Positions 1 to 64,000 of a stretch of DNA of 64,000 nucleotides are shown here, one piece after another. Origin of the DNA: Halobacteriales archaeon QS_4_69_225 (GTDB lineage Archaea; Halobacteriota; Halobacteria; Halobacteriales; Haloarculaceae); the NCBI GenBank assembly GCA_003020965.1, contig PXRL01000009.1, positions 142,786 through 206,785 of the forward strand, in the 5' to 3' direction. Positions within the stretch are counted from its first letter, which is position 1; every line of letters begins with the position of its first letter. The position numbers and the translations under genes were made by a program. The notes beneath the pieces were generated by a model. That model was not told where the DNA came from. It ran no database searches and saw only the letters and a list, made by a program, of their open reading frames with translations.

Positions 1-1
1 C

Positions 2-1447
2 CTCGCACTCGGACTGCCGGGGGCGTACCTGCTGGCCCGCTACGAGTTCCCGGGGCGCCGGACCGTCCGGTCGCTGACGCTCGTGCCGTTCGTGCTGCCC
101 TCCATCATGGTCGCGGTCGGCTTCGCGGCGATGTTCGGCGCCAACGGCCCGCTGAACCAGGCGCTCGCACGGGCGGGACTGTCGAAGGTCGAACTCCTGT
201 TCACGCTGCGGGTCATCGTCCTCGCCCATGCCTTCTACAACGCGCCGCTGGTGGCGCGGGTCGTCGCCGCCGCCTGGGAGGGAATCGACGGCCGCGCCGT
301 CGAGACGGCGCGCAGCCTCGGTGCCGGGCCGCTGCGGGCCTTCCGGGACGTGGTGGCGCCGCAACTCGCGCCGGCCGTCCTCACGAGCGCGCTGCTCGTG
401 TTCGTCTTCACGTTCATGTCGTTCCCCATCGTGCTGGCGCTGGGCGGACTGGAACTCGCGACCGTCGAGGTGTGGGTTTACGACCGCATCACCCGCCTGC
501 GGCTACAGGAGGCCGCCGCGCTGGCGGTGCTTGAGGCCGTCGTCACGCTGGGGCTGACCTACGCGTACCTTTCCTACGAGACGCGGCAGGCGACAAGTCG
601 CGGGGTCACACCGCAGGCCCGCAAGCGGCTATCGGCCGTCCCCGTCCCCGAGCGGCTCGTGGTTGCCGGCTACGGCGTCATCCTCGCCGTCGTCTTCGTC
701 GGTCCCATCGTCTCGATGCTGCTCGCGAGCGTCACGGGCGTCGGCGGCGAGTTCACCCTCCGGTGGTACGAGTTCCTGCTGGCCCGCCGGGACGTCGTCG
801 TCGGCACCCAACCGGACGTCGCCGTTCGCAACTCGCTGGTCTTTGCGGTCGGGGCGCTGGCGCTGGCCGTCCCGATGGGCGTCGTGGTGTCGCTGGCGAC
901 GGCCCGCGACTCGCCGGTCGCACGCGTCGTCGGCACGCTGGCGATGCTCCCGTTTGCCGTCTCGGGCATCGTCGTCGGCTTCGGCCTGCTGCAGACCGTC
1001 GTCTTCGGCGCCGAGGTGCTTGGCTACCGGCTCCGGGTGACCGGCGCCGTCGCCATCGTCGCGGCCCACGCCGTCGGCGCCTACCCGTTCGTCGTCCGCA
1101 CGGTTGCGCCGGCGCTGTCGTCGATGGACGACCGGCTGGTCGAGTCCGCCCGGGCACTGGGCGCCTCCCGGACGCGCGCGCTCGTCGACGTCGAGTTGCC
1201 GCTCGTGGCGCCCGCGGTGGCCGCCGGCGCCGCCTTCGCTTTCGCCGTCAGCATCGGCGAGTTCAACGCGACGGTCATCCTCGTGGAGGGCAGCGACGCC
1301 TACACCATGCCGGTCGCAGTCGAGCGATACCTCTCCGACCGGACGCTCGGGCCCGCCACCGCGATGGGGACGGTGCTGCTCGTGGTCACCGGCGTCAGTT
1401 TCGTCGTCATCGAGCGCGTCGGCGGCTACGGAGGGTTCACCGAGTGA
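2..1447 (+). CDS. ABC transporter permease, ThiP/FbpB-type double permease (5' partial)
   Basis: Membrane subunit of a binding-protein-dependent importer, cut by the window start; the frame is open from base 2. It is a fusion of two permease halves. Each half carries an EAA-type loop that docks on the ATPase: near 280-370 (key residues E, A, L-G-A-G) and near 1125-1210 (E-S-A-R-A-L-G-A). Such double permeases occur in the thiamine (ThiP) and iron(III) (FbpB/AfuB) families. The ATPase gene follows 13 bases after the stop, so the two form an operon. The solute-binding protein is not visible and presumably lies upstream of the window. The substrate cannot be decided from the sequence: thiamine, iron and sulfate-like anions are all possible. 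Confidence 0.9.
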   Translation, partial: LALGLPGAYLLARYEFPGRRTVRSLTLVPFVLPSIMVAVGFAAMFGANGPLNQALARAGLSKVELLFTLRVIVLAHAFYNAPLVARVVAAAWEGIDGRAVETARSLGAGPLRAFRDVVAPQLAPAVLTSALLVFVFTFMSFPIVLALGGLELATVEVWVYDRITRLRLQEAAALAVLEAVVTLGLTYAYLSYETRQATSRGVTPQARKRLSAVPVPERLVVAGYGVILAVVFVGPIVSMLLASVTGVGGEFTLRWYEFLLARRDVVVGTQPDVAVRNSLVFAVGALALAVPMGVVVSLATARDSPVARVVGTLAMLPFAVSGIVVGFGLLQTVVFGAEVLGYRLRVTGAVAIVAAHAVGAYPFVVRTVAPALSSMDDRLVESARALGASRTRALVDVELPLVAPAVAAGAAFAFAVSIGEFNATVILVEGSDAYTMPVAVERYLSDRTLGPATAMGTVLLVVTGVSFVVIERVGGYGGFTE

Positions 1448-1460
1448 CGGAGGGAATAGC

Positions 1461-2495
1461 GTGGAACTGACGCTGGACGGCGTCTCGAAGCACTACGGCG
1501 AGACGACGGCACTGGCGGGTCTCTCCGCGACCGTCGGGGACGGCGAGTTCTTCACGCTGGTCGGACCGTCCGGCTGCGGGAAGACGACCACCCTGCGGCT
1601 GCTGGCAGGCTTCGAGGAGCCCAGCGCCGGCGAGGTCCGCTTCGACGGCGAGTCGATGGCGGGCGTCCCGCCGGAGGACCGCGGCGTCGGGCTAGTCTTC
1701 CAGAGCTACGCGCTATTCCCGCATATGACCGTCGCCGAGAACGTCGGCTACGGGCTCCGGTTCGCCGAGGTGCCGGGCGGCGTCTCGACGGACGAACGGG
1801 TCGCGGAGCTGCTGGAGCTGGTCGACCTCGAAGGGATGGGCCCGCGGGACCCCACGGAGCTGTCGGGCGGCCAACAGCAGCGGGTCGCCCTGGCGCGGGC
1901 GCTGGCGCCCGGCCCGGACCTCCTGCTTCTCGACGAGCCGATGAGCGCGCTCGACGCCCGCCTCCGGGAGCGCCTCCGCCGGGACGTCCGGGAGATACAG
2001 CGCGAACTCGGCGTCACGACGGTGTACGTCACCCACGACCAGGCGGAGGCGCTGGCCATTTCGGACCGCGTGGCCGTCCTCTCGGACGGCCGCCTCGAAC
2101 AGGTCGGCCGGCCCCGCGAGCTGTACCGGCGCCCATCCAGCCGGTTCGTCGCGGAGTTCCTCGGCGAGAACAACGTCTTCGAGGGGTCGGTCGTCGACGC
2201 CTCGGGACCTGCAGACGAAACGGAGGGGTCGGCGGTGCGGGTCGCAGGTCGCGAGTTCCGCCTCCCGCCGGTCGGAGCCGCGAGCGTGGCGTTCTGCGTC
2301 CGGCCGGCGGCCTTCGAGGTCGACGCCGGCGAGAACCGCCTCACCGGCGAGGTGCTCGACACCGAGTTCCTCGGCGAGACCACCCGCGTCCACCTCCAGT
2401 GGGAGGGCCGGCGCGTGGTCGTCGCCGTCGACGATCCGCCCGAGGGCGGGGAGGTGACCGTCGGCTTCGACCCCGAAGACGCCTGGGTGCTGTGA
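1461..2495 (+). CDS. ABC transporter ATP-binding protein
   Basis: ATPase partner of the permease just upstream. A GTG start is chosen because the frame upstream of it overlaps permease coding and the family begins with this type of short beta-strand. The 344-residue protein has Walker A GPSGCGKT at about 35-42, the signature LSGGQQQR at about 134-141, Walker B LLLLDEP and an H-loop in YVTHDQAEA. A C-terminal beta-rich extension from about 240 matches the TOBE regulatory domain of CysA/PotA/FbpC-like importers, which fits a complete nutrient importer. Substrate not determined. A MITE-like repeat begins three bases after the stop codon. Confidence 0.93.
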   Translation: MELTLDGVSKHYGETTALAGLSATVGDGEFFTLVGPSGCGKTTTLRLLAGFEEPSAGEVRFDGESMAGVPPEDRGVGLVFQSYALFPHMTVAENVGYGLRFAEVPGGVSTDERVAELLELVDLEGMGPRDPTELSGGQQQRVALARALAPGPDLLLLDEPMSALDARLRERLRRDVREIQRELGVTTVYVTHDQAEALAISDRVAVLSDGRLEQVGRPRELYRRPSSRFVAEFLGENNVFEGSVVDASGPADETEGSAVRVAGREFRLPPVGAASVAFCVRPAAFEVDAGENRLTGEVLDTEFLGETTRVHLQWEGRRVVVAVDDPPEGGEVTVGFDPEDAWVL

Positions 2496-2497
2496 GG

Positions 2498-2896
2498 GTG
2501 TCATAGAACAAATCGCACACTTCGTGGTACGGGGTGAACGGAGCGATAGGCTCGCTGCGCGCCTCGGTCGCTCCGCTCCCTGCGGTGCTTACGTCGCCGT
2601 GCTTCCCGGAGCCGGCCTCGCCCTTTCAGTCCACCAGGAAATCGGCTTTCCGGCCGGCTGTCCCTGGCGGACTGAAAGGGCGAGCGGCGCTCGGCGGTGC
2701 CCCGGCGACGCAAGCACCGCAACGAAGTGAGGAGCGCAGCGAGCCGCGGCACCTCGAGCGCCGCGAGGGCTTTCGAGGGGTTGCGGTCCTCACAGAGCGA
2801 TCCGACTCGAGATACCCACTCCATTCGCAGGCTATCCTCTCGGCTGACTACGCGGTCAGCGATGAAAGCAACTCCGTGCCAATCGTTCTATGACAC
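2498..2896. mobile_element. MITE-like element, copy 1
   Basis: A roughly 400-base non-coding element bounded by 12-base terminal inverted repeats: GTGTCATAGAAC at 2498-2509 and its exact complement at 2885-2896. Inside it, an inverted repeat centred near 2650 pairs CGCCCTTTCAGTCC with its complement around 2620-2680. The same sequence returns in the opposite orientation at 15184. No clear target duplication is seen. It sits between the ABC ATPase stop and the end of the convergent helicase gene. No transposase is encoded; open frames across it are by-products of high GC. Confidence 0.72.
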
Positions 2897-2911
2897 ATTT
2901 GTGTGCTGTAG

Positions 2912-5380
2912 CTACGACCCGTCCGACCAGAACCGCTCAAGGGCGAAGTCGAACATGTCGGGGCTGACGGCGTCGAACTCCCCGCGTTCGGCCTCGCCGA
3001 GCAGGCCGCGGACGCTGTCCCACGACTCGCGGGCGTACCGCTCGTCGCACAGCACCCGGACGCCACGCTCGTCGGGCCCGCGGATGACGCGACCGACCGC
3101 CTGCCGGGCCTTCCGGACGGCTGGCACCGCCAGCGCGTACCGAAAGCCGTCTCCGAACGCCCGGTCGTAGGCCGTCCGGACCGCCCGCGTTCGCGGGCTG
3201 GCCGTGTTAATGATGGGGACGCCGCAGACGATCGCCGCCGACAATCGGTCGCCGCGGTAGTCGACGCCCTCCGTCAGGGTGCCGCGGAGGCTGGTGACGA
3301 GCACCTTCGGGTCGCCCTCGAAGAACTCCTGTTTGAGCCGCTCCGTGGCGACGTCGTCCGTCGCGGCGTCGACCAGCACCTCCTTGTCGCAGTCGGCGAG
3401 CACGGAGGCGGCCCACTCGGCCTCCCGGTAGGAGGGCATCCCCACGAGGACGTTGCCCGGCGACGCCGCGACCTGCCGGATGGCGCGGGCGTGGGCGCGC
3501 CGCGTCGTCGTCTCCGCGCCGGGGTCCTCGCGGTTGTCGTAGGTGAACTTCGGCGCCGCGAGCGCGAACGACGCGCGGTTGTCCGCGGGGAACTCCAGGC
3601 CGTAGGTCCGCTCGACGACCGGCCGGTCGGCCTCCCGTTCGAGGTGCCGGAGGCCGGTCACCTCCGCGAAGACGTCCAGCGGCTCCAGGGTCGCGCTCAT
3701 CAGGACGCCGCCGCCGAACTCGCCCAGTCGCTCGCCGATGGCGCCGGCCGGCAGGCAGTTGTGCAGCGCGTAACTGGCGGTGTAGGCCCGGCGCCACGAC
3801 TCCGCCGGCCGCTCGTCGTCCCAGGTGCGCTCCAGCCGGATCTCCCGGAAGAAGTCTGTGTGGTCGGCCCGGTACCACGCCGACAGTACCCGGCCGACAG
3901 CCGGCGCCCGGCGGCGCTTGTCCGCCTCCTCGACGGTATCGAGGACGTGGGCGACGGCGGCACAGACCGGCTCCGCGCGGCTCCAGATGCGGGCGTCGAA
4001 CCCCTCGCGCTCGGCCCACGACGTCAGCTCGTCGATACCCGGTTCCTCGGGGTCCCGGAGAGGGATCTCGTCGTCCTTCAGGTCGGGCAGGTTCCGCCGC
4101 CAGCCCGGCCGCTCGGCGTCGAGGTGCTCGACGACCCGCCGGTCCAGCTCCTCGCCGAGCGCCGTCAGGAACCGCCGGACGTCGCGCAGCTCGCCGAGCG
4201 AGACGTCCGTCTCCGCGAGCGCTTCCCGGACGGCCTCGGCGTCGGCCTCGGCGGTCCCGCCGCGGCGGGCGTCGCCACCGACCTCCTCGGCGGCCGCCAG
4301 CGGCTGGATGACACGCGAGAGCTCCGCGGCGGCGTCCGACAGCGCCCGGTCGGAGACGCTATCGCCGACCAGGTCGCGAACCCGCGGCTCCAGCATGTGC
4401 GCCTCGTCGCAGACGACGAACGTCTCGTCGTCGACCAGCGCGCCGGTGAACGACCCTACCGTCGTCGGGTCGAAGGCGTGGTAGTAGTTGCCGACCACGA
4501 CCTCGACGTGCGGCAGCAGCGCCCCCATCACCGAGTGCGGGCAGGAACCGTGACTCGCCGACAGCGCGACGAGGTCCTCGCTCTCGATGAGCCCCATGTC
4601 GGTCGGGTCGAACGGGACCGCCTCGGCGGGGTCTCCTTCCTCCGGCAGGTCCGCGAGGTACTGCGCGTAGAAGGGACAGAACTCGACGTCGCCGCTGCCG
4701 CCGCCCTCGGGCGTCTCCGGCGGGTACGGCGTCGCCTCGCCGGCCGCCTCGAGGTACGTCGCCCCGCTCTGCTCGCGGGTCGCTGGCTCGCGGCTCCCGC
4801 CGGTCGCCGCCTGCCCGTTCGGAGGGTTCCCTCCGGTCGACCTCCCGCTCCCCGCTCGCTCGTGAGACGCTTCGCGCCCCCCGCTCCCCGAATCGGCCAG
4901 CCCGACCTGCTGGCTCCGGGCGTCGGCCGCCAGCGCGTCGGCGGTCGTCTCCTCGGCCAGCCCCCGGGTCCGCTCGCGGAGCGCCTCGCAGCGCTCGTAA
5001 ACGTTCGTCTCGTCGATCCCGCCGGCGCCGGCGAGGCGGTACGGACAGACGTCGGCCTTGCCGACGAGCGTCATCGCCGAGACGGACCGCCAGTCGTCCG
5101 GCAGGTTCTCGTTGATGGTCTCGAGGTCCGCCTCGAACTGCCGGAGCTGCTGTTTGACGCTCGTCAGCACGACCACCCGCTCGAACGACGAGTCGGGGTC
5201 GCGGACGAGGTGGAGTCCCGCGGTCAGCGCGAGCATCGTCTTGCCGGTCCCGCAGGCGCCCTCCAGGGCGAGAAAGCCCGAGTCGCGAGCGGTGTCGACG
5301 GCCGTCTCGATGCCGTCGACCTGCTCGTCGTACGGCTCCTCGTGGCCGAAGATGGGGCGCCAGTCGGGATCGGCGGACAC
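2912..5380 (-). CDS. XPD/DinG-like superfamily 2 DNA helicase
   Basis: ATP-dependent 5'-3' DNA helicase of the XPD/Rad3/DinG group, acting in repair or replication. The 822-residue protein has Walker A GACGTGKT at residues 41-48, a DEAH box in VVCDEAHML near 325, and helicase motifs V/VI near the C-terminus (GVDYRGDRL and QAVGRVIRG). Four cysteines in CPY, ERC, FCPF and SCPH contexts lie between motifs I and II, as expected for the XPD iron-sulfur domain. Residues about 165-215, inside that region, are a low-complexity Gly/Ser/Arg stretch (4730-4880) whose DNA resembles the GC-rich repeat found between genes here; it looks like an in-frame insertion. The gene stands alone, convergent with the ABC operon. 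Confidence 0.9.
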   Translation of the reverse strand: MSADPDWRPIFGHEEPYDEQVDGIETAVDTARDSGFLALEGACGTGKTMLALTAGLHLVRDPDSSFERVVVLTSVKQQLRQFEADLETINENLPDDWRSVSAMTLVGKADVCPYRLAGAGGIDETNVYERCEALRERTRGLAEETTADALAADARSQQVGLADSGSGGREASHERAGSGRSTGGNPPNGQAATGGSREPATREQSGATYLEAAGEATPYPPETPEGGGSGDVEFCPFYAQYLADLPEEGDPAEAVPFDPTDMGLIESEDLVALSASHGSCPHSVMGALLPHVEVVVGNYYHAFDPTTVGSFTGALVDDETFVVCDEAHMLEPRVRDLVGDSVSDRALSDAAAELSRVIQPLAAAEEVGGDARRGGTAEADAEAVREALAETDVSLGELRDVRRFLTALGEELDRRVVEHLDAERPGWRRNLPDLKDDEIPLRDPEEPGIDELTSWAEREGFDARIWSRAEPVCAAVAHVLDTVEEADKRRRAPAVGRVLSAWYRADHTDFFREIRLERTWDDERPAESWRRAYTASYALHNCLPAGAIGERLGEFGGGVLMSATLEPLDVFAEVTGLRHLEREADRPVVERTYGLEFPADNRASFALAAPKFTYDNREDPGAETTTRRAHARAIRQVAASPGNVLVGMPSYREAEWAASVLADCDKEVLVDAATDDVATERLKQEFFEGDPKVLVTSLRGTLTEGVDYRGDRLSAAIVCGVPIINTASPRTRAVRTAYDRAFGDGFRYALAVPAVRKARQAVGRVIRGPDERGVRVLCDERYARESWDSVRGLLGEAERGEFDAVSPDMFDFALERFWSDGS

Positions 5381-5468
5381 GTCACGGGGTCGCGCGTCTT
5401 CGCCTAAAGACGTGTCGAACGGAACGGCGGTCCCGGCCGCTTATCCGTCCGAGTTGCCACGCTCCGAC

Positions 5469-6149
5469 ATGGAGTTCGACGTCGATTCGTGGCGCGAGGA
5501 GTTGCGCTCGTACCGCGACCGGAAGGACGAGCAGTTCGCCAGCGGCCGGAGGTCGCCGCTGCCGCCCGACGAGCGGGCGGCCTTCGACGGGCTGGATTAC
5601 TTCGAGCCGGACCCGGACTACCGGGTCGCCGCGACAATCGAGGTGCTCGACGGCGAGGAGACGGTGACGATGGAGACCTCGGCAGCGGGCGAGCGCAGGA
5701 CGCGACCGGAGGGAGCGTCCCGGAACCCGCGAACGGCGAGCGAAGCGAGCCGTGAGCGGCTGTACCACCGGGCGGCGCGGCTGTACTTCGAGGTGCCGGA
5801 CGCCGGCGGCGAGGCGGTCGCGGAGACGCTCGTCGCCTACCGGCGCGTCGACTTCGACGGCGACTCGCTGTTCGTCCCGTTCCGGGACAAGACGACCGGC
5901 CAGGGGACCTACCCCGGCGGCCGGTACATGGAACTACACGTCGAGAGCGCGTCGCGGAGCGACGCGGAATCGTCGGACGGTGAGCGGAGCGACCCGCGAG
6001 ACGGCGAACTGGAGAACCGCGAGGTGCCGCTGGACTTTAACCTGGCGTACAACCCCTTCTGTGCCTACAGCGAGGCCTACGAGTGCCCGCTGCCGCCGCG
6101 GGAGAACTGGCTGGAGGTGGCGATTCCGGCCGGCGAGCGCTACGGGTAG
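5469..6149 (+). CDS. DUF1684 family protein
   Basis: Cytosolic protein of unknown function, 226 residues, divergent from the helicase gene. The start is the ATG that begins MEFDVDSWREEL, because upstream frame overlaps the helicase. The C-terminal half carries the family hallmark: FRDKTTGQGTYPGGRY, followed by LDFNLAYNPFCAYS and CPLPP. Two Ser/Arg/Glu-rich stretches interrupt conserved parts, at about 5685-5760 and 5950-6010. Both contain the core of the repeat that also sits inside the neighbouring helicase, so this gene seems to have taken up in-frame repeat insertions twice. Function not assigned. Confidence 0.85.
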   Translation: MEFDVDSWREELRSYRDRKDEQFASGRRSPLPPDERAAFDGLDYFEPDPDYRVAATIEVLDGEETVTMETSAAGERRTRPEGASRNPRTASEASRERLYHRAARLYFEVPDAGGEAVAETLVAYRRVDFDGDSLFVPFRDKTTGQGTYPGGRYMELHVESASRSDAESSDGERSDPRDGELENREVPLDFNLAYNPFCAYSEAYECPLPPRENWLEVAIPAGERYG

Positions 6150-6261
6150 CTCGTACCGCCGGCTATAACTACGTGGAACGGTTCCGTCCGGAAGACGTGA
6201 TCGCGGACGGGACCCGACCGGACGTCGTCGAAGGATCCTGAAAGAATCACGGCCGGTAGTA

Positions 6262-7899
6262 TCAGAACGCGGTCAGGTCGGTCTGGGTGTCGGGGTCGTC
6301 GTCGCCGTACTCCTGGGCGATGCTCCTCGCCCGCGGGATCCCGCCGGACAGCGACGCTCGCCTGGCGACCTCCTCGTCGCCGAGGCGGGCGGCCGCCGCC
6401 GCCTGCCGCGGCTCGTAGCGCCGCCAGAAGCGCTCCTTTGCGGCCTCGTACTCGACGACCGGCAGCGGGTAGTCCGCCTCGGGGCCGCCGATCCGGACGC
6501 CGCACTCGGCCTGGACGTCCTGTGGCGTCCGCTCGGGCTGTGGGAGGTGCTCGGCGGGCAGCCCCTCCAGTTCCGGCACCCACTCGCGGATCCACTCGCC
6601 GTCGGGGTCCTGGTCGCGGACCTGCTTGCGGGGGTTGTACAGCCGGATACCCGGCTTGCCGACGAGCCCCGCCTGGGACTGCCACTGGGTGTAGTTGATG
6701 GCGACGTCGGAGTCGACGAGGTGGTGGTGGTACCAGTCGGCGCCGATCTTCCAGGGCTGCTGGAGGAGATGCGAGAAGGCGCTGGCGCCCATCGCCCGCA
6801 TCCGGAAGTTCAGCCACCCCGTCTCCCGGAGACACCGCATCGCGGCGTCGACCATCGGGTAGCCAGTCCGGCCCGCCTTCCAGGCGGCGACCAGCTCCGG
6901 GTCGTACTCCTCGCGGTTGAACCACTTCAGCTCCGGGTTGACGGCCGTGTCGAGCCAGCCCGGCCAGTCCTCGAGCTTCTGGTTGTAGTGGCGGTTCCAG
7001 AGCAGCCGCGACTCGAGCATGTCGCGGCCGCGGCAGTCGGGGGCGTGCTCGCGGACGTACCGGTAGACCTGCCGGACGGACAGACAGCCGAACCGGAGGT
7101 ACGGCGACAGCCCGCTGCAGCCGTCGCGGGCGTCCAGCGGCGAGGAGATGTTACCCGGGTAGTCGCCGACCCGGGCGACGAACGACTCCAGCTTCTCTCG
7201 GGCGACCGTCGTCCCGCCGTCCGGCACCTTCGACTTCGTCGGCGTCGTGTCGTACGTCGCCTCGATACCGTCGACGGTCACGCCGGTCGACAGCTCCGCG
7301 AAGATGGTATCGTCGAGCGACGGCTCGACGGGGTCGTCGGTCAGGTACGCCTCCATGTGGTCGCTCCAGTTCTGCCGCGTCCGGTCGGCCCCGCGGACCA
7401 GGCCGTCGCCGTCGACGAACCGCACGCCCATCTCGGCGGCAGCCTCATCCCGCCGGAGCCCGTAGCGGCCGGTCGGCGTCCGTCCGGCGACGACGTTCCA
7501 GCCGGCATCGAGGAACGCCGACAGCACCGCGAGCGGGTCGCCGTGGGCGTAGGTGAGCCCGCCGCGGCCGCCGCTCGCGGTGTCGTAGCGGTCCGACAGG
7601 TCGAACAGACACTCGTGGAGAAAGCGGATCCGGGCGTCGCAGGCGAGGCCGTCGTCGCCGTAGAACCCCGGATCGAAGACGAACAGCGGGACGACGACGT
7701 CGGCGCTTTCGGTCGCGGCGGCGACGGCCGGCTGGTCGCGGATCCGGAGGTCCTCGCGGTGCCAGACGACGGCGCCGTCGGGGTCGTCGGGACCGTCGAC
7801 GGCCGCATCGTGTCGCGCCGCCACGGCGGTCGGCGTCGGCACCGTCTCCGGGGCCGGGGGCGACGTCTCGTCGGTCGCCCGGGACACACGATCGGACAT
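6262..7899 (-). CDS. cryptochrome/photolyase family flavoprotein
   Basis: Likely light-driven DNA photolyase or cryptochrome, 545 residues, cytosolic. The N-terminal alpha/beta antenna domain opens with VVWHREDLRIRD near residue 30. The FAD domain has LSPYLRFG, the WNRHYNQ stretch, GYPMVDAAMRCL and GWLNFRMRAM. The substrate-pocket region reads INYTQWQSQAG followed by IRLYNPRKQ; canonical class I enzymes have NGGWQWAASTGTD here, so this belongs to a divergent photolyase branch and the repaired lesion is uncertain. The start at 7899 (MSDRVSR) is chosen because the longer frame is Arg-rich and runs into the repeat-bearing intergenic DNA. Monocistronic; neighbours are unrelated. Confidence 0.88.
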   Translation of the reverse strand: MSDRVSRATDETSPPAPETVPTPTAVAARHDAAVDGPDDPDGAVVWHREDLRIRDQPAVAAATESADVVVPLFVFDPGFYGDDGLACDARIRFLHECLFDLSDRYDTASGGRGGLTYAHGDPLAVLSAFLDAGWNVVAGRTPTGRYGLRRDEAAAEMGVRFVDGDGLVRGADRTRQNWSDHMEAYLTDDPVEPSLDDTIFAELSTGVTVDGIEATYDTTPTKSKVPDGGTTVAREKLESFVARVGDYPGNISSPLDARDGCSGLSPYLRFGCLSVRQVYRYVREHAPDCRGRDMLESRLLWNRHYNQKLEDWPGWLDTAVNPELKWFNREEYDPELVAAWKAGRTGYPMVDAAMRCLRETGWLNFRMRAMGASAFSHLLQQPWKIGADWYHHHLVDSDVAINYTQWQSQAGLVGKPGIRLYNPRKQVRDQDPDGEWIREWVPELEGLPAEHLPQPERTPQDVQAECGVRIGGPEADYPLPVVEYEAAKERFWRRYEPRQAAAAARLGDEEVARRASLSGGIPRARSIAQEYGDDDPDTQTDLTAF

Positions 7900-8223
7900 A
7901 ACGTTCTGTACGGGCGCCGGCCACAAAAGCGGGTAGCTTTCAGTCGAGAGGGTGCGGCGACGGCGGCGCGTCCAAGCGCTTCCTCCTGCTCGCGGGCTGT
8001 GACTCACGGGTCGCTCCGCTCCCCGTTCGCTTCGAGGCGCTTCCTGCGTCGCTCCTCCCGCTCGCTTCGTTCCGAGGCCATCCTCCCTTCGATCGCTTGG
8101 CCTCGCTGCGCGAGCGGTCGGCCCCGTTCGAGGACCCACCCGACGCCGGCCGGCTGGCTCTCGCTCGATCGAACGCGACTCGCGGGGTACCGGTTCTTCG
8201 TTCCCGGTCGGCGTGCGACCTCC
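7900..8223. repeat. gene-free stretch with GC-rich haloarchaeal interspersed repeat
   Basis: No supported gene. From about 7990 to 8110 it holds repeats of the form CACGGGTCGCTCCGCTCCCC and variants, with many TCGCT/TCGCTTCG units. The same core appears at 42640-42835 between genes and, in frame, inside several coding regions of the window. Confidence 0.5.
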
Positions 8224-8477
8224 ATGGAGGTCTCTACGGGCCGCTCCGGTCGGCCACCGGTACGAGACGGTCGCCGTCGACCCTGAGAAACGGCCGGTCG
8301 TCGGGGTCGTCGAGGCGTTCCGTGCGGCATCACGTCGGCGGACGGCACCTGCGGGACGACGACGGCGACCTGCGGCCGAGCGTCCGCGTCGCCGTCGACG
8401 GCGAGACGGCCGAGCCGGATGCCGACCGCCCGCCGAACGCCGAGGTGCAGCTCTTCGCGGCGATGCGCGGCGGCTAG
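8224..8477 (+). pseudogene. decayed or frameshifted MoaD/ThiS/SAMP-type ubiquitin-fold gene
   Basis: Three reading frames, read in turn, give one MoaD-like protein: start ATG GAG GTC (frame of 8224), then LYGPLRSATG, then HRYETVAVDPEKRPVVGVVE, then DDDGDLRPSVRVAVDGE, ending EVQLFAAMRGG and a TAG. The order (LYGPLR start, central acidic turn, C-terminal Gly-Gly) is that of the small sulfur-carrier and archaeal ubiquitin-like modifier proteins. Third-position GC is very high in the last segment, so it was coding. Two or three frameshifts in 250 bases suggest decay; sequencing error is the alternative. It faces the formamidase gene tail to tail (four-base overlap). Confidence 0.5.
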
Positions 8478-9781
8478 AGGTCGTACTGCGCCCGCACCGT
8501 CTCCGCGAGGCCGACGTCCTCGAGGGTGTCGGTCGGGACGAGCATCGACAGCTGGACGACGCCGGGCAGCCGGGCGATCTCGACGCCGCCGGTGAACGTA
8601 CAGCGCCCGCGGACCTCGCCTTCGGTCATGTCGAGCAGGCTGCCGGCCCGGTCGAAGGCATTTTCCGTCGCCTCGTTGATCGTCGCGCCGGAGCCGATCA
8701 CCTGGATTGGCGCGGCGTCGGCCAGCTCGACGTCGTGCTCGTCGGCGACCTCGCGGCCGGCGGCCCGCTCGGCGTCGGTGTACGGCTCCGCGACGTGCGG
8801 CAGGTCCTCCTCCCGCGGCAGCAGCAGCGGCCCGTCCAGCTCGAGGTCCTTGATCACCTCCACCTCGAGTTCGGTGCGGCCGCTGACGTCGGTCGTGTGC
8901 AGCGACAGCTCGCCGTCGCCCTGGTTGGCGTGGAGGTCGCCGACGTAGAGGCCGGCGCCCTCGACCCGGACCGGGCAGATCAGCGTCGCCCCCGGTCGGA
9001 CGTCGTTGGAGTCGAGGTGGCCGTCGGTCCGGGCCTCGAGGGCCGTCTCGTCTTCGAGCCCCCAGTCGTGGTCGGCGCCGACCAGGAACCCCCCGAAGTC
9101 GCCGGCGTTGTGCGAGTCGGGGAACTCCCGGGCCGGCGTCGTGCCGATGTTGCCGACGAACGGCTGCAGCCGGCCGAGCGTGCCGGGCATCTCGGCGGCA
9201 TCCGGCCCGTACAGCAGGATGGGGTGCTGCCGGGACTCCTCCGGTAGCCGCATCGCCTCGTCGGCGTCGGCCGCCAGCCGCTCGGCGCCGTCGGGGCCGA
9301 CGGTCACGCCGACGGTGCGGTCGTCGTCGAAGGCGACGGTGTAGCCGAACTCGAAGCCGAACGACGAGGCGTTGGCGCCGCAGTCGGCACACCGGATCGC
9401 CTCCTCGCCGGTGCCGTCGACGACGCTGTCGGGCCACTCGATGCCGCACTCCGGACAGACGTGGTCGACGAACGGGTCGTCGCCGAAGGCCTCCTCCCGC
9501 TCGGCCATGCTGCCGGTGGTGGTGGCGACGCTCGTCACCGCCACGTCCCTGATACGGACGACGAGCGCGTCGCCCGGCTCGGCGTTCTCGACGCGGATGG
9601 GCCGTGTCACCTCGTGGCCGCCGCGGAACCCCGGGGTGATCATCGGGCCCCAGCAGGCCGGCGGCGTGTGCGTCCGGACGGTGCCGCCGTCGGCGACCGT
9701 GCCGGCCCACTCCTGGCCCGGGCCGACCAGCCCGAGCGTGAACGCATCGACGTCGAGTTCCTCGCGTACCTGTTGTGACAT
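8474..9781 (-). CDS. acetamidase/formamidase family amidohydrolase
   Basis: Hydrolyses a short amide (formamide or acetamide in characterised relatives) to ammonia and the acid; cytosolic, 435 residues. Family features are the N-terminal VGPGQEWAGTVADGG stretch, HTPPACWGPM, EPGDALVV, the GNIGTTPAREF region and DVRPGATLICPV. Residues about 105-135 contain two Cys pairs (CPEC and CADC) that look like a zinc ribbon set into the fold. The start at 9781 (MSQQVREEL) fits the family; a second in-frame start lies 21 bases upstream. Single gene, no visible amide transporter nearby. Confidence 0.88.
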   Translation of the reverse strand: MSQQVREELDVDAFTLGLVGPGQEWAGTVADGGTVRTHTPPACWGPMITPGFRGGHEVTRPIRVENAEPGDALVVRIRDVAVTSVATTTGSMAEREEAFGDDPFVDHVCPECGIEWPDSVVDGTGEEAIRCADCGANASSFGFEFGYTVAFDDDRTVGVTVGPDGAERLAADADEAMRLPEESRQHPILLYGPDAAEMPGTLGRLQPFVGNIGTTPAREFPDSHNAGDFGGFLVGADHDWGLEDETALEARTDGHLDSNDVRPGATLICPVRVEGAGLYVGDLHANQGDGELSLHTTDVSGRTELEVEVIKDLELDGPLLLPREEDLPHVAEPYTDAERAAGREVADEHDVELADAAPIQVIGSGATINEATENAFDRAGSLLDMTEGEVRGRCTFTGGVEIARLPGVVQLSMLVPTDTLEDVGLAETVRAQYDL

Positions 9782-9877
9782 GCGTCCGCGAACACGGGAC
9801 ACGACGACATAAATTATCGCGGCCGTTTCGGGCCGTTTCCGGTGGCCGCCGCCGCGTCGCTCGGCGGTCGTCGCCGT

Positions 9878-10024
9878 TCAGTCGCCGCGCCGTGCGAGCA
9901 CGATTCCGGCGACGAAGCCGACGACCGCCAGCGCGAAACAGCCGAGCCTGACGACCCCGTTCGTCAGGACGCCGGCACCTGCCAGCCCGGTCGCCGCGAG
10001 GTGGAAGGTTGCAGTCTCCTTCAC
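9878..10024 (-). CDS. small hypothetical membrane protein
   Basis: A 48-residue candidate with a GTG start (VKETATFHL) and one or two hydrophobic segments (GLAGAGVLTNGVV and FALAVVGFVAGIVLA), ending in RRGD. Third positions are mostly G/C. The same frame continues upstream to 10228, but that part is Arg-rich and unlikely to be translated. Not assigned to a family. It lies downstream of the second acetone carboxylase alpha gene, same strand, about 240 bases away. Confidence 0.4.
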   Translation of the reverse strand: MKETATFHLAATGLAGAGVLTNGVVRLGCFALAVVGFVAGIVLARRGD

Positions 10025-10265
10025 GTCGGGACCCCGGGCCCGGTCGTCGAAAAGCGGCCCGGTACCGGTCACGCCGTCACCGAGGTTCTCCGGCTCGCCG
10101 CGTGGTCCATCTGCCGCCAGCCCGTCCGGTGCCGCCGTCCGTCTCCGTCGGCGCGGCCGGCGACGTCCCCTCGGACGGTACGGAGGTCGTCGACGTTCCG
10201 TCGCCGAACCTGCAAGACGGCCGTCCACGACGGCAGCGCACCGGCGCCGCCGACTATCGTGTCAG

Positions 10266-12782
10266 TTAATCGTCGTCGGCCGCCCGCTCCGCGTCGAGAA
10301 ACGTCGAAGACGGGTCCGAGAGGTCCCGTAGCGAGCGCCCCGCCGTCCACGTATACGGCACGTACGGCTCGTCGTCCACGTCGAGCCACGTCCTGTGTCT
10401 CCGTGTGAATGTGTCCCACATCGGTCGAAGCCCCGAGTCGAACCGATTGTCGAGGGACTGCTGGGACGTCTCGCTCAGGTCGAACGTGAACGCATCGGAC
10501 AGGTCCCAGAAGTCGCGGTAGAACTCGGCGAATTTCGGGCTCATCCGCATGCTGCTCTCGTAGGTCTTCTTGACGTCGTCGATGAGATTCTCCTCATTTC
10601 GGATGCGGTCGCGCTGCTCTTCGTACCACTCCGAGACCGGCTGAGCCTTCTCGGCACGTTCCTCCATTCGCTCTTCGCGCAGTCGGTCGGTCGCCGCTTC
10701 GTCGACCTCCCATTCGCCGTGGGAGGCGGAGTTGTGCTCCGTCTCGTCGCTGACCCTTTCCACGACGACAGCGTAGGCGTCGCTGGCGTGACGCGGGAGC
10801 ACGTACCCGTCGTGGATGTCTTCGACGACCTGCTCCGGGTCGCGTTCGAGCGGGTCGCCGAGTCCCGATCCGCCGCGGAGGTAGTTCAGGTACATGTCGT
10901 AGTCGTCGAACTGCTTCGGCGTGCTGATGCCTTCGGGTCGACGGGTGATCTCGCCGTCGATCTTGGACTCGAACGCTCCGCTTTCCGGATCGAGGTCGTG
11001 CTGTGGATAGTCCTCGTGGTTCTCGAAGCGCTCTTCGAGGTCCGTATCCCGAGCGTTCAGGATGTATCCCGACGCGGCGGGATACCCGCCGAAGAGCCCA
11101 CTATCGCTGGTCATGTAACCGTTGCCCATCTCGTAGAGCAACCAGCGGCTCACGTCCTTGACCGTCCGCATCGACTCGAAGCCGGCGCCGCCAGCACGAC
11201 GGCCGGGACCGCCGGTGTTGGGCTTGACGGCCCGGCCCAGAAACGGCAACGGTTCTACCTGCTCCCACGCCTCGGCGTCGCCCATGTCTCCCTCCGGGTT
11301 CCAGATCGCGGATGCATGGGGCTCGCCGTCCTCGACGTACCGGGCACCGACACCCTCGCACGCTGCCTCGAACGAATTGACCGCATGGAGCTTGTCGAAC
11401 TGGTCGATCCCACCGCCCTGGAGCCAGTTCGAGGTGTTCGCGTTGCCGGCGTTGATTTCCTCCCAGAAGCCACGAGCGAAGTAGCCTCGAGAGAGGTGCT
11501 GCCACAGCGGCGCCCACGCAGAGACCAAGAAATGCCAGGCGTAGGCGTGGGCCGTTTCGGTGTTCTGTGTGTTCGCCCACGATCCGACCGGCAGATGAAA
11601 GTCACAAGCGTAGTACGCGCCGTCATTGACCAACTCGTTCGGAATCACGGTCTGCGTGAGCATCACCCAGATGCCGCCCTGAATCGCCGCCGGCGTACAG
11701 TTGTACGGATGCCAGCCCCACTTGTTTGCGCCCTCGAAGGAAATCTGGAACGAGCCGTTCTCCCGGACGTGCAGCTCCGAGGGCGCGTGCATGATGTGGT
11801 TTTCGTTCGCGTACTCCCGGGTGACGTTTTCCTGACCCTCGTAGAGCGCGTCGACGAACGAGACCCCACGATACGTTCCGGGCAGCATCGTCCGTCTGAT
11901 GCGGTTCCGGAACCCACGGCGGCCGTCTTCGACGGCTTCCCGCGAGAGGCGTTTGAACGTCTCGATTCCGGTTCGCTCGATCAGTTCCGTGACCGAATCC
12001 CGAATCATCAGACAGCCGGTGATTCGGGTCCGCTCGTCGAGCTTCAAGAACTTCGGCGTCCGCGTTTTGGCCGGATACTCCTTTTTCCAGGAGTTGTACA
12101 ACTCGAAGTCCTCGCCGATCTTCCGGGCGGTGTAGTACGCCCCGTCGCCGAAGCGCGAGGCCTGAGAGACGTTCATGCTGCCCGGGCCGATCGCCCCGGC
12201 GTCGATGACGTGGTTGACGCCGCCGGCCCAGGCGACGAGTTCGCCCTCGTGGAAGATCGGAACGAGCGTCATCAGATCACACGGATGGACGTCACCGACG
12301 TGCGGATCGTTGTTGATGAAGATGTCCCCGGGCTCGATTCCGGGGCTTTCCTCGTAGTCGTGATTGATCATGTACTTGATCGCCTCGCTCATCGTATGAA
12401 CGTGGACGATGATCCCGGTCGAGACGGCGATCGAGTCGCCCTCCGGCGTGAACAGGCCGTAGCAGAGTTCGCCTTCCTGCTCGACGATCGGGGTCGCCGA
12501 GACTTCCTTCGAGATCTCGCGGGCGGTCACCAGATCGCCTCGGAGGCGCGAGTACAGTTGCTCGTATCGGATCGGGTCCTCGGTTTTCAACGACAACTCC
12601 GACAGCCCGGCGTAGTGTCCCGTCGCCTCGGTTTTGTCCTCCAGTTCGGCCAACTGCTCGCGCAGCGTCCGCCCGTCCCAGCCGATACCCTCGTTTCGGC
12701 GCCGTTTTTTCCGGACGAGTTCCTGTTCTCGTTTCGCTTCCGACCGCCGCTTTTCGGCTTTGCTCTTGTCGGTCTGACTCAT
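10266..12782 (-). CDS. acetone carboxylase alpha subunit paralogue (HyuB-like)
   Basis: Second copy of the alpha (hydantoinase B-like) subunit of acetone carboxylase, 838 residues. It shares nearly every block with the copy at 16139-18661, including SPIVEQEGELCYG-like, HVHTMSEAIKYMINHDYEES, GNANTSNWLQGGG and AIWNPEGDMGDAE. N-terminal tails differ: this one has a long Lys/Arg-rich start. Acetone carboxylase turns acetone, bicarbonate and ATP into acetoacetate with a beta-alpha-gamma complex. This copy lacks its own beta and gamma genes and follows a UspA-like protein and a Bat-type regulator. It could form an alternative complex with the other operon's subunits, perhaps for a different ketone. 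The start is the ATG at 12782. Confidence 0.87.
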   Translation of the reverse strand: MSQTDKSKAEKRRSEAKREQELVRKKRRRNEGIGWDGRTLREQLAELEDKTEATGHYAGLSELSLKTEDPIRYEQLYSRLRGDLVTAREISKEVSATPIVEQEGELCYGLFTPEGDSIAVSTGIIVHVHTMSEAIKYMINHDYEESPGIEPGDIFINNDPHVGDVHPCDLMTLVPIFHEGELVAWAGGVNHVIDAGAIGPGSMNVSQASRFGDGAYYTARKIGEDFELYNSWKKEYPAKTRTPKFLKLDERTRITGCLMIRDSVTELIERTGIETFKRLSREAVEDGRRGFRNRIRRTMLPGTYRGVSFVDALYEGQENVTREYANENHIMHAPSELHVRENGSFQISFEGANKWGWHPYNCTPAAIQGGIWVMLTQTVIPNELVNDGAYYACDFHLPVGSWANTQNTETAHAYAWHFLVSAWAPLWQHLSRGYFARGFWEEINAGNANTSNWLQGGGIDQFDKLHAVNSFEAACEGVGARYVEDGEPHASAIWNPEGDMGDAEAWEQVEPLPFLGRAVKPNTGGPGRRAGGAGFESMRTVKDVSRWLLYEMGNGYMTSDSGLFGGYPAASGYILNARDTDLEERFENHEDYPQHDLDPESGAFESKIDGEITRRPEGISTPKQFDDYDMYLNYLRGGSGLGDPLERDPEQVVEDIHDGYVLPRHASDAYAVVVERVSDETEHNSASHGEWEVDEAATDRLREERMEERAEKAQPVSEWYEEQRDRIRNEENLIDDVKKTYESSMRMSPKFAEFYRDFWDLSDAFTFDLSETSQQSLDNRFDSGLRPMWDTFTRRHRTWLDVDDEPYVPYTWTAGRSLRDLSDPSSTFLDAERAADDD

Positions 12783-12834
12783 GTGTTACCCCGTCGATCG
12801 TCGAGCCGGCTGCGTTGCCGCTCACAGCTGTTCA

Positions 12835-13239
12835 TTACTCTTCCCCCTCGTAGCTGAGGTTCTCCAGGATGATGGTGTCCTCCCCGACGACCAAATCTCC
12901 CGAGACGTGGTCGTGGAGGACGATCGACTGTGTCAGGTCGTCGATTCGTGCCTTTCCGGTCAGCGTCCGTTCGAAGATCCCGATGCAGATCCGATCCGCT
13001 CCGACCTCGACCGCGAAGTCGACGACGTCGGACACCTCGTACCCCTCGGGGAGGCAGTCGATCGTGTACTCGACGTCGTATTCGACCATCGGACTTATCT
13101 CCTGAATCAGCGGTCCGAGACAGCGTACGGTCGGCAGCCGAAGAAAATAGACCGTCTCTCCCGGCGTGACGACCGACCCGAGTGCTTCCCTGATGGAGGG
13201 ATGCTGGTCGACCGACTTGACGACGAGGATCATCGTCAT
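12835..13239 (-). CDS. UspA-like small protein
   Basis: A 134-residue protein with the outline of a universal stress protein: MILVVKSVD start, a central helix DVVDFAVEVGADRICIGIF, then GKARIDDLTQSIVLHDHVSGDLVV, equivalent to the C-terminal nucleotide-binding segment of UspA. The usual G-x2-G motif is not intact, so ATP binding is doubtful. Its ATG overlaps the TGA of the upstream regulator (ATGA), implying translational coupling, and the alpha paralogue starts 52 bases downstream. A role in sensing or stabilising the ketone carboxylase is possible but only inferred from context. Confidence 0.65.
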   Translation of the reverse strand: MTMILVVKSVDQHPSIREALGSVVTPGETVYFLRLPTVRCLGPLIQEISPMVEYDVEYTIDCLPEGYEVSDVVDFAVEVGADRICIGIFERTLTGKARIDDLTQSIVLHDHVSGDLVVGEDTIILENLSYEGEE

Positions 13240-13916
13240 CGTTGTGGTCCGAACAGCAGTTCACAGAAGTTGTGCTCGACCCGTCGGAGTCGCTCGCTCA
13301 GCGTCGAGCGGCTGATGTCCGACTCGTTCGCGATCTCCTCCGCCGTCACCTCCTGCGGGACTCTGAAGTACCCCATCTGGTAGGCCGTCTCCAGAACTTC
13401 GAGCTGCTTGTCGGACAGCTTGCCCGACATGTTCCGTTTGATCTTGTTTCCACCGAGCGGGAAGCCGATCGTCTCGGTCTGTGTCGTCCCGACCAACTCC
13501 AAGGAGCCGTGCTCGCTTTCGATCGTTCCTGCGACCTCCTTGAGATGGGTCCAGTCACGGACCGTCGCGACGACGTTGAGGTGAGCGTTCTGGCTGACGA
13601 TCCTGTGTGGAATCGCTTCGTTTTTCGTCAACAGGGCCAGCACGGACACCTCCGAGATGTCCGCGACGACGCTGAGATAGTACGTGTGCTGGTTCACCTC
13701 TGCCTTCGTCGTATCGACGACCTTCGTGTTCGGCAACTGGCCTGCGATCACGTCCTCCGAAATATCGTCGTCGAACTGTACTGTCAGAAAAAGAAAAATC
13801 CGTTCGCCCGTCGCCGGGAGTGCGTTGTCGACCTCGATACTCCGGATCTGCTCTTCCAGATCGAACAGCTTCGAGGAGATACCGGCCGGCCGTATCTGGA
13901 ATTCGATTCTGAGCAT
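13236..13916 (-). CDS. Bat-type HTH_10 transcriptional regulator
   Basis: Transcription factor of the bacterio-opsin-activator type, 226 residues. The C-terminal domain, LSDKQLEVLETAYQMGYFRVP followed by TAEEIANESDISRSTLSERLRRVEHN, is the typical HTH_10 DNA-binding module. The N-terminal two thirds (MLRIEFQIRPAG to about residue 160) resemble the ligand-sensing half of this family. The ATG at 13916 is preferred because the 35 residues upstream of it are Arg-rich and atypical. It is the first gene of a three-gene unit with the UspA-like gene and the alpha paralogue, so it probably controls this unit, the acx operon or both. Confidence 0.85.
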   Translation of the reverse strand: MLRIEFQIRPAGISSKLFDLEEQIRSIEVDNALPATGERIFLFLTVQFDDDISEDVIAGQLPNTKVVDTTKAEVNQHTYYLSVVADISEVSVLALLTKNEAIPHRIVSQNAHLNVVATVRDWTHLKEVAGTIESEHGSLELVGTTQTETIGFPLGGNKIKRNMSGKLSDKQLEVLETAYQMGYFRVPQEVTAEEIANESDISRSTLSERLRRVEHNFCELLFGPQR

Positions 13917-14283
13917 CCGTCTGAGGCGTCGGTGTGTATTGCTCCCTACGGTCGGCTGTCTCGCCGCCTGGCATCCGTCCCGCAAGCGTATAGTTTCCGG
14001 ACTGATCTCGGGCGACCGCAACGGTTGAGCTATCGATCTGAAGACAGGTGTCGGTAGTCCATGGCGGATATCAAGATAACGATTACCACGAAACCCGTTG
14101 GCATATGTTGTATTTTTATATCACCGACACGCTCGGCACGAATCGCCGTCCCCGTCGCACGTTCGACGAGGTCGACCGAACCCCGTCTGCCGCCCGCCGT
14201 TCGAAGAAGGCGACGGGGGTCCCGCTGCCCCGTCACGATCCTCGGAATAACACGGTGGGAAACCTTCCCCGGGAAGCACCGAA
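13917..14283. other. gene-free intergenic stretch between divergent units
   Basis: No supported gene. It contains an AT-rich patch near 14105-14120 (GTATTTTTATATC) that could serve as a TATA element for the leftward regulator operon. The rest shows nothing I recognise. Confidence 0.4.
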
Positions 14284-14300
14284 GCGTTTGTATACAACGC
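14284..14300. promoter_or_regulatory. palindromic operator/TATA of the UPF0175-PIN cassette
   Basis: GCGTTTGTATACAACGC is a near-perfect palindrome (one extra base on the left arm) around GTATAC. It lies about 25 bases before the ATG at 14317, where a haloarchaeal TATA box for a leaderless transcript is expected. An antitoxin binding here would autoregulate the cassette. Confidence 0.5.
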
Positions 14301-14316
14301 ACACGAAGTAAACGGC

Positions 14317-14607
14317 ATGGGGACGATCTCGGCTCGTGTGCCCGACGAGTTGGAAGCCGAACTCGAGGCGTATCTCGAAGACGAAAAGCTCGACCGGAGC
14401 ACGGCCGTTCGGAAACTCCTCTCGGAGGGCCTCGAAGAGTGGCGTCGCGAACGGGCACTCGATCGGCTCGCGGCGGGCACCGTCACGTTCGGCAAGGCGG
14501 CCGAACTGGCGGGGATGTCCGTCTGGGACTTCGCACGGCTCGCCAGGGAACGTGATGTCACGTGGGTGGCGGACGATCATCTCGATGCGGATCTCGAAGC
14601 GCTGTGA
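14317..14607 (+). CDS. UPF0175 family antitoxin-like protein
   Basis: A 96-residue DNA-binding protein with an N-terminal ribbon-helix-helix-like part (MGTISARVPDELEAELEAYL to about 50) and the UPF0175 C-terminal segment (TVTFGKAAELAGMSVWDFARLARE). UPF0175 proteins commonly pair with a PIN nuclease as antitoxin. The stop TGA is followed directly by the ATG of the PIN gene, so the two are co-translated. The transcript is probably leaderless, from the palindromic TATA region just upstream. Confidence 0.85.
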   Translation: MGTISARVPDELEAELEAYLEDEKLDRSTAVRKLLSEGLEEWRRERALDRLAAGTVTFGKAAELAGMSVWDFARLARERDVTWVADDHLDADLEAL

Positions 14608-15120
14608 ATGTGGGTCTTCGACGCCACGCCGCTCATCTACCTCGCGAAAGTCGATCGGCTCGCGCTCGTCCGGCAGCTCGACGTGTCGTGTGTGATCCCC
14701 GAGCGCGTCTACGAGGAGGTCGTCGAAACCGGGCTCGAGCAGGGATACCCGGACGCCCGTCGCATCGAGCGCGGCGTCGACGCCGATGGGTTCATCATCG
14801 AGTCGGTCGAGACCGCTCCGCTGCTGTCCCGTCTTCGAGAGAATAATGACCTCAGCGACGCCGATGTCGCTGTTCTCGCCTTCGCGGACGCCCACGACGG
14901 CGTGGCTGTGATGGATGAGACGTACGGCCGCGACGTTGCAGCGGCCGAGGGAATCACGACCCGGGGGACGGCGTATCTCGTGCTGAAACTCGCCAGCGAG
15001 GGCACGATCGGTGTCGACGAGGCTCGATCCGTGATCGACGCGATGGTCGACGAGGGCTGGTACTGTGCCCCCGACGTCTACGCGAAGATCGTCCAGGAAC
15101 TCGACTCGATGACGGACTGA
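14608..15120 (+). CDS. PIN-domain toxin (DUF3368-like)
   Basis: Probable RNase of the VapC/PIN superfamily, 170 residues. It begins MWVFDATPLIYLAKVDRL, with Asp5 as first metal ligand; acidic residues follow in ERVYEEVVE, LSDADVAVLAFAD and AVMDETYGR, the usual PIN spacing. The C-terminal 50 residues (GTAYLVLKLASEGTIGVDEAR) match the DUF3368 branch. It starts at the base after the antitoxin stop. Target RNA unknown. Confidence 0.85.
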   Translation: MWVFDATPLIYLAKVDRLALVRQLDVSCVIPERVYEEVVETGLEQGYPDARRIERGVDADGFIIESVETAPLLSRLRENNDLSDADVAVLAFADAHDGVAVMDETYGRDVAAAEGITTRGTAYLVLKLASEGTIGVDEARSVIDAMVDEGWYCAPDVYAKIVQELDSMTD

Positions 15121-15183
15121 CGTGGCCCCGTCGACAAGGAAGGACGCTCCGTGTTGGAGGGTGCATCTCCCCGTCGGTCATAC

Positions 15184-15560
15184 GTGTCGTAGAACGATTT
15201 TCGGTATCCCACCGAGGACGATACATAGAAAGTGTATGTGTCGGGTCGTGGTGGTGACGACTGACTTGAGGTAAGGACCTCGAAAGCCCTCGCGGCGCTC
15301 GGGGCGCCACGACTCGCTGCGCGCTTCGCTCACTGCGTTCGCTGCAGTGCTTGCGTCGCCGGGGCACCGCCGAGCGCCGCTCGCCCTTTCAGTCCGCCAG
15401 GGACAGCCTACCGGGAGGCCGATTTCCTGGTGGACTGAAAGGGCGAGGCCGGGTCCGGGAAGCACGGCGACGCAAGCACCGCAACGGAGTGAGGAGCGCA
15501 GCGAGCCGCGCGACCGGAGCTGGCCGAGGGCTTTCGCTGCTCGTCGTTCCGATTCGAGGA
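15184..15560. mobile_element. MITE-like element, copy 2 (inverted, right end degraded)
   Basis: Matches copy 1 (2498-2896) on the opposite strand. Its left end GTGTCGTAGAAC equals the right terminus of copy 1 with one change, and the internal pair of CCCTTTCAGTCC arms is at about 15387-15450. Homology runs through the GCAAGCACCGCAACG segment to about 15505; beyond that the second terminal repeat is no longer recognisable, so the right boundary is approximate. It fills the gap between the PIN toxin and the acetone carboxylase gamma gene. Confidence 0.62.
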
Positions 15561-15607
15561 CTGCGACCTCGTCGTCGGAGTCCTCGCTTTTCAGCGCGGG
15601 GAGGACG

Positions 15608-16123
15608 TCAAGCGGACTGTCCCTCCGGCGCTGGAATCGGCTCGTCGATCCACTCTTCGTAGAACGTCTCGATGTCCGGCTCGAACTCGTGGACGAGCGG
15701 GTAGCCGGGCATGACGTTCGTCACCTCGAGCAGCGTCTTACAGCCCGGACAGAAGAACTCTCGTAGCTCCATGTACTCCGGATGTGGATGCATGTCCTCG
15801 GGGTATATCTCGAGATACTCCTCCTCGGAATCACGGACGTTGATCAGTGCGTCCGTCTTCCAGTTTTCGTCGTGTTCACAGAACTCGTGTCCGCAGTCAC
15901 ACTTGATCACCCACCGGGTGTCGGACTTCGCGACCACGTAGAGGTGATCCGCGTACGGGATGATTATCGGGTCGTCCCAGTCGACGCGGTCCTGCAGGAC
16001 GTCACGAACCTTCTGGAACCGGTCCGCGTCCTTGAAGTCGCTCATCATGTTGTGCAGCTGATTCCACTCCAGGTTGTCGTCGACGAGATCCTCGATGTGT
16101 TCGCGTGGGTATGATTCTGGCAT
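15608..16123 (-). CDS. acxC: acetone carboxylase gamma subunit
   Basis: Small subunit of acetone carboxylase, 171 residues. It aligns along its length with known gamma subunits: a start in LVDDNLEWNQLHNMM, RVDWDDPIIIPYADHLYVV, KCDCGHEFCEHDENWK, FFCPGCKTLLEV, and DIETFYEEWIDEP near the end. The C-x-C-x4-C and C-x2-C groups suggest a bound metal, as in the gamma subunit of the bacterial enzyme. It is the last gene of the beta-alpha-gamma operon, 15 bases after the alpha stop. A MITE-like element abuts its 3' end. Confidence 0.9.
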   Translation of the reverse strand: MPESYPREHIEDLVDDNLEWNQLHNMMSDFKDADRFQKVRDVLQDRVDWDDPIIIPYADHLYVVAKSDTRWVIKCDCGHEFCEHDENWKTDALINVRDSEEEYLEIYPEDMHPHPEYMELREFFCPGCKTLLEVTNVMPGYPLVHEFEPDIETFYEEWIDEPIPAPEGQSA

Positions 16124-16138
16124 GTCCGATCACCTCTG

Positions 16139-18661
16139 TTAGTCGTCGTCCGTCGCCGTTCCGGCGATGCCGTCGCCGAACGATGCGGTGGAGGTCGGGA
16201 GGTCGCGAATCGACCGCTCGGCCGTCCACGTGTAGGGGACTTCCGGCTCGTCGTCCCGGCCGACGCCGAGCCACGTCTCGTGGCCCTTCGTCGGGTTCTT
16301 CCACTTCCGTTTCGTTCCGCTCTTGAACCGGTTTTCGAGCGAGCGCTCCGCTTTCTCGCTCAGCTCGAACTCGAAGTCCTCCGGAAGCTCCCAGAACTCG
16401 TGGTAGAACTCCGCGAACTGCACACTCATCCGCATGCTACTCTCGTAGGTCTTCTTCACGTCGTCGATGAGGTTCTCCTCGTTTCGGATGCGGTCGCGCT
16501 GCTCTTCGTACCACTCCGAGACCGGCTGAGCCTTCTCCGCACGCTCTTCCATCCGCTCTTCGCGCAGTCGTTCGGTCGCCGCTTCGTCGACCTCCCATTC
16601 GCCGTGGGAGGCGGAGTTGTGTTCCGCCTCCTCGCTGACTTTGTCGACCACCACGGCGTACGCGTCCTTTGCGTGACGGGGAAGGACGTACCCGTCGTGG
16701 ATGTCGGAGAGCACGTCCTCCGGGTCGCGTTCGAGTGGATCGCCGAGTCCCGATCCGCCGCGGAGGTAGTTCAGGTACATGTCGTAGTCGTCGAACTGCT
16801 TCGGCGTGCTGATGCCTTCGGGTCGGCGGGTGATCTCGCCGTCGATCTTGGACTCGAACGTCCCGCTTTCCGGATCGAGATCGTGTTGTGGGTACTCGTC
16901 GCCGTTCTCGAAGCGCTCCTTCAGGTCGGTGTCCTGGGCGTTGAGAATGTAGCCCGACGCAGCGGGGTAGCCGCCGAAGAGGCCACCGTCGCTGGTCATG
17001 TAGCCGTTGCCCATCTCGTAGAGCAACCAGCGGCTCACGTCCTTGACCGTCCGCATCGACTCGAACCCTGCGCCGCCGGATCGGCGGCCCGCGCCGCCGG
17101 TGTTCGGCTTGACCGCCCGACCGAGGAAGGGCAGGGGCTCGGTCATCTCCCACACCTCGGCGTCGCCCATGTCCCCCTCCGGGTTCCAGATCGCCGCCGC
17201 GTGGGGTTCACCGTCCTCGACGTACCGGGCACCGACACCCTCACAGGCCGACTCGAAGGAGTTGACGGCGTGGAGTTTGTCGAACTGGTCGATCCCACCG
17301 CCCTGGAGCCAGTTCGAGGTGTTCGCGTTGCCGGCGTTGATCTCCTCCCAGAAGCCGCGGGCGAAGTAGCCCCGGGAGAGGTGCTGCCACAGCGGCGCCC
17401 AGGCGGAAACGAGGAAGTGCCAGGCGTAGGCGTGGGCCGTTTCGGTGTTCTGCGTGTTCGCCCACGATCCGACCGGCAGGTGGAAATCACAGCTGTAGTA
17501 CGCCCCGTCATTGACGTTCGAGTTCGGAATGACGGTTTGGGTGAGCATCACCCAGATACCGCCCTGAATCGCCGCCGGCGTACAGTTGTACGGATGCCAA
17601 CCCCACTTGTTGGCGCCCTCGAAGGAGACCTGAAACGAGCCGTCCTCCCGGACGTGCAGCTCCGAGGGAGCGTGCATGATGTGGTTTTCGTCCGCGTACT
17701 CCCGGGTGAGGTTGCTCTGTCCCTCGTAGAGTGCGTCGACGAACGAGACGCCGCGGTACGTCCCGGGCAGCATCGTCTTCTGGATGCGGCTCCGGAACCC
17801 GCGGCGACCGTCCTCGACGGCCTCCCGTGAGAGCTGCTTGAACCGGTCGATTCCGTACTCGTCGATGATGTCGTTGACCGCGCTCCGGATCATCAGACAG
17901 CCGGTCATCCGGGTCTTCTCGTCGAGCTTCAGGAAGTCCGGCGTCCGGGTCTTGTCGGGGAAGTCGTTCTTCCAGGAGTTGTAGATTTCGAGGTCCTCGC
18001 CGATCTTCCGGGCGGTGTAGTACGCGCCGTCGCCGAAGCGCGAGGCCTGGGAGACGTTCATGCTACCCGGGCCGATCGCCCCGGCGTCGATGACGTGGTT
18101 GACGCCGCCGGCCCAGGCGACGAGTTCGCCCTCGTGGAAGATCGGAATGAGCGTCATGATGTCGCACGGGTGGACGTCGCCGACGTGCGTATCGTTGTTG
18201 ACGAATATGTCCCCGGGCTCGATTCCGGGGCTTTCCTCGTAGTCGTGGTTGATCATGTACTTGATCGCCTCGCTCATCGTGTGAACGTGGACGATGATCC
18301 CGGTCGAGACGGCGATCGAGTCGCCTTCCGGCGTGAACAGGCCGTAGCAGAGTTCGCCTTCCTGCTCGACGATCGGGGTCGCGGCGACCTCCTTCGAGAC
18401 CTCGCGGGCGGTCACCAGGTCGCCCCGAAGCTGTGCGAACATCTGTTCGTACGTGATCGGCTCCTCGTTTTTGAGTTCGAGTTTCTCGAGGCCGGCGTAG
18501 TGGTCCGTTTCCTCGGTGTTTTCCTCGAGTTCCTCGAACTGTTCGCGGAGCGTCGTCCCACCCCAACCGACGCCTTTACCCTCTTTCTGCCGTTCGTGCA
18601 CTCTCTGCTTCTCGCGCCGCATACGGGGGAAACTCTCCCCCGAGTCGTGTTCTGAGCTCAT
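16139..18661 (-). CDS. acxB: acetone carboxylase alpha subunit (HyuB-like)
   Basis: Alpha subunit, 840 residues, related to hydantoinase B/oxoprolinase; in characterised enzymes this subunit holds the Mn carboxylation site. Conserved stretches include SRLRG-like LRGDLVTAREVSKEV, SIAVSTGIIVHVHTMSEAIK, NNDTHVGDVHPCDIMT, GPGSMNVSQ, GNANTSNWLQGGGIDQ and FGGYPAASGYI. It lies between the beta and gamma genes, the usual order. It is near-identical to the paralogue at 10266-12782 except in the first 35 and last 80 residues. A strong hairpin at 18708-18770 separates it from the beta gene. Product acetoacetate would enter central metabolism after CoA activation, which is not encoded here. Confidence 0.92.
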   Translation of the reverse strand: MSSEHDSGESFPRMRREKQRVHERQKEGKGVGWGGTTLREQFEELEENTEETDHYAGLEKLELKNEEPITYEQMFAQLRGDLVTAREVSKEVAATPIVEQEGELCYGLFTPEGDSIAVSTGIIVHVHTMSEAIKYMINHDYEESPGIEPGDIFVNNDTHVGDVHPCDIMTLIPIFHEGELVAWAGGVNHVIDAGAIGPGSMNVSQASRFGDGAYYTARKIGEDLEIYNSWKNDFPDKTRTPDFLKLDEKTRMTGCLMIRSAVNDIIDEYGIDRFKQLSREAVEDGRRGFRSRIQKTMLPGTYRGVSFVDALYEGQSNLTREYADENHIMHAPSELHVREDGSFQVSFEGANKWGWHPYNCTPAAIQGGIWVMLTQTVIPNSNVNDGAYYSCDFHLPVGSWANTQNTETAHAYAWHFLVSAWAPLWQHLSRGYFARGFWEEINAGNANTSNWLQGGGIDQFDKLHAVNSFESACEGVGARYVEDGEPHAAAIWNPEGDMGDAEVWEMTEPLPFLGRAVKPNTGGAGRRSGGAGFESMRTVKDVSRWLLYEMGNGYMTSDGGLFGGYPAASGYILNAQDTDLKERFENGDEYPQHDLDPESGTFESKIDGEITRRPEGISTPKQFDDYDMYLNYLRGGSGLGDPLERDPEDVLSDIHDGYVLPRHAKDAYAVVVDKVSEEAEHNSASHGEWEVDEAATERLREERMEERAEKAQPVSEWYEEQRDRIRNEENLIDDVKKTYESSMRMSVQFAEFYHEFWELPEDFEFELSEKAERSLENRFKSGTKRKWKNPTKGHETWLGVGRDDEPEVPYTWTAERSIRDLPTSTASFGDGIAGTATDDD

Positions 18662-18707
18662 GTTTTGACACCGTCGTAGTGCATCTGCTCGGAGCCAGAT
18701 GCGGGCT

Positions 18708-18770
18708 CGTACAGTGCATCTACCCCGCCGCCGGCGGGAACCACCGCCGGAGTAGATGCATCTCTGTACA
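18708..18770. promoter_or_regulatory. long hairpin between acxA and acxB
   Basis: Inverted repeat: TACAG-TGCATCTACCCC on the left (18710 onward) pairs with the complement of GTAGATGCATCTCTGTA on the right (18754-18769); arms are about 20 bases with a three-base bulge and a GC-rich apex. It lies in the 126-base gap between the beta and alpha genes. It could be an mRNA processing or attenuation site that sets subunit ratios, or a small repeat unit. Confidence 0.5.
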
Positions 18771-18787
18771 AGAGCGGTCGGTCGCTC

Positions 18788-20974
18788 CTATTCGGTCCTG
18801 CGCAGGTGGTGGACGCGGTGCTCGTCGAGGTACGTCTCACAGTCCGGCGGGAGCGCGTAGGTCGTGGCAGCCCCTTCCATCACGGCGGGACCGGTGAGTT
18901 CGTTCCCCGGCTGGAGCGAGTGGAGTTCGTAGACCTGCGTTTCCATCCACTCGCCGTCCCAGTACGCCTCGCGGGTGTCCTTGAACGCGTCCTCCGGCGG
19001 CGCCGGGCCCTGTTTCTCTTCGGTCGGAATCTCCGGCTTGACGACGTCGCGCACGCCGCGGACGGACGCCTGCGTGACGGTGTGTCCGAGTTCCGGGGAG
19101 CGGGCCTCCTCGGAGTACGTGCGACGGTACTCCGCCTCGAAGGTGTCGATCAGCCGTTCGAGCTTCTCGGGCGAGTCGACGCGGCTGACCGGCGACTCGA
19201 TGTCGATGCTGTTGAGCTGCCCCTGGTACTGACCGAGGATGTTGTACTGGAAGTCGATCTCGCTCCGCCCGATGTTGCTGTTTTTGAACTCGTCTTCGAC
19301 CTTCTGCTCCAGGTTCTTCCAGACGGTGGTGAGTTCTTCGCCGGCGGTCGCCGCGGCCTCCTCCATCGAGAGGTCGGCGTCGATGTCGATGCTCGTCGTC
19401 TGGTCGTACCGGTACTCGTAGTCGGCGGCACCGCAGCCGAACGCGGAGAAGCCGGCCGCCCACTCGGGGATGAGCACCTCGTCGAACCCGAGGTCTTCGG
19501 TGTATCCCGCCGTGTGGACCGGACCGCCGCCGCCGTAGGAGAGACACTTGAAGTTCGACGGCGCGTACCCTTCGCCGGTCACGACCGCCTCGAGGTCGTT
19601 CTGGAGTTTGCTTTCGAGGATGTCGATGACACCCTGTGCCGCCTCGTACACGCCCATCCCGAGCGGCTCTGCGACCTGCTCTTCGATCTCCCGTTCCGCG
19701 ACGTCGCGGTCGATCGGCATGTCGCCGCCGAGGAAGTTGTCGGGATCGATCCAGCCCAACGCGACGTGACAGTCGGTCACCGTCACCGTCTCGACGTCCG
19801 TCTCGACGGCGCTCACGCCGACCTGGTCGCCGGCACTTTCCGGGCCGAGTTCGATTTTATCGAAGGTGGGATTGACGCGCACGTAGCTGCCGGTTCCCGC
19901 GCCGACGCTCTCCATGTTGACCATCGGCAACGAAAGCAGCAGACGAGCCATCTCCGGGCTGTAATCGATCTGCCAGTCGTTGTCGATGATGACCCCCATG
20001 TCGAAGCTGGTCCCGCCGATGTCGGTACAGACCAGGTTGTCGTAGCCGATCTGCTCCCCGAAGTAGTTCGCACCGATCATCCCGCCGATGGGACCGGAGA
20101 TCAGCGTCCGCGCCAGCTCGTTCGCGTGAATATCGATGGTTCCGCCGTGACTCGCCATCACACGGACGCCGACGTTTCCACCCTGTTCGTCGACGGAGTT
20201 CTGAATGTTCGTCAGCTGATCGCGGGACGGCTCGGCAGCGAAGGCTTCGGCCGTAACCGTGTTCAGCCGTTCGGACTCCTTCAGCGTCGGGTAGTATTCG
20301 CTCGAGAGCATGACCGACGTGTCCGTCCCTCGCTCGTCGATTATCTCCCGGGCGATCTCCTGGGTCCGCTGCTCGTGCTCGCCGTTCTTGTACGAATGGA
20401 GGTACATGACGACGATGTGGTCGACGTCCTGATCGAGCAGGTCATGGACCCCGTCTCGGACGTCGGCTTCGTACAGCGGAACGAGCGCGTTCCCCTTGAC
20501 GTCGATGCGTTCTCGGACGCCGCGGATCTGATTCCGGGGGATCAGCGGGTCGGGATGTTTGTGCGTGTTCACGTGCAACCGGTCGGAGTAGGAGTAGCCG
20601 GTGTAGGACTGACGGCCGCGACCCATCCGAGGCGTGTCCTCCATTCCGCCGGTGATGAGAATACCGACGTCGACCTCGCTCTCTCGCTCGACGAGACGGT
20701 TCAGCATCGCCGTCCCCGAATACACCGTCGACACCAGGTTCGGGAACCCCTCCTCGACGCTCAGGTCCCAGTCCTCGAGGGCGTCCTGCGAGGATCTGAT
20801 GAAGCCTCTCGACTCGTCGTTCGGGGTCGTCTTCGCCTTTCCGACGGTGAACTCGCCGTTCGAGTCCATGAGGAAGGTATCCGTCATCGTCCCGCCGGCG
20901 TCGATGGACAGTATCTCCGCGTTGTGGTGCTCCGAGGGGTTGTTTTCTGAACTCGCCATCACGTAACCGGACAT
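18788..20974 (-). CDS. acxA: acetone carboxylase beta subunit (HyuA-like)
   Basis: Beta subunit, 728 residues, of the hydantoinase A/N-methylhydantoinase family with an actin-like ATPase fold; in acetone carboxylase it activates the ketone and bicarbonate with ATP. Phosphate-binding loop LSIDAGGTMTDTFL is near residue 24. A second actin-like motif, VCTDIGGTSFDMGVI, lies near 318, and SYGGGGPVHTAGY near 479. First gene of the leftward beta-alpha-gamma operon. A second in-frame ATG (MASSENN) lies five codons in and is equally plausible. An AT-rich TATA candidate lies near 21042-21060. Confidence 0.9.
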   Translation of the reverse strand: MSGYVMASSENNPSEHHNAEILSIDAGGTMTDTFLMDSNGEFTVGKAKTTPNDESRGFIRSSQDALEDWDLSVEEGFPNLVSTVYSGTAMLNRLVERESEVDVGILITGGMEDTPRMGRGRQSYTGYSYSDRLHVNTHKHPDPLIPRNQIRGVRERIDVKGNALVPLYEADVRDGVHDLLDQDVDHIVVMYLHSYKNGEHEQRTQEIAREIIDERGTDTSVMLSSEYYPTLKESERLNTVTAEAFAAEPSRDQLTNIQNSVDEQGGNVGVRVMASHGGTIDIHANELARTLISGPIGGMIGANYFGEQIGYDNLVCTDIGGTSFDMGVIIDNDWQIDYSPEMARLLLSLPMVNMESVGAGTGSYVRVNPTFDKIELGPESAGDQVGVSAVETDVETVTVTDCHVALGWIDPDNFLGGDMPIDRDVAEREIEEQVAEPLGMGVYEAAQGVIDILESKLQNDLEAVVTGEGYAPSNFKCLSYGGGGPVHTAGYTEDLGFDEVLIPEWAAGFSAFGCGAADYEYRYDQTTSIDIDADLSMEEAAATAGEELTTVWKNLEQKVEDEFKNSNIGRSEIDFQYNILGQYQGQLNSIDIESPVSRVDSPEKLERLIDTFEAEYRRTYSEEARSPELGHTVTQASVRGVRDVVKPEIPTEEKQGPAPPEDAFKDTREAYWDGEWMETQVYELHSLQPGNELTGPAVMEGAATTYALPPDCETYLDEHRVHHLRRTE

Positions 20975-21101
20975 TCCATCGTAAGTTAGTCGTTACCACG
21001 AACCACGGTGAACGGCCGACGACGTCGCACAACGCGGGGGTGGAATATGTGTATTTATTAGGAAGGTCTGCCGAGATAGCAGCCGGGTATTTTCGCAACG
21101 A

Positions 21102-21120
21102 CGAGACGCTTCGCGTCTCG
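21102..21120. repeat. perfect short palindrome with 3-base loop
   Basis: CGAGACGC, TTC, GCGTCTCG: perfect 8-base arms with a three-base loop. It is the same architecture as the units of the array at 27910-28333. Located between the methyltransferase 3' end and the acx operon promoter. Confidence 0.6.
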
Positions 21121-21141
21121 AATCACGCGACCCGGGGCGGG

Positions 21142-21822
21142 TCACGGCGCGACGCCGACGGTCAGCAGCGTCCCGAACTTCCGGTAGCGTTCGACCATGT
21201 TCTCGCGGGACTCCCAGTCGTCGGTCGGGAACGCCTCGGCGGGCGGAATCTCCGTCTCGCGGTCCGGGATGGTGTCCTGGGCGGCGACGTGGAACCCCGC
21301 CTCACGGAACGCCCCGCGGTACCGCTCGTAACCCCACAGCGTCATCTCGATGTCGATGTTCTCCTGCCAGTCGTGGCTGTGGACGTTCTCCTCGAAGTAG
21401 TTCACGGCGCAGTAGAAGGTGCCGCCGGGCCGGAGGACGCGCCGGAGTTCCGCGAGGGTGCCGACGGGGTCTGCGGCGTAGTAGAACGCCTCCATCGAGA
21501 AGGCGTGGTCGATACTGTCGTCGGCGAACGGCAGCGTCCCGAAGTCGCCGACGAGATACGACACCCGAGGGTCATCGGTGTAGTCGCGGGCGTTGGCGAC
21601 CATCTCGGGGGCGCCGTCGAGGCCGTAGGCGCGGCCGGCGTCGTCGGCGTCCCGGAGCGCCCGGGCGGCGTAGCCGCTGCCGCAACCCAGGTCGAGTACG
21701 GCGTCGCCGGCCTCGACCGGCATCCGCGCCAGCGCGTGCTTTGCGGTGTGCCAGTGTCGGTCCTCCATGCCCCGGTCGCGGCCCTCGGCGGCCCAGGCGT
21801 CGAACTCCTCGCGAACGCTCAT
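21142..21822 (-). CDS. class I SAM-dependent methyltransferase
   Basis: Cytosolic methyltransferase of 226 residues. The SAM-binding motif I is VLDLGCGSGYAARAL near residue 43, followed by YGLDGAPEMVANA (motif II), LVGDFGTLPFADDSIDHA (motifs II/III) and LRRVLRPGGTFYCAVNYF (post III). It belongs to the Methyltransf_11 type group; the substrate cannot be inferred. Head-to-head with the HTR-like gene. The start ATG at 21822 agrees with family length. Confidence 0.88.
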   Translation of the reverse strand: MSVREEFDAWAAEGRDRGMEDRHWHTAKHALARMPVEAGDAVLDLGCGSGYAARALRDADDAGRAYGLDGAPEMVANARDYTDDPRVSYLVGDFGTLPFADDSIDHAFSMEAFYYAADPVGTLAELRRVLRPGGTFYCAVNYFEENVHSHDWQENIDIEMTLWGYERYRGAFREAGFHVAAQDTIPDRETEIPPAEAFPTDDWESRENMVERYRKFGTLLTVGVAP

Positions 21823-21918
21823 GACCGGCCTTCGGCGCCGGCGGAGTTAACCGCCACGACCCGCGGCCGGCCGGTCGCCGGACCATGATTTAATACGACT
21901 CCGGTCGCCTACGTGAAT

Positions 21919-22497
21919 ATGGACTACGAACTCGCCGTCGAGAACGCGCCACGGACGGTCCCGGCCGGAACGGGAATCCTGCTGGTTCACCCCTCGACCG
22001 GGGAGACCGACCGCATCGATACCGACTTCCTGAAGTCCGACACCGACCGACTGCTGGTCATCTCGACGCGGACGACGGCCCGCGAGGTCCAGCAGAAGCT
22101 GGAGTACTACGACGTCGACGAGACGAAGGCGGACATCCTCGACACGCTATCGGTCGAGCGGGGCTACTCCCGGCGGCCGTCGGACCACGTCCACTACGTC
22201 TCCGCGCCGGACGACCTGGACGGCGTCGTCGAGACCACCCGGGAGTTCCTCGCCGGGACGGACGGCAAGCGGCGAGTCACCCTCGATTCCATCACCGAGA
22301 TGGCCTACTACGCCGACGAGGCGTCGGTCAGGGAGACGGTCACGGAGCTGCTGGAACTCCTGGAGGAGTACGACGCCGTCGGGCTGTTCCACCTCTCCGG
22401 GGAGGTCCACGACGAGGAGGCGGTGGCGGCGTTCCGCGAACTGTTCGACGGCGTCATTACCCTCGAGGCCGACGACACCGTCCGCTCGAAGTTCTAA
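21919..22497 (+). CDS. HTR-like protein (haloarchaeal conserved protein)
   Basis: A 192-residue protein found widely in haloarchaea under the name HTR-like protein. It reads MDYELAVENAPRTVPAGTGI, with LLVISTRTTAREVQQKLEYY and HVHYVSAPDDLDGVVETT. The fold looks like a reduced RecA-type ATPase without a Walker A loop, as in DUF835-like proteins. A TTTAAT element at about 21890 lies 27 bases before the ATG, giving a leaderless mRNA; an in-frame GTG lies two codons upstream. Its stop codon overlaps the stop of the convergent aldolase gene. Confidence 0.75.
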   Translation: MDYELAVENAPRTVPAGTGILLVHPSTGETDRIDTDFLKSDTDRLLVISTRTTAREVQQKLEYYDVDETKADILDTLSVERGYSRRPSDHVHYVSAPDDLDGVVETTREFLAGTDGKRRVTLDSITEMAYYADEASVRETVTELLELLEEYDAVGLFHLSGEVHDEEAVAAFRELFDGVITLEADDTVRSKF

Positions 22498-23231
22498 AGG
22501 ACGTCCGCCGCGGCGCCGACGGCGCGTCGCTGGCCCTCGACGAGGTGTGCGAAGTCGGCGCCGGCCACGAGGAAGTCGAAGCCGAGTTCGCCGAGCGAGC
22601 GCAGCTCGGCCGGCGTGGTGCCGAGCGTGCCGACCGGGACGTCCGCCGCGGCGCCGGCCGCGAGCACCGTCTCGACGGCCGCCCGGAAGGCGGCGGCGTC
22701 GTGGTCGCCGAAACAGCCCAGCGCCGCCGAGAGGTCCGCCGGACCGACGAACAGCGCGTCGACCCCGTCGACGGCCGCGATGTCGGCGGCGTTGTCGACG
22801 GCCGTCTCGCTTTCGACCTGCACCGCGACGGTCAGCTCCCGGTGGGTCGACTCGACGTACCGTTCGAAGAACCGCCCGTAGTCGGCCGCCCGGGCGGCGG
22901 CGATGCCGCGGACGCCCGCCGGCGGGTACCGGGTCGCGGCGACGGCCTCGCGGGCCTCGGCGGCGGTGTCGACCATCGGCACCAGCAGGCCCTCGGGGCC
23001 GAGGTCCAGCAGGCGCTTGATTCGGACGGGGTCGTTCCACGGGACGCGGGCGACGGCCGGACAGCCGCCGGCGGCGGCCGCCCGGAGGCAGTCGGCGACC
23101 GTCTCCAGCCCCATCGGAGTGTGCTCGGTGTCGACGACGACGAAGTCGACGTCGCCGCCGGCGGCCAGCTCCACGACGGCCGGGTCCGACAGCGAACACC
23201 ACGTCCCGACCGACTCGGCCAGGTCATCCAT
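22494..23231 (-). CDS. HpcH/HpaI aldolase/citrate lyase family protein
   Basis: Class II aldolase of the HpaI type, 245 residues, splitting or joining a 2-keto-3-deoxy acid and an aldehyde. Typical parts: VDFVVVDTEHTPMGLET near 27, ARVPWNDPVRIKRLLDLG, the GVRG motif, the metal-binding Glu in VQVESETAVDN and VDALFVGPADLSAALG. Start at MDDLAESVG; upstream frame is Arg-rich. Possible roles are aromatic degradation or sugar-acid metabolism; no pathway neighbours indicate the substrate. Confidence 0.87.
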   Translation of the reverse strand: MDDLAESVGTWCSLSDPAVVELAAGGDVDFVVVDTEHTPMGLETVADCLRAAAAGGCPAVARVPWNDPVRIKRLLDLGPEGLLVPMVDTAAEAREAVAATRYPPAGVRGIAAARAADYGRFFERYVESTHRELTVAVQVESETAVDNAADIAAVDGVDALFVGPADLSAALGCFGDHDAAAFRAAVETVLAAGAAADVPVGTLGTTPAELRSLGELGFDFLVAGADFAHLVEGQRRAVGAAADVL

Positions 23232-23322
23232 ACGCCCCGCCGGCGCGCCGCGGGCAAAAGGTCTGCGGGCACACGGCCGGCCCGTCGCAGTCCTTTTGTC
23301 GCGTAGCCACGTGTTACCGGAC

Positions 23323-24078
23323 ATGAACGACGACGACTTCGACCGCGAGGCCGAGCGCGAGCGGCTGCGCGAGAAGTACGAACAGGACAAACGGAAGCGG
23401 GAGGCCTCCGAGCGGATGAGCGAACTGCTCCTGCAGGGGGCGACGATGACGAACCAGCACTGTCCGGAGTGTCACTCGCCGGTGTTCAGCTACGAGGGGA
23501 CGCAGTTCTGCCCGACCTGCCAGCGCGAGGTCACCGCCGAGGGCGACCTCGCCGGCGACGCCGGCGACGGGGTGGCCGCGCCGGCGGACACGCCGACGAA
23601 CGGCGAGGCCGGAGCCGCCAGCCCGGGAAGCGGGGCGGCCGAGGCGGGCGACGCCGACGCCGACGCAGACACCCGGGAACCCAATCGGACCGACGACGGG
23701 GCCGAACGGTCGACCAGCGACGCCGGAACGGCGGACGAGCGGACGACCGCCCGAGACGGACGGGCCGACGCCGATCGGCGGGTCGACGCCGGCGAAGAGG
23801 AGAAGGAGACCAAGCCCGCGCCGGCCCGCGAGCGGCAGCCGGCCCGGGTCGATCCGCCGGCCCGCCGCGAGGAACCGGCCGGCGAGGGCCGGACGCGCGA
23901 CGGGCGCCGCGACCGACGCGACCGGCGCGACCTCGAGGAGGCCGAGGCGGCGCTCGAACGGGAGATAGCGACCCTGACGCGACGGGCCGAGGAGACCCGC
24001 GACGTCGGCCGCGAGCGGGACATCCTGGCGGCCGCCCGCGAGGCCGCCGAGACCCTCGAATCCGTCCGCCGGCTCTGA
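23323..24078 (+). CDS. p27/SSSCA1-type zinc-ribbon protein
   Basis: A 251-residue protein with an N-terminal acidic helix (MNDDDFDREAERERLREKY) and a zinc ribbon, CPECHSP then CPTCQRE, at about 48-67, as in the Sjogren's syndrome/scleroderma autoantigen 1 (p27) family. A long disordered Ala/Asp/Glu/Arg-rich middle (about 75-195) follows, then a C-terminal coiled coil (LEEAEAALEREIATLTRRAEE). Function unknown. The ATG at 23323 directly follows a promoter-like TTTTG patch. Confidence 0.82.
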   Translation: MNDDDFDREAERERLREKYEQDKRKREASERMSELLLQGATMTNQHCPECHSPVFSYEGTQFCPTCQREVTAEGDLAGDAGDGVAAPADTPTNGEAGAASPGSGAAEAGDADADADTREPNRTDDGAERSTSDAGTADERTTARDGRADADRRVDAGEEEKETKPAPARERQPARVDPPARREEPAGEGRTRDGRRDRRDRRDLEEAEAALEREIATLTRRAEETRDVGRERDILAAAREAAETLESVRRL

Positions 24079-24199
24079 GTCACGGTCCCGCAGACCGCGT
24101 ACTTTTCCCATCGACGTAGCTGATAAATCTTCTGCCCCTGTCGGCAGGCCACCCACAGCCCCGGCGCCGGTTTATCCCCGCTGCGAGTAGCGGGCATGC

Positions 24200-24676
24200 A
24201 TGTCAGCGACGACGGAAGCGGCACGACCGACCGGTCTTGCGAGCGGCAGCTGGCAGGCCGGCACCGTGGGTGGCATCGTCGGCGCGGCCGTCATGGGCGC
24301 GCTGATGCTGGCAATGGCGGACAACGGCGGGCCGCTGGCGGTGGCCATCCCGTCGCTGTATGGGCTGGCTCCGCCGGCGAGCGTCGGGGCGGGGCTGTTC
24401 GTCCACATCTCTCACGGGGCGATGTTGGGCGTCGTCTTCGCGGCGATCGCCGGCGCGGCCGGCCTCGATTCGACGGGAAAGATGGTCGGCGCCGGCGTCG
24501 GCTGGGGGGTCGTCACCTGGGCCGTACTCGCGGCGGTCGTGATGCCGATCTGGCTGGGTGCCGTCGGCTCGCCGGCGAACCCGCCGCTGCCCAACTTCGC
24601 GCCGCCGTCGCTGTTGTGGCACGTCGTCTACGGGCTCGTCCTCGGCGGCGTCTACGCCGGCGTCGAAAACAGCTGA
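24200..24676 (+). CDS. DUF6789-like small integral membrane protein
   Basis: A 158-residue membrane protein with about four hydrophobic segments: VGGIVGAAVMGALMLAMA, HISHGAMLGVVFAAIAGAA, GVVTWAVLAAVVMPIWL and LLWHVVYGLVLGGVYAGV. Conserved His residues occur in the second and fourth. Haloarchaea carry many such proteins, some near oxidases, but no partner is visible here. Convergent with the HTH gene at 24684. Confidence 0.72.
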   Translation: MSATTEAARPTGLASGSWQAGTVGGIVGAAVMGALMLAMADNGGPLAVAIPSLYGLAPPASVGAGLFVHISHGAMLGVVFAAIAGAAGLDSTGKMVGAGVGWGVVTWAVLAAVVMPIWLGAVGSPANPPLPNFAPPSLLWHVVYGLVLGGVYAGVENS

Positions 24677-24683
24677 TCGGCGA

Positions 24684-25202
24684 TCACTCCTCGTGGTACA
24701 GCTGCCACTGCGTGTCGTCGGCGTCGTCGACGATGCCCTCGACCTTCTCGCGGCGGAGCTCCTCGAGCCGGTCGACCGCGCCGGCGAGCCACAGGAGAAA
24801 CTGCCGTTCGAAGCCGCGCCGGACCGTCTCCGGTGACTTCGGCGAGTAGACGTAGACGTGGCCGCCCTCCTTCAGCAGCTTGCGGCGCTTCTCGAGGACG
24901 CCCAGCTCGACGAGGTGGTTGAGGTGACGGGCGGCGACGCTGCGGTCGTAATCGGTCCGCTCGGCCAGCTCCAGGACGGTCTGCTCGCCGCCCTCCATGA
25001 CGCAGAGACAGATGTCCATCGCCGCGTCGGACATGTCGAACACCGTTCGAAGCAGCTCCTCGAGCGTCGGCGGCTCGACGACGGGGTCGGTCCCGACCGT
25101 CGACATCGGGTCGCCACAGCAGGTGGGCCCGCCGTCGCCGACGGCGACGTTGCCACAGGTCCCGCACTCGAACACGTCGACGGCGCCCTCCGAGGTGTCC
25201 AT
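24684..25202 (-). CDS. zinc-ribbon winged-helix transcriptional regulator
   Basis: A 172-residue protein. The first 35 residues hold a C-x2-C ... C-C ribbon (FECGTCGNVAVGD, TCCGDPM). Residues about 45-125 form a TrmB/ArsR-like winged helix: DAAMDICLCVMEGGEQTVLELAERT, then RSVAARHLNHLVELGVLEKRRK, then a wing VYVYSPKSPETV. The C-terminal helix may dimerise. The ATG at 25202 begins MDTSEGAVDVF. Target genes are unknown; it lies just downstream of hef on the same strand, 110 bases apart. Confidence 0.78.
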   Translation of the reverse strand: MDTSEGAVDVFECGTCGNVAVGDGGPTCCGDPMSTVGTDPVVEPPTLEELLRTVFDMSDAAMDICLCVMEGGEQTVLELAERTDYDRSVAARHLNHLVELGVLEKRRKLLKEGGHVYVYSPKSPETVRRGFERQFLLWLAGAVDRLEELRREKVEGIVDDADDTQWQLYHEE

Positions 25203-25311
25203 GTCCGGGATTCGGGTCGCAGGGATTACGAACGTACCGCCCGGTGGCGGACGAGCCACACGCGCCGACCCGGGGAACGGCGGTGCGGCTCCGGTCCGGT
25301 CGTCGGCGGCG

Positions 25312-27837
25312 TCACCCGGCGTAGTCGCTGCCGGTCACCTCGCGGATCCGTCCGGCCGTCACCTCGCCGACGCCGTCGACCGCCCGCAGCGCCTCTTCGT
25401 CGGCGGTCATCACGGCCTCGACGCCGCCGAAGTGCTCCAGCAGCGCCCGCGCGGTGACGGGGCCGACCTCGGCGACCGAACCGACGACGTACTCCTGCTG
25501 TTCGGCGAGGGTCTTGCCGCCCTTCTCGCCGTGGACCGACACCTCGCGGTCGTCGGCCTCCTGCTCGCGGCGGGCGATCACCTCCAGCAGGTCGGCCGTC
25601 TCCTCGGGGTCGTCGGTCCGCAGGACGCTGGCGCCGAAATCGACCGCGAGCGACGCCAGGGCGCCGCGGACGGCGTTGGGGTGGACGTTGCGGGTCTCGT
25701 ACAGCCGCTCGCCCTCGACGACGACGACCGGTCGGGCGTAGAAGCGGGCGGCGTCGCCCACCTGCTCGAACATCGAGCGGTCGCCGCCGACCAGCGTGTC
25801 GAGGAAGTCCTCGACGGACTTCCGCTCGACGACCACCCGGTCGGAGAGCACGTAGTCGCCGACCGCCAGCGTCTCCAGACGCGTTTCGATGCCCTCCCGC
25901 GTCGAGAGGTCCCGGGCGATGTGGGAGTCCAGCTCCCGCTGGTCGGCGACCACCTCGACCGTCTCGCCGTCGGGGGCGGCCTCGGCGACGGTGCCGTCGG
26001 CGTCGTCGGCGCCGGCGTCGTCGGCCGCCCGATCGGCCCCGCCGGCCTGGCCCGCGAAGTCGGTCAGCCCGGCCTGGCCGTCCGCGGCGGTGCCGTCCGC
26101 GTCACCGTTCGCCGCAGCGCCGTCCGCGGCGTCGTTCGCGGCAGCATCGTCCGTCTCGCCGCTCGCGGCGTCGCTCGTGTCGGTACCGGCTGCGGCGTCG
26201 TCCCCATCCTCGTCCGACTCCGACCCTCCAGCGGCGTCGTCACCGGCGTCCTCGAACTCCCCGAGGCCGGCCTGTTCGGCGATCTCGGCCTCGATTTCGC
26301 CCTCGATGCTCTTCAGCTTCCGGAGCTCCTCCTGCATCTTCTTCTCTTCGTTGCGGGACATCCAGAAGAACGCCTCGTCGCGGGTGTCCTCGGCCAGCAG
26401 GACGACGACGCTGCCCTCGCTGGCGCGGCCGGTCCGGCCCTTCCGCTGGATGGAACGGATACCCTTCGGGACCGGCTCGTAGAACAGCACGAGGTCGACG
26501 TCGGGGACGTCCAGGCCCTCCTCGGCGACCGAGGTGGAGACCAACACCTCGAACTCGCCGTTCCGGAAGGCGTCGAGCGTCTCCTTTTGCTCTTTCTGGG
26601 TCATCCCGTCGGAGCCCTCCTTGTCGCCCTGGCCGACGAACCGGTGGGTGTCGAAGTGCTCGCCGAGGAAGTCGGTCAGCGTCTCGGCGGTGTCGCGGGA
26701 CTCGGTGAAGACGATGACCCGCTCGCCGTTTTCGATGCCGAGCGTCTGCGCCAGCAGGATGCGCGTCCGGCGGAACTTCGGGTGGAGATCGTCGAACGAC
26801 TCGGCGCGCCGGGTCGCTTCTTTGACGCGGGGCTCGGAGACGAACCGCTGGCTGGCCTTCGACGACCCCGACGACCGGGCGGCGTCCCGCTGGCGCTCGA
26901 AGTAACGCCGCAGCGACTCGACGCTCTGGGTCTCGACCAGCTCGACGGCCCGCCGGAGCTTCATTATCTCGGCGTGGGCGCTCATTCCCGAGTAGCCGTC
27001 GCTGTCGTCGTTGTTGATGAGCTGCTGGAGCTTCGCGCGGATGGCGTTGAGCTGCTTCTGGGACATGCTGGGGTCGGTCGACGACGTCACGCCGAGCTCC
27101 CGCAGCGTCTCCAGGCGGTCCGAGATGACGTCGTTCAGCGCGTCCCGTATCTCGATGACCGTCTCCGGCAACTCGACGTGCTCCCACTCGACGGAGGTGT
27201 GATGGGTGTGGGCCTCGACGTCGGCGTCGTCCTCGGTCATCACCGCCACCTCCCGCAGTCCGAGGTTGTCGCAGACCCGCAGAATCTCCTCCTTGTCGCC
27301 GCCCGGGGAGGCGCTCATGCCGGTCACCAGCGGCGTCTCGGCGTCGGCGTGGTAGCGGTCGGCGATGTAGTTGTACGCGTAGTTGCCGGTCGCGCGGTGG
27401 CACTCGTCGAAGGTGCAGTGGGTGACGTCGGCCAGCGACACCCGGTTGCCGACGAGGTCGTTCTCGATGACCTGCGGCGTGGCGCAGACAACCCGGGCCT
27501 CGTCCCATAGCTCCGCGCGGTCGTCGGGGCGGACGTCGCCGGTGAAGACGACGACCTCCTCGTCCAGGACCGTCAGCGCTTCCCGGTAGAACGCGGCGTG
27601 CTGCTGGACGAGCGGCTTCGTCGGCGCCAGCAGTAGCGACATTCCGCCGTGTTCGGCCAGTCGGTCGGCCGTCACCAGCAGGCTCACCGCCGTCTTTCCC
27701 AGCCCCGTCGGCAGACAGACCAGCGTGTGGTCCCGGCCCGCGGTGTCGGCCAGCCGGAGCTGATAGCGCCGCTCCTCGATGAAGCCGTCCGCGAGGAGCG
27801 GCCCCTCGACGTACCGGTCGTCCGTGGCCGTCGCCAT
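25312..27837 (-). CDS. hef: Hef-type DEAD/H helicase-ERCC4 nuclease
   Basis: Archaeal fork-processing enzyme related to FANCM/XPF, 841 residues. The helicase half has Walker A CLPTGLGKT at 41-49, a DECH box near 145, the motif III-like TGMSASPGG, and QRKGRTGRASEGSV (motif VI). An Ala/Asp-rich linker of about 100 residues (around 530-625) joins it to the ERCC4 nuclease, with VVVERKSVEDFLDTL near 667, and two helix-hairpin-helix elements close the protein (GPVTARALLEHFGG and VDGVGEVTAGRI). The start at MATATDDRYV is chosen because the upstream frame runs through the palindrome array. It resolves stalled forks and flap structures in relatives. Confidence 0.94.
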   Translation of the reverse strand: MATATDDRYVEGPLLADGFIEERRYQLRLADTAGRDHTLVCLPTGLGKTAVSLLVTADRLAEHGGMSLLLAPTKPLVQQHAAFYREALTVLDEEVVVFTGDVRPDDRAELWDEARVVCATPQVIENDLVGNRVSLADVTHCTFDECHRATGNYAYNYIADRYHADAETPLVTGMSASPGGDKEEILRVCDNLGLREVAVMTEDDADVEAHTHHTSVEWEHVELPETVIEIRDALNDVISDRLETLRELGVTSSTDPSMSQKQLNAIRAKLQQLINNDDSDGYSGMSAHAEIMKLRRAVELVETQSVESLRRYFERQRDAARSSGSSKASQRFVSEPRVKEATRRAESFDDLHPKFRRTRILLAQTLGIENGERVIVFTESRDTAETLTDFLGEHFDTHRFVGQGDKEGSDGMTQKEQKETLDAFRNGEFEVLVSTSVAEEGLDVPDVDLVLFYEPVPKGIRSIQRKGRTGRASEGSVVVLLAEDTRDEAFFWMSRNEEKKMQEELRKLKSIEGEIEAEIAEQAGLGEFEDAGDDAAGGSESDEDGDDAAAGTDTSDAASGETDDAAANDAADGAAANGDADGTAADGQAGLTDFAGQAGGADRAADDAGADDADGTVAEAAPDGETVEVVADQRELDSHIARDLSTREGIETRLETLAVGDYVLSDRVVVERKSVEDFLDTLVGGDRSMFEQVGDAARFYARPVVVVEGERLYETRNVHPNAVRGALASLAVDFGASVLRTDDPEETADLLEVIARREQEADDREVSVHGEKGGKTLAEQQEYVVGSVAEVGPVTARALLEHFGGVEAVMTADEEALRAVDGVGEVTAGRIREVTGSDYAG

Positions 27838-27909
27838 CTGTCCCGTCGTTCGTCGTATCGCAGCATAAGGGTTCGGCCGGCAGGGTGAAAGTAAACGACC
27901 TTTTTCCAC

Positions 27910-28333
27910 GGCCCGTCGGCAGGCCGACGGGCCGCGTTGCGGCGTCGCCGCAACGCCATGCGGTTGCGGGCCGCAGGCCCGCAACCCGGGCAAAAACGTC
28001 CTCAGAAGCGCCTCGCGCTTCTGATGGGCTGCGAAAGACGCCGCAGGCGTCTTTCGAACGTCGATGAAAAGGACACGTCGGCCCTCCCTCAGGAAGACTC
28101 GCGGTGCTCGTCTTCCAACGCTCCCGCTCACTTCGTTCGCGGGACCTCCGGTCGGGCCTCGGTCCCGTGCGTGGCGGCTCCGCCGTGACCCGAAAGACGC
28201 CGCGGGCGTCTTTCGGCATCACGAAAGGCGCTTCGCGCCTTTCGAACGACCACGACCATTCAGTCGCGGGCGAGGCCCGCGACCCGCGCCTCACTTCGTT
28301 CGGCGCGGTGAACCGCTCGCGCCCTGCGGGCGC
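27910..28333. repeat. array of short perfect palindromes between hef and alaS
   Basis: Gene-free region with successive hairpins, each of different stem sequence and a loop of one to three bases. Perfect units (arm length): 27910-27933 (11), 27935-27955 (10), 27962-27986 (11), 28003-28023 (9), 28032-28056 (11), 28191-28215 (11), 28222-28244 (10), 28263-28283 (9). Shorter ones lie at 28084-28116 (loose) and 28319-28333. The units at 28032 and 28191 share the same stem (CGAAAGACGCC). Loops are mostly trinucleotides (GCA, CTC, GCG, TTC, GAG). No run of T follows, so these are not simple terminators. Confidence 0.8.
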
Positions 28334-28495
28334 TCGCGGATGCCGGCCTCAGCCGGTCCAGCTCCCCCTCGTTTCGTCTTCGGCCTCGTGACGGTCCCGT
28401 TCCGTCTTCGCCGCCGTGACGACCGCTCGCGTCCGTTCAGTTTCTGTCCTCTCCCTCGAAAACCCTTTAGCCGGGGACGGGTGAATGACGTGGTA

Positions 28496-31333
28496 ATGAG
28501 TGACCTCGCTGAGGAGTACCGACTCGACTACTTCGACGAGGAAGGGTTCGTCCGGCGGGAGTGTCCGTCCTGCGGCGGCCACTTCTGGACGCGCGACGAG
28601 GGCCGCGAGCTGTGCGGCGAACCCCCCTGTGCGGAGTACGGCTTCATCGACGACCCTGGCTTCGACGAGTCGTACACGCTGGAGGAGATGCGGGAGGCGT
28701 TTCTCTCCTTCTTCGAGGACCACGACCACGAGCGGATCGACCCCTACCCCGTGGCGGCCAACCGGTGGCGCGACGACGTCCTGCTGACGCAGGCGTCGAT
28801 CTACGACTTCCAGCCGCTGGTCACCTCGGGGGAGACGCCGCCGCCGGCCAACCCGCTCACGATCAGTCAGCCCTGCATCCGGATGCAGGACATCGACAAC
28901 GTCGGCAAGACGGGCCGGCACACGATGGCCTTCGAGATGATGGCCCACCACGCGTTCAACGCCCGCGAGGACCTCGAGAACCCCGAGCAGTACGCCTACG
29001 AGGGAGAGACGTACTGGAAGTCCGAGACGGTGCGGCACTGCGACGAACTGCTCGGGGAGATGGGCGCCGACGTCACGGACGTCACCTACATCGAGGACCC
29101 GTGGGTCGGCGGCGGCAACGCCGGCCCCGCAATCGAGGTCATCTACCGCGGCCTCGAACTGGCGACGCTCGTGTTCATGTGCATGGAGGCCGACCCCAAG
29201 GGCGACTACGAGCTGAAGGACGGCAACCGTTACTCCTTCATGGACACCTACATCGTCGACACGGGCTACGGGCTGGAGCGGTGGACCTGGATGTCCCAGG
29301 GGACCCCGACCGTCTACGAGGCGATCTACCCCGAGATGGTGTCGTTCCTGAAGGACAACGCCGGCCTGGAGTACGCCGACGAGGAGTCGGAGCTGGTCGG
29401 CCGCGCGGCGCGGCTCTCCGGGGGGCTGGACATCGACGACGTCGACGACGTCGAGACCGCCCGCGACGACATCGCCGCCGAACTCGGCGTCTCCACCGAC
29501 CGGCTCCGCGAGCTCGTCGAGCCGCTAGAGGACGTCTACGCGATCGCCGACCACTGCCGGACGCTGGCGTACATGCTCGGCGACGGCATCGTCCCCTCGA
29601 ACGTCGGGACGGGCTATCTGGCGCGGATGGTGCTGCGGCGGACGAAGCGGCTCTGTGACGGCGTCGGCGTCGACGCCCCGCTGGACGAGCTGGTCGACAT
29701 GCAGGCCGAGCGGCTCGGCTACGAGAACCGCGACACCGTCCGGGACGTCGTCCGCACGGAAATCGAGAAGTACCGCGAGACGCTGGAGAGGGGCACCCGG
29801 CAGGTCGAGCGGCTCGCCGACGAGTACGCCGACCACGGCGAGGCCGTCCCGCTGGCGGAGGTGATCGAGCTGTACGACAGCCACGGCATCCAGCCGGACA
29901 CCGTCGAGGAGATCGCCGCCGAGCGCGGCGCCGACGTCGCGGTGCCGGACGACTTCCACTCGCAGGTCGTGGCCCGCCACGGCGGCGGCGAGGCCGAGCG
30001 AGGCGAGGCCTCGAAAGTGGCGAGCGGGGAGGGACGACCCGCGAGCGGCGACACGGCCGAGACCGCAGCCGACGGCGACGACGAACGGGTGGCGGAGCTG
30101 CCGGAGACGGAGAAGCTGTTCTACGAGGAGCCCGAACGGGCCGACTTCGAGGCGGTCGTGCTGGACGTCATCGAGCGCGAGACCGGCTGCGACGTCGTGC
30201 TGGACCAGACGATGTTCTACCCGGAGGGCGGCGGCCAGCCGGCCGACGTCGGGACGCTGTCGACCGACGACGTCACCGTCGAGGTGACCGACGTCCGGGA
30301 GGTCGACGGCGTCGTCCTGCATCGGGCCGACGGGAGCCCGGGGAAAGGCGAGTTCGTCCGCGGGCAGATCGACGGCACGCGCCGCGAGCGGCTGATGCAG
30401 CACCACACCGCGACCCACATCGTCGGCCACGCCGCCCGGCAGGTGCTCGGCGACCACGTCCGCCAGGCCGGCGCCCAGAAGGGCACCGACTCCTCGCGGC
30501 TCGACGTTCGCCACTACGAGCGGGTCTCCCGGGAGGAGGTCCGCCGCATCGAGCGCGTCGCCAACGAGCTCGTGACGGACAACCTCGCCGTCGAGCAGGA
30601 GTGGCCCCGCCGGCAGGAGGCCGAGGCCGAACACGGCTTCGACCTCTACCAGGGTGGCATCCCGCCGGGCGAGCGGCTGCGGCTGATCCACGTCGGCGAC
30701 GACGTCCAGGCGTGTGCCGGCACCCACGTCACCCGAACGGGCGACGTCGGCGCCGTCAAGCTCCTGTCGACGGAGCGCGTCCAGGACGGCGTCGAGCGGC
30801 TGACCTTCGCCGCCGGCGACGCCGCCGTCGAGGCCACCCAGCGCACCGAAGACGCGCTGTACGACGCCGCCGACGTCCTCGACGTCGCCCCGCAGGAGGT
30901 CCCGGGGACCGCCGCCCGGTTCTTCGAGGAGTGGAAACAACGCGGCAAGCGCATCGAGGAGCTCAAAGAGCAGCTGGCGGCGGCCCGCGTCGGCGGCGCC
31001 GACGCCGAAGAGGTCGACGTCGACGGGACGGCGGCGGTCGTCCAGCGGGTCGACGCCGACATGGAGGAGCTGCGGGCGACGGCCAACGCCCTCGTCGAGG
31101 AGGGGAAAGTGGCGGTGCTCGGCAGCGGCCACGACGGCGCGACGTTCGTCGTCGCGGTGCCCGACGGCGTCGACATCGACGCCGGCGCCGCCGTCGGCGA
31201 GCTGGCCGCCCGGGTCGGCGGCGGCGGCGGCGGCCCGCCGGACTTCGCACAGGGCGGCGGCCCCGACGTCGGGGCGCTGGACGACGCCCTCGCGGAGACG
31301 CCGGACCTGCTGCGACAGCTGCGGGAGGCCTGA
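28496..31333 (+). CDS. alaS: alanyl-tRNA synthetase (archaeal type)
   Basis: Charges tRNA-Ala; 945 residues. Class II catalytic core with [21 protein letters not shown] and the long archaeal N-terminal zinc module ([12 protein letters not shown], then [11 protein letters not shown]). The editing domain has [12 protein letters not shown] and the downstream [10 protein letters not shown], which supply the metal ligands. The C-terminal glycine-rich [15 protein letters not shown] marks the oligomerisation domain. Around 29990-30060 a low-complexity Gly/Glu/Ser stretch sits between the tRNA-binding part and the editing domain; its DNA carries the same repeat core as other insertions here. The start [13 protein letters not shown] is the usual one. 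Confidence 0.95.
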
Positions 31334-31602
31334 CGACGGCGACGCCGGCTCGGCGGTGACCCGCTTCTCGGCGACCGCCGCGAGGGCGTTCGGGGTCTCT
31401 GCGTCGAGTCGATAGCCATCGCCACGACCCGCTCCGTATGCAACGCCGTCGACCCGGCCCCGAGCCCGCCGCCGGTCAGAAGAAACGTACATTGAAGTTT
31501 CACACCTGACATACCGAACTGTGACCGGTCGCGAGGCCCGCGAGGGCGCCGCCGCGGCGGCGAGACTCCGGGACCGGCGACGACGGATGGTGACAAGACA
31601 GC
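31334..31602. other. intergenic stretch between alaS and DUF445 gene
   Basis: No gene supported. Contains a mildly AT-rich patch near 31487-31520 (AAACGTACATTGAAGTTTCAC) that could hold a promoter for the DUF445 gene; nothing else seen. Confidence 0.35.
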
Positions 31603-32910
31603 GTGAACCCGTTCGCTGGCGTCCTGCCGGGCCTACCCTACGGCCTGGAGTGGCGGCTGCTCCTCATCCCGCTCATCACCGGTATCATCGGCTACGGCAC
31701 CAACTGGGTCGCCATCCGACTGCTGTTTCGACCGCTGGAGTTCGTCGGCGTCCGGGTGCCCGGTATGAAGGAGCTGGCGCCGTCGTTTCCCCGCAAGCTG
31801 AAGCAGATTCCCGGCGTCGTCGAGGGGCGGATCGGCTGGCAGGGGATCATCCCCTCGCGGTCGGCCCGGATGGGCACCATCGCCGCCGAGAAGGGCATCT
31901 CCAAGATCGCCACCGAACGGGAGTTCTACCGGGAGTTCGACCCCGAGCGTATCGCCGCCCACATCGTCGCCAGCTCCGAGCCGGAGGTGCGGGAGCTCAC
32001 CGAGGAGGTGCTCCGCGAGGAGTACCCGGAGCTGTGGCGCGACACCCCGGAGCCGGTCCGGGAGCTGGTCCACGCCCGCGTCCGCGAGCGGCTCCCGCAC
32101 ATCGCCGACGAGATAACCGAGCGGATCGGCGAGCACATCGAGGAGCTGCTGGACATCAACCTGATGATAACCGACCACCTCGAGAAGCGCCCGGAGCTAC
32201 TGAGCCGGCTGTTCCTCGAGGTCGGCGACCGGGAGCTGAGGTTCGTCGTCAACTCGGGGTTTCTCATCGGCGGCTTCCTCGGCTTCTTCAGCATCCCGCT
32301 GTTTCTCGTCGTCGGCAGCGACCTCGTGCTGCCGCTGTGTGGCGTCGCCGTCGGCTACGCGACCAACTGGATCGCGCTGAAGGTCATCTTCCTGCCGATC
32401 GAGGAACGGCGGCTCGGGCCGCTGCGGCTCCAGGGGCTGTTCATCAAGCGGCAGCCGGAGGCCGCCGAGAAGTACGCCGAGATCGTCGCCGACGAGATCG
32501 TCACCATCGGTAACGTCGCCGAGACGCTGCTGCACGGCAGCCAGTCCGACCGGACACGGAAGATGATCCGCGACGCCGTCCGCCCGGAGGTCGACCGCGC
32601 CGTCGGCGTCGCCGCCCCCGCGATCCGGGTGACGACCGGTAGCGACCGCTACGAGGCCGCCCGGGAGAGCTTCGTCGCCGAGACGGCCGACCGGACCATC
32701 GAGCCGCTGCGGGACCCCGAGTTCAACGAGGAACGGAGCGAGGCCATCCGGGCGCTGATAACCGGGCGGATACGCAACCTCCCGCCGCGGGACTTCGTCG
32801 GGCTGCTGCGGCCCGCCTTCGTCGAGGACGAGTGGATGCTCGTCCTGCTGGGCGCCGCCCTCGGCTTCGTCGCCGGCTGGATCCAGCTCGCGGTGGTGAC
32901 CGCCGTGTGA
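31603..32910 (+). CDS. DUF445 family membrane protein
   Basis: A 435-residue protein with membrane helices at both ends and the middle. It opens LLLIPLITGIIGYGTNWVAIRLLFRPLE, the DUF445 signature; the GYxTNWxALKxIFxPIE pattern repeats near residue 250 (GYATNWIALKVIFLPIE). The soluble segments are helical and amphipathic. Related bacterial proteins (YheB/YjiN) are membrane-associated with unknown role. A GTG start. Its TGA overlaps the GTG of the next gene, so the two are translationally coupled. Confidence 0.85.
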   Translation: MNPFAGVLPGLPYGLEWRLLLIPLITGIIGYGTNWVAIRLLFRPLEFVGVRVPGMKELAPSFPRKLKQIPGVVEGRIGWQGIIPSRSARMGTIAAEKGISKIATEREFYREFDPERIAAHIVASSEPEVRELTEEVLREEYPELWRDTPEPVRELVHARVRERLPHIADEITERIGEHIEELLDINLMITDHLEKRPELLSRLFLEVGDRELRFVVNSGFLIGGFLGFFSIPLFLVVGSDLVLPLCGVAVGYATNWIALKVIFLPIEERRLGPLRLQGLFIKRQPEAAEKYAEIVADEIVTIGNVAETLLHGSQSDRTRKMIRDAVRPEVDRAVGVAAPAIRVTTGSDRYEAARESFVAETADRTIEPLRDPEFNEERSEAIRALITGRIRNLPPRDFVGLLRPAFVEDEWMLVLLGAALGFVAGWIQLAVVTAV

Positions 32911-34253
32911 GCGGCGACGCCGCCGACGAACGGGACGACACGGACGACGACGTCGACGGGCGGTCGGAGTCCAACGCCGACCCGGACTCGGAGTCGGGCC
33001 CGGAATCCGAGCCCGAGCCCGGGCCCGACCTCGGGCCGGAGACGGTCGGCCGGCTGTTCGACGTCCTCGAGGCTGCACTGACCGGCGACGCCGTCGAGGG
33101 GGCGCAGCTCGACCGGCTGTTAGACGTCCTCGAGGCGGCCGTCGGCGACGCGACCGGCCTCGAGGAGGAGACCCTCGCGGAGCTGCTCGCCCTGCTGGAG
33201 GCGGTGCTCGTCGGGCCGGCGGAGCTGGAGGCGGCGGTCGACGACGCGCTCGACGTCCTCGAGGCGGCCGTCGGCGACGCGACCGGCCTCGAGGAGGAGA
33301 CGCTGTCGCCGGTCTTCGACGTCCTCGAGGCGGGGACCGCCGACCCCGAGGGGCTGACGCCGGAGGACGTCGAGCGGCTCCGGCGCGGCCTGGAGACCGC
33401 CGCCCGGGAGCTGACCGGCCCCGCGATTTCGCCGGCCGTCGACCGGGGGGCCGCCGACGGCGAGCGGGCCGACCGCTTCCGGCTCGCGCGGCTGGCGACG
33501 GCGGTGACCCGGCGGGCGACGGGCTACTCCGTCGAGTCGGGGCTCCGGGCCGGCACGCGGTTGGCGTACGCCGCCGCGACCGCGGAGTCAGCGGCGGCGC
33601 TGCTGGCGTCGGCGCGGGCGGTCGCCCTCGACGAACTCCGGCGGGCCGGCGTCGACGTCGGTGAGGAGCGGGTCGCCTGGCCGGAAGCCAGCGAGGACGG
33701 CCCCCTCGACCGGCGGCCGGTGACCGCCGACCGGCTGCGTGAGCGCGGCCGCCGGCTCCTGTCACGATCGGCCGAGGTGGACCGCGACGAGTCGCTTCAC
33801 CCAGCCTTCCCGTCGATTCTCGAGGCGCTGGCCGCCGACGAGGCTCGGGTACTCCGGCTGCTGGCGACCGACGGCGCACAGGCGTACATGGACGTCCGGG
33901 ACCGGGGGTACGTCCCGTTCAGCTCCCGGCTCGTCGCCGAGCACATGACGATGGTCGGCGCCGACGCCGGCTGCCGGCAGCCGGAGCGGACGCCCGCCTA
34001 CCTCCAGAACCTCCGGCGGCTCGGGCTCGTCACCTTCCTCGAGGACCCCGTCGACGATCTCAAGCGGTACCAGGTGCTGGAGGCACAGCCCCACATCGAG
34101 GCCGCCCGCGAGGCCGCCAGGCGTCCGAAGACCGTCTACGGCCGCCTCCGGCTGACCGACCTCGGCGTCGAGTTCTGTACGGCCTGTCTTCCCGTCGAGG
34201 TCGACGCCGAGCGGGAGGAGTTCAGGCGGGTGGACGAAGGGGACGAGGAGTAG
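32907..34253 (+). CDS. Abi-alpha/DUF4393-like protein with repeated acidic N-terminus
   Basis: A 448-residue protein coupled to the DUF445 gene (GTGA overlap). Residues 1-45 are Asp/Glu/Ser-rich. Residues about 45-150 consist of repeats: the unit LDVLEAAVGDATGLEEETL occurs twice, 43 residues apart (DNA at about 33124 and 33253), with looser relatives around it. The C-terminal 200 residues (HPAFPSILEALAADEARVLRLLATDG onward, with YVPFSSRLVAEHM and YLQNLRRLGLV) resemble DUF4393/Abi-alpha proteins, a group linked to phage abortive infection in some bacteria. That link is by family only; here it pairs with a DUF445 protein, suggesting a membrane-linked role. Confidence 0.68.
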   Translation: MSGDAADERDDTDDDVDGRSESNADPDSESGPESEPEPGPDLGPETVGRLFDVLEAALTGDAVEGAQLDRLLDVLEAAVGDATGLEEETLAELLALLEAVLVGPAELEAAVDDALDVLEAAVGDATGLEEETLSPVFDVLEAGTADPEGLTPEDVERLRRGLETAARELTGPAISPAVDRGAADGERADRFRLARLATAVTRRATGYSVESGLRAGTRLAYAAATAESAAALLASARAVALDELRRAGVDVGEERVAWPEASEDGPLDRRPVTADRLRERGRRLLSRSAEVDRDESLHPAFPSILEALAADEARVLRLLATDGAQAYMDVRDRGYVPFSSRLVAEHMTMVGADAGCRQPERTPAYLQNLRRLGLVTFLEDPVDDLKRYQVLEAQPHIEAAREAARRPKTVYGRLRLTDLGVEFCTACLPVEVDAEREEFRRVDEGDEE

Positions 34254-34309
34254 CCGAAGCGCACGGACGGAAGCGCCGGGGCTTTCACGCCCGAGCGCCG
34301 ACGTGAGGT

Positions 34310-35080
34310 ATGGTCGTCGCCGATCTCCACGCGCACACGACGAACTCGGACGGGACGCTGACGCTCGAGACGTTAGCCGACGCCGCCGAGACGGCCGGCG
34401 TCGACGTCGTCGCCGTCACGGACCACGACCGGCTCCACCCCGAGTTGGCGACGCCGGTGGCGACGGTCGACGGGCTCACCGTCGTCCACGGAATCGAACT
34501 GCGGGTCGACGCCGGCGACGAACGGGTCGACCTGCTGGGATACGGCGCCCGCCGCACCGACGACCTCGAGGCGCTCGCCGAGCACCTCCAGGCCGACCGC
34601 ATCGAGCGGGGCCGCCGCATCATCCGGCGCGTGGAGGAGCGACTCGACGTCGAGCTGCCCGTCGAGCCGCGGCCGGGGATCGGCCGGCCGCACATCGCCC
34701 GCGCCGTCGCGGAGACCACCGACTACGGTACCCGGGAGGTCTTCGCGGAGCTCATCGGGTCGGACTGCCCCTGCTACGTCGCCCGCGACATCCCGGACTT
34801 CGAGGCGGGCGTCGAGGTCCTGCGGGAGGCCTGCGGGCTGGTCTCGCTGGCCCACCCCTACCGGTACGACGACCCGGCGGCGGCGCTGGAGCTGTGCGCC
34901 GATCTCGACGCCGTCGAGCGGTTTTACGCCTACGGCCGCGAGGTCGACACCGAGATGGTCGAGCGAGCCGTCGACCGGCACGACCTGCTCGTCACCGGCG
35001 GCAGCGACGCCCACGACGAGACGCTGGGCGTCGCCGGCCTCGACCGCGACGACTACCGCCGGTTCCGCGCCGCCCTCTGA
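34310..35080 (+). CDS. PHP-domain metal-dependent phosphoesterase
   Basis: A 256-residue protein of the PHP superfamily (YciV/TrpH-like 3',5'-nucleotide or oligonucleotide phosphatases). Metal-binding clusters: VADLHAHTTNSDG (Asp5, His7, His9), VTDHDRL, GIELRVD, SLAHPYRY and GGSDAHD at the C-terminus. The insertion between them (GIGRPHIARAV) is typical. Likely cleaves a small phosphoester or RNA fragment. Single gene with its own short upstream region. Confidence 0.88.
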   Translation: MVVADLHAHTTNSDGTLTLETLADAAETAGVDVVAVTDHDRLHPELATPVATVDGLTVVHGIELRVDAGDERVDLLGYGARRTDDLEALAEHLQADRIERGRRIIRRVEERLDVELPVEPRPGIGRPHIARAVAETTDYGTREVFAELIGSDCPCYVARDIPDFEAGVEVLREACGLVSLAHPYRYDDPAAALELCADLDAVERFYAYGREVDTEMVERAVDRHDLLVTGGSDAHDETLGVAGLDRDDYRRFRAAL

Positions 35081-35129
35081 GGGGCCGGTAGCGCTGGGTT
35101 CAAGCCCCCGCGCCGTCTACGTCCGGTAC

Positions 35130-35291
35130 ATGCAGTGTCACTACTGTGACGACGAGGCCGCCGTCGCCGTCGAGAAGGACCACGTCAAGGTCGGCCTTTG
35201 CGAGGAGCACCTCCGCGAGCGGATGGCGGAGCTGTCGGACTCGGAGTGGCTCGAGGAGGTCGAGTCACAGGTCGAAGACGCCCTGGAGTAG
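35130..35291 (+). CDS. small DUF6757-type zinc-finger protein
   Basis: A 53-residue protein starting MQCHYCDDEAAVAVEKDHVK, with a second metal half-site in VGLCEEHLRERM, followed by an acidic C-terminal helix. This CxxC...CxxH arrangement occurs in many haloarchaeal genomes as the DUF6757 family. Function unknown. It lies 49 bases after the PHP gene and 48 bases before the LOG-like gene. Confidence 0.8.
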   Translation: MQCHYCDDEAAVAVEKDHVKVGLCEEHLRERMAELSDSEWLEEVESQVEDALE

Positions 35292-35339
35292 CGCCGCCCT
35301 CCCGCGCACCTTTGTGTCCGGCACCCGATCGGTCCGCCG

Positions 35340-35798
35340 ATGCACGTCTCCGTCATCGGCGGCTCCGGCGTCGGCGAGGAAACCTACGAGACGGCCCGCG
35401 AGGTCGGCCGGTTGCTCGGCGCGCGCGGCCACACCGTCGTCTGCGGCGGCCGCGGCGGCGTCATGGAGGCGGTCTGCCGCGGCGCGCGCGAGCGGGACGC
35501 CGAGACGATCGGCATCCTGCCCGGCGAGCGCCGGAGCGTCGCCAACGACTGGGTGACCACGCCCGTCGTCACCGGGATAGGCAGCGCCCGCAACCGCATG
35601 GTCGTCCTCAACGGCGACGCGGTCGTCGCCGTCGACGGCGCCACGGGGACGCTGTCCGAACTCGGACACGCCCTCGACTGCGGCCGCCCGGTCGCCGGCC
35701 TCGACACCCACGACGTCGACCTCGCGGGGTTCGAGGCCGTCGAAACGCCCACGGCCGCCGTCGACTACGTGGAGTCGTCGGCCGACAGCCACAGGTAG
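35340..35798 (+). CDS. TIGR00725/LOG-like nucleotide-binding protein
   Basis: A 152-residue Rossmann-type protein: VSVIGGSGVGEETYETAREVG near the N-terminus, then VVCGGRGGVMEAVCRGARE (the GG-RGG-M-E motif of lysine-decarboxylase-like/LOG proteins) and GIGSARNRMVVLNGD, and TLSELGHAL, which replaces the usual PGGxGTxxE. This is the TIGR00725 subfamily. A nucleotide or cytokinin-type phosphoribohydrolase activity is possible but unproven. Its 3' end overlaps the convergent small membrane gene by 34 bases. Confidence 0.83.
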   Translation: MHVSVIGGSGVGEETYETAREVGRLLGARGHTVVCGGRGGVMEAVCRGARERDAETIGILPGERRSVANDWVTTPVVTGIGSARNRMVVLNGDAVVAVDGATGTLSELGHALDCGRPVAGLDTHDVDLAGFEAVETPTAAVDYVESSADSHR

Positions 35799-35995
35799 AC
35801 CGCCGCCAGCAGGTTCGGAACGGCGAGCAGCCGCACCCGGCGGATCGACGCCGCCGTCGGCTCGAACTCGACCCGCAGCACCGTCGCGTACCCCCACCGT
35901 GCGGCCGACAGCAGGGCCCGCGGCGCGACGGCGTGGGCGATGGCCGCCAGGACCCCGGCGACCGCCAGCAGTCGGCGTATCGTCGATTCGTCCAT
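35765..35995 (-). CDS. small hypothetical membrane protein
   Basis: A 76-residue protein with two or three hydrophobic segments (LLAVAGVLAAIAHAVAPRAL and LLAVPNLLAAVYLWL) separated by a basic loop. Codon use is coding-like. The last 34 bases overlap the LOG-like gene on the other strand. Not assigned to a named family. Confidence 0.6.
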   Translation of the reverse strand: MDESTIRRLLAVAGVLAAIAHAVAPRALLSAARWGYATVLRVEFEPTAASIRRVRLLAVPNLLAAVYLWLSADDST

Positions 35996-36070
35996 GCGCG
36001 GTCGAGGGGCGGAGCGGGGAGAAACCGCCGGGTACCGGCCCGGGTTGCCGGCGGTCGCCCGACCGCCCGG

Positions 36071-36823
36071 TCACGCCACCGTCCGGGTCGTGTGCTCCTT
36101 GTAGGCCCGCCGCTTCAGACGCCGGTACCGCTCCCGGGAGTCGACGGCCCACTTGTACTCGAAGCCCGCCGGCGGGTCGCCCATCCACTCGACGAGCGCC
36201 TCCGTGTCGTCACAGTCGAACCGGAGTTCGTTTCGCTTGAACGTCGGGTCGAAGCCGACCTCCCGGAACAGGGAAACGAGAAAGTCGCTCCGGTCGCTCT
36301 CGTTCCGGGCCTTGATCTCGATCCGGGGCCGTCCCCACCGTCCGACGTCGAGGTAGCCGTCTGAAACGTACCAGAACTTCGCCAGAGTCGGCGTGAGCGC
36401 GAGGTCGGTGGGGAAGTGCTTCGAACCATCGGGGTACCACCGTCGGCGGAGGTCCTCGAAGAAGGGATTCGTCCGCGACCAGACGGTGTGCATATCGTGG
36501 TAGTTCTCCGTTTTGGCGTCCGGACTGAACCCCGTTTTCCGATTATTCTCCGCCAGTTCTGCCGCCGTCTTCTTCATCGACACGCCGGTCGTCAAGATGC
36601 CCATTCGGTCGTCGAACCACCGAAGAAACCGACGGTTCGTCATCGGGAGGCGAAATACCGGAGAGTTACCACCACTGGGGCGGGGTATCGACCCATCGCC
36701 CATCAGTAGACCGATTAGAATCTCTCGCCGTCTCTTGTCGATGTCCGGATACGGACACGTACCGTGCCACCAGTGAAGACCGAGACGCTCGAACTGTTCA
36801 CCACAGGATGGACACGTCGCCAT
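36071..36823 (-). CDS. free-standing LAGLIDADG homing endonuclease with N-terminal zinc finger
   Basis: A 250-residue endonuclease candidate. The first 26 residues form a metal finger (CPSCGEQF, then HWWHGTCPYP). Two LAGLIDADG helices follow: EILIGLLMGDGS near 35-46 and AKFWYVSDGYL near 148-158, each with the catalytic Asp. A single-chain, two-motif enzyme of this length should make an asymmetric cut. Base composition is lower in GC than the neighbours and codons include AAT, ATT and GAA in plenty. It lies 16 bases after the pcna stop, same strand, and is not inside an intron or intein as far as can be seen. Its target may be the pcna 3' end. Confidence 0.85.
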   Translation of the reverse strand: MATCPSCGEQFERLGLHWWHGTCPYPDIDKRRREILIGLLMGDGSIPRPSGGNSPVFRLPMTNRRFLRWFDDRMGILTTGVSMKKTAAELAENNRKTGFSPDAKTENYHDMHTVWSRTNPFFEDLRRRWYPDGSKHFPTDLALTPTLAKFWYVSDGYLDVGRWGRPRIEIKARNESDRSDFLVSLFREVGFDPTFKRNELRFDCDDTEALVEWMGDPPAGFEYKWAVDSRERYRRLKRRAYKEHTTRTVA

Positions 36824-36839
36824 GCGTCTTTTATTCGCC

Positions 36840-37583
36840 TCAATCGCTTTGAATTCTGGGGGCTAACATATAGGTTGCGTGACCGTCACCTTCCGCGAAG
36901 CTGAAGTGCATCTTGACGGGGAACTCCTCGCCGAGTTCGGTCGTCACCTCGGCGTCGGAGGGGATGGCCTTGTTCATGTCGTTGAGGTAGTCAAGCGAGA
37001 ACAGCGAGCGGGCCTCGCCGGCCGACAGCGAGATGAGGTCCTCGCGGCCGAGTTCGAGGTGGACGTCGTCGGTGTCGCCTTCGGCGTCGACGTAGAACTC
37101 CTCGTCGTCGGGGTCGACGCCCAGCGCGATGTGGTCGCTCACCATGTCGGCGGCCGTCACGGCGCGGGCGATGTCGCGGCCCTCGATGACGATCTCCGCC
37201 GAGAGGTCCAGCTCCGGGAGGTCCGGCTCCTGGCGGATGGAATCGGGGTCGATGAGCGCCAGGGTGTACTCCAGGCCGTCGAGGGAGATGTGGAGCTTGC
37301 GGGTTTCCTCGTCGAGTTCGAGGTGGACCAGCTGGTCGGAGTCGGCCATCCCGACGATGTCCTCCAGGCGGTCGAGGTCGACGCCGATGACGCCGCCGTC
37401 GGTCTCGTAGGACTCGAAGGCCGCCGCCGACAGCTCCAGGTCGACCATCCCGACGTTGGCCGGGTCGACCGCGCGGATCGTGAGGCCCTCCTCCTCGAGG
37501 CGGATCTTGCACTCGTCGACCAGCACGCTCACGGAGTCGAGCGCCGCCCCGAGCGTGTCCGCGCTCACGATAGTCTTGAACAT
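36840..37583 (-). CDS. pcna: DNA polymerase sliding clamp (PCNA)
   Basis: Trimeric clamp that tethers DNA polymerase and other replication proteins, 247 residues. Starts [21 protein letters not shown]; inter-domain loop region around [19 protein letters not shown]-terminus [10 protein letters not shown]. The start at 37583 fits a TATA element 27 bases upstream (leaderless). The last 15 or so codons (36840-36890) use GGT, GCA, TAT, TTA, AGA, ATT, CAA and GAT, while the rest of the gene almost always ends codons in C or G. The protein sequence of this tail is normal, so it was recoded, not damaged. A homing endonuclease gene follows. Confidence 0.95.
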
Positions 37584-37605
37584 GGACGTAGTTCTGTCTG
37601 CCGGG

Positions 37606-37613
37606 TTAAAAAC
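37606..37613 (-). promoter_or_regulatory. TATA element of pcna
   Basis: GTTTTTAA on the minus strand, centred about 26 bases from the ATG at 37583, as expected for a leaderless haloarchaeal transcript. Confidence 0.55.
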
Positions 37614-37703
37614 TTGCACATCCCGTTCCGTGCGTGTACGGCCGCGAGAGCGACGGGAGCGGGGCTGTCGTCGGCCGGGGGCCGACGCGACCGCGCCGGC
37701 CGT

Positions 37704-37949
37704 TCATATTCTGCTGCTCGGGCGGCCGCCGCGGCCGCCGCCGTTCCGGCCGAGCAGAACGTACAGGATGAGTCCGAGAAGCGGGGCGAGGAAGACGACG
37801 ATGGCCCACAGGAACGCCGGGTGCTGGCTGTTCCGCTGGGCGTCCTTGTACACGAAGTAGACGATCGCCAGAAACCCGGCCAGGATGATCAGCCACAGGA
37901 GCAGGACCGGGCCGGCACCGCCGTTCTGCAGCGGGAGGGCGGGAAGCAT
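37704..37949 (-). CDS. PLDc_N-type small membrane protein
   Basis: An 81-residue protein with two membrane segments (VLLLWLIILAGFLAIVYFVYKDA and FLWAIVVFLAPLLGLILYVLLGR) that match the phospholipase D nuclease N-terminal domain (PLDc_N) found alone in many haloarchaea. A Gly/Arg-rich tail ends the protein. Function unknown; possibly a membrane-associated accessory. Sits between pcna and the 2-oxoacid dehydrogenase genes, same strand. Confidence 0.75.
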   Translation of the reverse strand: MLPALPLQNGGAGPVLLLWLIILAGFLAIVYFVYKDAQRNSQHPAFLWAIVVFLAPLLGLILYVLLGRNGGGRGGRPSSRI

Positions 37950-38078
37950 AGTGTTCGGATCGGCACAGACGAAATAAGTATCTTTTCCTCCGTTCGCGGG
38001 CCGGGCGACGGCGAACAGCCTTCATGCGGGACGGCCGTCGGGTCCACCGGGCGGCCGTCGGCCCCGACGGATCGCCGG

Positions 38079-39788
38079 TCACTCCAGCAGCAGTAGCTCG
38101 GGTTCTTCGAGGTACTCCTTGACAGTGTTGACGAACTGGGCGGCGTCGGCGCCGTCGATGACGCGGTGGTCGATGGACAGCGACAGAGTCATCACCTTCC
38201 GGGCTTCCACCTCGCCGTCGACTACCCACGGGCGGTCCTTGATCGCGCCCAGCCCGAGGATGGCCGTCTCGGGGTAGTTGATGATGGGCGTGGCGTACTC
38301 GCCGCCGATGGCGCCGAAGTTCGTGACCGTGAACGTGCCGCCCTGCATGTCCGAGCGGGCGATGGAGCGGTCGCGGGCGGCGTCGATGAGCTCGCGCATC
38401 TCGTCGGCCAACTCGAGCATCCCCTTGCGGTCGGCGCCCTCGACGACCGGCACCATCAGCCCGTCGTCGGTCGCCGTCGCGACGCCGATGTTGTAGTCGC
38501 CCCTGACGATGATCTCCTCGGCCTCTTCGTCGAGCTGGGAGTTGAGGATGGGGTGTTCCCGCAGGCCGGCGACGACGGCCTTGAACACGAACGGCATGTA
38601 GGTGAGCTTCGTGCCGCGCTCCTCGGCGCGGTCCTTCAGCCGGCCGCGGGCCTCGACGAGCCGCGTCACGTCGACCTCGTCGTGGTGGGTGACGTGCGGT
38701 GCGGTGAACTTCGAGCGCTCCATCTGCTCGCCGATGGTCTGGCGGACCCCGCGGTAGGGGAGGCGTTCGTCTCCGCCCTCGCCCTCGCCCTCGGCGTCGA
38801 CATCGCCCCGGGCCGCTGTGGCCGTGGCGCCGGTCGCGGTGCCGGCGTCGGTCGCTGACGCCTCGCTGTTGGCGGCGACGGTCTCGGCGTCGGCCGCCTG
38901 CGCCCGCCGCTGGGCTTCGGCGTACTCCCGGACGTGCTCCTCGGAAACGAACGCCTCGCCGTCCTTCGTCTCGTCGGTCGGCACCGCGTCGAGGTCGACG
39001 CCTTCCTCCTCGGCGAACTTCCGGGTGGCCGGTGCCGCGAGCGTCCGTTCACGGTCGGCGGTAGCGTCGACGGCAGCATTGGGGGTCGTCGTCTCCGCCG
39101 CCCCGCCGCCGGTCGTCCCGTTGGCGTCGACCCGCTGGGTCGCCGAGGTCAACTCGGCGTCGGCCTCGCTTCCGGCCGTCGCGCCGGCCGGCTGGCCGTT
39201 CTCTGCGGCCCGGCTGACGTCGGCCTCGGTCACCCGGCCGCCGGGGCCGCTGCCCGCGACGACGCCGATGTCGACGCCGAGTTCGCGGGCGAGCCGGCGG
39301 GCCGACGGCGCGGCGAAGACCCGCCCGTCGAGTTCGCCCACCTCGGCGGCGTCGGCCGCCTCGGCCGACTCGGTCGGATCGGCGGCCGCGGAGTCGGCCC
39401 CCGGCTCCGAATCCGGCTCCGGGTCCGCCCCGGCTGCCGCCGGCTCGTCGCTCCCGGCCGCGGCCGCCGCATCCGGTTCCGTTCGTTCGTCCTGGACGGG
39501 GTCGCCGTCGCCGTCGTCGGCCGACGGCCGACCCCTCGACGAGCTCTGCTCGTCGGTGTCGAACGTGATGATGACGTCGCCGACGGGTACCATCTCGCCG
39601 GGATCGGCGAGCAGTTCACGGACGGAACCGTTCACCGGCGCCGGCACCTCGACGACCGCCTTGTCCGTCTCCACCTCGGCGACGGGCTGGTCCTCCGAGA
39701 CCGCGTCGCCCGGCTCGACGAGCCAACTGACGATCTCCGCTTCGGTGAGGCCCTCGCCGACGTCCGGGAGTTCGAACTCGTGTACCAT
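38079..39788 (-). CDS. 2-oxoacid dehydrogenase E2 (dihydrolipoyl acyltransferase)
   Basis: Core of a 2-oxoacid dehydrogenase complex, 569 residues. Lipoyl domain at 1-76 with lipoylated Lys43 in VETDKAVVE. Two peripheral-subunit-binding domains, at about 154-190 (APSARRLARELGVD) and 246-285 (APATRKFAEEEGVDLD), separated by Asp/Ala/Ser linkers; most E2 proteins have one such domain. Catalytic domain from about 340, with active-site motif HRVIDGADAAQF near 538 and LLLLE at the C-terminus. The substrate is unsettled: in haloarchaea these genes are known but pyruvate is mostly oxidised by ferredoxin oxidoreductase. Last gene of the leftward E1alpha-E1beta-E2 operon. Confidence 0.93.
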   Translation of the reverse strand: MVHEFELPDVGEGLTEAEIVSWLVEPGDAVSEDQPVAEVETDKAVVEVPAPVNGSVRELLADPGEMVPVGDVIITFDTDEQSSSRGRPSADDGDGDPVQDERTEPDAAAAAGSDEPAAAGADPEPDSEPGADSAAADPTESAEAADAAEVGELDGRVFAAPSARRLARELGVDIGVVAGSGPGGRVTEADVSRAAENGQPAGATAGSEADAELTSATQRVDANGTTGGGAAETTTPNAAVDATADRERTLAAPATRKFAEEEGVDLDAVPTDETKDGEAFVSEEHVREYAEAQRRAQAADAETVAANSEASATDAGTATGATATAARGDVDAEGEGEGGDERLPYRGVRQTIGEQMERSKFTAPHVTHHDEVDVTRLVEARGRLKDRAEERGTKLTYMPFVFKAVVAGLREHPILNSQLDEEAEEIIVRGDYNIGVATATDDGLMVPVVEGADRKGMLELADEMRELIDAARDRSIARSDMQGGTFTVTNFGAIGGEYATPIINYPETAILGLGAIKDRPWVVDGEVEARKVMTLSLSIDHRVIDGADAAQFVNTVKEYLEEPELLLLE

Positions 39789-39791
39789 GGG

Positions 39792-40790
39792 TCAGGCGTC
39801 GTACGCCTCCCGGATGGCGTCTTCGATGCGTGCGTCCTCCGGCACGTAGTAGTCCTCCGTCGCGTACAGCGGGTACGGAACGTCGAAGCCGGTCACCCGT
39901 TCGATCGGCGCCTCCTGGTAGTACAGCGCCTCCTCCTGAATGGTGGCGGTGATCTCGCCGGCGAGGCCGCCGGTTTTCGGCGCCTCGTGGACGACGACCG
40001 CCCGGCCGGTCTTCTTGAACGACTCGACGACCGTCTCGGCGTCCATCGGCGACAGCGTCCGGAGGTCGACCACCTCGACGTCGACCCCCTCGTCGGCGAC
40101 CGCCTCGGCGGCCTCGATCGACGGGCGGGTCATCGCCCCCCAGGTGAACAGCGAGACGTCGGTTCCCTTCCGGCGGACGGCGGCCTCGCCGAGCTCGACC
40201 GTGTAGGGGTCGTCGGGCACCTCCTCGCGGAACGCGCGGTAGATGAGCTTCGGTTCGAGGAACACGACGGGGTCGGGGTCGCGGACCGACGCCGCCAGCA
40301 GCCCCTTCGCGTCGTACGGCGTCGACGGGACGGCGACCTTCAGCCCCGCCTCGTGGGTGTAGAACGCCTCCTTGGACTCGGAGTGGTGCTCCGGCGCGCG
40401 GATGCCGCCGCCGTACGGCGCCCGGACGACCATCGGCAGGTTGTATTGGCCCCGCGAGCGGGTCCGGAACCGGGCGGCATGTGAGACGATCTGGTCGAAG
40501 CCCGGGTACATGAAGCCCGAGAACTGCAGCTCCGGGACCGGCTTCATGCCGTAGGCGGCCATGCCGACGGCGGTGCCGATGATGCCGGCCTCCGCCAGCG
40601 GCGTGTCGATGACCCGGTCGTCGCCGAACTCCTCGTACAGTCCCTCGGTGGCGCGGAAGACCCCGCCGTTCTTGCCGACGTCCTCGCCCATGACGACCAC
40701 GTCGTCGTCGCGCTGCATCTCGCCTTTCAGTCCGTCCCGGACGGCCTGTACGAGCGTCAGGTTCTGGGTCTCGGCCTGCTGTGTGCTCAT
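39792..40790 (-). CDS. 2-oxoacid dehydrogenase E1 component, beta subunit
   Basis: Thiamine-diphosphate-dependent E1 beta, 332 residues. Typical parts: [53 protein letters not shown], and [20 protein letters not shown] near 230. The start ATG overlaps the E1 alpha stop TGA (ATGA), so the subunits are made in equal amounts. The E2 gene follows after 3 bases. It forms a heterotetramer with E1 alpha. Confidence 0.94.
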
Positions 40791-41908
40791 TCTAGTAGCT
40801 CCTCGTCGCCGTGTCGGTCGCGAAGCCGTTCGAGGTACTCCCGCTGCTCCCGGAGCCGCCCGGGCATGTCCTCGTAGACGTGCTCGAACATGTCGGTCGG
40901 GTCGGGCCGCTCGACGCTCTCGGCGGTGTCGATGGCGTCGGCGACCTCGTCCTCGACGGACTGGCCGACGGCGTCGACGCGCTCGTCGTCGAGGATCCCC
41001 TGTCTGCGGAGGTACGTCTCCAGCCGCGGGATGGGGTCTTTGGCCTTCCACCGTTCGACCTCCTCCTCGTCGCGGTACACCGAGGGGTCGTCGGCGGTCG
41101 TGTGGGCGCCGAAGCGGTACTGGACGGCCTCGATCATCGTCGGCCGGGTCGCCCGACCGGGGCCGTCGTCGGGTCGCCCGCCGCCTTTGGCCTTCTCGAG
41201 GGCCTCCCGGGTGACCTGGTAGACCGCGAGCGGGTCCATCCCGTCGACCTGGACGCCCTCGAAGCCGTAAGCGTGGGCCTTCTGGGCCAGCGTCTCCGCG
41301 GCCGACTGCTTCTCCCGCGGCACCGAGATGGCCCACTGGTTGTTGTTGCAGAAAAAGACAGTCGGCGTGTCGAACACGCCGGCGAAGTTGAGCCCCTCGT
41401 GGAAGTCGCCCTCGGAGGTGGCGCCGTCGCCGAAGTAACAGAGAAACGCCTCGTCGTTGCCCTGCAGCTTCGAGGCCCAGGCCGCGCCGGTCGCGTGCGG
41501 AATCTGGGAGGCGATGGGCACCGCCACGGGGAAGATGCGGAGCCCCTCGAGTTCGTTGCCCCGCTCGTCGCCCATCCAGTAGCGGAGCGTCTCGTCGAGC
41601 CCCAGCCCTCGGACGTAGGCGGCGCCGTGCTCCCGGTAGCTCGGCACGATCCAGTCGTCCTCGGCCAGCGCCGCGGCGCTGCCGACCTGTGCACCCTCCT
41701 GGCCCGACAGCGGCGGGTACGTCCCCATCCGCCCCTGTCGCTGGAGGCTGACGGCCCGCTCGTCGAAGTGCCGGGCCAGCCGCATCTGCCGGTACATCTC
41801 GACCAGGCTGTCGTCGTCGAGGTCCGGCACCTCGGCCCCGTCGACGACCCGCCCGTCGTCGTCGAGAACCCGCACCCGGTCGCGGGGGTCTCGCTGTAGC
41901 GTACTCAT
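40787..41908 (-). CDS. 2-oxoacid dehydrogenase E1 component, alpha subunit
   Basis: E1 alpha, 373 residues, decarboxylates a 2-oxoacid and passes the acyl group to lipoyl-E2. ThDP-binding features are [19 protein letters not shown] with [11 protein letters not shown] (the GDG...NN motif) near 165-195, and [10 protein letters not shown] earlier. Phosphorylation-loop like [14 protein letters not shown] lies near 265. First gene of the operon. A palindrome TTTACGTAAA lies about 50 bases upstream of the start and may be an operator. Confidence 0.94.
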
Positions 41909-41956
41909 AGCTCCCTCCGTCGCATGGACGGGATTTCCGCGGCCGACGGCATAGTG

Positions 41957-41966
41957 TTTACGTAAA
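41957..41966. promoter_or_regulatory. palindrome upstream of the 2-oxoacid dehydrogenase operon
   Basis: TTTACGTAAA, a perfect 10-base palindrome directly beside an AT-rich stretch (AAATTT), in the promoter zone of the E1 alpha gene. Regulator unknown. Confidence 0.35.
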
Positions 41967-42217
41967 ATTTGCCACGTTCGGCCGGCGGCGTTCGGATGGG
42001 CGGCGGTGTCCTGCGCGACCGCCCCGCGGGCGGGACTGGAAGGGCCCGGGCGGTCGGCGGAGCCGCGAGAAACCCACAGAACGGAGTCCAGGGATCATAG
42101 CGAGTCGGAGCCGTCGAGTGCGAAGCTTCCACGGCGGTCACGGTCAACGACGGCAACTGAAGTGCTTAGTGAACAGTACCGAGGACCGCGACCGCCAGCG
42201 GCGACGCGGGCGCTACG
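41967..42217. other. gene-free stretch upstream of the 2-oxoacid dehydrogenase operon
   Basis: About 250 bases between the promoter-zone palindrome and the stop of the small DUF7331-like gene. Open frames here are Arg/Pro/Ser-rich shadows of high GC; no gene, repeat or RNA is recognised. Confidence 0.35.
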
Positions 42218-42442
42218 TCACGTCATCCGTTCGAGGTCGACGGCGGTACCGATGAGATACCGCCTTGGTGCATCCCGATCGTAGAGCATCGTTCCCTGCC
42301 CCGTCCGGCAGGTACCGACGCTTCCCCCCGAAATCCCCGGGTCGCGCGGCGTGTCGACCCACGCCTCCGGAAGCCGGGCGGCGTTTCCGTTCTCCCCCGT
42401 CTCGAATCCGTCGTCCGATTCCATTCGTCTTTTCCCCCGCAT
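42218..42442 (-). CDS. small DUF7331-like protein
   Basis: A 74-residue acidic protein. The C-terminal GTMLYDRDAPRRYLIGTAVDL resembles the short haloarchaeal DUF7331 family (patterns of the type GxxxYDxxxPxxWI). Two starts are possible, 42442 and 42424. A TTTTATA element on the minus strand near 42463 supports transcription from here. Function unknown. Confidence 0.5.
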   Translation of the reverse strand: MRGKRRMESDDGFETGENGNAARLPEAWVDTPRDPGISGGSVGTCRTGQGTMLYDRDAPRRYLIGTAVDLERMT

Positions 42443-42532
42443 CACGGTACAGCGTGGGGTATAAAATGCGTTGTGACAAAGGTTTCCAAACGTCTCCTGG
42501 CCCGGCGCTCGAAGGCTGTCGAGACGGGTCAC

Positions 42533-42824
42533 GGCGGTCGTCCTGTGGCCGAGTCGTCGGCGAGGGTCTTCCCGCTCGCGGCCCCCAGGTCGTCACTCCC
42601 GTCGGTCACCCCGCTGCGTGGCCGGCCCGAGCCGACTCGCGGGTCGCTTCGCTCGCGGGTCGCTTCACTCGCGGGTCACTCCGTTCCCCCCTCGCTCAGT
42701 CCGAGGTGGCTTGTGCCGCCGCCCTGCTCGCGGGTCACTCCGTTCCCCGCTCGGTCAGTCCGAGGCGGCCGAACGCAGTGAGGCCGCCTCGCGCGCCTCA
42801 CGGGTCGCTTCGCTCCCCGTTCGG
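42533..42824. repeat. GC-rich tandem-like repeats before lipA 3' end
   Basis: From about 42640, units of CGCGGGTCGCTTCGCTCG, CACGGGTCGCTTCGCTCC and CGCGGGTCACTCCGTTCC follow each other. A 9-base inverted repeat GAGGCGGCC...GGCCGCCTC lies at about 42760-42790. No gene is supported. The same core recurs at 7990-8110 and inside coding sequences. Confidence 0.6.
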
Positions 42825-43760
42825 CTATTCAGCGGCGGCTTGCGCCGCCGCTCTCGCCTCCTCGGCGCTCTTGCCGTCCCGCAGCAGCGCCTCGACGAAG
42901 AACTCGCCGGCCTTGAACGACGACCGGACCATCGGCCCCGAGGCGCAGTAGAGGAAGCCGAACTCCTCCTCGGCGATCGTCTTCCAGACGTCGAACTTGT
43001 CGGGGTGAACGTAGTCGAACACCTCCAGGTGCGACCGGGAGGGCTGGAGGTACTGCCCGAAGGTGACGATGTCGACGCCGACCTCCCGGAGGTCCCCGAG
43101 TGTCCGGTAGACCTCGTGGTCGTACTCGCCGACGCCGAGCATGAGGCTCGTCTTGGTGTAGACCTCCGACTCCCGGGTGACCTGTTCGAGGACCGCGAGT
43201 GACTGCTCGTAGTTGGCCCGGCGGTCCCGGACGGGCCACTGCAGGCGGTCGACCGTCTCGACGTTGTGGGCGACGACGTCCGGTTGGGCGTCGATTATCT
43301 TCCGGACGTCGTCGGGATCGCCGCCGAAGTCCGGAATCAGCGTCTCGACGAGAATCGAGGGGTCCCGTTGTTTTATCTCGCGGATGGTCTCGGCGAAGTG
43401 GCCGGCGCCGCCGTCGGCGAGGTCGTCGCGGTCGACCGAAGTCAGGACGACGTACTCCAGGCCGATCTCGGCGACGGCCTCGGCGACGTCGGTCGGTTCG
43501 TCGGGATCCAGCGGCTCCATGCCTCCGGTTGCGACGTCGCAGAAGTTACAGCCGCGCGAACAGCGGTCGCCCATCAGCATGAACGTCGCGGTGCCGGGCC
43601 CGTTGCGCCCGCTCCAGCAGTCGCCGAGGTTGGGACAGTTGGCCTCCTCGCAGACGGTGTGGAGGTTCCGGTCCCGCAGCGTCTCCTTTATTTCGGCGAA
43701 CCGCTCGCCGCTGGGCGGCCGCGACTTCAGCCACTCCGGCTTGCGGCGCCGACTGCTCAT
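42825..43760 (-). CDS. lipA: lipoyl synthase
   Basis: Radical-SAM enzyme inserting two sulfurs into octanoyl-E2 or GcvH, 311 residues. The auxiliary cluster uses C37, C42 and C48 (VCEEANCPNLGDCW), and the radical SAM cluster uses CSRGCNFC at 67-74. Other marks: GGAGHFAETI, NVETVDRLQWPVRD, QYLQPSRSHLEV and the C-terminal CASGPMVRSSFKAGEFF with the final Ser ligand. The last codons contain the palindrome GCGGCGGC...GCCGCCGC. Placed about 900 bases upstream of the E1alpha-E1beta-E2 operon it modifies. Confidence 0.95.
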   Translation of the reverse strand: MSSRRRKPEWLKSRPPSGERFAEIKETLRDRNLHTVCEEANCPNLGDCWSGRNGPGTATFMLMGDRCSRGCNFCDVATGGMEPLDPDEPTDVAEAVAEIGLEYVVLTSVDRDDLADGGAGHFAETIREIKQRDPSILVETLIPDFGGDPDDVRKIIDAQPDVVAHNVETVDRLQWPVRDRRANYEQSLAVLEQVTRESEVYTKTSLMLGVGEYDHEVYRTLGDLREVGVDIVTFGQYLQPSRSHLEVFDYVHPDKFDVWKTIAEEEFGFLYCASGPMVRSSFKAGEFFVEALLRDGKSAEEARAAAQAAAE

Positions 43761-43864
43761 GCGGTACGGTTCGGTTCCGGAAATAAAAGCGTGCGGTTGT
43801 TCTCACCGAAACGTACGTCCGGGGGTTTTTTGCGCCCGAGATCGGTCTACATCTGACACGGACG

Positions 43865-45310
43865 ATGCGCTCGATGGGGATGCTGGACGTCTCGACGGAG
43901 GACATCACCGACGGACCGATAGCCACGACTCTTCTCGCGTTGTCGCTGCCGCTGGTCGTCCAGAACCTCGTCCAGGTCCTCAACCAGCTCGTCGACACGT
44001 TCTGGCTGGGCCGGCTCGGCGAGTCCGAGGTTGCCGCCGTCGGGCTGAACTTCCCGCTCGTGGCGAGCCTCTTTGGGGTGGTGATGACCGCCACCGTCGG
44101 CACCCAGATCCTCGTCGCACAGCGGGTCGGCAACGGCGACGAACGCGGCGCCAGACGGCTGATCGTGAACGGGGTCGCTCTCGCCGGCGTGCTCGCCGTC
44201 GCCGTCGTCGGGATCGTCGCCGTCGCCGGCCCGCGGCTCGTCACCGTGCTCGCCTCCGACCCGACCGTCGCGCCGCTCGCCGCCTCGTATCTCCTCGTGT
44301 GGGTCGCCTTCTTTCCGTTCAGCGCCGCCAGCAACACCCTCGAACGGGGATTCATCGGCTGGGGCGACACGGCCGCCGCCCTCCGGATCAACCTGGCGGC
44401 CATCGGGACGAACGTCCTCCTCGACCCGTTTCTCATCCTCGGGATCGGGCCCGTTCCACGGCTGGGCGTCGAAGGGGCCGCCCTCGCGACCGGCCTCGGC
44501 TACGTCGCCGGTATCGTCGTCGCGATAGTCCTCGTGGTGGGCGTCAGGGAGTCGCTGTCGCTGTCGGCCGCCGACGTCGCGTTCTCGGCCGACGACCTCC
44601 GGGAACTCGTCGCGGTCGGAACCCCGATATCCGGCAAACGGCTCGCCGGCCAGTCCGCCCGTATCGCCATCGTCGGTATCGTCGCCGTCGTCGGGGGGGC
44701 CGCCGGCCTGGCGGCGTACACCGTCGGGGCCCGCATCGCGACGATCGCGTTCGTCCCCGCGACGGGGTTCGGCAGCGCCGCACAGAGCATGGTCGGCCAG
44801 AACCTCGGCACCGGCCGCCGGGACCGCGCCCACGGCACCATCCGCAGCGGCGTCCTCATCGCCGGGGGCACCATCGGCGCCGTCGGCGTCGTTCAGTGGC
44901 TCGTCCCGGGGCTCGTGGCGACGCTGTTCGTCCCCGGGTTCGCGGGCGAGGGGCTCGACCTGACCGTCGACTACCTCCGGATACTCGCCTACAGTTACTG
45001 GGCCATGGGCGTCTCGGCGGTGCTGCTGGCGGCGTTCAACGGCGCCTCCCGGACCCGCATCAGCTTCCTCGTCGACCTGCTGAAGTACTGGGGGATGCGC
45101 ATCCCGCTTGCGGCCGCCGCCATGCCCGCCGCCGCGACGGTCGTCTACGGCGTCGCCGTCGGCGGCCTCGATCTCGGCGTCCACGCGATCTTCTGGGCGG
45201 TCACCGGGTCGAACATCGTCACCGTCGTCGGCGTCGGGGCCTTCTACCTGCTGCGCTACGAGCGGATGTTCTCGGACGCGGCCGAGGAAGCCGCGGCGAC
45301 GGCCGACTGA
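43865..45310 (+). CDS. MATE family efflux transporter
   Basis: A 481-residue multidrug/toxin exporter with about 12 membrane helices. The N-terminal half has LSLPLVVQNLVQVLNQLVDTFWLGRLGE; the second half repeats the fold with PISGKRLAGQSARIAIVGIV and AAQSMVGQNLGTGRRDRA. Driven by Na+ or H+ in relatives. Divergent from lipA, convergent with tatC1 (stops 4 bases apart). Confidence 0.9.
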   Translation: MRSMGMLDVSTEDITDGPIATTLLALSLPLVVQNLVQVLNQLVDTFWLGRLGESEVAAVGLNFPLVASLFGVVMTATVGTQILVAQRVGNGDERGARRLIVNGVALAGVLAVAVVGIVAVAGPRLVTVLASDPTVAPLAASYLLVWVAFFPFSAASNTLERGFIGWGDTAAALRINLAAIGTNVLLDPFLILGIGPVPRLGVEGAALATGLGYVAGIVVAIVLVVGVRESLSLSAADVAFSADDLRELVAVGTPISGKRLAGQSARIAIVGIVAVVGGAAGLAAYTVGARIATIAFVPATGFGSAAQSMVGQNLGTGRRDRAHGTIRSGVLIAGGTIGAVGVVQWLVPGLVATLFVPGFAGEGLDLTVDYLRILAYSYWAMGVSAVLLAAFNGASRTRISFLVDLLKYWGMRIPLAAAAMPAAATVVYGVAVGGLDLGVHAIFWAVTGSNIVTVVGVGAFYLLRYERMFSDAAEEAAATAD

Positions 45311-45314
45311 CCGG

Positions 45315-46073
45315 CTACCGGCCGGTCCACCGCAGCAACAGTAGCGTCGACTCGAACAGCCCGATCATCGTCGCCGCGACCATGATGGGCGCCATCCCCG
45401 TCGGGTCGGGGCTGAACAGGAAGGCGATACCGAGGAACGCCCCCCAGAAGTACAGTCGCTTGTCGACCATCCACCGCCGCGTCGTCAACCCCATCATGAT
45501 CGCGAGCATGACGAACAGCGGAATCTGGAAGACGGCCGCGAACAGCCCCATCATCAGGACGATGAGGTCGAAGGTGTCCGTCAGCGCGAAGGCGATGGTC
45601 GCGGCGTCCTGCGAGTAGGTGAGGAAATACGTGAAGATGGCCGGCAGGATGAGGAAGTACGCGAACAGCACCCCGACCGTCGCCAGCACGAGACTCGTCG
45701 GCACCGACGCCAGGTAGTAGCGGCGCTCGTGTTCGTAGAGGCCGGGCCGCATGAAGAGGTACGTCTGGTAGACGAACACCGGTAACGCGATGATGAACCC
45801 GCCGAGGGTGGCGACCTTCAGCCGCGCGAGGATGAGCGCCAGCGGGTGATACACCCGCGGCCGGGCGACGTCGCCGCCCGGCAGCGCCGAGTACCACAGG
45901 AAGTTGATGATGCTCTCGCCGAAGGGGAAGACGACGCCGGAGACGGCCGCCATCACGACGATGACGTAGCCGAGCCGGCGGACCATCTCCTCGATGTGGT
46001 CCGCGAGCGGCATCTCCTCGTCGCTTTCGGGGGCGTCGGCGAACCCCTCCTCGCCCTCGACGGCACCCGCCAT
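45315..46073 (-). CDS. tatC1: Tat translocase subunit TatC1
   Basis: Six-helix TatC of 252 residues. After an acidic cytoplasmic start, HIEEMVRRLGYVIVVM opens helix 1 (the conserved H-x-x-E-M-R-x-R area). LKVATLGGFIIALPVFVYQTYLFMRPGLYEHERRY is the family core, and FLFSPDPTGMAPIMVA precedes the last helix. Together with TatCt it receives twin-arginine signal peptides. The start MAGAVEGEE is chosen; upstream frame overlaps tatCt. Divergent from tatCt across 109 bases. Confidence 0.93.
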   Translation of the reverse strand: MAGAVEGEEGFADAPESDEEMPLADHIEEMVRRLGYVIVVMAAVSGVVFPFGESIINFLWYSALPGGDVARPRVYHPLALILARLKVATLGGFIIALPVFVYQTYLFMRPGLYEHERRYYLASVPTSLVLATVGVLFAYFLILPAIFTYFLTYSQDAATIAFALTDTFDLIVLMMGLFAAVFQIPLFVMLAIMMGLTTRRWMVDKRLYFWGAFLGIAFLFSPDPTGMAPIMVAATMIGLFESTLLLLRWTGR

Positions 46074-46182
46074 GTCGAACGCCTCGGCGTCGATCGTTTG
46101 TAAGCCTTCTCGTCGGCGCTCGTCGGCGCTCGGCCGCGCCCGCTTCGAAAAGGTTGATAACGGCGAGTTGATTACCTCCGTC

Positions 46183-48402
46183 GTGTCGAGTGCCGTCGAC
46201 GACGACGTCGCGGAGACGGTTGCCGAGGGACGAGAGCACCTCGGGACGATGCTGTCGACCGCACAGACCCATCTCCAGAAGGTCTTCATCCTCTTCGTCG
46301 TCGGACTCGTCGGTACCATCTACGTTCTCCGGGCGTTCGTCTGGCAGCGACTGAAGGCCGATCTCAACGTCAATTCCGCCATCGACATCGTCGCCATCAC
46401 GCCGTTCGAGGTGATCCTCCTGCAGGTGAAGATCGGGCTGGTGGTCGGCGTCGTGCTGACGATTCCGCCGTTGGTGTATTACTCCCGGGACAGCCTGCGG
46501 CGGCGGGGCCGGTGGCCGGACCGGCTGCCGCGCTGGAAGGCCGCCGGCTTCGGCGTCGTCAGCCTCCTGCTGTTCGCCGGCGGCGTCGCCTACTCCTACA
46601 ACCTCTTTTTCCCCCTGATGCTCGACTTCCTGGCGAACAACGCCGTCAGCGCGGAGTTCAACCCGAACTACTCCATCTCGATGTGGGCACAGTTCATCAT
46701 CCTGCTGTCGCTGTCGTTCGGGCTCGCCGCCCAGCTGCCGCTCGTGATGAGCTCGCTCGCCTACGGCGAGATCATCCGCTACGAGACGTTCCGGGACAAG
46801 TGGCGGTACGCGGTCATCGGCATCTTCGCCTTCGGCGCGCTGTTTTCGCCGCCGGACCCGTTCACCCAGATCATGTGGGCGGTGCCGCTCGTGACGCTGT
46901 ACGGCTTCTCGCTGTACCTGACGAAGATCATCGTCACCGCCAAGCGCTCCAGCGACTCCGTCGACGTCCCGGCGACCGCCCGGGACCGCTGGAACCTGCT
47001 GGCCGGGTTGGCCGTCGTCGGCGCCGGCCTGGCGTACGGCTTCTACGCCGGCGGCGGCGACGAACTCCTCAACCGCGGGCTGGCGGCCGTCGACTCCAGC
47101 TACCGGTTCCTCCCCCCGGGGGCGGCGTACGGCCTCCCCGCGCGGACGTACCTGGCGGTCGTCGGCGTCGTCTACGGGCTGGCCTTCGCGGTCGCCGGAC
47201 TCGGATACGCGGTGTACACCGGACTCGAGTCGCTCGAAACCGACGAGTTCGCCGTCGCGGACGCCGCGGGCGGCGACCCCGCCGACATCGACCTCTCGGA
47301 ACTGGACGAGGCAGGAATCCAGGCCGCCCCCGCGGCGGCGTTCGCTCGCCTCGAGGAAGAACAGGCGCTGGCGATGGCCAGCGAGGCGATGGACGACGAC
47401 GACCCCGAGCGGGCCCAGGCCATCCTCGACCGCTTCGACAACGTCCACACCGACGACGACGGTGTCACGCCGTCGGACGTCGACGGCGGGCCGCCCGGCG
47501 ACCCCGACGGCACTGCGGCCGCCGCGGCCGACGACGCGGACGGCGCGGACGACGAGGGTGGCATCCTCGCCCGGCGCAGTGCCGGCATGCTCGACGCCTT
47601 CAGCGAGGACGACATCGACGAGGACGACGTCGGCGGCTACGCCTACGACATCGCCTTCGTCGCCGACAGCCTCACCTCGAAGTCGTTCCGGCTCGTCGGC
47701 CTGTTCATGACCGTCATGGCGGCGACGTTCTTCACCCTCTACCGCGGGGGCATCGGGGTTCTCCAGGAGCAGTTCACCCGGCGGATGGGCGAGGAGGCCG
47801 CCGCACAGGTCGACATCGTCACGCTCCACCCGGTCGAGGCGCTCATCTTCATGATCAAGGTGTCGGTCATCTTCGGGGCGGCCGCGGTACTGCCGCTGCT
47901 GCTGTACTACGCGTGGCCGGCGCTGAAGGAACGCGGCTTCGCCCGCGGGGACCGCCGCGTCCTCCTGGCGTGGGGCGGGACGCTGCTGACGGGGCTGACC
48001 CTCGGCAGCCTGCTGGGGTTCCTCTACGTCGCCCCGGCGACCATCTCCTGGCTCGCCGCCGACGTCCTCGAGGCCAACATGATAATCAGCTACCGCGTCA
48101 ACAACTACGGTTGGCTCGTTTTCTTCCTCACCGTCGGCATCGGCATCCTCGCGATGATCCCCGTCTCGATGCTACTGTTCTACAAGGGGAACCTCGTCAG
48201 CTACCGGACGATGCGGGGCCGCTGGCGGGAGGTGACCCTCGTCGTCTTCGGTGCCGCCGCGTTCCTCTCGCCGGGCGGCGTCTTCACGATGTTCATCCTC
48301 GCCATTCCGATCGTGGCCGTCTACCTGTTCGGACTGGGCTGTCTCTGGCTGCTCACCCTCGGCGGCCGCCGGAGCCCCGAGCCGGCCGAACCCGCCGACT
48401 GA
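46183..48402 (+). CDS. tatC2: Tat translocase subunit TatCt (tandem TatC fusion)
   Basis: A 739-residue protein made of two TatC domains in tandem, known so far from haloarchaea. First domain from about residue 30 (TPFEVILLQVKIGLVVGVVLTIPPLVYYSRD). An extra helix pair and an acidic cytoplasmic linker (around 345-460, Asp/Ala/Glu-rich) follow. Second domain from about 500 (HPVEALIFMIKVSVIFGAAAVLPLLLYY). A GTG start is chosen as it fits relatives. The two promoters share the short gap with tatC1. Required for export of folded proteins, the main route in haloarchaea. Confidence 0.93.
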   Translation: MSSAVDDDVAETVAEGREHLGTMLSTAQTHLQKVFILFVVGLVGTIYVLRAFVWQRLKADLNVNSAIDIVAITPFEVILLQVKIGLVVGVVLTIPPLVYYSRDSLRRRGRWPDRLPRWKAAGFGVVSLLLFAGGVAYSYNLFFPLMLDFLANNAVSAEFNPNYSISMWAQFIILLSLSFGLAAQLPLVMSSLAYGEIIRYETFRDKWRYAVIGIFAFGALFSPPDPFTQIMWAVPLVTLYGFSLYLTKIIVTAKRSSDSVDVPATARDRWNLLAGLAVVGAGLAYGFYAGGGDELLNRGLAAVDSSYRFLPPGAAYGLPARTYLAVVGVVYGLAFAVAGLGYAVYTGLESLETDEFAVADAAGGDPADIDLSELDEAGIQAAPAAAFARLEEEQALAMASEAMDDDDPERAQAILDRFDNVHTDDDGVTPSDVDGGPPGDPDGTAAAAADDADGADDEGGILARRSAGMLDAFSEDDIDEDDVGGYAYDIAFVADSLTSKSFRLVGLFMTVMAATFFTLYRGGIGVLQEQFTRRMGEEAAAQVDIVTLHPVEALIFMIKVSVIFGAAAVLPLLLYYAWPALKERGFARGDRRVLLAWGGTLLTGLTLGSLLGFLYVAPATISWLAADVLEANMIISYRVNNYGWLVFFLTVGIGILAMIPVSMLLFYKGNLVSYRTMRGRWREVTLVVFGAAAFLSPGGVFTMFILAIPIVAVYLFGLGCLWLLTLGGRRSPEPAEPAD

Positions 48403-48572
48403 CGCCGCTCGTCGCGGTCGTCCCCGTCGGACCGTCGTCACGAGAGCGCCCGAGCCGACGGTCGGCCGTCGTGACGAGCGCGCCGGCCCATGACGACGGT
48501 ACGGCGACGTCTCCCGTCGACACCGCACACGGAGCGGAGCCGCCGCTCCGACCCCGTACACGGCCGACGTCT

Positions 48573-48614
48573 TTTAGGACTGCCTAAATCGGGAGTATTT
48601 TAGGCCGTCCTAAA
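48573..48614 (+). promoter_or_regulatory. two iron-box-like palindromes
   Basis: TTTAGG-N4-CCTAAA occurs at 48573-48588 and again at 48599-48614, 26 bases centre to centre, just before the start codon at 48632. The pattern resembles DtxR/IdeR/SirR-type metal-repressor operators, and a TATA-like ATTTTA sits between them. Expected effect: repression when iron (or Mn) is plentiful. Confidence 0.7.
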
Positions 48615-48631
48615 CTACGGGCGGACGGATC

Positions 48632-50701
48632 ATGAACGAATCCAACGGCAGTTTCGACCGGACGCGTCGGGCAGTGCTACGGGCCGCGGTCGCCGGGGTG
48701 GTCGGCGCCGGTGCCGCCGGGACGGCGAGCGGGCGGCCGGACGACCCGATTCCCGGCGCGGCGCCGCCGTACGACCTCGAGGAGAGGTGGTTCCGGAACG
48801 CGGCGTCGGTCGGCCACCACAGCCTCGGGGCGGTCGGGGACGCGAGCACGAAGGGGCGCCGCGACCAGCGGATCGACGGCGAGCGCAACCGGGCCATCGC
48901 GGTCCACGGCGACCTCGCGGCCGTCAGCTACCTCCACGCTTCCGAGGCCGACCCCGGCCGCCGGCTGGCGATACTCGACGTCACGGAGTTCAACGACGCG
49001 ACGAGCGTCGAGGAGCTGGAGGCGGCGGAGCTGAGCGTCCTGTCGATCCACCGGAGCGTCAACGCCGAGGCCAACAGCGGCCACGGGGTCACCTTCTCCG
49101 CGGACGGCAGGTACGTCTTCCTGGCGACGGCGGCGTTCCTGCCGTTCACCGACGGCTACCACGGCGGCTCCAGCGGCGAGGCCGACCCGACGGAACCGGA
49201 GAAGCCGCAGGTCTCCGGCGGCGTCGTCGCCGTCGACGTCTCCGACCCGGCCGACCCCCGGGCCGTCGACAGCCTCACCGCGCCGTTCACCACGGGCGCG
49301 GTCAACGTCGCCCACCAGCGGATCGGCGGCGAGGAGTACGTCTTCGCCTGCAAGGACTTCGGCTTCTTCGCGCCCGACAGCGGGGTGTACGTCCTCCGCT
49401 TCGACCGGGCGGCGGGCAAGCTCTCGGTCGTCAACCGCTGGTCGGCCGACGGCAACACCGCCCGCGGTGAAATCGGCACCGAACACGGCTTCTCCTACGT
49501 CCACGACGTCGTCGTCCACGAGGACCCCCTGACCGGCCGGCCGACCGCCTACGTCGCCGACTGGAACCGCGGGATGCGGGTGCTGGACGTCTCCGAGCCG
49601 ACCGACATCGACCACGTCGGTCAGTTCGACGCTCACCAGATCAACGGCGTCGCCCCGTTTCCGGCGCTCGTGGAGACGCCGACCGGCAGCAAGCGCGTCG
49701 CCGTCGCCAACCACGAGGAGTTCGACGAGCGGTTCGACCAGCGGGACGACGACAACTTCATGAACCCGCACCCGGAGAAGCTCAACCCCAACGCGACCGG
49801 GACGGTGTTCCTGGTCGACTGCGACGGCATCTACGAGGGCGACGGCACGACGCAGCTGGGCCAGCTCGACGACTGGACGTGGGCCAACGCCGACACCGGC
49901 GACGTGAGCCTCGAGGAGCTGAAGTTCCAGCGCCGGCACCTCTCCCCGCACAGCCCCTCCGTCGTCACCTACGAGACCGGCGGCGAGCGCCGGTTCCTCG
50001 TCCAACAGGGTCACCGCCACGGCGGCGTCCGCTACCTCGCGGTCGACCCCGGCGAGGCGGACGGGCTGACCGGCGAGGCCCGCCGCGACTACCGGCCGAC
50101 GGAGAACCCCAACGTCGAGGGCCGCGACGGCACCGCGGAGTTCGGCTGGATTCCCGCCTCGACGGACTGGCGGCTCCGCGACGTCGGCCACGCCCGCCCG
50201 CGCAACGCCGACACCGACGGGCTGACGCCGCGGGTCGCGACGACCGACGCCGAAAACGGCGTCACCTTCGCGGTCGACCAGCGGGCCGGCGCCCACGCGA
50301 CCCGCCACGAGGCGATGACGCCGACGCCGGCGCTGCCGCCCGTCGAGGCCGACCACTCATACGAGGCCGGCCCGACCAGGACGGCCTCCCGGGTCGTCGT
50401 CGACCTCGCGGCCGGCGACCGGGCCGGCGACGCCGCGACCGTCCGGGTCCGCGACCGACTGCCCGACGGCTGGACCCTCCTCGAGGGCGACGTCGAGACG
50501 TACCCACAGGGCGTCCGGACCGCAGTCGAGTTCACCGCCACCGTCGACCCCGGGGCCGACGCGACCCTCGAGTACGTCGTCGAGGCGCCCGACGAGGTGC
50601 GACGGGGGACGTTCGGCCCCGTCGAGGTCAGCGCCGACGGCGAGGCGTGGACCGAACTCGAGGGCACCGTCGAGACGGTCACCGTCGGCCCGTCGCTGTA
50701 G
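48632..50701 (+). CDS. Tat-secreted beta-propeller-like protein of unknown function
   Basis: A 689-residue exported protein. Tat signal: DRTRRAVLRAAVAGVVGAGAAGTASG in the first 34 residues, with two consecutive Arg before a hydrophobic stretch. The body (about 85-480) has blade-like repeats of the LVIVD/SBBP sort: RLAILDVTEFND, GGVVAVDVSDPADPRAVD, RGMRVLDVSEPTDIDHV. A C-terminal DUF11-like beta domain (about 570-680, VVVDLAAGDRAGDAATVRVRDRLPDGW) may act as a cell-wall spacer. The two iron-box palindromes upstream suggest it is made in metal shortage, so a role in metal capture or scavenging is possible. Not homologous to a named enzyme that I can recognise. Confidence 0.78.
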   Translation: MNESNGSFDRTRRAVLRAAVAGVVGAGAAGTASGRPDDPIPGAAPPYDLEERWFRNAASVGHHSLGAVGDASTKGRRDQRIDGERNRAIAVHGDLAAVSYLHASEADPGRRLAILDVTEFNDATSVEELEAAELSVLSIHRSVNAEANSGHGVTFSADGRYVFLATAAFLPFTDGYHGGSSGEADPTEPEKPQVSGGVVAVDVSDPADPRAVDSLTAPFTTGAVNVAHQRIGGEEYVFACKDFGFFAPDSGVYVLRFDRAAGKLSVVNRWSADGNTARGEIGTEHGFSYVHDVVVHEDPLTGRPTAYVADWNRGMRVLDVSEPTDIDHVGQFDAHQINGVAPFPALVETPTGSKRVAVANHEEFDERFDQRDDDNFMNPHPEKLNPNATGTVFLVDCDGIYEGDGTTQLGQLDDWTWANADTGDVSLEELKFQRRHLSPHSPSVVTYETGGERRFLVQQGHRHGGVRYLAVDPGEADGLTGEARRDYRPTENPNVEGRDGTAEFGWIPASTDWRLRDVGHARPRNADTDGLTPRVATTDAENGVTFAVDQRAGAHATRHEAMTPTPALPPVEADHSYEAGPTRTASRVVVDLAAGDRAGDAATVRVRDRLPDGWTLLEGDVETYPQGVRTAVEFTATVDPGADATLEYVVEAPDEVRRGTFGPVEVSADGEAWTELEGTVETVTVGPSL

Positions 50702-50766
50702 CGGGCGCGCCGAGCCTTCGGGACCCGGATGGCGCCGCTTAAGTGTTCGCGAGGGAACCTTCGGGT

Positions 50767-50949
50767 ATGCCCAAGATAAGCGTCGAGATCCCGGGCGAGC
50801 TGCTCGCGGACCTCGACGACCACGTCGGCGACGACGGCAAGTACGTCAACCGCAGCGACGCCGTCCGGGCGTCCATCCGGAAGAACCTCGATTTTCTCGA
50901 CGAGATCGACGCCCGCCACGGCCGCCTGGAACCCGATGACGACGAGTAG
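50767..50949 (+). CDS. ribbon-helix-helix DNA-binding protein
   Basis: A 60-residue CopG-like protein: PKISVEIPGELLADLDDHV forms the strand and first helix; RSDAVRASIRKNLDFLDEI is the second. Probably a small regulator. Its 3' end (GATGACGACGAGTAG) overlaps the start of the transporter gene by 14 bases, so they are co-translated. A CTTAAG element lies near 50738, about 27 bases from the ATG, consistent with a leaderless mRNA. Confidence 0.82.
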   Translation: MPKISVEIPGELLADLDDHVGDDGKYVNRSDAVRASIRKNLDFLDEIDARHGRLEPDDDE

Positions 50950-51661
50950 CCGCCGCGGGGCGGCGTCGGCGGTGCCGGCCGGCGCGGTCGCGCTGTCGGC
51001 GCTGTTCGTCGCCGCCCTGGCCATCGCCCAGCCGACCGCCTCGAAGATACTCGCCGTCCAGTTGCCGATCGCCCTGCCGGTGACGGGTTCGGAACTCGTC
51101 CTTCCGGGGGCGGCGCTCGCCTACGCGTTGACCTTCCTCGCGTCGGACTGCTACACCGAGCTGTACGGCCGCCGGTCCGCACAGGTGCTCGTCAATGTTG
51201 GCTTCCTGATGAACCTCCTCGTGCTGGCGCTGGTGTACAGCACCATCCTCGCGCCGGCGGCGGACCCGGAGTTCGCCGCGACGTTCGAGGCGGCGCTGGC
51301 GCCGACGGCCAACGTCGTCGCCGGCAGCCTGCTGGCGTACCTCGTCAGCCAGAACTACGACGTCGTCGTCTTCGACGCGCTGTCGAACTACACCGACGGC
51401 CGCCGGCTGTGGCTCCGCAACATCGTCTCGACGGGCTCCAGTCAGGCCATCGACACCGTCATCTTCGTCGGCGTCGCCTTCTGGGTGCTGCCGCAGTACG
51501 CCGGCGTCGGCGGGTTCGCCCCGGAGGCCAGCATCGTCCTCCCGCTGATCGTCGGCCAATACCTGCTGAAGCTGCTCATCGCCCTTCTCGACACGCCGTT
51601 CGTCTACCTCATCACCGGCGCCGTCCGGCGGTCGGAGTCGACGGCGCCGACCCTCGGGTAG
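50936..51661 (+). CDS. VUT/YhhQ-type queuosine-precursor transporter
   Basis: A 241-residue membrane protein of the VUT family (COG1738), with about six helices: start AALAIAQPTASKILAVQLP, core YALTFLASDCYTELYGRRSAQ, then SLLAYLVSQNYDVVVFDALS and RNIVSTGSSQAIDTVIFVGVAFW. Bacterial relatives import queuine precursors; in haloarchaea, which make archaeosine from preQ0, a preQ0 importer is the likely role. Overlap with the RHH gene hints that the RHH protein controls it. Confidence 0.85.
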   Translation: MTTSSRRGAASAVPAGAVALSALFVAALAIAQPTASKILAVQLPIALPVTGSELVLPGAALAYALTFLASDCYTELYGRRSAQVLVNVGFLMNLLVLALVYSTILAPAADPEFAATFEAALAPTANVVAGSLLAYLVSQNYDVVVFDALSNYTDGRRLWLRNIVSTGSSQAIDTVIFVGVAFWVLPQYAGVGGFAPEASIVLPLIVGQYLLKLLIALLDTPFVYLITGAVRRSESTAPTLG

Positions 51662-51699
51662 CGGCCGAACGCTTTTTCCACGTCCCGAGAACACGAATC

Positions 51700-51912
51700 A
51701 TGCCTCCGCTACAGATGGGGGTGCCCGGCGGTCCGGAGCTGGTCGTCGTCCTATCCATGGCCGTGCTGCTGCTCGTCGTCCTGGTGGGGCTGGTCGTCCT
51801 GCTAGTGGCGAGAAGCGACGGCGGCGATGGAGGCGGAGGCGACGGCGGCCTCGAGGCACGCGTCGACCGCCTCGAGCGCCGCGTCGAGCGACTGGAGGAC
51901 GAGCGGCGTTAG
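51700..51912 (+). CDS. small membrane protein with C-terminal coiled coil
   Basis: A 70-residue protein: one hydrophobic helix (ELVVVLSMAVLLLVVLVGLVVLLVA), a Gly/Asp linker and a short coiled coil (LEARVDRLERRVERLEDE). Start MPPLQMGVPGGPE. Topology resembles TatA, but the conserved TatA hinge residues are absent. Function unknown. Its end overlaps the rlmE gene (opposite strand) by 4 bases. Confidence 0.62.
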   Translation: MPPLQMGVPGGPELVVVLSMAVLLLVVLVGLVVLLVARSDGGDGGGGDGGLEARVDRLERRVERLEDERR

Positions 51913-52664
51913 TCGATGGGTTCGGCGAAGCCGAACCGCGGCTTGATGTCGGTCACCCGTACCTCGACGGTCTCGCCGGCGTCGACGCCGGGGACGAACA
52001 GCGTGTAGCCGTCGACCTTCGCGATACCGTCGCCCTCGTCGCCCTCGTCGACGACGTCGACCTCGAGGCGGTCGCCCTCGGCGACGGGGGCGGTCACCCG
52101 CCCCTTGCCGACGAGGTACAGCTCCGAGGAGGCGTCCCGGGAGGCCTCCGGGTGGACCGTCCGGGCGTACTCGAACTCCGCCTCGACCTCGCTCCGCAGG
52201 TCGTCGGTGTCGGGGCCCTCGAACACCTTGGCGACGAAGTCTCCGCCCGGGGCGAGCAGTTCCAGGGCCGTCTCGAGGGCGGTCCGGGCGAGGTGGACCG
52301 ACCGGGCGTGGTCGAGGTCGTACTCGCCGGTCATGTTCGGCGCCATGTCCGAGACGACGACGTCGGCCTCGCCGACGCGGTCGATCACCTGCTGGCGGGT
52401 CGATTCCTCTGTCATATCGCCGCGGACGGTCTCGGTGCCGTCGACGGGGTCGATCCGCTGGCGGTCGACGCCGACGACCGTCCCGGTCCCCGCCAGCTCC
52501 GTGGCGACCTGGAGCCACCCGCCCGGCGCCGCCCCCAGGTCGGCGACCGTGTCGCCGTCGGCTATCAGGTTCGCCGTCCGGTCCAGCTGCTTCAGCTTGT
52601 ACGCCGCCCGCGAGCGGTAGCCCTCCTGTTTCGCGCGGTTGTAGTATTCATCTCGGCCTGTCAT
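51909..52664 (-). CDS. rlmE: 23S rRNA 2'-O-methyltransferase RlmE/FtsJ with TRAM domain
   Basis: Methylates a ribose in 23S rRNA; 251 residues. FtsJ core: YRSRAAYKLKQLD, SAM motif VADLGAAPGGWLQVA near 42, VVSDMAPNMTGEYDLDHA (K-D-K-E set with Asp near 108) and GGDFVAKVFEGPD. A C-terminal TRAM domain (VAEGDRLEVDVVDEGDEGDGIAKVDGYT) is the haloarchaeal form and binds RNA. Start MTGRDEYYNRAKQ at 52664. Confidence 0.92.
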   Translation of the reverse strand: MTGRDEYYNRAKQEGYRSRAAYKLKQLDRTANLIADGDTVADLGAAPGGWLQVATELAGTGTVVGVDRQRIDPVDGTETVRGDMTEESTRQQVIDRVGEADVVVSDMAPNMTGEYDLDHARSVHLARTALETALELLAPGGDFVAKVFEGPDTDDLRSEVEAEFEYARTVHPEASRDASSELYLVGKGRVTAPVAEGDRLEVDVVDEGDEGDGIAKVDGYTLFVPGVDAGETVEVRVTDIKPRFGFAEPID

Positions 52665-52688
52665 ACGTACCTCATTGAATCCCTGACA

Positions 52689-52767
52689 TGTTCCGGAAGG
52701 AAACGGGGGGTTGAAATCGCGTTCATACTAATTCCGACGGGATCAACGCGGAAAGGGACATCGAAGA
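52689..52767. repeat. dispersed repeat D, copy 1
   Basis: Related to 56308-56385. The best part is TCAACGCGGAAAGGGACATC (52743-52762 region), shared with one change, and looser similarity extends about 45 bases upstream. It fills the gap between rlmE and the HEPN gene. Confidence 0.45.
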
Positions 52768-52794
52768 AACAACGACTGGAGATTCCTCCGGTCG

Positions 52795-53684
52795 CTAGCA
52801 GATACAGTCGTGCGCTCTCCCGGCGAGCCTCGGGACGTGGTCGTGCATACACTCCGCGTACTCGAGCATCGCCGCAGCCTGTTCGGCGGTCGCACGTTCC
52901 TGCTGATAGTACGTCTCATTACGGTGGTTCTTCCACAGTTCAATCAGTTCGTCTTTCGTCGGCTGGGAGAACACGCCAGCCTGCGCCCCGTACTCGAATG
53001 CATCTTCATGAGACTGCATCTCGTCGGATTCGACCAATCCTCGGTCGATCACGTAGAATTGCGCCGTCCGCTCGAGCGCCGCGAACGATCCTTCGACCAC
53101 CAGCGTGTGGTGGCGGTCGATGTCCCGCAACGCCCGAATACCGTCCAGAATGCGACACGCCTTGCGGAGTTGCAGGAGCGCCTCGCCCTCGACATCGAGC
53201 CCCGGTTCAGTGGTACCGCGTCGGTTGAACGCCTCCACGACGGCACTCAACTCCTCGCTACCTTTCAGCAGCGAGAGAGTCCCGCCGTTTACGCCGGGCG
53301 TGAATCGCGTGCGCTTGGTGGCGCAACCGCAGGATTTAGGCCGCCCGGGGTCGTACACGGCGGTAACTCAATCGCCGAAACCAACCCGGAAACACTGGGG
53401 TCCTTCCCGCCGACACGCATCACACGATGCTTCCAGTACCCCTGCCCCTGCAACACGGGATGGGGTGACGGCACGACCAATCCAGTGCAAGGAGATACCG
53501 CGTCCCTGTTGGGACACCGAACCCGCCACACCCCCTCGCGGGGCTCACGTACCGAGCACGAACCGGAGTACGCCCATGCGGCGGAATCTTGCCTCCGTCG
53601 GCGTCGGGGCCGGCCCGACCCCGAGCGTGAGGAAACCCCGGCGTGGACGCCGGGGAGGATGTCATACGGATCCTCACTGCCCAT
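52795..53684 (-). pseudogene. HEPN-domain (HepT-like) protein, split by a transposon-like insert
   Basis: The HEPN toxin partner of the MNT nucleotidyltransferase. The original start is probably the ATG at 53684 (MGSEDPYD), which overlaps the MNT stop, as is usual for this cassette. After those residues the frame enters an IS200/IS605-like insert (about 53275-53665). The rest resumes near 53271 with GSEELSAVVEAFNRRGTTEP, then LLQLRKACRILDGIRALRD, WKNHRNETYYQQERATAEQA (the R-N-x-x-x-Y-like active stretch, here RNETYY) and ends HDHVPRLAGRAHDCIC. A later start in the insert (53358) could still make a modified HEPN protein. Without the first residues it may be inactive. Confidence 0.62.
53275..53665. 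mobile_element. IS200/IS605-derived non-coding element (PATE-like)
   Basis: About 390 bases with subterminal hairpins near both ends: CCCCGGCG-TGGA-CGCCGGGG at 53636-53655 (perfect) and CCCGCCG-TTTA-CGCCGGG at 53282-53298 (one mismatch). Both loops are four bases. This is the layout of palindrome-associated transposable elements that IS200/IS605 transposases mobilise in haloarchaea. No transposase or TnpB frame is intact inside. It splits the HEPN gene from its start. Exact ends are uncertain because these elements make no target duplication. Confidence 0.62.
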
Positions 53685-54399
53685 CGCCGATCACCTCGCC
53701 AGCATCGGCACTGCCCAACACCACGTCCTTCACCCGCTCCAGCGCGTCGGAGTCCTCGATCACGAGTCCCTCGGCCAGCACCTCGTCGATGCCGTCTCCT
53801 TGGCCGTGACTCACGGCCGACTCGACGGATTCGACCAGCACCTCGAACTCGTATCGCTCGCCCACGTCGCCGAATCGCCGCTCGCCGAGATCGACGGCGA
53901 TGTCGGTCGCCGTGCGCCGCGCCTGCAGGAGGTCGTCGTCGCTGTCGATCAGTACCCAGACATCGATGTCGCTGCGGCGGTCGGCCTCGCCGCGGGCGAC
54001 GCTCCCGAACACGACCAGCGCCGAAAACGACGGCATCTCTTCCCGAGCCCGTTCGACGAACGCCCGTACCGGGTCGCGGAACTCGTCCTGTGGCAGCGCG
54101 AACACCGGCTCGTTCGGGATGGTCACCCGTTCGCGGTTGAGGCGCACGTCCCGACTGCGCCCGCTGTCATCGACGCGGACGAGGGCTAACTGCTGGAGCA
54201 GGTCAACCGCGCGCGTGGTCGTCCTTGAGCCGTTGTCCGTGATTTCGCGAAGTTGGCGTACGCCGAAGGCCCGGAACGGATTGCGGATCAGGAGTTCAAG
54301 TACGTCCTCCATCGCCTCGTACCGGAACACCTGCTCCTCGCCGAGTGGAAAGGGCACGTGCAATCCGACAGACTGTTCTTTCTCAGTGTCCATATACAC
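53674..54399 (-). CDS. MNT-type nucleotidyltransferase antitoxin with N-terminal HTH
   Basis: Antitoxin-type minimal nucleotidyltransferase, 241 residues. The N-terminal 90 residues are a winged helix (EDVLELLIRNPFRAFGVRQLREIT, then RTTTRAVDLLQQLALV). The transferase motif is FGSVARGEADRRSDIDVWVLID at about 150-172, with the catalytic Asp pair. In MNT/HEPN cassettes this enzyme AMPylates the HEPN toxin. Start GTG (54399) or ATG (54393). A palindrome overlaps the start region and a TTTACA box lies 25 bases upstream, so it probably represses itself. Confidence 0.85.
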   Translation of the reverse strand: MYMDTEKEQSVGLHVPFPLGEEQVFRYEAMEDVLELLIRNPFRAFGVRQLREITDNGSRTTTRAVDLLQQLALVRVDDSGRSRDVRLNRERVTIPNEPVFALPQDEFRDPVRAFVERAREEMPSFSALVVFGSVARGEADRRSDIDVWVLIDSDDDLLQARRTATDIAVDLGERRFGDVGERYEFEVLVESVESAVSHGQGDGIDEVLAEGLVIEDSDALERVKDVVLGSADAGEVIGDGQ

Positions 54400-54421
54400 T
54401 CAGAGTGTCCAACAGATGTAA
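54396..54421 (-). promoter_or_regulatory. operator and TATA of the MNT/HEPN cassette
   Basis: ACACTC-A-GAGTGT is a perfect palindrome at 54396-54408. On the minus strand TTTACA at 54416-54421 lies about 25 bases before the ATG at 54393. The operator between them would be bound by the HTH domain of the nucleotidyltransferase. Confidence 0.55.
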
Positions 54422-54590
54422 AGCGTTTTGATCCCTTCTCTGCTTCCGCTCCACTGCAGCGATCGGATCGCTGACAATCGTCGCTTCGCAGCGGGACTAC
54501 ATTCCCCGCGGCTAACGTTCCTGTATTGGCTGGGCCGTGGGGCCAAGTCGGTCATCCAGACATCAGGGCGTTATTTACATGTGCGAATTA

Positions 54591-55049
54591 TCAGATTCGC
54601 GCGTCAGGACCATCATCTGGACTGGTCGTTACACGCCGTTTGAGAATTGCACCTGCCCCTACGAGAACGTAGAGGAGACCGCTGAAGAGCAGAAGGTACA
54701 ATCCAGATTCGACTGCATACCGCTCAACTGACCAGTAACTGTGGAAGATGTTGCCGAACACCACGAGTAACAGTCCACCAGTACCGATGAGCGCAATATC
54801 CGGTCGCCAGTTTCGGTACCGAGCCAGCACTACCACAATGACGACGGCCACGACGAACAAAATGACGAAAGGGTCGATACCACGAAGGCCTGCTTCCAAG
54901 CCCAATACGTACTCCATGGTGTAGATTTGTCAGCCATTCCTGTAGCCGACCGGGTGCTTGCGAACCCACGGGAGCCACACCCCAGCGGTTCCCAGAACCA
55001 TTGCGACGACCGTCGCGGTGATATACGCTGGTGTCGGCTTGGCCTCCAT
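54591..55049 (-). pseudogene. membrane-protein gene interrupted by an in-frame TGA
   Basis: Two same-frame pieces separated by one stop: 55049-54930 codes MEAKPTPAYITATVVAMVLG and ends GYRNG-stop; 54917-54591 codes MEYVLGLEAGLRGIDPFVIL onward (108 residues, three membrane segments, ending DGPDARI). Reading through the TGA at 54932-54930 gives one protein of about 150 residues with four membrane segments. The natural codon was probably CGA or similar. Alternatives are two real small genes or a sequencing error. GC is lower than in core genes, as elsewhere in this island. Function unknown. Confidence 0.55.
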
Positions 55050-55130
55050 ACCCTATCTATAACCCGATTCTGGTAAGTGTCTTGTCTATACTGACCGATC
55101 TGTAGAACGAGATTAGCTCGCTGTTCTCAA

Positions 55131-55200
55131 GCGCGGGCGGCTACGAGTTAGTAGTCACAATAGGCCGGGAAGAGTAGTTGTAGTACTCGTCTTTCCCCGT
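55131..55200. repeat. dispersed repeat E, copy 1
   Basis: Contains GAGTTAGTAGTCACAA and GTAGTTGTAGTACTCG-TCTTTCCCC, matching 57096-57170 and, more loosely, 56209-56277. Located between the interrupted membrane gene and the DUF547 gene. The gap around it (55050-55282) has no gene. Confidence 0.5.
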
Positions 55201-55282
55201 CATATCGTGTCTTTATACCTGCTGAAACGGATAATTGACCCATTACAGGGACGACCTCCGTCCGCCATGTTCGTTCGGACAC

Positions 55283-55990
55283 TCACCTGAACTTGCGGGG
55301 GATAGTCCGCCAGTCCCAGTCGCGGTACTCGACGCCGGGAGTCACGTCTTCGGGTACGGGTCCGTACGTCCGCAGGAACTCGACGACACCGTCGGGCCCG
55401 CCGAAATCCGCTTCGAACCATTCGAACAGTTCCGGGACGACGACCATCCCGTCCTCGTAATCCGCTTCGGCAGCGAGATACCGCTCCGTCGCATCGTCGA
55501 GTCGGTCATCGAGTTGCGGCGACTCGTACGGGACGATCGTCGGACAGCTCCGCGCGCCGCAGTTGAGCGCGAAGTGGATTCGCGGGTCGAGCCGTTCGAC
55601 TTCGAGCCGCGTCAGTACCCGTCGTGAAGCGACGGGGTCGTAAGCCAGCTCCGACGGCCGTCGTCGGCGCAGAACACCGTGTTCGATATCGTTCAGCGAG
55701 AGGGTCGTCTCCCCGACGCCGACCGTCGCGTCGAAAAACCCCGCGTCGCTCGGGCTATCCGAGCGTACTGCCAGCAGATGCTGAACTGCCACGTTGTACG
55801 CGTTCAACCAGAACGCTCGCTTCTCGTCCTCGTCGAGGTCCGCTATTCTCGCTGCCGACAGGGCCGTGAGTTCGTCCTCGATGTCCGGGTGAGTGGCGTC
55901 GTCCCTAACCCGTTCCAGCAGTTCCAGCACGCGACGTTCCGGCCGCGGCAGAGACCCTCGGACTGTCACATCAGCGTGTCGTTGGTGCAT
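55283..55990 (-). CDS. DUF547 family protein
   Basis: A 235-residue protein. Family hallmarks: RAFWLNAYNVAVQHLL near 60-75, the catalytic-like LNCGARSCPTIVPY near 142-155 (conserved His-Phe-Ala-Leu-Asn-C before it) and SLNDIEHGVLR. DUF547 is common in haloarchaea and has a cysteine-protease-like core, but no activity is established. Starts MHQRHADVT. A C-terminal tail YRDWDWRTIPRKFR is conserved in the family. Confidence 0.85.
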   Translation of the reverse strand: MHQRHADVTVRGSLPRPERRVLELLERVRDDATHPDIEDELTALSAARIADLDEDEKRAFWLNAYNVAVQHLLAVRSDSPSDAGFFDATVGVGETTLSLNDIEHGVLRRRRPSELAYDPVASRRVLTRLEVERLDPRIHFALNCGARSCPTIVPYESPQLDDRLDDATERYLAAEADYEDGMVVVPELFEWFEADFGGPDGVVEFLRTYGPVPEDVTPGVEYRDWDWRTIPRKFR

Positions 55991-56208
55991 CTACATAAAA
56001 ACGCGTGGCAGTCTCGACTACGAGGACGGACGGACTCGACCCGGCCGCCGGCGACACCGACGTAATTCGTGGAAGCGTGCCGTCTTCCCGACACGTATCG
56101 GCCGCTCAGTGACGGCGGCGGCTACTACACGAGCGTCATCGAGACTTCTTCACCGCCATCGGGCAGACCCTCGGGTTCTGCGCGCTCACTGCATCGAACG
56201 ACACGACA
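55991..56208. other. gene-free stretch upstream of the DUF547 gene
   Basis: No supported gene. It includes the likely promoter of the DUF547 gene near 55990-56010 (CATAAAAACGCG) and otherwise unremarkable GC-rich DNA with a mixed Arg/Ser-type open frame that I do not accept as coding. Confidence 0.35.
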
Positions 56209-56277
56209 GAGGGGAGCGTCGGCGCTCGGTCAGCAGCCACGGCAGACTGGAGAGAGTAGTCGTAGTTTTTTCTGCCG
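56209..56277. repeat. dispersed repeat E, copy 2
   Basis: GGGGAGCGTCGGCGCTCGGT followed by CAGCAGCCACGGCAGACTGG and GTAGTCGTAGTTTTTTCTGCC. Close to copy 3 in its first 25 bases. Confidence 0.5.
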
Positions 56278-56307
56278 GTCGTGCGTGCCCCGCTGGAACC
56301 GCTGATA

Positions 56308-56385
56308 CGTTTCGCGGAGAAACCGCAGGCGAATTGGCGTCACGCCGATTACGGCGGTGTCAACGCGGAAAGAGACATCGAATAG
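56308..56385. repeat. dispersed repeat D, copy 2
   Basis: Shares TCAACGCGGAAAGAGACATC (56360-56379 region) and looser flanking sequence with 52689-52767. It directly follows repeat E copy 2, so the two may be parts of a longer unit. Confidence 0.45.
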
Positions 56386-56439
56386 GGACCCGTGTGCCGG
56401 CGAGGGTCCACTAACTGTTCCTACTCCATCCGAAGAATT

Positions 56440-56461
56440 GGGAACAAAACTAAATATTCCC
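56440..56461 (+). promoter_or_regulatory. promoter/operator of the AbrB-PIN cassette
   Basis: GGGAA...TTCCC inverted repeat flanks an AT-rich core (CTAAATAT) that lies about 27 bases before the ATG at 56478. Likely TATA box with an antitoxin binding site. Confidence 0.45.
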
Positions 56462-56477
56462 ACTTTTTACCACTACC

Positions 56478-56726
56478 ATGGGCGGAGAAGTTCGAACGGA
56501 CGACCGCGGGCGGGTCACGATACCGAAGGAGGTGCGCGACCGGTACGGCGACCAGTACCGGCTGGTCGAACTGGACAGCGGCATCAAACTGGTGCCGATT
56601 CCGGACGACCCGCTGGCACAGCTCCGAGCGGCTGCGACCGACGAACTCCGTGAAGCGTCGCTGAGCGACCTCGAAGCCGCAGCCGACGAGGAGGCACGAG
56701 GTCAAGCGGGTGAACATGTACGCTGA
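56478..56726 (+). CDS. AbrB/SpoVT-type antitoxin (VapB-like)
   Basis: An 82-residue protein: swapped-hairpin fold EVRTDDRGRVTIPKEVRDRYG in the first 25 residues, then an acidic helical tail that would bind the toxin. The downstream PIN gene starts 17 bases before this stop (GTG) or 11 bases before it (ATG), so the pair is translationally coupled. Leaderless start expected. Confidence 0.88.
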   Translation: MGGEVRTDDRGRVTIPKEVRDRYGDQYRLVELDSGIKLVPIPDDPLAQLRAAATDELREASLSDLEAAADEEARGQAGEHVR

Positions 56727-57090
56727 CCTCGACTTCTGGCTGGCGCTCCTGAAGAACGACGACTGGCTGAGCGACCGGGCCGAAGATCTCCTCAGAGAAC
56801 ACGAGGGGGAACTGACGGTGTCGTTGGCCACGTTCATCGAACTGTTCCTCGTCGAGGAACGGTTCGCCTTCGACCGCGAGCGAGCCGTGACTGCCATCCT
56901 CGAACTGGCGACGTATTCCGGCAATCCGGACGTCGTGTATCAGGCTTCGGAAAACATCGACGAGGGACTGAATACCTTCGATGCGTTCCATGCCGCTCTC
57001 GCCGGGAACTGCGTCATCTCCAGCGACGGGGCCTTCGACGATCTCGGCGGAATCGAGCGCGTCCAACTCGAACCGGACGAGAACGAGTAG
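56710..57090 (+). CDS. PIN-domain toxin (VapC-like)
   Basis: Probable endoribonuclease, 126 residues. It opens MYADLDFWLALLKNDDWL (first metal Asp), has LATFIELFLVEERF (Glu), and ends NTFDAFHAALAGNCVISSDGAFDDL with the last Asp cluster. GTG at 56710 or ATG at 56716 are both possible starts. Partner of the AbrB-like antitoxin. Confidence 0.87.
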   Translation: MNMYADLDFWLALLKNDDWLSDRAEDLLREHEGELTVSLATFIELFLVEERFAFDRERAVTAILELATYSGNPDVVYQASENIDEGLNTFDAFHAALAGNCVISSDGAFDDLGGIERVQLEPDENE

Positions 57091-57095
57091 ATTAC

Positions 57096-57170
57096 GGAGG
57101 GAAGCGTCGGCGCTCGGTTAGTGGTCACAACGGGCTAAACAGTGGTCGTAGTGCTCTTTCCCCACGAGAC
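57096..57170. repeat. dispersed repeat E, copy 3
   Basis: GGGAAGCGTCGGCGCTCGGT, then TAGTGGTCACAACGGGC and GTGGTCGTAGTGCTCTTTCCCC. It lies six bases downstream of the PIN stop. Related copies at 55131 and 56209. Confidence 0.55.
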
Positions 57171-57239
57171 GATTGTAGTCCGGTGGACGGACATCATAAA
57201 CCGGACCGAGTGGTCGCATGACACGTCTCGACCTGGATT

Positions 57240-57704
57240 TCACTCAATTTCGGTCGCATCGTTGAGTGGATCGACACATCCGGCGTCGTATCCGGCCCGC
57301 CACAGTTGGTGGACGGCACGTGCGACGAGAACGAGTTCCGTAACCCCGATACAGGACGGGTCGACGTCATCGTCATCGCTCGACGCATTCGGCGGCGGGT
57401 GGTAGTGACCGTCTTCATCGGGTGCGGTGTACTCGTGAGGGTGAACGTCCCACCGGAGGTTCCGATCCGTATCGTCGCTGTAGTGGAGGTTGTAGTCGTC
57501 TCGCACCGACCACCGGACGGTGATGGTGGCAGTCGTCGCCTCGCCGATGCCGTCGTCGAACCGGAGACGCAGTTCACCGGGACTCACCGGGTCGTCCAGC
57601 GACCCACTCGCGAGCGGTTCGAGACGTTCGAACTCGGAGCGGAACTCGTAGAGAGCCCCGGCATCGATGGCGCCTCGCAGCGAGTGCGACTCGGAGACCT
57701 CCAT
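57240..57704 (-). CDS. TumE-like toxin (DUF6516)
   Basis: A 154-residue protein: MEVSESHSLRGAIDAGALYEF start, then LRLRFDDGIGEATTATITVRW and SVRDDYNLHYSDDTDRNLRWDVHPHEY, typical of the DUF6516/TumE toxin family; it ends ELVLVARAVHQLWRAG. The partner HTH gene ends four bases upstream. TumE-type proteins act as toxins in HTH-paired cassettes; the target here is unknown. Confidence 0.72.
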   Translation of the reverse strand: MEVSESHSLRGAIDAGALYEFRSEFERLEPLASGSLDDPVSPGELRLRFDDGIGEATTATITVRWSVRDDYNLHYSDDTDRNLRWDVHPHEYTAPDEDGHYHPPPNASSDDDDVDPSCIGVTELVLVARAVHQLWRAGYDAGCVDPLNDATEIE

Positions 57705-57708
57705 CGTC

Positions 57709-58266
57709 TCAACCGATGATGCCCGCAGGTTCGTCCCACTCGTCGGACCCGACGTCGTTTTCGACGGCCTTGGTTGCATCCGCGAGCGCGAGGGCGGCCC
57801 GCGCGAGTTTCAGGTTCCGACGCGCCGTCTGCCACTCCGTTATCGCCGCCGCGTCCAGGTCCGCGTCGGCGACGGTCGCAGCCCGTGGCGATTCCGCGCC
57901 AGTCCGCTCCTCGAACGCCTGGACGGCATCGCGAAGCTCCGTGACCCGTGCCGACAGCGTCTCGACGTCGACCGAGTCGAGGATCTGCCGGGCGCGCTCG
58001 AGGACGACCGAGCGGGGAGCGCGTCTGTACCACGTCCCCCGCTCGCCCGACGGAGAGACTGCCTCGACGAAGCCATCCTCGGCGAGGACACCGAGATGCT
58101 TGCGTGCGGTCGTCTCTGTGGTCAGCGCACGCTCGGCGATGGTGGCGACCGCCTGGGGGTCGTACGTCCGCTTCATGACGGTGCGAACACGCTCACCGGG
58201 GGACGTGTCGTCCTTCCACTCCTCGGCGACGCGCTCGTTCACGCCGGCGGGACGATCGTCGGTCAT
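57709..58266 (-). CDS. HTH protein (DUF7342-like), partner of the TumE-like toxin
   Basis: A 185-residue protein with a winged helix at about 28-85 (DPQAVATIAERALTTETTARKHLGVLAEDGFVEA) and a long helical C-terminal part (LERARQILDSVDVETLSARVTELRDAV, then EWQTARRNLKLARAALALADA). Haloarchaeal DUF7342 proteins look like this. With the downstream TumE-like gene it makes a two-gene toxin-antitoxin unit. A TTAATATAC box 24-27 bases upstream of the ATG at 58266 supports a leaderless start. Confidence 0.78.
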   Translation of the reverse strand: MTDDRPAGVNERVAEEWKDDTSPGERVRTVMKRTYDPQAVATIAERALTTETTARKHLGVLAEDGFVEAVSPSGERGTWYRRAPRSVVLERARQILDSVDVETLSARVTELRDAVQAFEERTGAESPRAATVADADLDAAAITEWQTARRNLKLARAALALADATKAVENDVGSDEWDEPAGIIG

Positions 58267-58282
58267 ACGTAAACTCGCGGAC

Positions 58283-58297
58283 ACAAGTATATTAATT
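58283..58297 (-). promoter_or_regulatory. TATA region of the HTH-TumE cassette
   Basis: On the minus strand AAATTAATATACTTG lies about 25 bases upstream of the start at 58266, in an AT-rich strip (58283-58325) unusual for this genome. Confidence 0.5.
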
Positions 58298-58374
58298 TTG
58301 GGAGTAATATTCTATTTTTTCCCGTCATAACACACCGTCACATCGGTCCGTCGTGTCCGACATCTCCGTTGACT

Positions 58375-58605
58375 ACGTGCGACAGAGTTTCGTCGCCGTC
58401 GACCAGTACCAGGCGCCGACGTCGGACTGCGGTCGACATCGCCGCGGGCGATGCTCCGAATACGGTCGGCGCCGAGAACGACGGCACCTCCTCCCGAGTT
58501 CGTTCGACGACGGTCCGTACCGGTTCGCGGAGCTCGTCCTGTGGCAGCGCGAAGGCCGATTCGTCCGAGATGGTCGCCGTTCGCGGTCGAGTTCCGTTCG
58601 TGGTT
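58375..58605 (-). pseudogene. fragment of a second MNT-type nucleotidyltransferase gene
   Basis: DNA closely resembles 53930-54150 of the intact MNT gene (for example CTCGTCCTGTGGCAGCGCGA in both). On the minus strand one frame reads ISDESAFALPQDELREPV, then VERTREEVPSFSAPTVFG, matching VFALPQDEFRDPV and REEMPSFSALVVFG in the intact gene. The catalytic part after FG is out of frame. No start or stop is in place. It lies between the TumE cassette and the E3 gene. Confidence 0.7.
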
Positions 58606-58748
58606 CACGGGCGGCCGATCCGGAGATGAACGTCCGTCGCGCGGCCGCGTGACCCACCCCTCGCCGTTGGTCAACCGCCGGATCGAGCCGCCGCCCGGCG
58701 GCAGTTCCTGCGAGTTTTTAACCCCGGCGGGCGACAAGTCATCAACGG

Positions 58749-60173
58749 ATGGTCGTTGGAGACATCGCGACTGGCACGGAGGTACTGATAGTCGGCGCCG
58801 GGCCGGGCGGCTACGTCGCGGCGATCCGCGGCGGCCAGCTCGGACTCGACGTGACGCTGGTCGAGAAGGACGCCTACGGCGGCACCTGTCTCAACGAGGG
58901 GTGCATCCCGTCGAAGGCGCTCATCCACGGAACGGGGCTGGCCCACGAGGCCGGCGCCGCCGAGGAGATGGGCGTCCACGCCGACCCGGCCGTCGACATG
59001 CAGGGGCTGGTCGGCTGGAAGGACGACGTCGTCGACCAACTGACCGGCGGCGTCGAGAAGCTCTGCAAGGCCAACGGGGTCAACCTCATCCCCGGCCGCG
59101 CGGAGTTCGTCGACGAGAACACCGCCCGCGTCGCCCACGGCGGCGACGGCCAGGGCAGCGAGTCCATCGAGTTCGAGCACGCCATCATCTCGACCGGAAG
59201 CCGGCCCATCGAGGTGCCGGGCCTGGAGTTCGACGGCGAGTACGTCCTCGATTCCGCCGACGCCCTGGCGCTGGAGGAGGTGCCCGAGTCGATGCTGGTC
59301 GTCGGCGGCGGCTACATCGGCATGGAGCTGTCGACGGTGTACGCCAAGCTCGGCGCCGACGTCACCGTCGTCGAGATGCTCGACGATATCCTGCCGGCCT
59401 ATCAGGACGACGTCAAGCGGGTCATCCGCGAGCGGGCGGAGTCGCTCGGCGTCGACTTCCACTTCGGCGAGGCCGCCGCTGGCTGGGAGGAGGCCGCCGG
59501 CGAGGCCATCGTCACCACCGAGACCGAAGAGGGCGATACTCGCGAGCACGTCGCCGAGAAAGTACTGGTCGCCGTCGGCCGGGAGGCCGTCACCGACACG
59601 CTCGGGCTGGAGAACCTCGACGTCGAGCCGAACGACGACGGCACCATCGACACCGACCACCAAGCCCGCACCGCCGTCGACAACGTCTTCGCCGTCGGCG
59701 ACGTCGCCGGCGAGCCGATGCTGGCGCACAAGGCGTACAAGGAGGGTCACGTCGCCGCGGAGGTCATCGCCGGCGAGCCGGCGGCGCTGGACTACCAGGC
59801 GATTCCGGCGGCCGTCTTCACCGACCCCGAGATCGGCACCGTCGGCATGACCGAAACGGAAGCCGAGGCGGCCGGCTTCGACCCCGTCGTCGGCCAGATG
59901 CCGTTTCAGGCGTCCGGCCGGTCACTGACGCTCGGCGACGACGACGGCTTCGTCCGGATCGTCGCCGACGCCGACTCGGAGTTCGTCCTCGGCGCCCAGA
60001 TCGTCGGCCCCGACGCCGCCGAGCTCATCGCCGAGGTCGGCCTGGCGATCGAGATGGGCGCACGGATCGAAGACGTCGCCGCGACCGTCCACACCCACCC
60101 GACACTGTCGGAGGCCGTCGGCGAGGCCGCCGCCAACGCCCGCGGCGCGGCCGTCCACACCCTGAACCGGTAG
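58749..60173 (+). CDS. lpdA: dihydrolipoyl dehydrogenase (E3)
   Basis: Flavoprotein that reoxidises dihydrolipoyl-E2 with NAD+, 474 residues. FAD-binding GAGPGGYVAAIRG near 16, redox pair C47/C52 in GGTCLNEGCIPSK, NAD-binding VVGGGYIGMELS near 190, second FAD contact VFAVGDVAGEPMLAHKA, and the active-site base in HTHPTLSE near 449. In several haloarchaea this gene follows the E2 gene; here it stands 18 kb away on the other strand. Start ATG at 58749. Confidence 0.95.
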   Translation: MVVGDIATGTEVLIVGAGPGGYVAAIRGGQLGLDVTLVEKDAYGGTCLNEGCIPSKALIHGTGLAHEAGAAEEMGVHADPAVDMQGLVGWKDDVVDQLTGGVEKLCKANGVNLIPGRAEFVDENTARVAHGGDGQGSESIEFEHAIISTGSRPIEVPGLEFDGEYVLDSADALALEEVPESMLVVGGGYIGMELSTVYAKLGADVTVVEMLDDILPAYQDDVKRVIRERAESLGVDFHFGEAAAGWEEAAGEAIVTTETEEGDTREHVAEKVLVAVGREAVTDTLGLENLDVEPNDDGTIDTDHQARTAVDNVFAVGDVAGEPMLAHKAYKEGHVAAEVIAGEPAALDYQAIPAAVFTDPEIGTVGMTETEAEAAGFDPVVGQMPFQASGRSLTLGDDDGFVRIVADADSEFVLGAQIVGPDAAELIAEVGLAIEMGARIEDVAATVHTHPTLSEAVGEAAANARGAAVHTLNR

Positions 60174-60191
60174 CGGTAGCCGCGGCCGCCG

Positions 60192-60869
60192 TCAGCGCAC
60201 CTCGACGCCGTCGTCGGTGCCGACGTGCACCTCGTCGGCGAGATCGACGAACAGCCCGTGGCCGACGACGCCCGGAATCTCCGCCAGCGCCGCCGCGAGC
60301 GTCTCCGGCTCCCTGACGACGCCGAAGTCACAGTCCAGCACCGGGTTGCCGTCGTCCGTGACGACAGGTCCGTCCTTCCGCTCGGCGGCGCGGAGCGTCG
60401 GCTCGCCATCGAGGGCCTCGACGCGGCGCTCGACGACCGGGACTGCGTCGGCCAGCGCCTCGACCGGGATCGGGTGGTCCAGCGCCGGGGCCGGCTTCGC
60501 CGCGTCGACGACGACCACGAACCGGTCGGCGGCAGCGTCGACGACCTTCTCGCGGGTGTGTGCCGCGCCGCCGCCCTTCACGAGGTCGCCGTCGGCCACC
60601 TGGTCGGCGCCGTCGATCGCGACGTCGGGCGTCGACGCCGCCAGCGTCGTCAGCGGAATACCGGCCTTCCGGGCGAGCCGGCGGGCGCCGCGGGAGGTCG
60701 GCACTCCCCGGACATCGAGGCCGGCGTCGACCCGCCGCCCGAGCTCGCGGATGGCGGCGGCGGCCGTCGAGCCGGTCCCCAGCCCGACCACGTCGCCGTC
60801 CTCGACGACCGCGGCGGCGCTCTCGCCCGCCCGACGCTTCTGTGTCTCGGTGCCGCCGGAGTTTTTCAT
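60192..60869 (-). CDS. rpiA: ribose-5-phosphate isomerase A
   Basis: Interconverts ribose 5-phosphate and ribulose 5-phosphate, 225 residues. Motifs: VVGLGTGSTAAAAIREL (substrate loop), AIDGADQVADGDLVKGGGAAHTREK (catalytic Asp, Lys and Glu) and GNPVLDCDFG. Start at 60869; a TTTTTTGA box on the minus strand lies 27 bases upstream. Convergent with lpdA. Confidence 0.94.
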   Translation of the reverse strand: MKNSGGTETQKRRAGESAAAVVEDGDVVGLGTGSTAAAAIRELGRRVDAGLDVRGVPTSRGARRLARKAGIPLTTLAASTPDVAIDGADQVADGDLVKGGGAAHTREKVVDAAADRFVVVVDAAKPAPALDHPIPVEALADAVPVVERRVEALDGEPTLRAAERKDGPVVTDDGNPVLDCDFGVVREPETLAAALAEIPGVVGHGLFVDLADEVHVGTDDGVEVR

Positions 60870-61039
60870 GTTGGGCGGTCGGTGCTCGGAGTCAAAAAAC
60901 CCGCCGCGCCGCGGCCGCGACGGTGGCCGGCTCGGTCGGCCGGCCGCACGACTGCCCGACCGCGACTCCAGCCCGCGGTCGAGCGACTCGAGCCGGCGTG
61001 AGGCCGAAAGGGTTTGTCCGTCGCCGCCGTAGCGCCGGC

Positions 61040-61219
61040 ATGGAGTGTACGTACTGCGACAGCGACCTCGCTCGCTACGAGCCGGTCTTCGTCGAGGAGA
61101 CGGACGACGGCGAACGGCTCGAGGCCGGCGGCTTCTGCAACTACGCCTGTCTATCGGCGCACATCGACGAGGCGGCGCTGACCGACGACGACGCCTGCGA
61201 GTGGCGGCCCGACGGGTAG
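61040..61219 (+). CDS. small zinc-finger protein
   Basis: A 59-residue protein: MECTYCDSDLARYEPVFVEE, a second half-site GFCNYACLSAHIDE, and an acidic tail. The C-x2-C ... C-x3-C spacing suggests one bound zinc. This kind of mini-protein is frequent in haloarchaea; role unknown. It lies 30 bases upstream of the mutase gene and may share its transcript. Confidence 0.75.
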   Translation: MECTYCDSDLARYEPVFVEETDDGERLEAGGFCNYACLSAHIDEAALTDDDACEWRPDG

Positions 61220-61249
61220 CGTTTTCACGCCGGCGCGAGAGGTCGGGGT

Positions 61250-62551
61250 ATGTTCGGAACGAGCGGCATCCGGGGGCCGGTCGGCGACGAGGTGACCGCC
61301 GGGCTGGCGCTGCGGGTCGGCCGCGCACTTGGCGTCGAAACCGACCGCGTCGTCGTCGGCCGGGACGCACGCGAAAGCGGCGAGGTCCTCGTCGACGCCC
61401 TCGCGAGCGGGCTCCGAGAACTCGGGACCGACGTCGTCGACCTGGGCGTCGCCGCCACCCCGACCGTCGCCCGGGCCGTCGGCTGGAAGGGCGCCGACGC
61501 CGGCGTCGCCGTCACCGCGAGCCACAATCCCCCGGCCGACAATGGGCTGAAGCTGTGGCAGCCCTCCGGGCAGGCCTACGACGCCGCCGGTCGCGGGCGA
61601 ATCGCCGAGCGATTCGAGGCCGACGACCCCGACCTGCGGCCGTGGGACCACCTCGGCGACCGCACCGCGGTCGACGCGACCGACCGTCACGTCGACGCCC
61701 TCGCGGCGGCGGTCGAGCCGCCGGAGCTGTCGGTGGCCGTCGACCTCGGCAACGGCGCCGGCCGGGTGACCGCCGAGGCGCTGCTCGAGCTGGGCTGTGA
61801 CGTCGAGACGCTGAACGCACAGCCCGACGGCCGCTTCCCCGGGCGGCCTTCGGAGCCGACCGCCGAGCACTGCACGGCGCTGGCGGCGCTCGTCGCCGAC
61901 GGTGACCACGACCTCGGAATCGCCCACGACGGCGACGCCGACCGGACCCGGGCGGTCGCCGCCGACGGGACCTTCCTGTCGGGCGACGCGACGCTGGCGC
62001 TGCTGGCCGCCGAGGCCGCCGACCCCGGCGAGCGGGTCGCCGTCCCCGTCGACACCAGCCTGGCCGTCGAGGACCACCTCGAATCCCGGGACGTGGCGGT
62101 CACCCGGACGCCGGTCGGCGACGTCCACGTCGCCGCCGCCGCGACCGAACCCGACGTCGCCTTCGGCGGCGAGCCGTCCGGGGCGTGGATCTGGCCCGAC
62201 GTGACGCTATGTCCGGACGGCCCGCTGGCGGCCGTCCGGCTGGCCGCGATGGCCGCCGCCGAGCCGCTGGCGAGCCGCCTCAAGGCCCTCCCGTCGTACC
62301 CGACCCGGCGAGCGAACGTCGAGGTCGACGACAGGCGGGCGACGATGGCGGCCGTCGAGAAGCGCGTCCGCGAGCGGTACGACGACGTCGGGACGCTGGA
62401 CGGCGTCCGCGTCGAGACGGCCGACGGCTGGTTTCTCGTCCGGGCCAGCGGCACCCAGCCGCTCGTCCGGCTCACCGCCGAGGCGCGGGACGCCGATCGG
62501 GCGGAGACGCTGCTGGCGGAGACGCGGGAACTGGTCGAGAAGGCACGGTAA
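61250..62551 (+). CDS. phosphohexomutase (phosphoglucosamine/phosphomannomutase family)
   Basis: Alpha-D-phosphohexomutase, 433 residues. Start FGTSGIRGPVGDEVTAGLALRVG; phosphoserine loop VTASHNPPADNGLK near 92; metal loop DGDADRTR near 225; sugar-binding GGEPSGAWI near 304; phosphate-binding RASGTQPLVRL near 402. Specificity (glucosamine, mannose or glucose) cannot be told from this. Likely supplies sugar nucleotides for S-layer glycans or cell-wall polymers. Confidence 0.92.
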   Translation: MFGTSGIRGPVGDEVTAGLALRVGRALGVETDRVVVGRDARESGEVLVDALASGLRELGTDVVDLGVAATPTVARAVGWKGADAGVAVTASHNPPADNGLKLWQPSGQAYDAAGRGRIAERFEADDPDLRPWDHLGDRTAVDATDRHVDALAAAVEPPELSVAVDLGNGAGRVTAEALLELGCDVETLNAQPDGRFPGRPSEPTAEHCTALAALVADGDHDLGIAHDGDADRTRAVAADGTFLSGDATLALLAAEAADPGERVAVPVDTSLAVEDHLESRDVAVTRTPVGDVHVAAAATEPDVAFGGEPSGAWIWPDVTLCPDGPLAAVRLAAMAAAEPLASRLKALPSYPTRRANVEVDDRRATMAAVEKRVRERYDDVGTLDGVRVETADGWFLVRASGTQPLVRLTAEARDADRAETLLAETRELVEKAR

Positions 62552-62637
62552 CCCCGGAAGAACGGAAGAACGGAGGACGATCGGAAATGGAGACGTCGGG
62601 GTCGGCTGTGGCTCAGATACGTCGGGCTATTCGCGTC
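62552..62637. other. short gap after the mutase gene
   Basis: No gene; contains a poly-purine GGAAGAACGGAAGAACGGAGG stretch of no recognised role. Confidence 0.3.
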
Positions 62638-62796
62638 TCAGGTACGTCGGGTCGACCGCGCCTCGCGGACGTCCGAACCGTCGCGGATCTTGTCCTCGCA
62701 CTGGGGACAAACGCGCGGGTCCTCTACGCCGTTCGGCGTGAAGACGCGCGCGTACGCTGCCGTCACGAACGCGCCGCAGTTCTGGCATTCAGGCAT
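62638..62796 (-). CDS. small DUF7563-type zinc-finger protein
   Basis: A 52-residue protein not easily caught by length-based gene finders: MPECQNCGAFVTAAYARVF, then RVCPQCEDKIRDGSDVREA. The two C-x2-C half-sites make a zinc ribbon typical of the DUF7563 family. An ATATAATAATA element lies 27 bases upstream (62817-62831), so the mRNA is leaderless. Function unknown. Confidence 0.82.
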   Translation of the reverse strand: MPECQNCGAFVTAAYARVFTPNGVEDPRVCPQCEDKIRDGSDVREARSTRRT

Positions 62797-62816
62797 ATCC
62801 GCAGGCAGTGTCCGGA

Positions 62817-62831
62817 CGTATATAATAATAG
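62817..62831 (-). promoter_or_regulatory. TATA element of the DUF7563-type gene
   Basis: Minus strand CTATTATTATATACG, centred 27 bases before the ATG at 62796. Confidence 0.6.
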
Positions 62832-62865
62832 TGTGACAAGGGCTGTCGAGGGTCGAGCGGGGCGG

Positions 62866-63954
62866 TCAGACGAGCGCCAGCAGCGCGTCGACGTCGGCCG
62901 CCGTGTTGAAGACGTGGACGGAGGCCCGGACGCTGCCGTCGGGCAACGTCCGGACGACGACGTCGGCGTCGGCGGCGCGGTCGACGAACCGCTCGGCGTC
63001 GTCGACGTCGAAGGCGACCAGCCCCGACTCGTAGCCGGCGGGCGAGCGGAGCCGATCGCCGAGGCCGGTCTTCAACCGATCGGTCAGCCGCTCGATCCGC
63101 GACTCGACGGTCGGGAACCCGACGGCCTCGAGCAGGTCCAGCGCCTCGATCAGCCCCGCATAGGGCGCGACCGCCGTCGTCGACAGCTCGAACCGGCCGG
63201 CGTCGTCGGCGTACGCCAGCCCCGGGCCGGAGGGGTCGGCGACGCCCCGATAGCCGACGTGGCGGGGCCGAAACGCCGATCGGGCCTCCGGCGCGACGTA
63301 GAGGAAGCCGGCGCCCCACGGCCCGAGCAGCCACTTGTGGCCGGAGGCACAGACCGCGTCGGCACCCCACGCCCCGACGTCGATCTCGTGCTGGCCGACG
63401 GTCTGGACGGCGTCGACGACGACGAGTGCCCCCGCCTCGTGGGCGACGTCGACGGCCTCCGTCACGGGCAGTCGGGTGCCGTGGAGCCACGACTCGGAGC
63501 TGAGACAGACGAGCCGGGCGTCGGCGACGGCCTCCCGGTAGGCGTCGGCCGGCAGCCGGCCGTCCGGACAGGCGACCGTCTCGACCTCGACGCCGGGCAG
63601 CCGGCGCCACGGCAGGACGCCGGAGGGGTGTTCGAGGTCGGTCCGGACGACCCGGTCGCCGGCCGTCCAGTCGACGGCGTTGGCGACCCGGCTGAGGCCG
63701 TCGCCGGTCGAGGCGACGAGGGCGACATCCGCCGGGTCGCAGCCGAGGTACGTCGCCAGCCGCTCGCGAGCCCGCTCGCGCAGGTCGGCCGCGGCGTCGT
63801 AGTGGTCCGTCTCGCAGGCGTCGAACTCCTGGCGCCGCTGGGCCTCCGCGACGGCCTCGACGACCGGCCGCGGGCTCGGCCCGCTGGCACCCGTGTTCAG
63901 GTGGGCGCACGACCCACAGGCCGGGATCGACGCCCGCAGCGATTCGGGGTCCAT
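62866..63954 (-). CDS. class V aminotransferase (cysteine desulfurase-like)
   Basis: PLP enzyme of fold type I, 362 residues. Start MDPESLRASIPACGSCAHLN; HLNTGASGPSPRPVVEA, STGDGLSRVANAV (cofactor phosphate), VVVDAVQTVGQHEIDV (Asp for the pyridine ring) and the PLP lysine in CASGHKWLLGPWGAGFLYV near 208. No conserved Cys loop of SufS is seen, so an aminotransferase or lyase role (isopenicillin epimerase-like) is as likely as desulfurase. Single gene at the end of the window. Confidence 0.88.
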   Translation of the reverse strand: MDPESLRASIPACGSCAHLNTGASGPSPRPVVEAVAEAQRRQEFDACETDHYDAAADLRERARERLATYLGCDPADVALVASTGDGLSRVANAVDWTAGDRVVRTDLEHPSGVLPWRRLPGVEVETVACPDGRLPADAYREAVADARLVCLSSESWLHGTRLPVTEAVDVAHEAGALVVVDAVQTVGQHEIDVGAWGADAVCASGHKWLLGPWGAGFLYVAPEARSAFRPRHVGYRGVADPSGPGLAYADDAGRFELSTTAVAPYAGLIEALDLLEAVGFPTVESRIERLTDRLKTGLGDRLRSPAGYESGLVAFDVDDAERFVDRAADADVVVRTLPDGSVRASVHVFNTAADVDALLALV

Positions 63955-64000
63955 GCCCCCGGTTGGGGCGCCACCATGTAGGGTCTTTGCCGCCCGCCGA

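What the first reader, a model, noticed from the sequence alone, without database searches (positions are those of the whole stretch)
36071..37583. Homing endonuclease gene directly behind pcna, with a recoded pcna tail
Seen: the last 15 or so pcna codons (36840-36890) use TTA, AGA, ATT, CAA, TAT, GGT and GCA, while the preceding codons end almost always in C or G. The encoded tail [10 protein letters not shown] is normal. 16 bases later a two-motif LAGLIDADG gene with a zinc finger begins on the same strand. Inference: the endonuclease gene invaded the 3' end of pcna together with a substitute, recoded tail that keeps the clamp intact while destroying the cut site, in the way integrases restore tRNA ends. 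I recall that PCNA genes of some haloarchaea hold inteins, so this locus is a plausible homing target, but a free-standing HEG with a rebuilt protein tail would be unusual.
Basis: partly seen in the sequence, partly recalled or inferred. Interest (0 to 1): 0.82.

Follow-up and report, generated by a model that had tools for sequence, protein, structure and literature searches.

The report
Homing gene with replacement clamp tail
In salt-loving archaea, a selfish DNA-cutting gene sits right behind the essential sliding-clamp gene and travels with a re-spelled copy of that gene's last dozen codons, apparently so that the clamp protein stays whole while the enzyme can no longer cut its own host.

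Summary
Sixteen bp behind pcna (36840-37583, minus strand) lies an intact two-motif LAGLIDADG gene (36071-36823), and the last 12 pcna codons are recoded. The nearest HEG-free relative differs at 12 of 223 third positions in the pcna body but 9 of 12 in the tail, and has the same flank directly behind pcna. A more distant HEG-bearing relative shows the reverse: 25 of 138 and 3 of 12. Of 126 pcna ends, all 20 with the HEG or a remnant are recoded, in a block about as long as a LAGLIDADG site. Tail type follows HEG type, not pcna ancestry. In genera g20 and g42, HEG-free species often keep recoded tails, read here as immune leftovers. Best reading: an end-replacing homing element made of the HEG plus a cleavage-resistant pcna tail, like the yeast WHO elements at FBA1; I saw no archaeal case in the papers searched. 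Cleavage is not shown. Relatives of the HEG sit at the ends of thyX and rtcB and in haloviruses.

The parts
36840..37583 (-). pcna, 247 codons, intact sliding clamp gene
   Evidence: Pfam PCNA_N and PCNA_C; a match in 57 of 60 relatives searched
36843..36878 (-). recoded pcna tail, codons -12 to -1; core of the block is -12 to -4 (36852-36878), the inferred cleavage-resistant copy of the endonuclease target
   Evidence: codon-position profile over 126 loci; 9 of 12 third positions differ from HEG-free L006, 3 of 12 from HEG-plus L035
36824..36839 (-). 16 bp between pcna stop and HEG start
36071..36823 (-). homing endonuclease gene, 250 aa, two-motif LAGLIDADG with N-terminal C-x2-C...H...C motif
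   Evidence: PF03161; AlphaFold2 pLDDT 86.4, best PDB matches I-WcaI and I-SceI
36755..36814 (-). zinc-finger-like motif, residues 4-23
   Evidence: C4, C7, H17, C23 invariant in the 10 pcna-linked HEGs of A1; of these only C4 and H17 are invariant in A2, which adds viral relatives
36692..36718 (-). LAGLIDADG motif 1 (LIGLLMGDG), Asp43
   Evidence: Asp43 invariant in A1 and A2; its catalytic role is recalled from the family
36356..36382 (-). LAGLIDADG motif 2 (ends in WYVSDG), Asp155
   Evidence: Asp155 invariant in A1 and A2
35571..36070 (.). right flank: DNA behind the HEG, matching the DNA behind pcna in HEG-free L006 (the empty site)
   Evidence: 90% of 494 aligned bases

Best explanation
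The HEG and the recoded pcna tail upstream of it are one homing element. The enzyme is inferred to recognise and cut the conserved, GC-rich DNA that encodes the pcna C-terminus (about codons -12 to -4) in HEG-free alleles. The break is repaired from a HEG-plus copy, with homology in the pcna body on the left and in the downstream flank on the right, so the recipient gains the HEG and the donor's recoded tail together. Recoding keeps [10 protein letters not shown], hence the clamp, and removes the cut site, so the carrier is immune. Repair that copies the tail but not the HEG, or later HEG loss, leaves HEG-free immune alleles. Shown: the association, the block, the junction, tail-HEG linkage, purifying selection on the HEG, and decay products. 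Inferred: cutting, the exact site, and conversion as the mode of spread.
For: (1) HEG at pcna: of 29 loci fetched and examined, all 13 with at least 56% identity, plus the partial L057, lie behind pcna (L036 at 541 bp); 0 of 15 at 48% or less have pcna in the fetched flank. (2) Sharp block: A/T-ending codons at -12 0.80, -8 0.93, -5 0.60, -4 0.80 in 15 HEG loci, against 0.18 or less at every codon from -13 to -1 in 67 HEG-free loci outside g20; at least 3 such codons in -12..-3 in 20 of 20 HEG or remnant loci and 26 of 106 without, Fisher 7e-11; control codons -30..-21 show no excess. (3) Crossed similarity of window, L006 and L035. (4) Over 13 HEG loci tail distance correlates with HEG distance (0.60), little with pcna-body distance (0.22); partial 0.64, permutation p 0.0002; in 8 g20 loci 0.92 against -0.06, p 0.009. 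(5) On a 51-locus g20 pcna-body tree the HEG-or-remnant label needs 9 changes, at least 5 forced by supported branches. (6) In g20 tail third positions differ 4.3 times as often as the body (601 pairs), against 1.5 times in HEG-free loci outside g20 and g42 (21 pairs). (7) HEG Ka/Ks 0.05-0.15 in all 7 pairs of full-length HEGs compared. (8) HEG remnants in L047, L122, L075, L073, L128 and early stops in L070 and L003.
Against: No cleavage data. 22 of 39 HEG-free g20 loci and 2 of 3 HEG-free g42 loci also have recoded tails, so recoding is not tied strictly to a HEG next door. On the g20 tree the HEG label is only slightly more clustered than shuffled labels (9 changes, shuffled mean 10.9, 44 of 500 as low), so patchiness there shows turnover but no direction. 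No displaced copy of the old pcna tail follows the HEG in the window, as the WHO model would expect; only L047 has a possible relic. Within g1 the HEG of window and L035 is at least as diverged as pcna (Ks 0.49 against 0.32), so recent transfer between these two is not shown. thyX ends beside related HEGs show no clear recoding. Besides the tail, one other 12-codon stretch of g20 pcna varies above average (0.28) and so do codons -24..-13 (0.27), both less than the tail (0.48). L040 and L003 pcna frames are broken in their assemblies. Fisher counts treat related genomes as independent.
Confidence: 0.83

Rival explanations
1. The cassette is mobile, but the tail is only passively foreign: a short piece of pcna carried along from an AT-richer donor, with no selection for immunity.
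For: Fungal mitochondrial mORFs carry foreign C-termini that their authors explain by horizontal transfer (PMC3630166, passages). The tail is clearly decoupled from the pcna body.
Against: No plausible AT-rich donor was seen: outside g20 and g42 only 2 of 64 HEG-free loci (L018, L032) reach 3 A/T-ending codons in the block. The window tail is poorer in GC3 (5 of 12 codons) than the HEG it travels with (0.79). Different HEG lineages carry different codons in the same block.
Confidence: 0.09
2. The AT-rich tail is a promoter or ribosome-loading region for the HEG, not a destroyed cut site.
For: In the window the tail lies about 20-55 bp upstream of the HEG start and holds TATATG, as do several others. 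In four loci (L040, L069, L070, L108) the codon AGT overlaps a possible GTG start of the HEG, so at least that change may serve HEG translation.
Against: L036 has 541 bp and L037 60 bp between pcna and HEG yet recoded tails. 26 of 106 HEG-free loci have recoded tails. The heg3-type tails (L040, L069, L070, L108) lack TATATG. Promoter activity itself was not tested.
Confidence: 0.06
3. The HEG is kept as a weapon: it cuts pcna genes on incoming viruses or plasmids, and the recoded chromosomal tail is self-protection.
For: HEG under purifying selection; relatives occur in haloviruses. PMC5867893 leaves open whether free-standing haloarchaeal HEGs give resistance to viruses (passages).
Against: Patchy presence, remnants and near-exact empty sites fit homing without extra benefit; no viral pcna target was looked for here.
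Confidence: 0.02

Closest known systems
WHO elements of Torulaspora and Lachancea yeasts at FBA1 (Coughlan et al. 2020, PMC7282813; abstract and sections 9, 10, 13 read)
   Same: Endonuclease gene behind, not inside, a conserved host gene; functional unit is the nuclease gene plus the resistance-conferring 3' end upstream of it; the 3' end is hypervariable and has a different tree from the 5' part; nuclease pseudogenes; zinc-finger-bearing nuclease.
   Different: WHO proteins are intein-like HO relatives, replace hundreds of bp, use a displaced 3' fragment as right homology and form tandem clusters. Here the nuclease is PF03161 with no intein model found, the replaced part is about 12 codons, the right homology would be the neighbouring DNA, and no clusters were seen in the loci fetched. 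Domain of life and target differ.
Fungal mitochondrial mobile ORFs with replacement C-termini (Glomus atp6, atp9, cox2, nad3; Allomyces atp6) (PMC3630166, passages read)
   Same: Nuclease ORF inserted with a new C-terminus for the host gene, spelled differently from the native one.
   Different: Organelle genes, native C-terminus mostly retained downstream, divergence explained there as horizontal transfer, not as a site-sized immune block.
Intronless homing of T4 free-standing endonucleases such as SegG (PMC2988022, passages read)
   Same: Free-standing nuclease that moves with co-conversion of flanking DNA; reliance on sequence difference at the cut site is recalled.
   Different: Cut sites there lie hundreds to thousands of bp from the nuclease gene; here the inferred site is next to the gene and is replaced inside a coding end.
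Free-standing PF03161 endonuclease genes in Haloferax glycosylation islands (PMC5867893, passages read)
   Same: Same Pfam family, haloarchaeal, free-standing.
   Different: Reported there without a target gene or a replaced coding end.

Membership tests
LAGLIDADG homing endonuclease (monomeric, two motifs) | Sequence family match and two LAGLIDADG motifs with conserved Asp | tested here: met
   PF03161 E 4.9e-11; Asp43 and Asp155 invariant in 10 and in 9 sequences
LAGLIDADG homing endonuclease (monomeric, two motifs) | Fold of a pseudo-dimeric LAGLIDADG enzyme | tested here: met
   model pLDDT 86.4; Foldseek best I-WcaI 6x1j and I-SceI 5a0m, query TM 0.67 and 0.63, E about 1e-7
LAGLIDADG homing endonuclease (monomeric, two motifs) | Site-specific double-strand cleavage | not testable with these tools
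   needs purified enzyme
WHO-type end-replacing homing element | Nuclease gene lies next to an intact host gene and does not interrupt it | tested here: met
   pcna open to its normal end, HEG 16 bp behind
WHO-type end-replacing homing element | 3' end of the host gene is a diverged version with a history different from the 5' part | tested here: met
WHO-type end-replacing homing element | Replaced end makes the allele resistant to the linked nuclease | not testable with these tools
   inferred from block position and length
WHO-type end-replacing homing element | Displaced 3' fragment of the host gene behind the nuclease gene | tested here: not met
   no stretch with 5 of 7 matches to LAPRIQS within 1.5 kb behind pcna in the window; the only possible relic is in L047, directly behind the pcna stop
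WHO-type end-replacing homing element | Nuclease of the intein-like WHO/HO/VDE family | tested here: not met
   only LAGLIDADG_2 passed its Pfam cut-off; no intein model listed at E <= 1
Intein or intron-encoded homing endonuclease | Nuclease gene inside a self-splicing insert within the host gene | tested here: not met
   HEG lies outside the pcna frame with its own start and stop
T4-type intronless homing | Free-standing nuclease with a cut site distant from its own gene | tested here: inconclusive
   free-standing, but the inferred site is adjacent and is not mapped

The most novel reading that the evidence does not exclude
Haloarchaea and their viruses share a class of end-docking homing elements that take the ends of essential genes as targets (pcna 3' end, thyX 3' and 5' ends, rtcB 5' end, viral polB). 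Their cycle of invasion, decay and tail-only conversion drives hypervariable synonymous spelling of essential gene ends and leaves HEG-free immune alleles in circulation: a natural record of gene drive and evolved resistance in archaea.
Probability: 0.4. Interest if true: 0.86.

Novelty: new variant of a known kind. Interest (0 to 1): 0.78.

Why it matters
If right, end-replacing homing, described from fungi in the papers read here, also exists in archaea, built on a different LAGLIDADG family and aimed at the replication clamp. It would explain a hypervariable third-position block in an otherwise conserved essential gene. It would also offer a natural system with drive alleles, dead alleles and HEG-free resistant alleles side by side in many species, which makes the homing life cycle and the evolution of drive resistance testable. 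It warns that short gene ends can have a different history from the rest of a marker gene.

Tried and rejected
Considered and set aside: chance codon drift (1 of 113 ORFs on the contig); intein or intron (HEG outside pcna); promoter or translation signal as the whole explanation (L036, L037 and 26 HEG-free recoded tails); passive foreign tail.

Tried with weak or no result: thyX as a second test. HEGs lie about 50 bp behind thyX in L168, L170, L177 and directly in front of it in L051, L054 and L055/L185 (one locus fetched twice), but recoding of those ends is not clearly above HEG-free thyX genes. In that script the two thyX-linked HEG queries (labels hegT, hegF) were cut in the wrong frame, so I use only the rows made with the window HEG. 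The search for relics of old pcna tails gave one candidate (L047). A sequence search of the PDB with profile A1 gave no real relative (best E 0.42); the fold search did. The paper search listed unrelated work. In one search an error made most tails read past their stops; one search replaces it. In one search the broken pcna frame of L040 was misaligned, which inflated its body distances (also the L069-L040 row); one search repeats the test with aligned bodies, with the same outcome, and its numbers are used. Three of the ten Ka/Ks pairs use truncated HEGs (two with L003 read to its stop after 17 codons, 0.58 and 0.09; one with L070, 0.09) and are not counted. L155 has only 50 bp behind pcna, so 'no HEG' there is untested; for the other HEG-free loci it means none found in the 1.4-1.8 kb fetched. 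L003 and L040 were left out; one search used 13 of 15 HEG loci (L003 and L070 have early stops).

Full report
What is there. On the minus strand of the window, pcna (36840-37583) is followed after 16 bp by a 250-codon gene (36071-36823) that matches PF03161, LAGLIDADG_2, E 4.9e-11. The protein begins with a C-x2-C...H...C motif; these four residues, and Asp43 and Asp155 of the two motifs, are invariant in ten pcna-linked homologs. An AlphaFold2 model (pLDDT 86.4, pTM 0.82) matches I-WcaI and I-SceI best (query TM 0.67 and 0.63); that both are monomeric two-motif enzymes is recalled. The pcna tail is unusual: 10 of the 18 A/T-ending codons of pcna fall in its last 17 codons, and the last-15-codon GC3 of 0.47 is the lowest of 113 coding-like ORFs on the contig.

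Where the HEG occurs. A genome-contig scan found three relatives, in MAGs QS_1_69_70, QS_8_69_73 and QS_6_71_20: behind pcna in L003 and L004, and behind a pcna 3' part at a contig end in L002. A search of 392 genomes of the order gave 46 with a match at E <= 1e-5. I examined the 29 loci it newly fetched: all 13 at 56% identity or more, plus the partial L057, lie behind pcna; none of the 15 at 48% or less has pcna within the fetched flank. In one genus (g20) 13 of 52 genomes have a match, 12 of them at pcna, several as remnants. The linked families are f1, f4 and f12.

The tail block. Of 126 distinct pcna ends, 15 have an intact or near-intact HEG (13 open, L003 and L070 with an early stop), 5 have remnants, and 106 have none found. 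The excess of A/T-ending codons in HEG loci begins sharply at codon -12 and is strongest at -12, -8, -5 and -4. This block of about 27-36 bp is close to the size of LAGLIDADG recognition sites (about 24 bp for HO and VDE, PMC7282813 section 9). Counting codons -12 to -3, all 20 HEG or remnant loci have three or more A/T-ending codons, against 2 of 64 HEG-free loci outside genera g20 and g42, 22 of 39 in g20 and 2 of 3 in g42; control codons -30 to -21 show no excess.

Tail and HEG travel together. The window and the HEG-free L006 differ at 12 of 223 third positions in the pcna body, but at 9 of 12 in the tail. The window and the HEG-plus L035 differ at 25 of 138 in the body (L035 is cut at a contig end), but at 3 of 12 in the tail. 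Behind the HEG, the window's flank is 90% identical (494 aligned bases) to the DNA directly behind pcna in L006, so L006 shows the empty site. In g20, L069 and L064 have similar bodies (21 of 223) but different HEG types and tails (10 of 12), while L069 and L108 share HEG type and tail (1 of 12) with bodies 27 of 223 apart. Over 13 HEG loci with aligned bodies, tail distance correlates with HEG distance (0.60), little with body distance (0.22); the partial correlation given the body is 0.64, permutation p 0.0002; in the 8 g20 loci alone the figures are 0.92, -0.06 and p 0.009. On a tree of 51 g20 pcna bodies the HEG-or-remnant label needs 9 changes, at least 5 of them forced by supported branches (shuffled mean 10.9, 44 of 500 shuffles as low), and tail classes are scattered. 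Tail third positions differ 4.3 times as often as the body in g20 (601 pairs), against 1.5 times in HEG-free loci outside g20 and g42 (21 pairs).

Mechanism. The pattern is what a homing element would leave if its functional unit were the HEG plus a resistant pcna end: cut the unrecoded end, repair from the HEG-plus copy, gain HEG and resistant end together. HEG Ka/Ks of 0.05-0.15 in all 7 full-length pairs compared and the stops and remnants fit a cycle of spread and decay. HEG-free loci with HEG-type tails, such as L087 (tail 9 of 12 different from its close relative L086, 2 of 12 from HEG-plus L108; no HEG found; a spacer like that of L086), fit tail-only repair or HEG loss. Cutting, the exact site and conversion are inferred.

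Details of docking. In the window the right junction lies within about 10-20 bp of the point that corresponds to the pcna stop of L006. In g20 the HEG fills the space between pcna and an apparent convergent gene: the spacers of HEG-free loci are absent, and in several loci a TTATAA lies where the two ends meet (read by eye). In L040, L069, L070 and L108 a possible GTG start overlaps the pcna codon AGT; in the heg2-type loci a TTG lies 1 bp behind the pcna stop. heg2 and heg3 types of g20 differ by about 35% but share their C-terminal end, which suggests recombination between elements.

Wider family. Relatives at 35-48% identity lie about 50 bp behind thyX (L048, L049, L050) or directly in front of thyX (L051, L054, L055), and one remnant lies directly in front of rtcB (L058). 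Viral contigs gave 16 relatives and phage records 15. Halorubrum virus VOLN27B has a 44% relative directly behind its thyX, and HGTV-1 has one directly in front of polB. Recoding at thyX ends is not clear.

Known work. The closest system is the yeast WHO element (PMC7282813; [quoted passage not shown] Fungal mitochondrial mORFs (PMC3630166, passages) and T4 intronless homing (PMC2988022, passages) are further precedents. Free-standing PF03161 genes are reported in Haloferax without such a target (PMC5867893, passages). Searches for homing endonuclease with haloarchaea and PCNA, LAGLIDADG with haloarchaea and free-standing, WHO element with FBA1 and archaea, and Halorubrum with homing endonuclease and sliding clamp (listings seen) showed no title or abstract start reporting an archaeal case; the library lacks most subscription journals.

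Verdict. Observation confirmed; interpretation supported on comparative grounds, with cleavage untested. It works like a WHO element but fails two features of that group (displaced fragment, intein-like nuclease), so it is a new variant of a known kind.

Noticed in passing
L048, L049, L050 (and L168, L170, L177): Relatives of the HEG (44-48% identity) lie about 50 bp behind thyX in three genomes of one genus; the same order thyX-HEG occurs in Halorubrum virus VOLN27B (L202).
   Followed up: partly
L051, L054, L055: Other relatives (35-39%) lie directly in front of thyX, the HEG end within about 15 bp of the thyX start: a mirror-image docking at the 5' end.
   Followed up: partly
L058 18-1496 and the remnant next to it: A HEG remnant ends directly in front of an rtcB gene (PF01139).
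   Followed up: partly
L047, first 30 bp behind the pcna stop: The sequence behind the pcna stop encodes IPRIQTDSE, like a second, older pcna tail; it is the only PRIQ found in the three forward frames of up to 1.5 kb behind pcna in the loci scanned. Its HEG is interrupted and the locus has masked bases.
   Followed up: partly
g20 loci such as L087, L097, L101: HEG-free pcna genes with HEG-type recoded tails and normal spacers: candidate immune alleles.
   Followed up: partly
L038, L041, L042-L046 (g20): Two HEG types about 35% apart share nearly identical C-terminal ends, suggesting recombination between elements.
   Followed up: no
L036: 541 bp separate pcna from the HEG, yet the tail is recoded; the spacer may hold a later insertion or another gene.
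   Followed up: no
L003 2258-2984 and 3001-3060: pcna lacks about 17 codons and the HEG has an early stop in this MAG; assembly error or decay.
   Followed up: no
L203 (halovirus HGTV-1): A 36% relative sits directly in front of the viral polB gene.
   Followed up: partly
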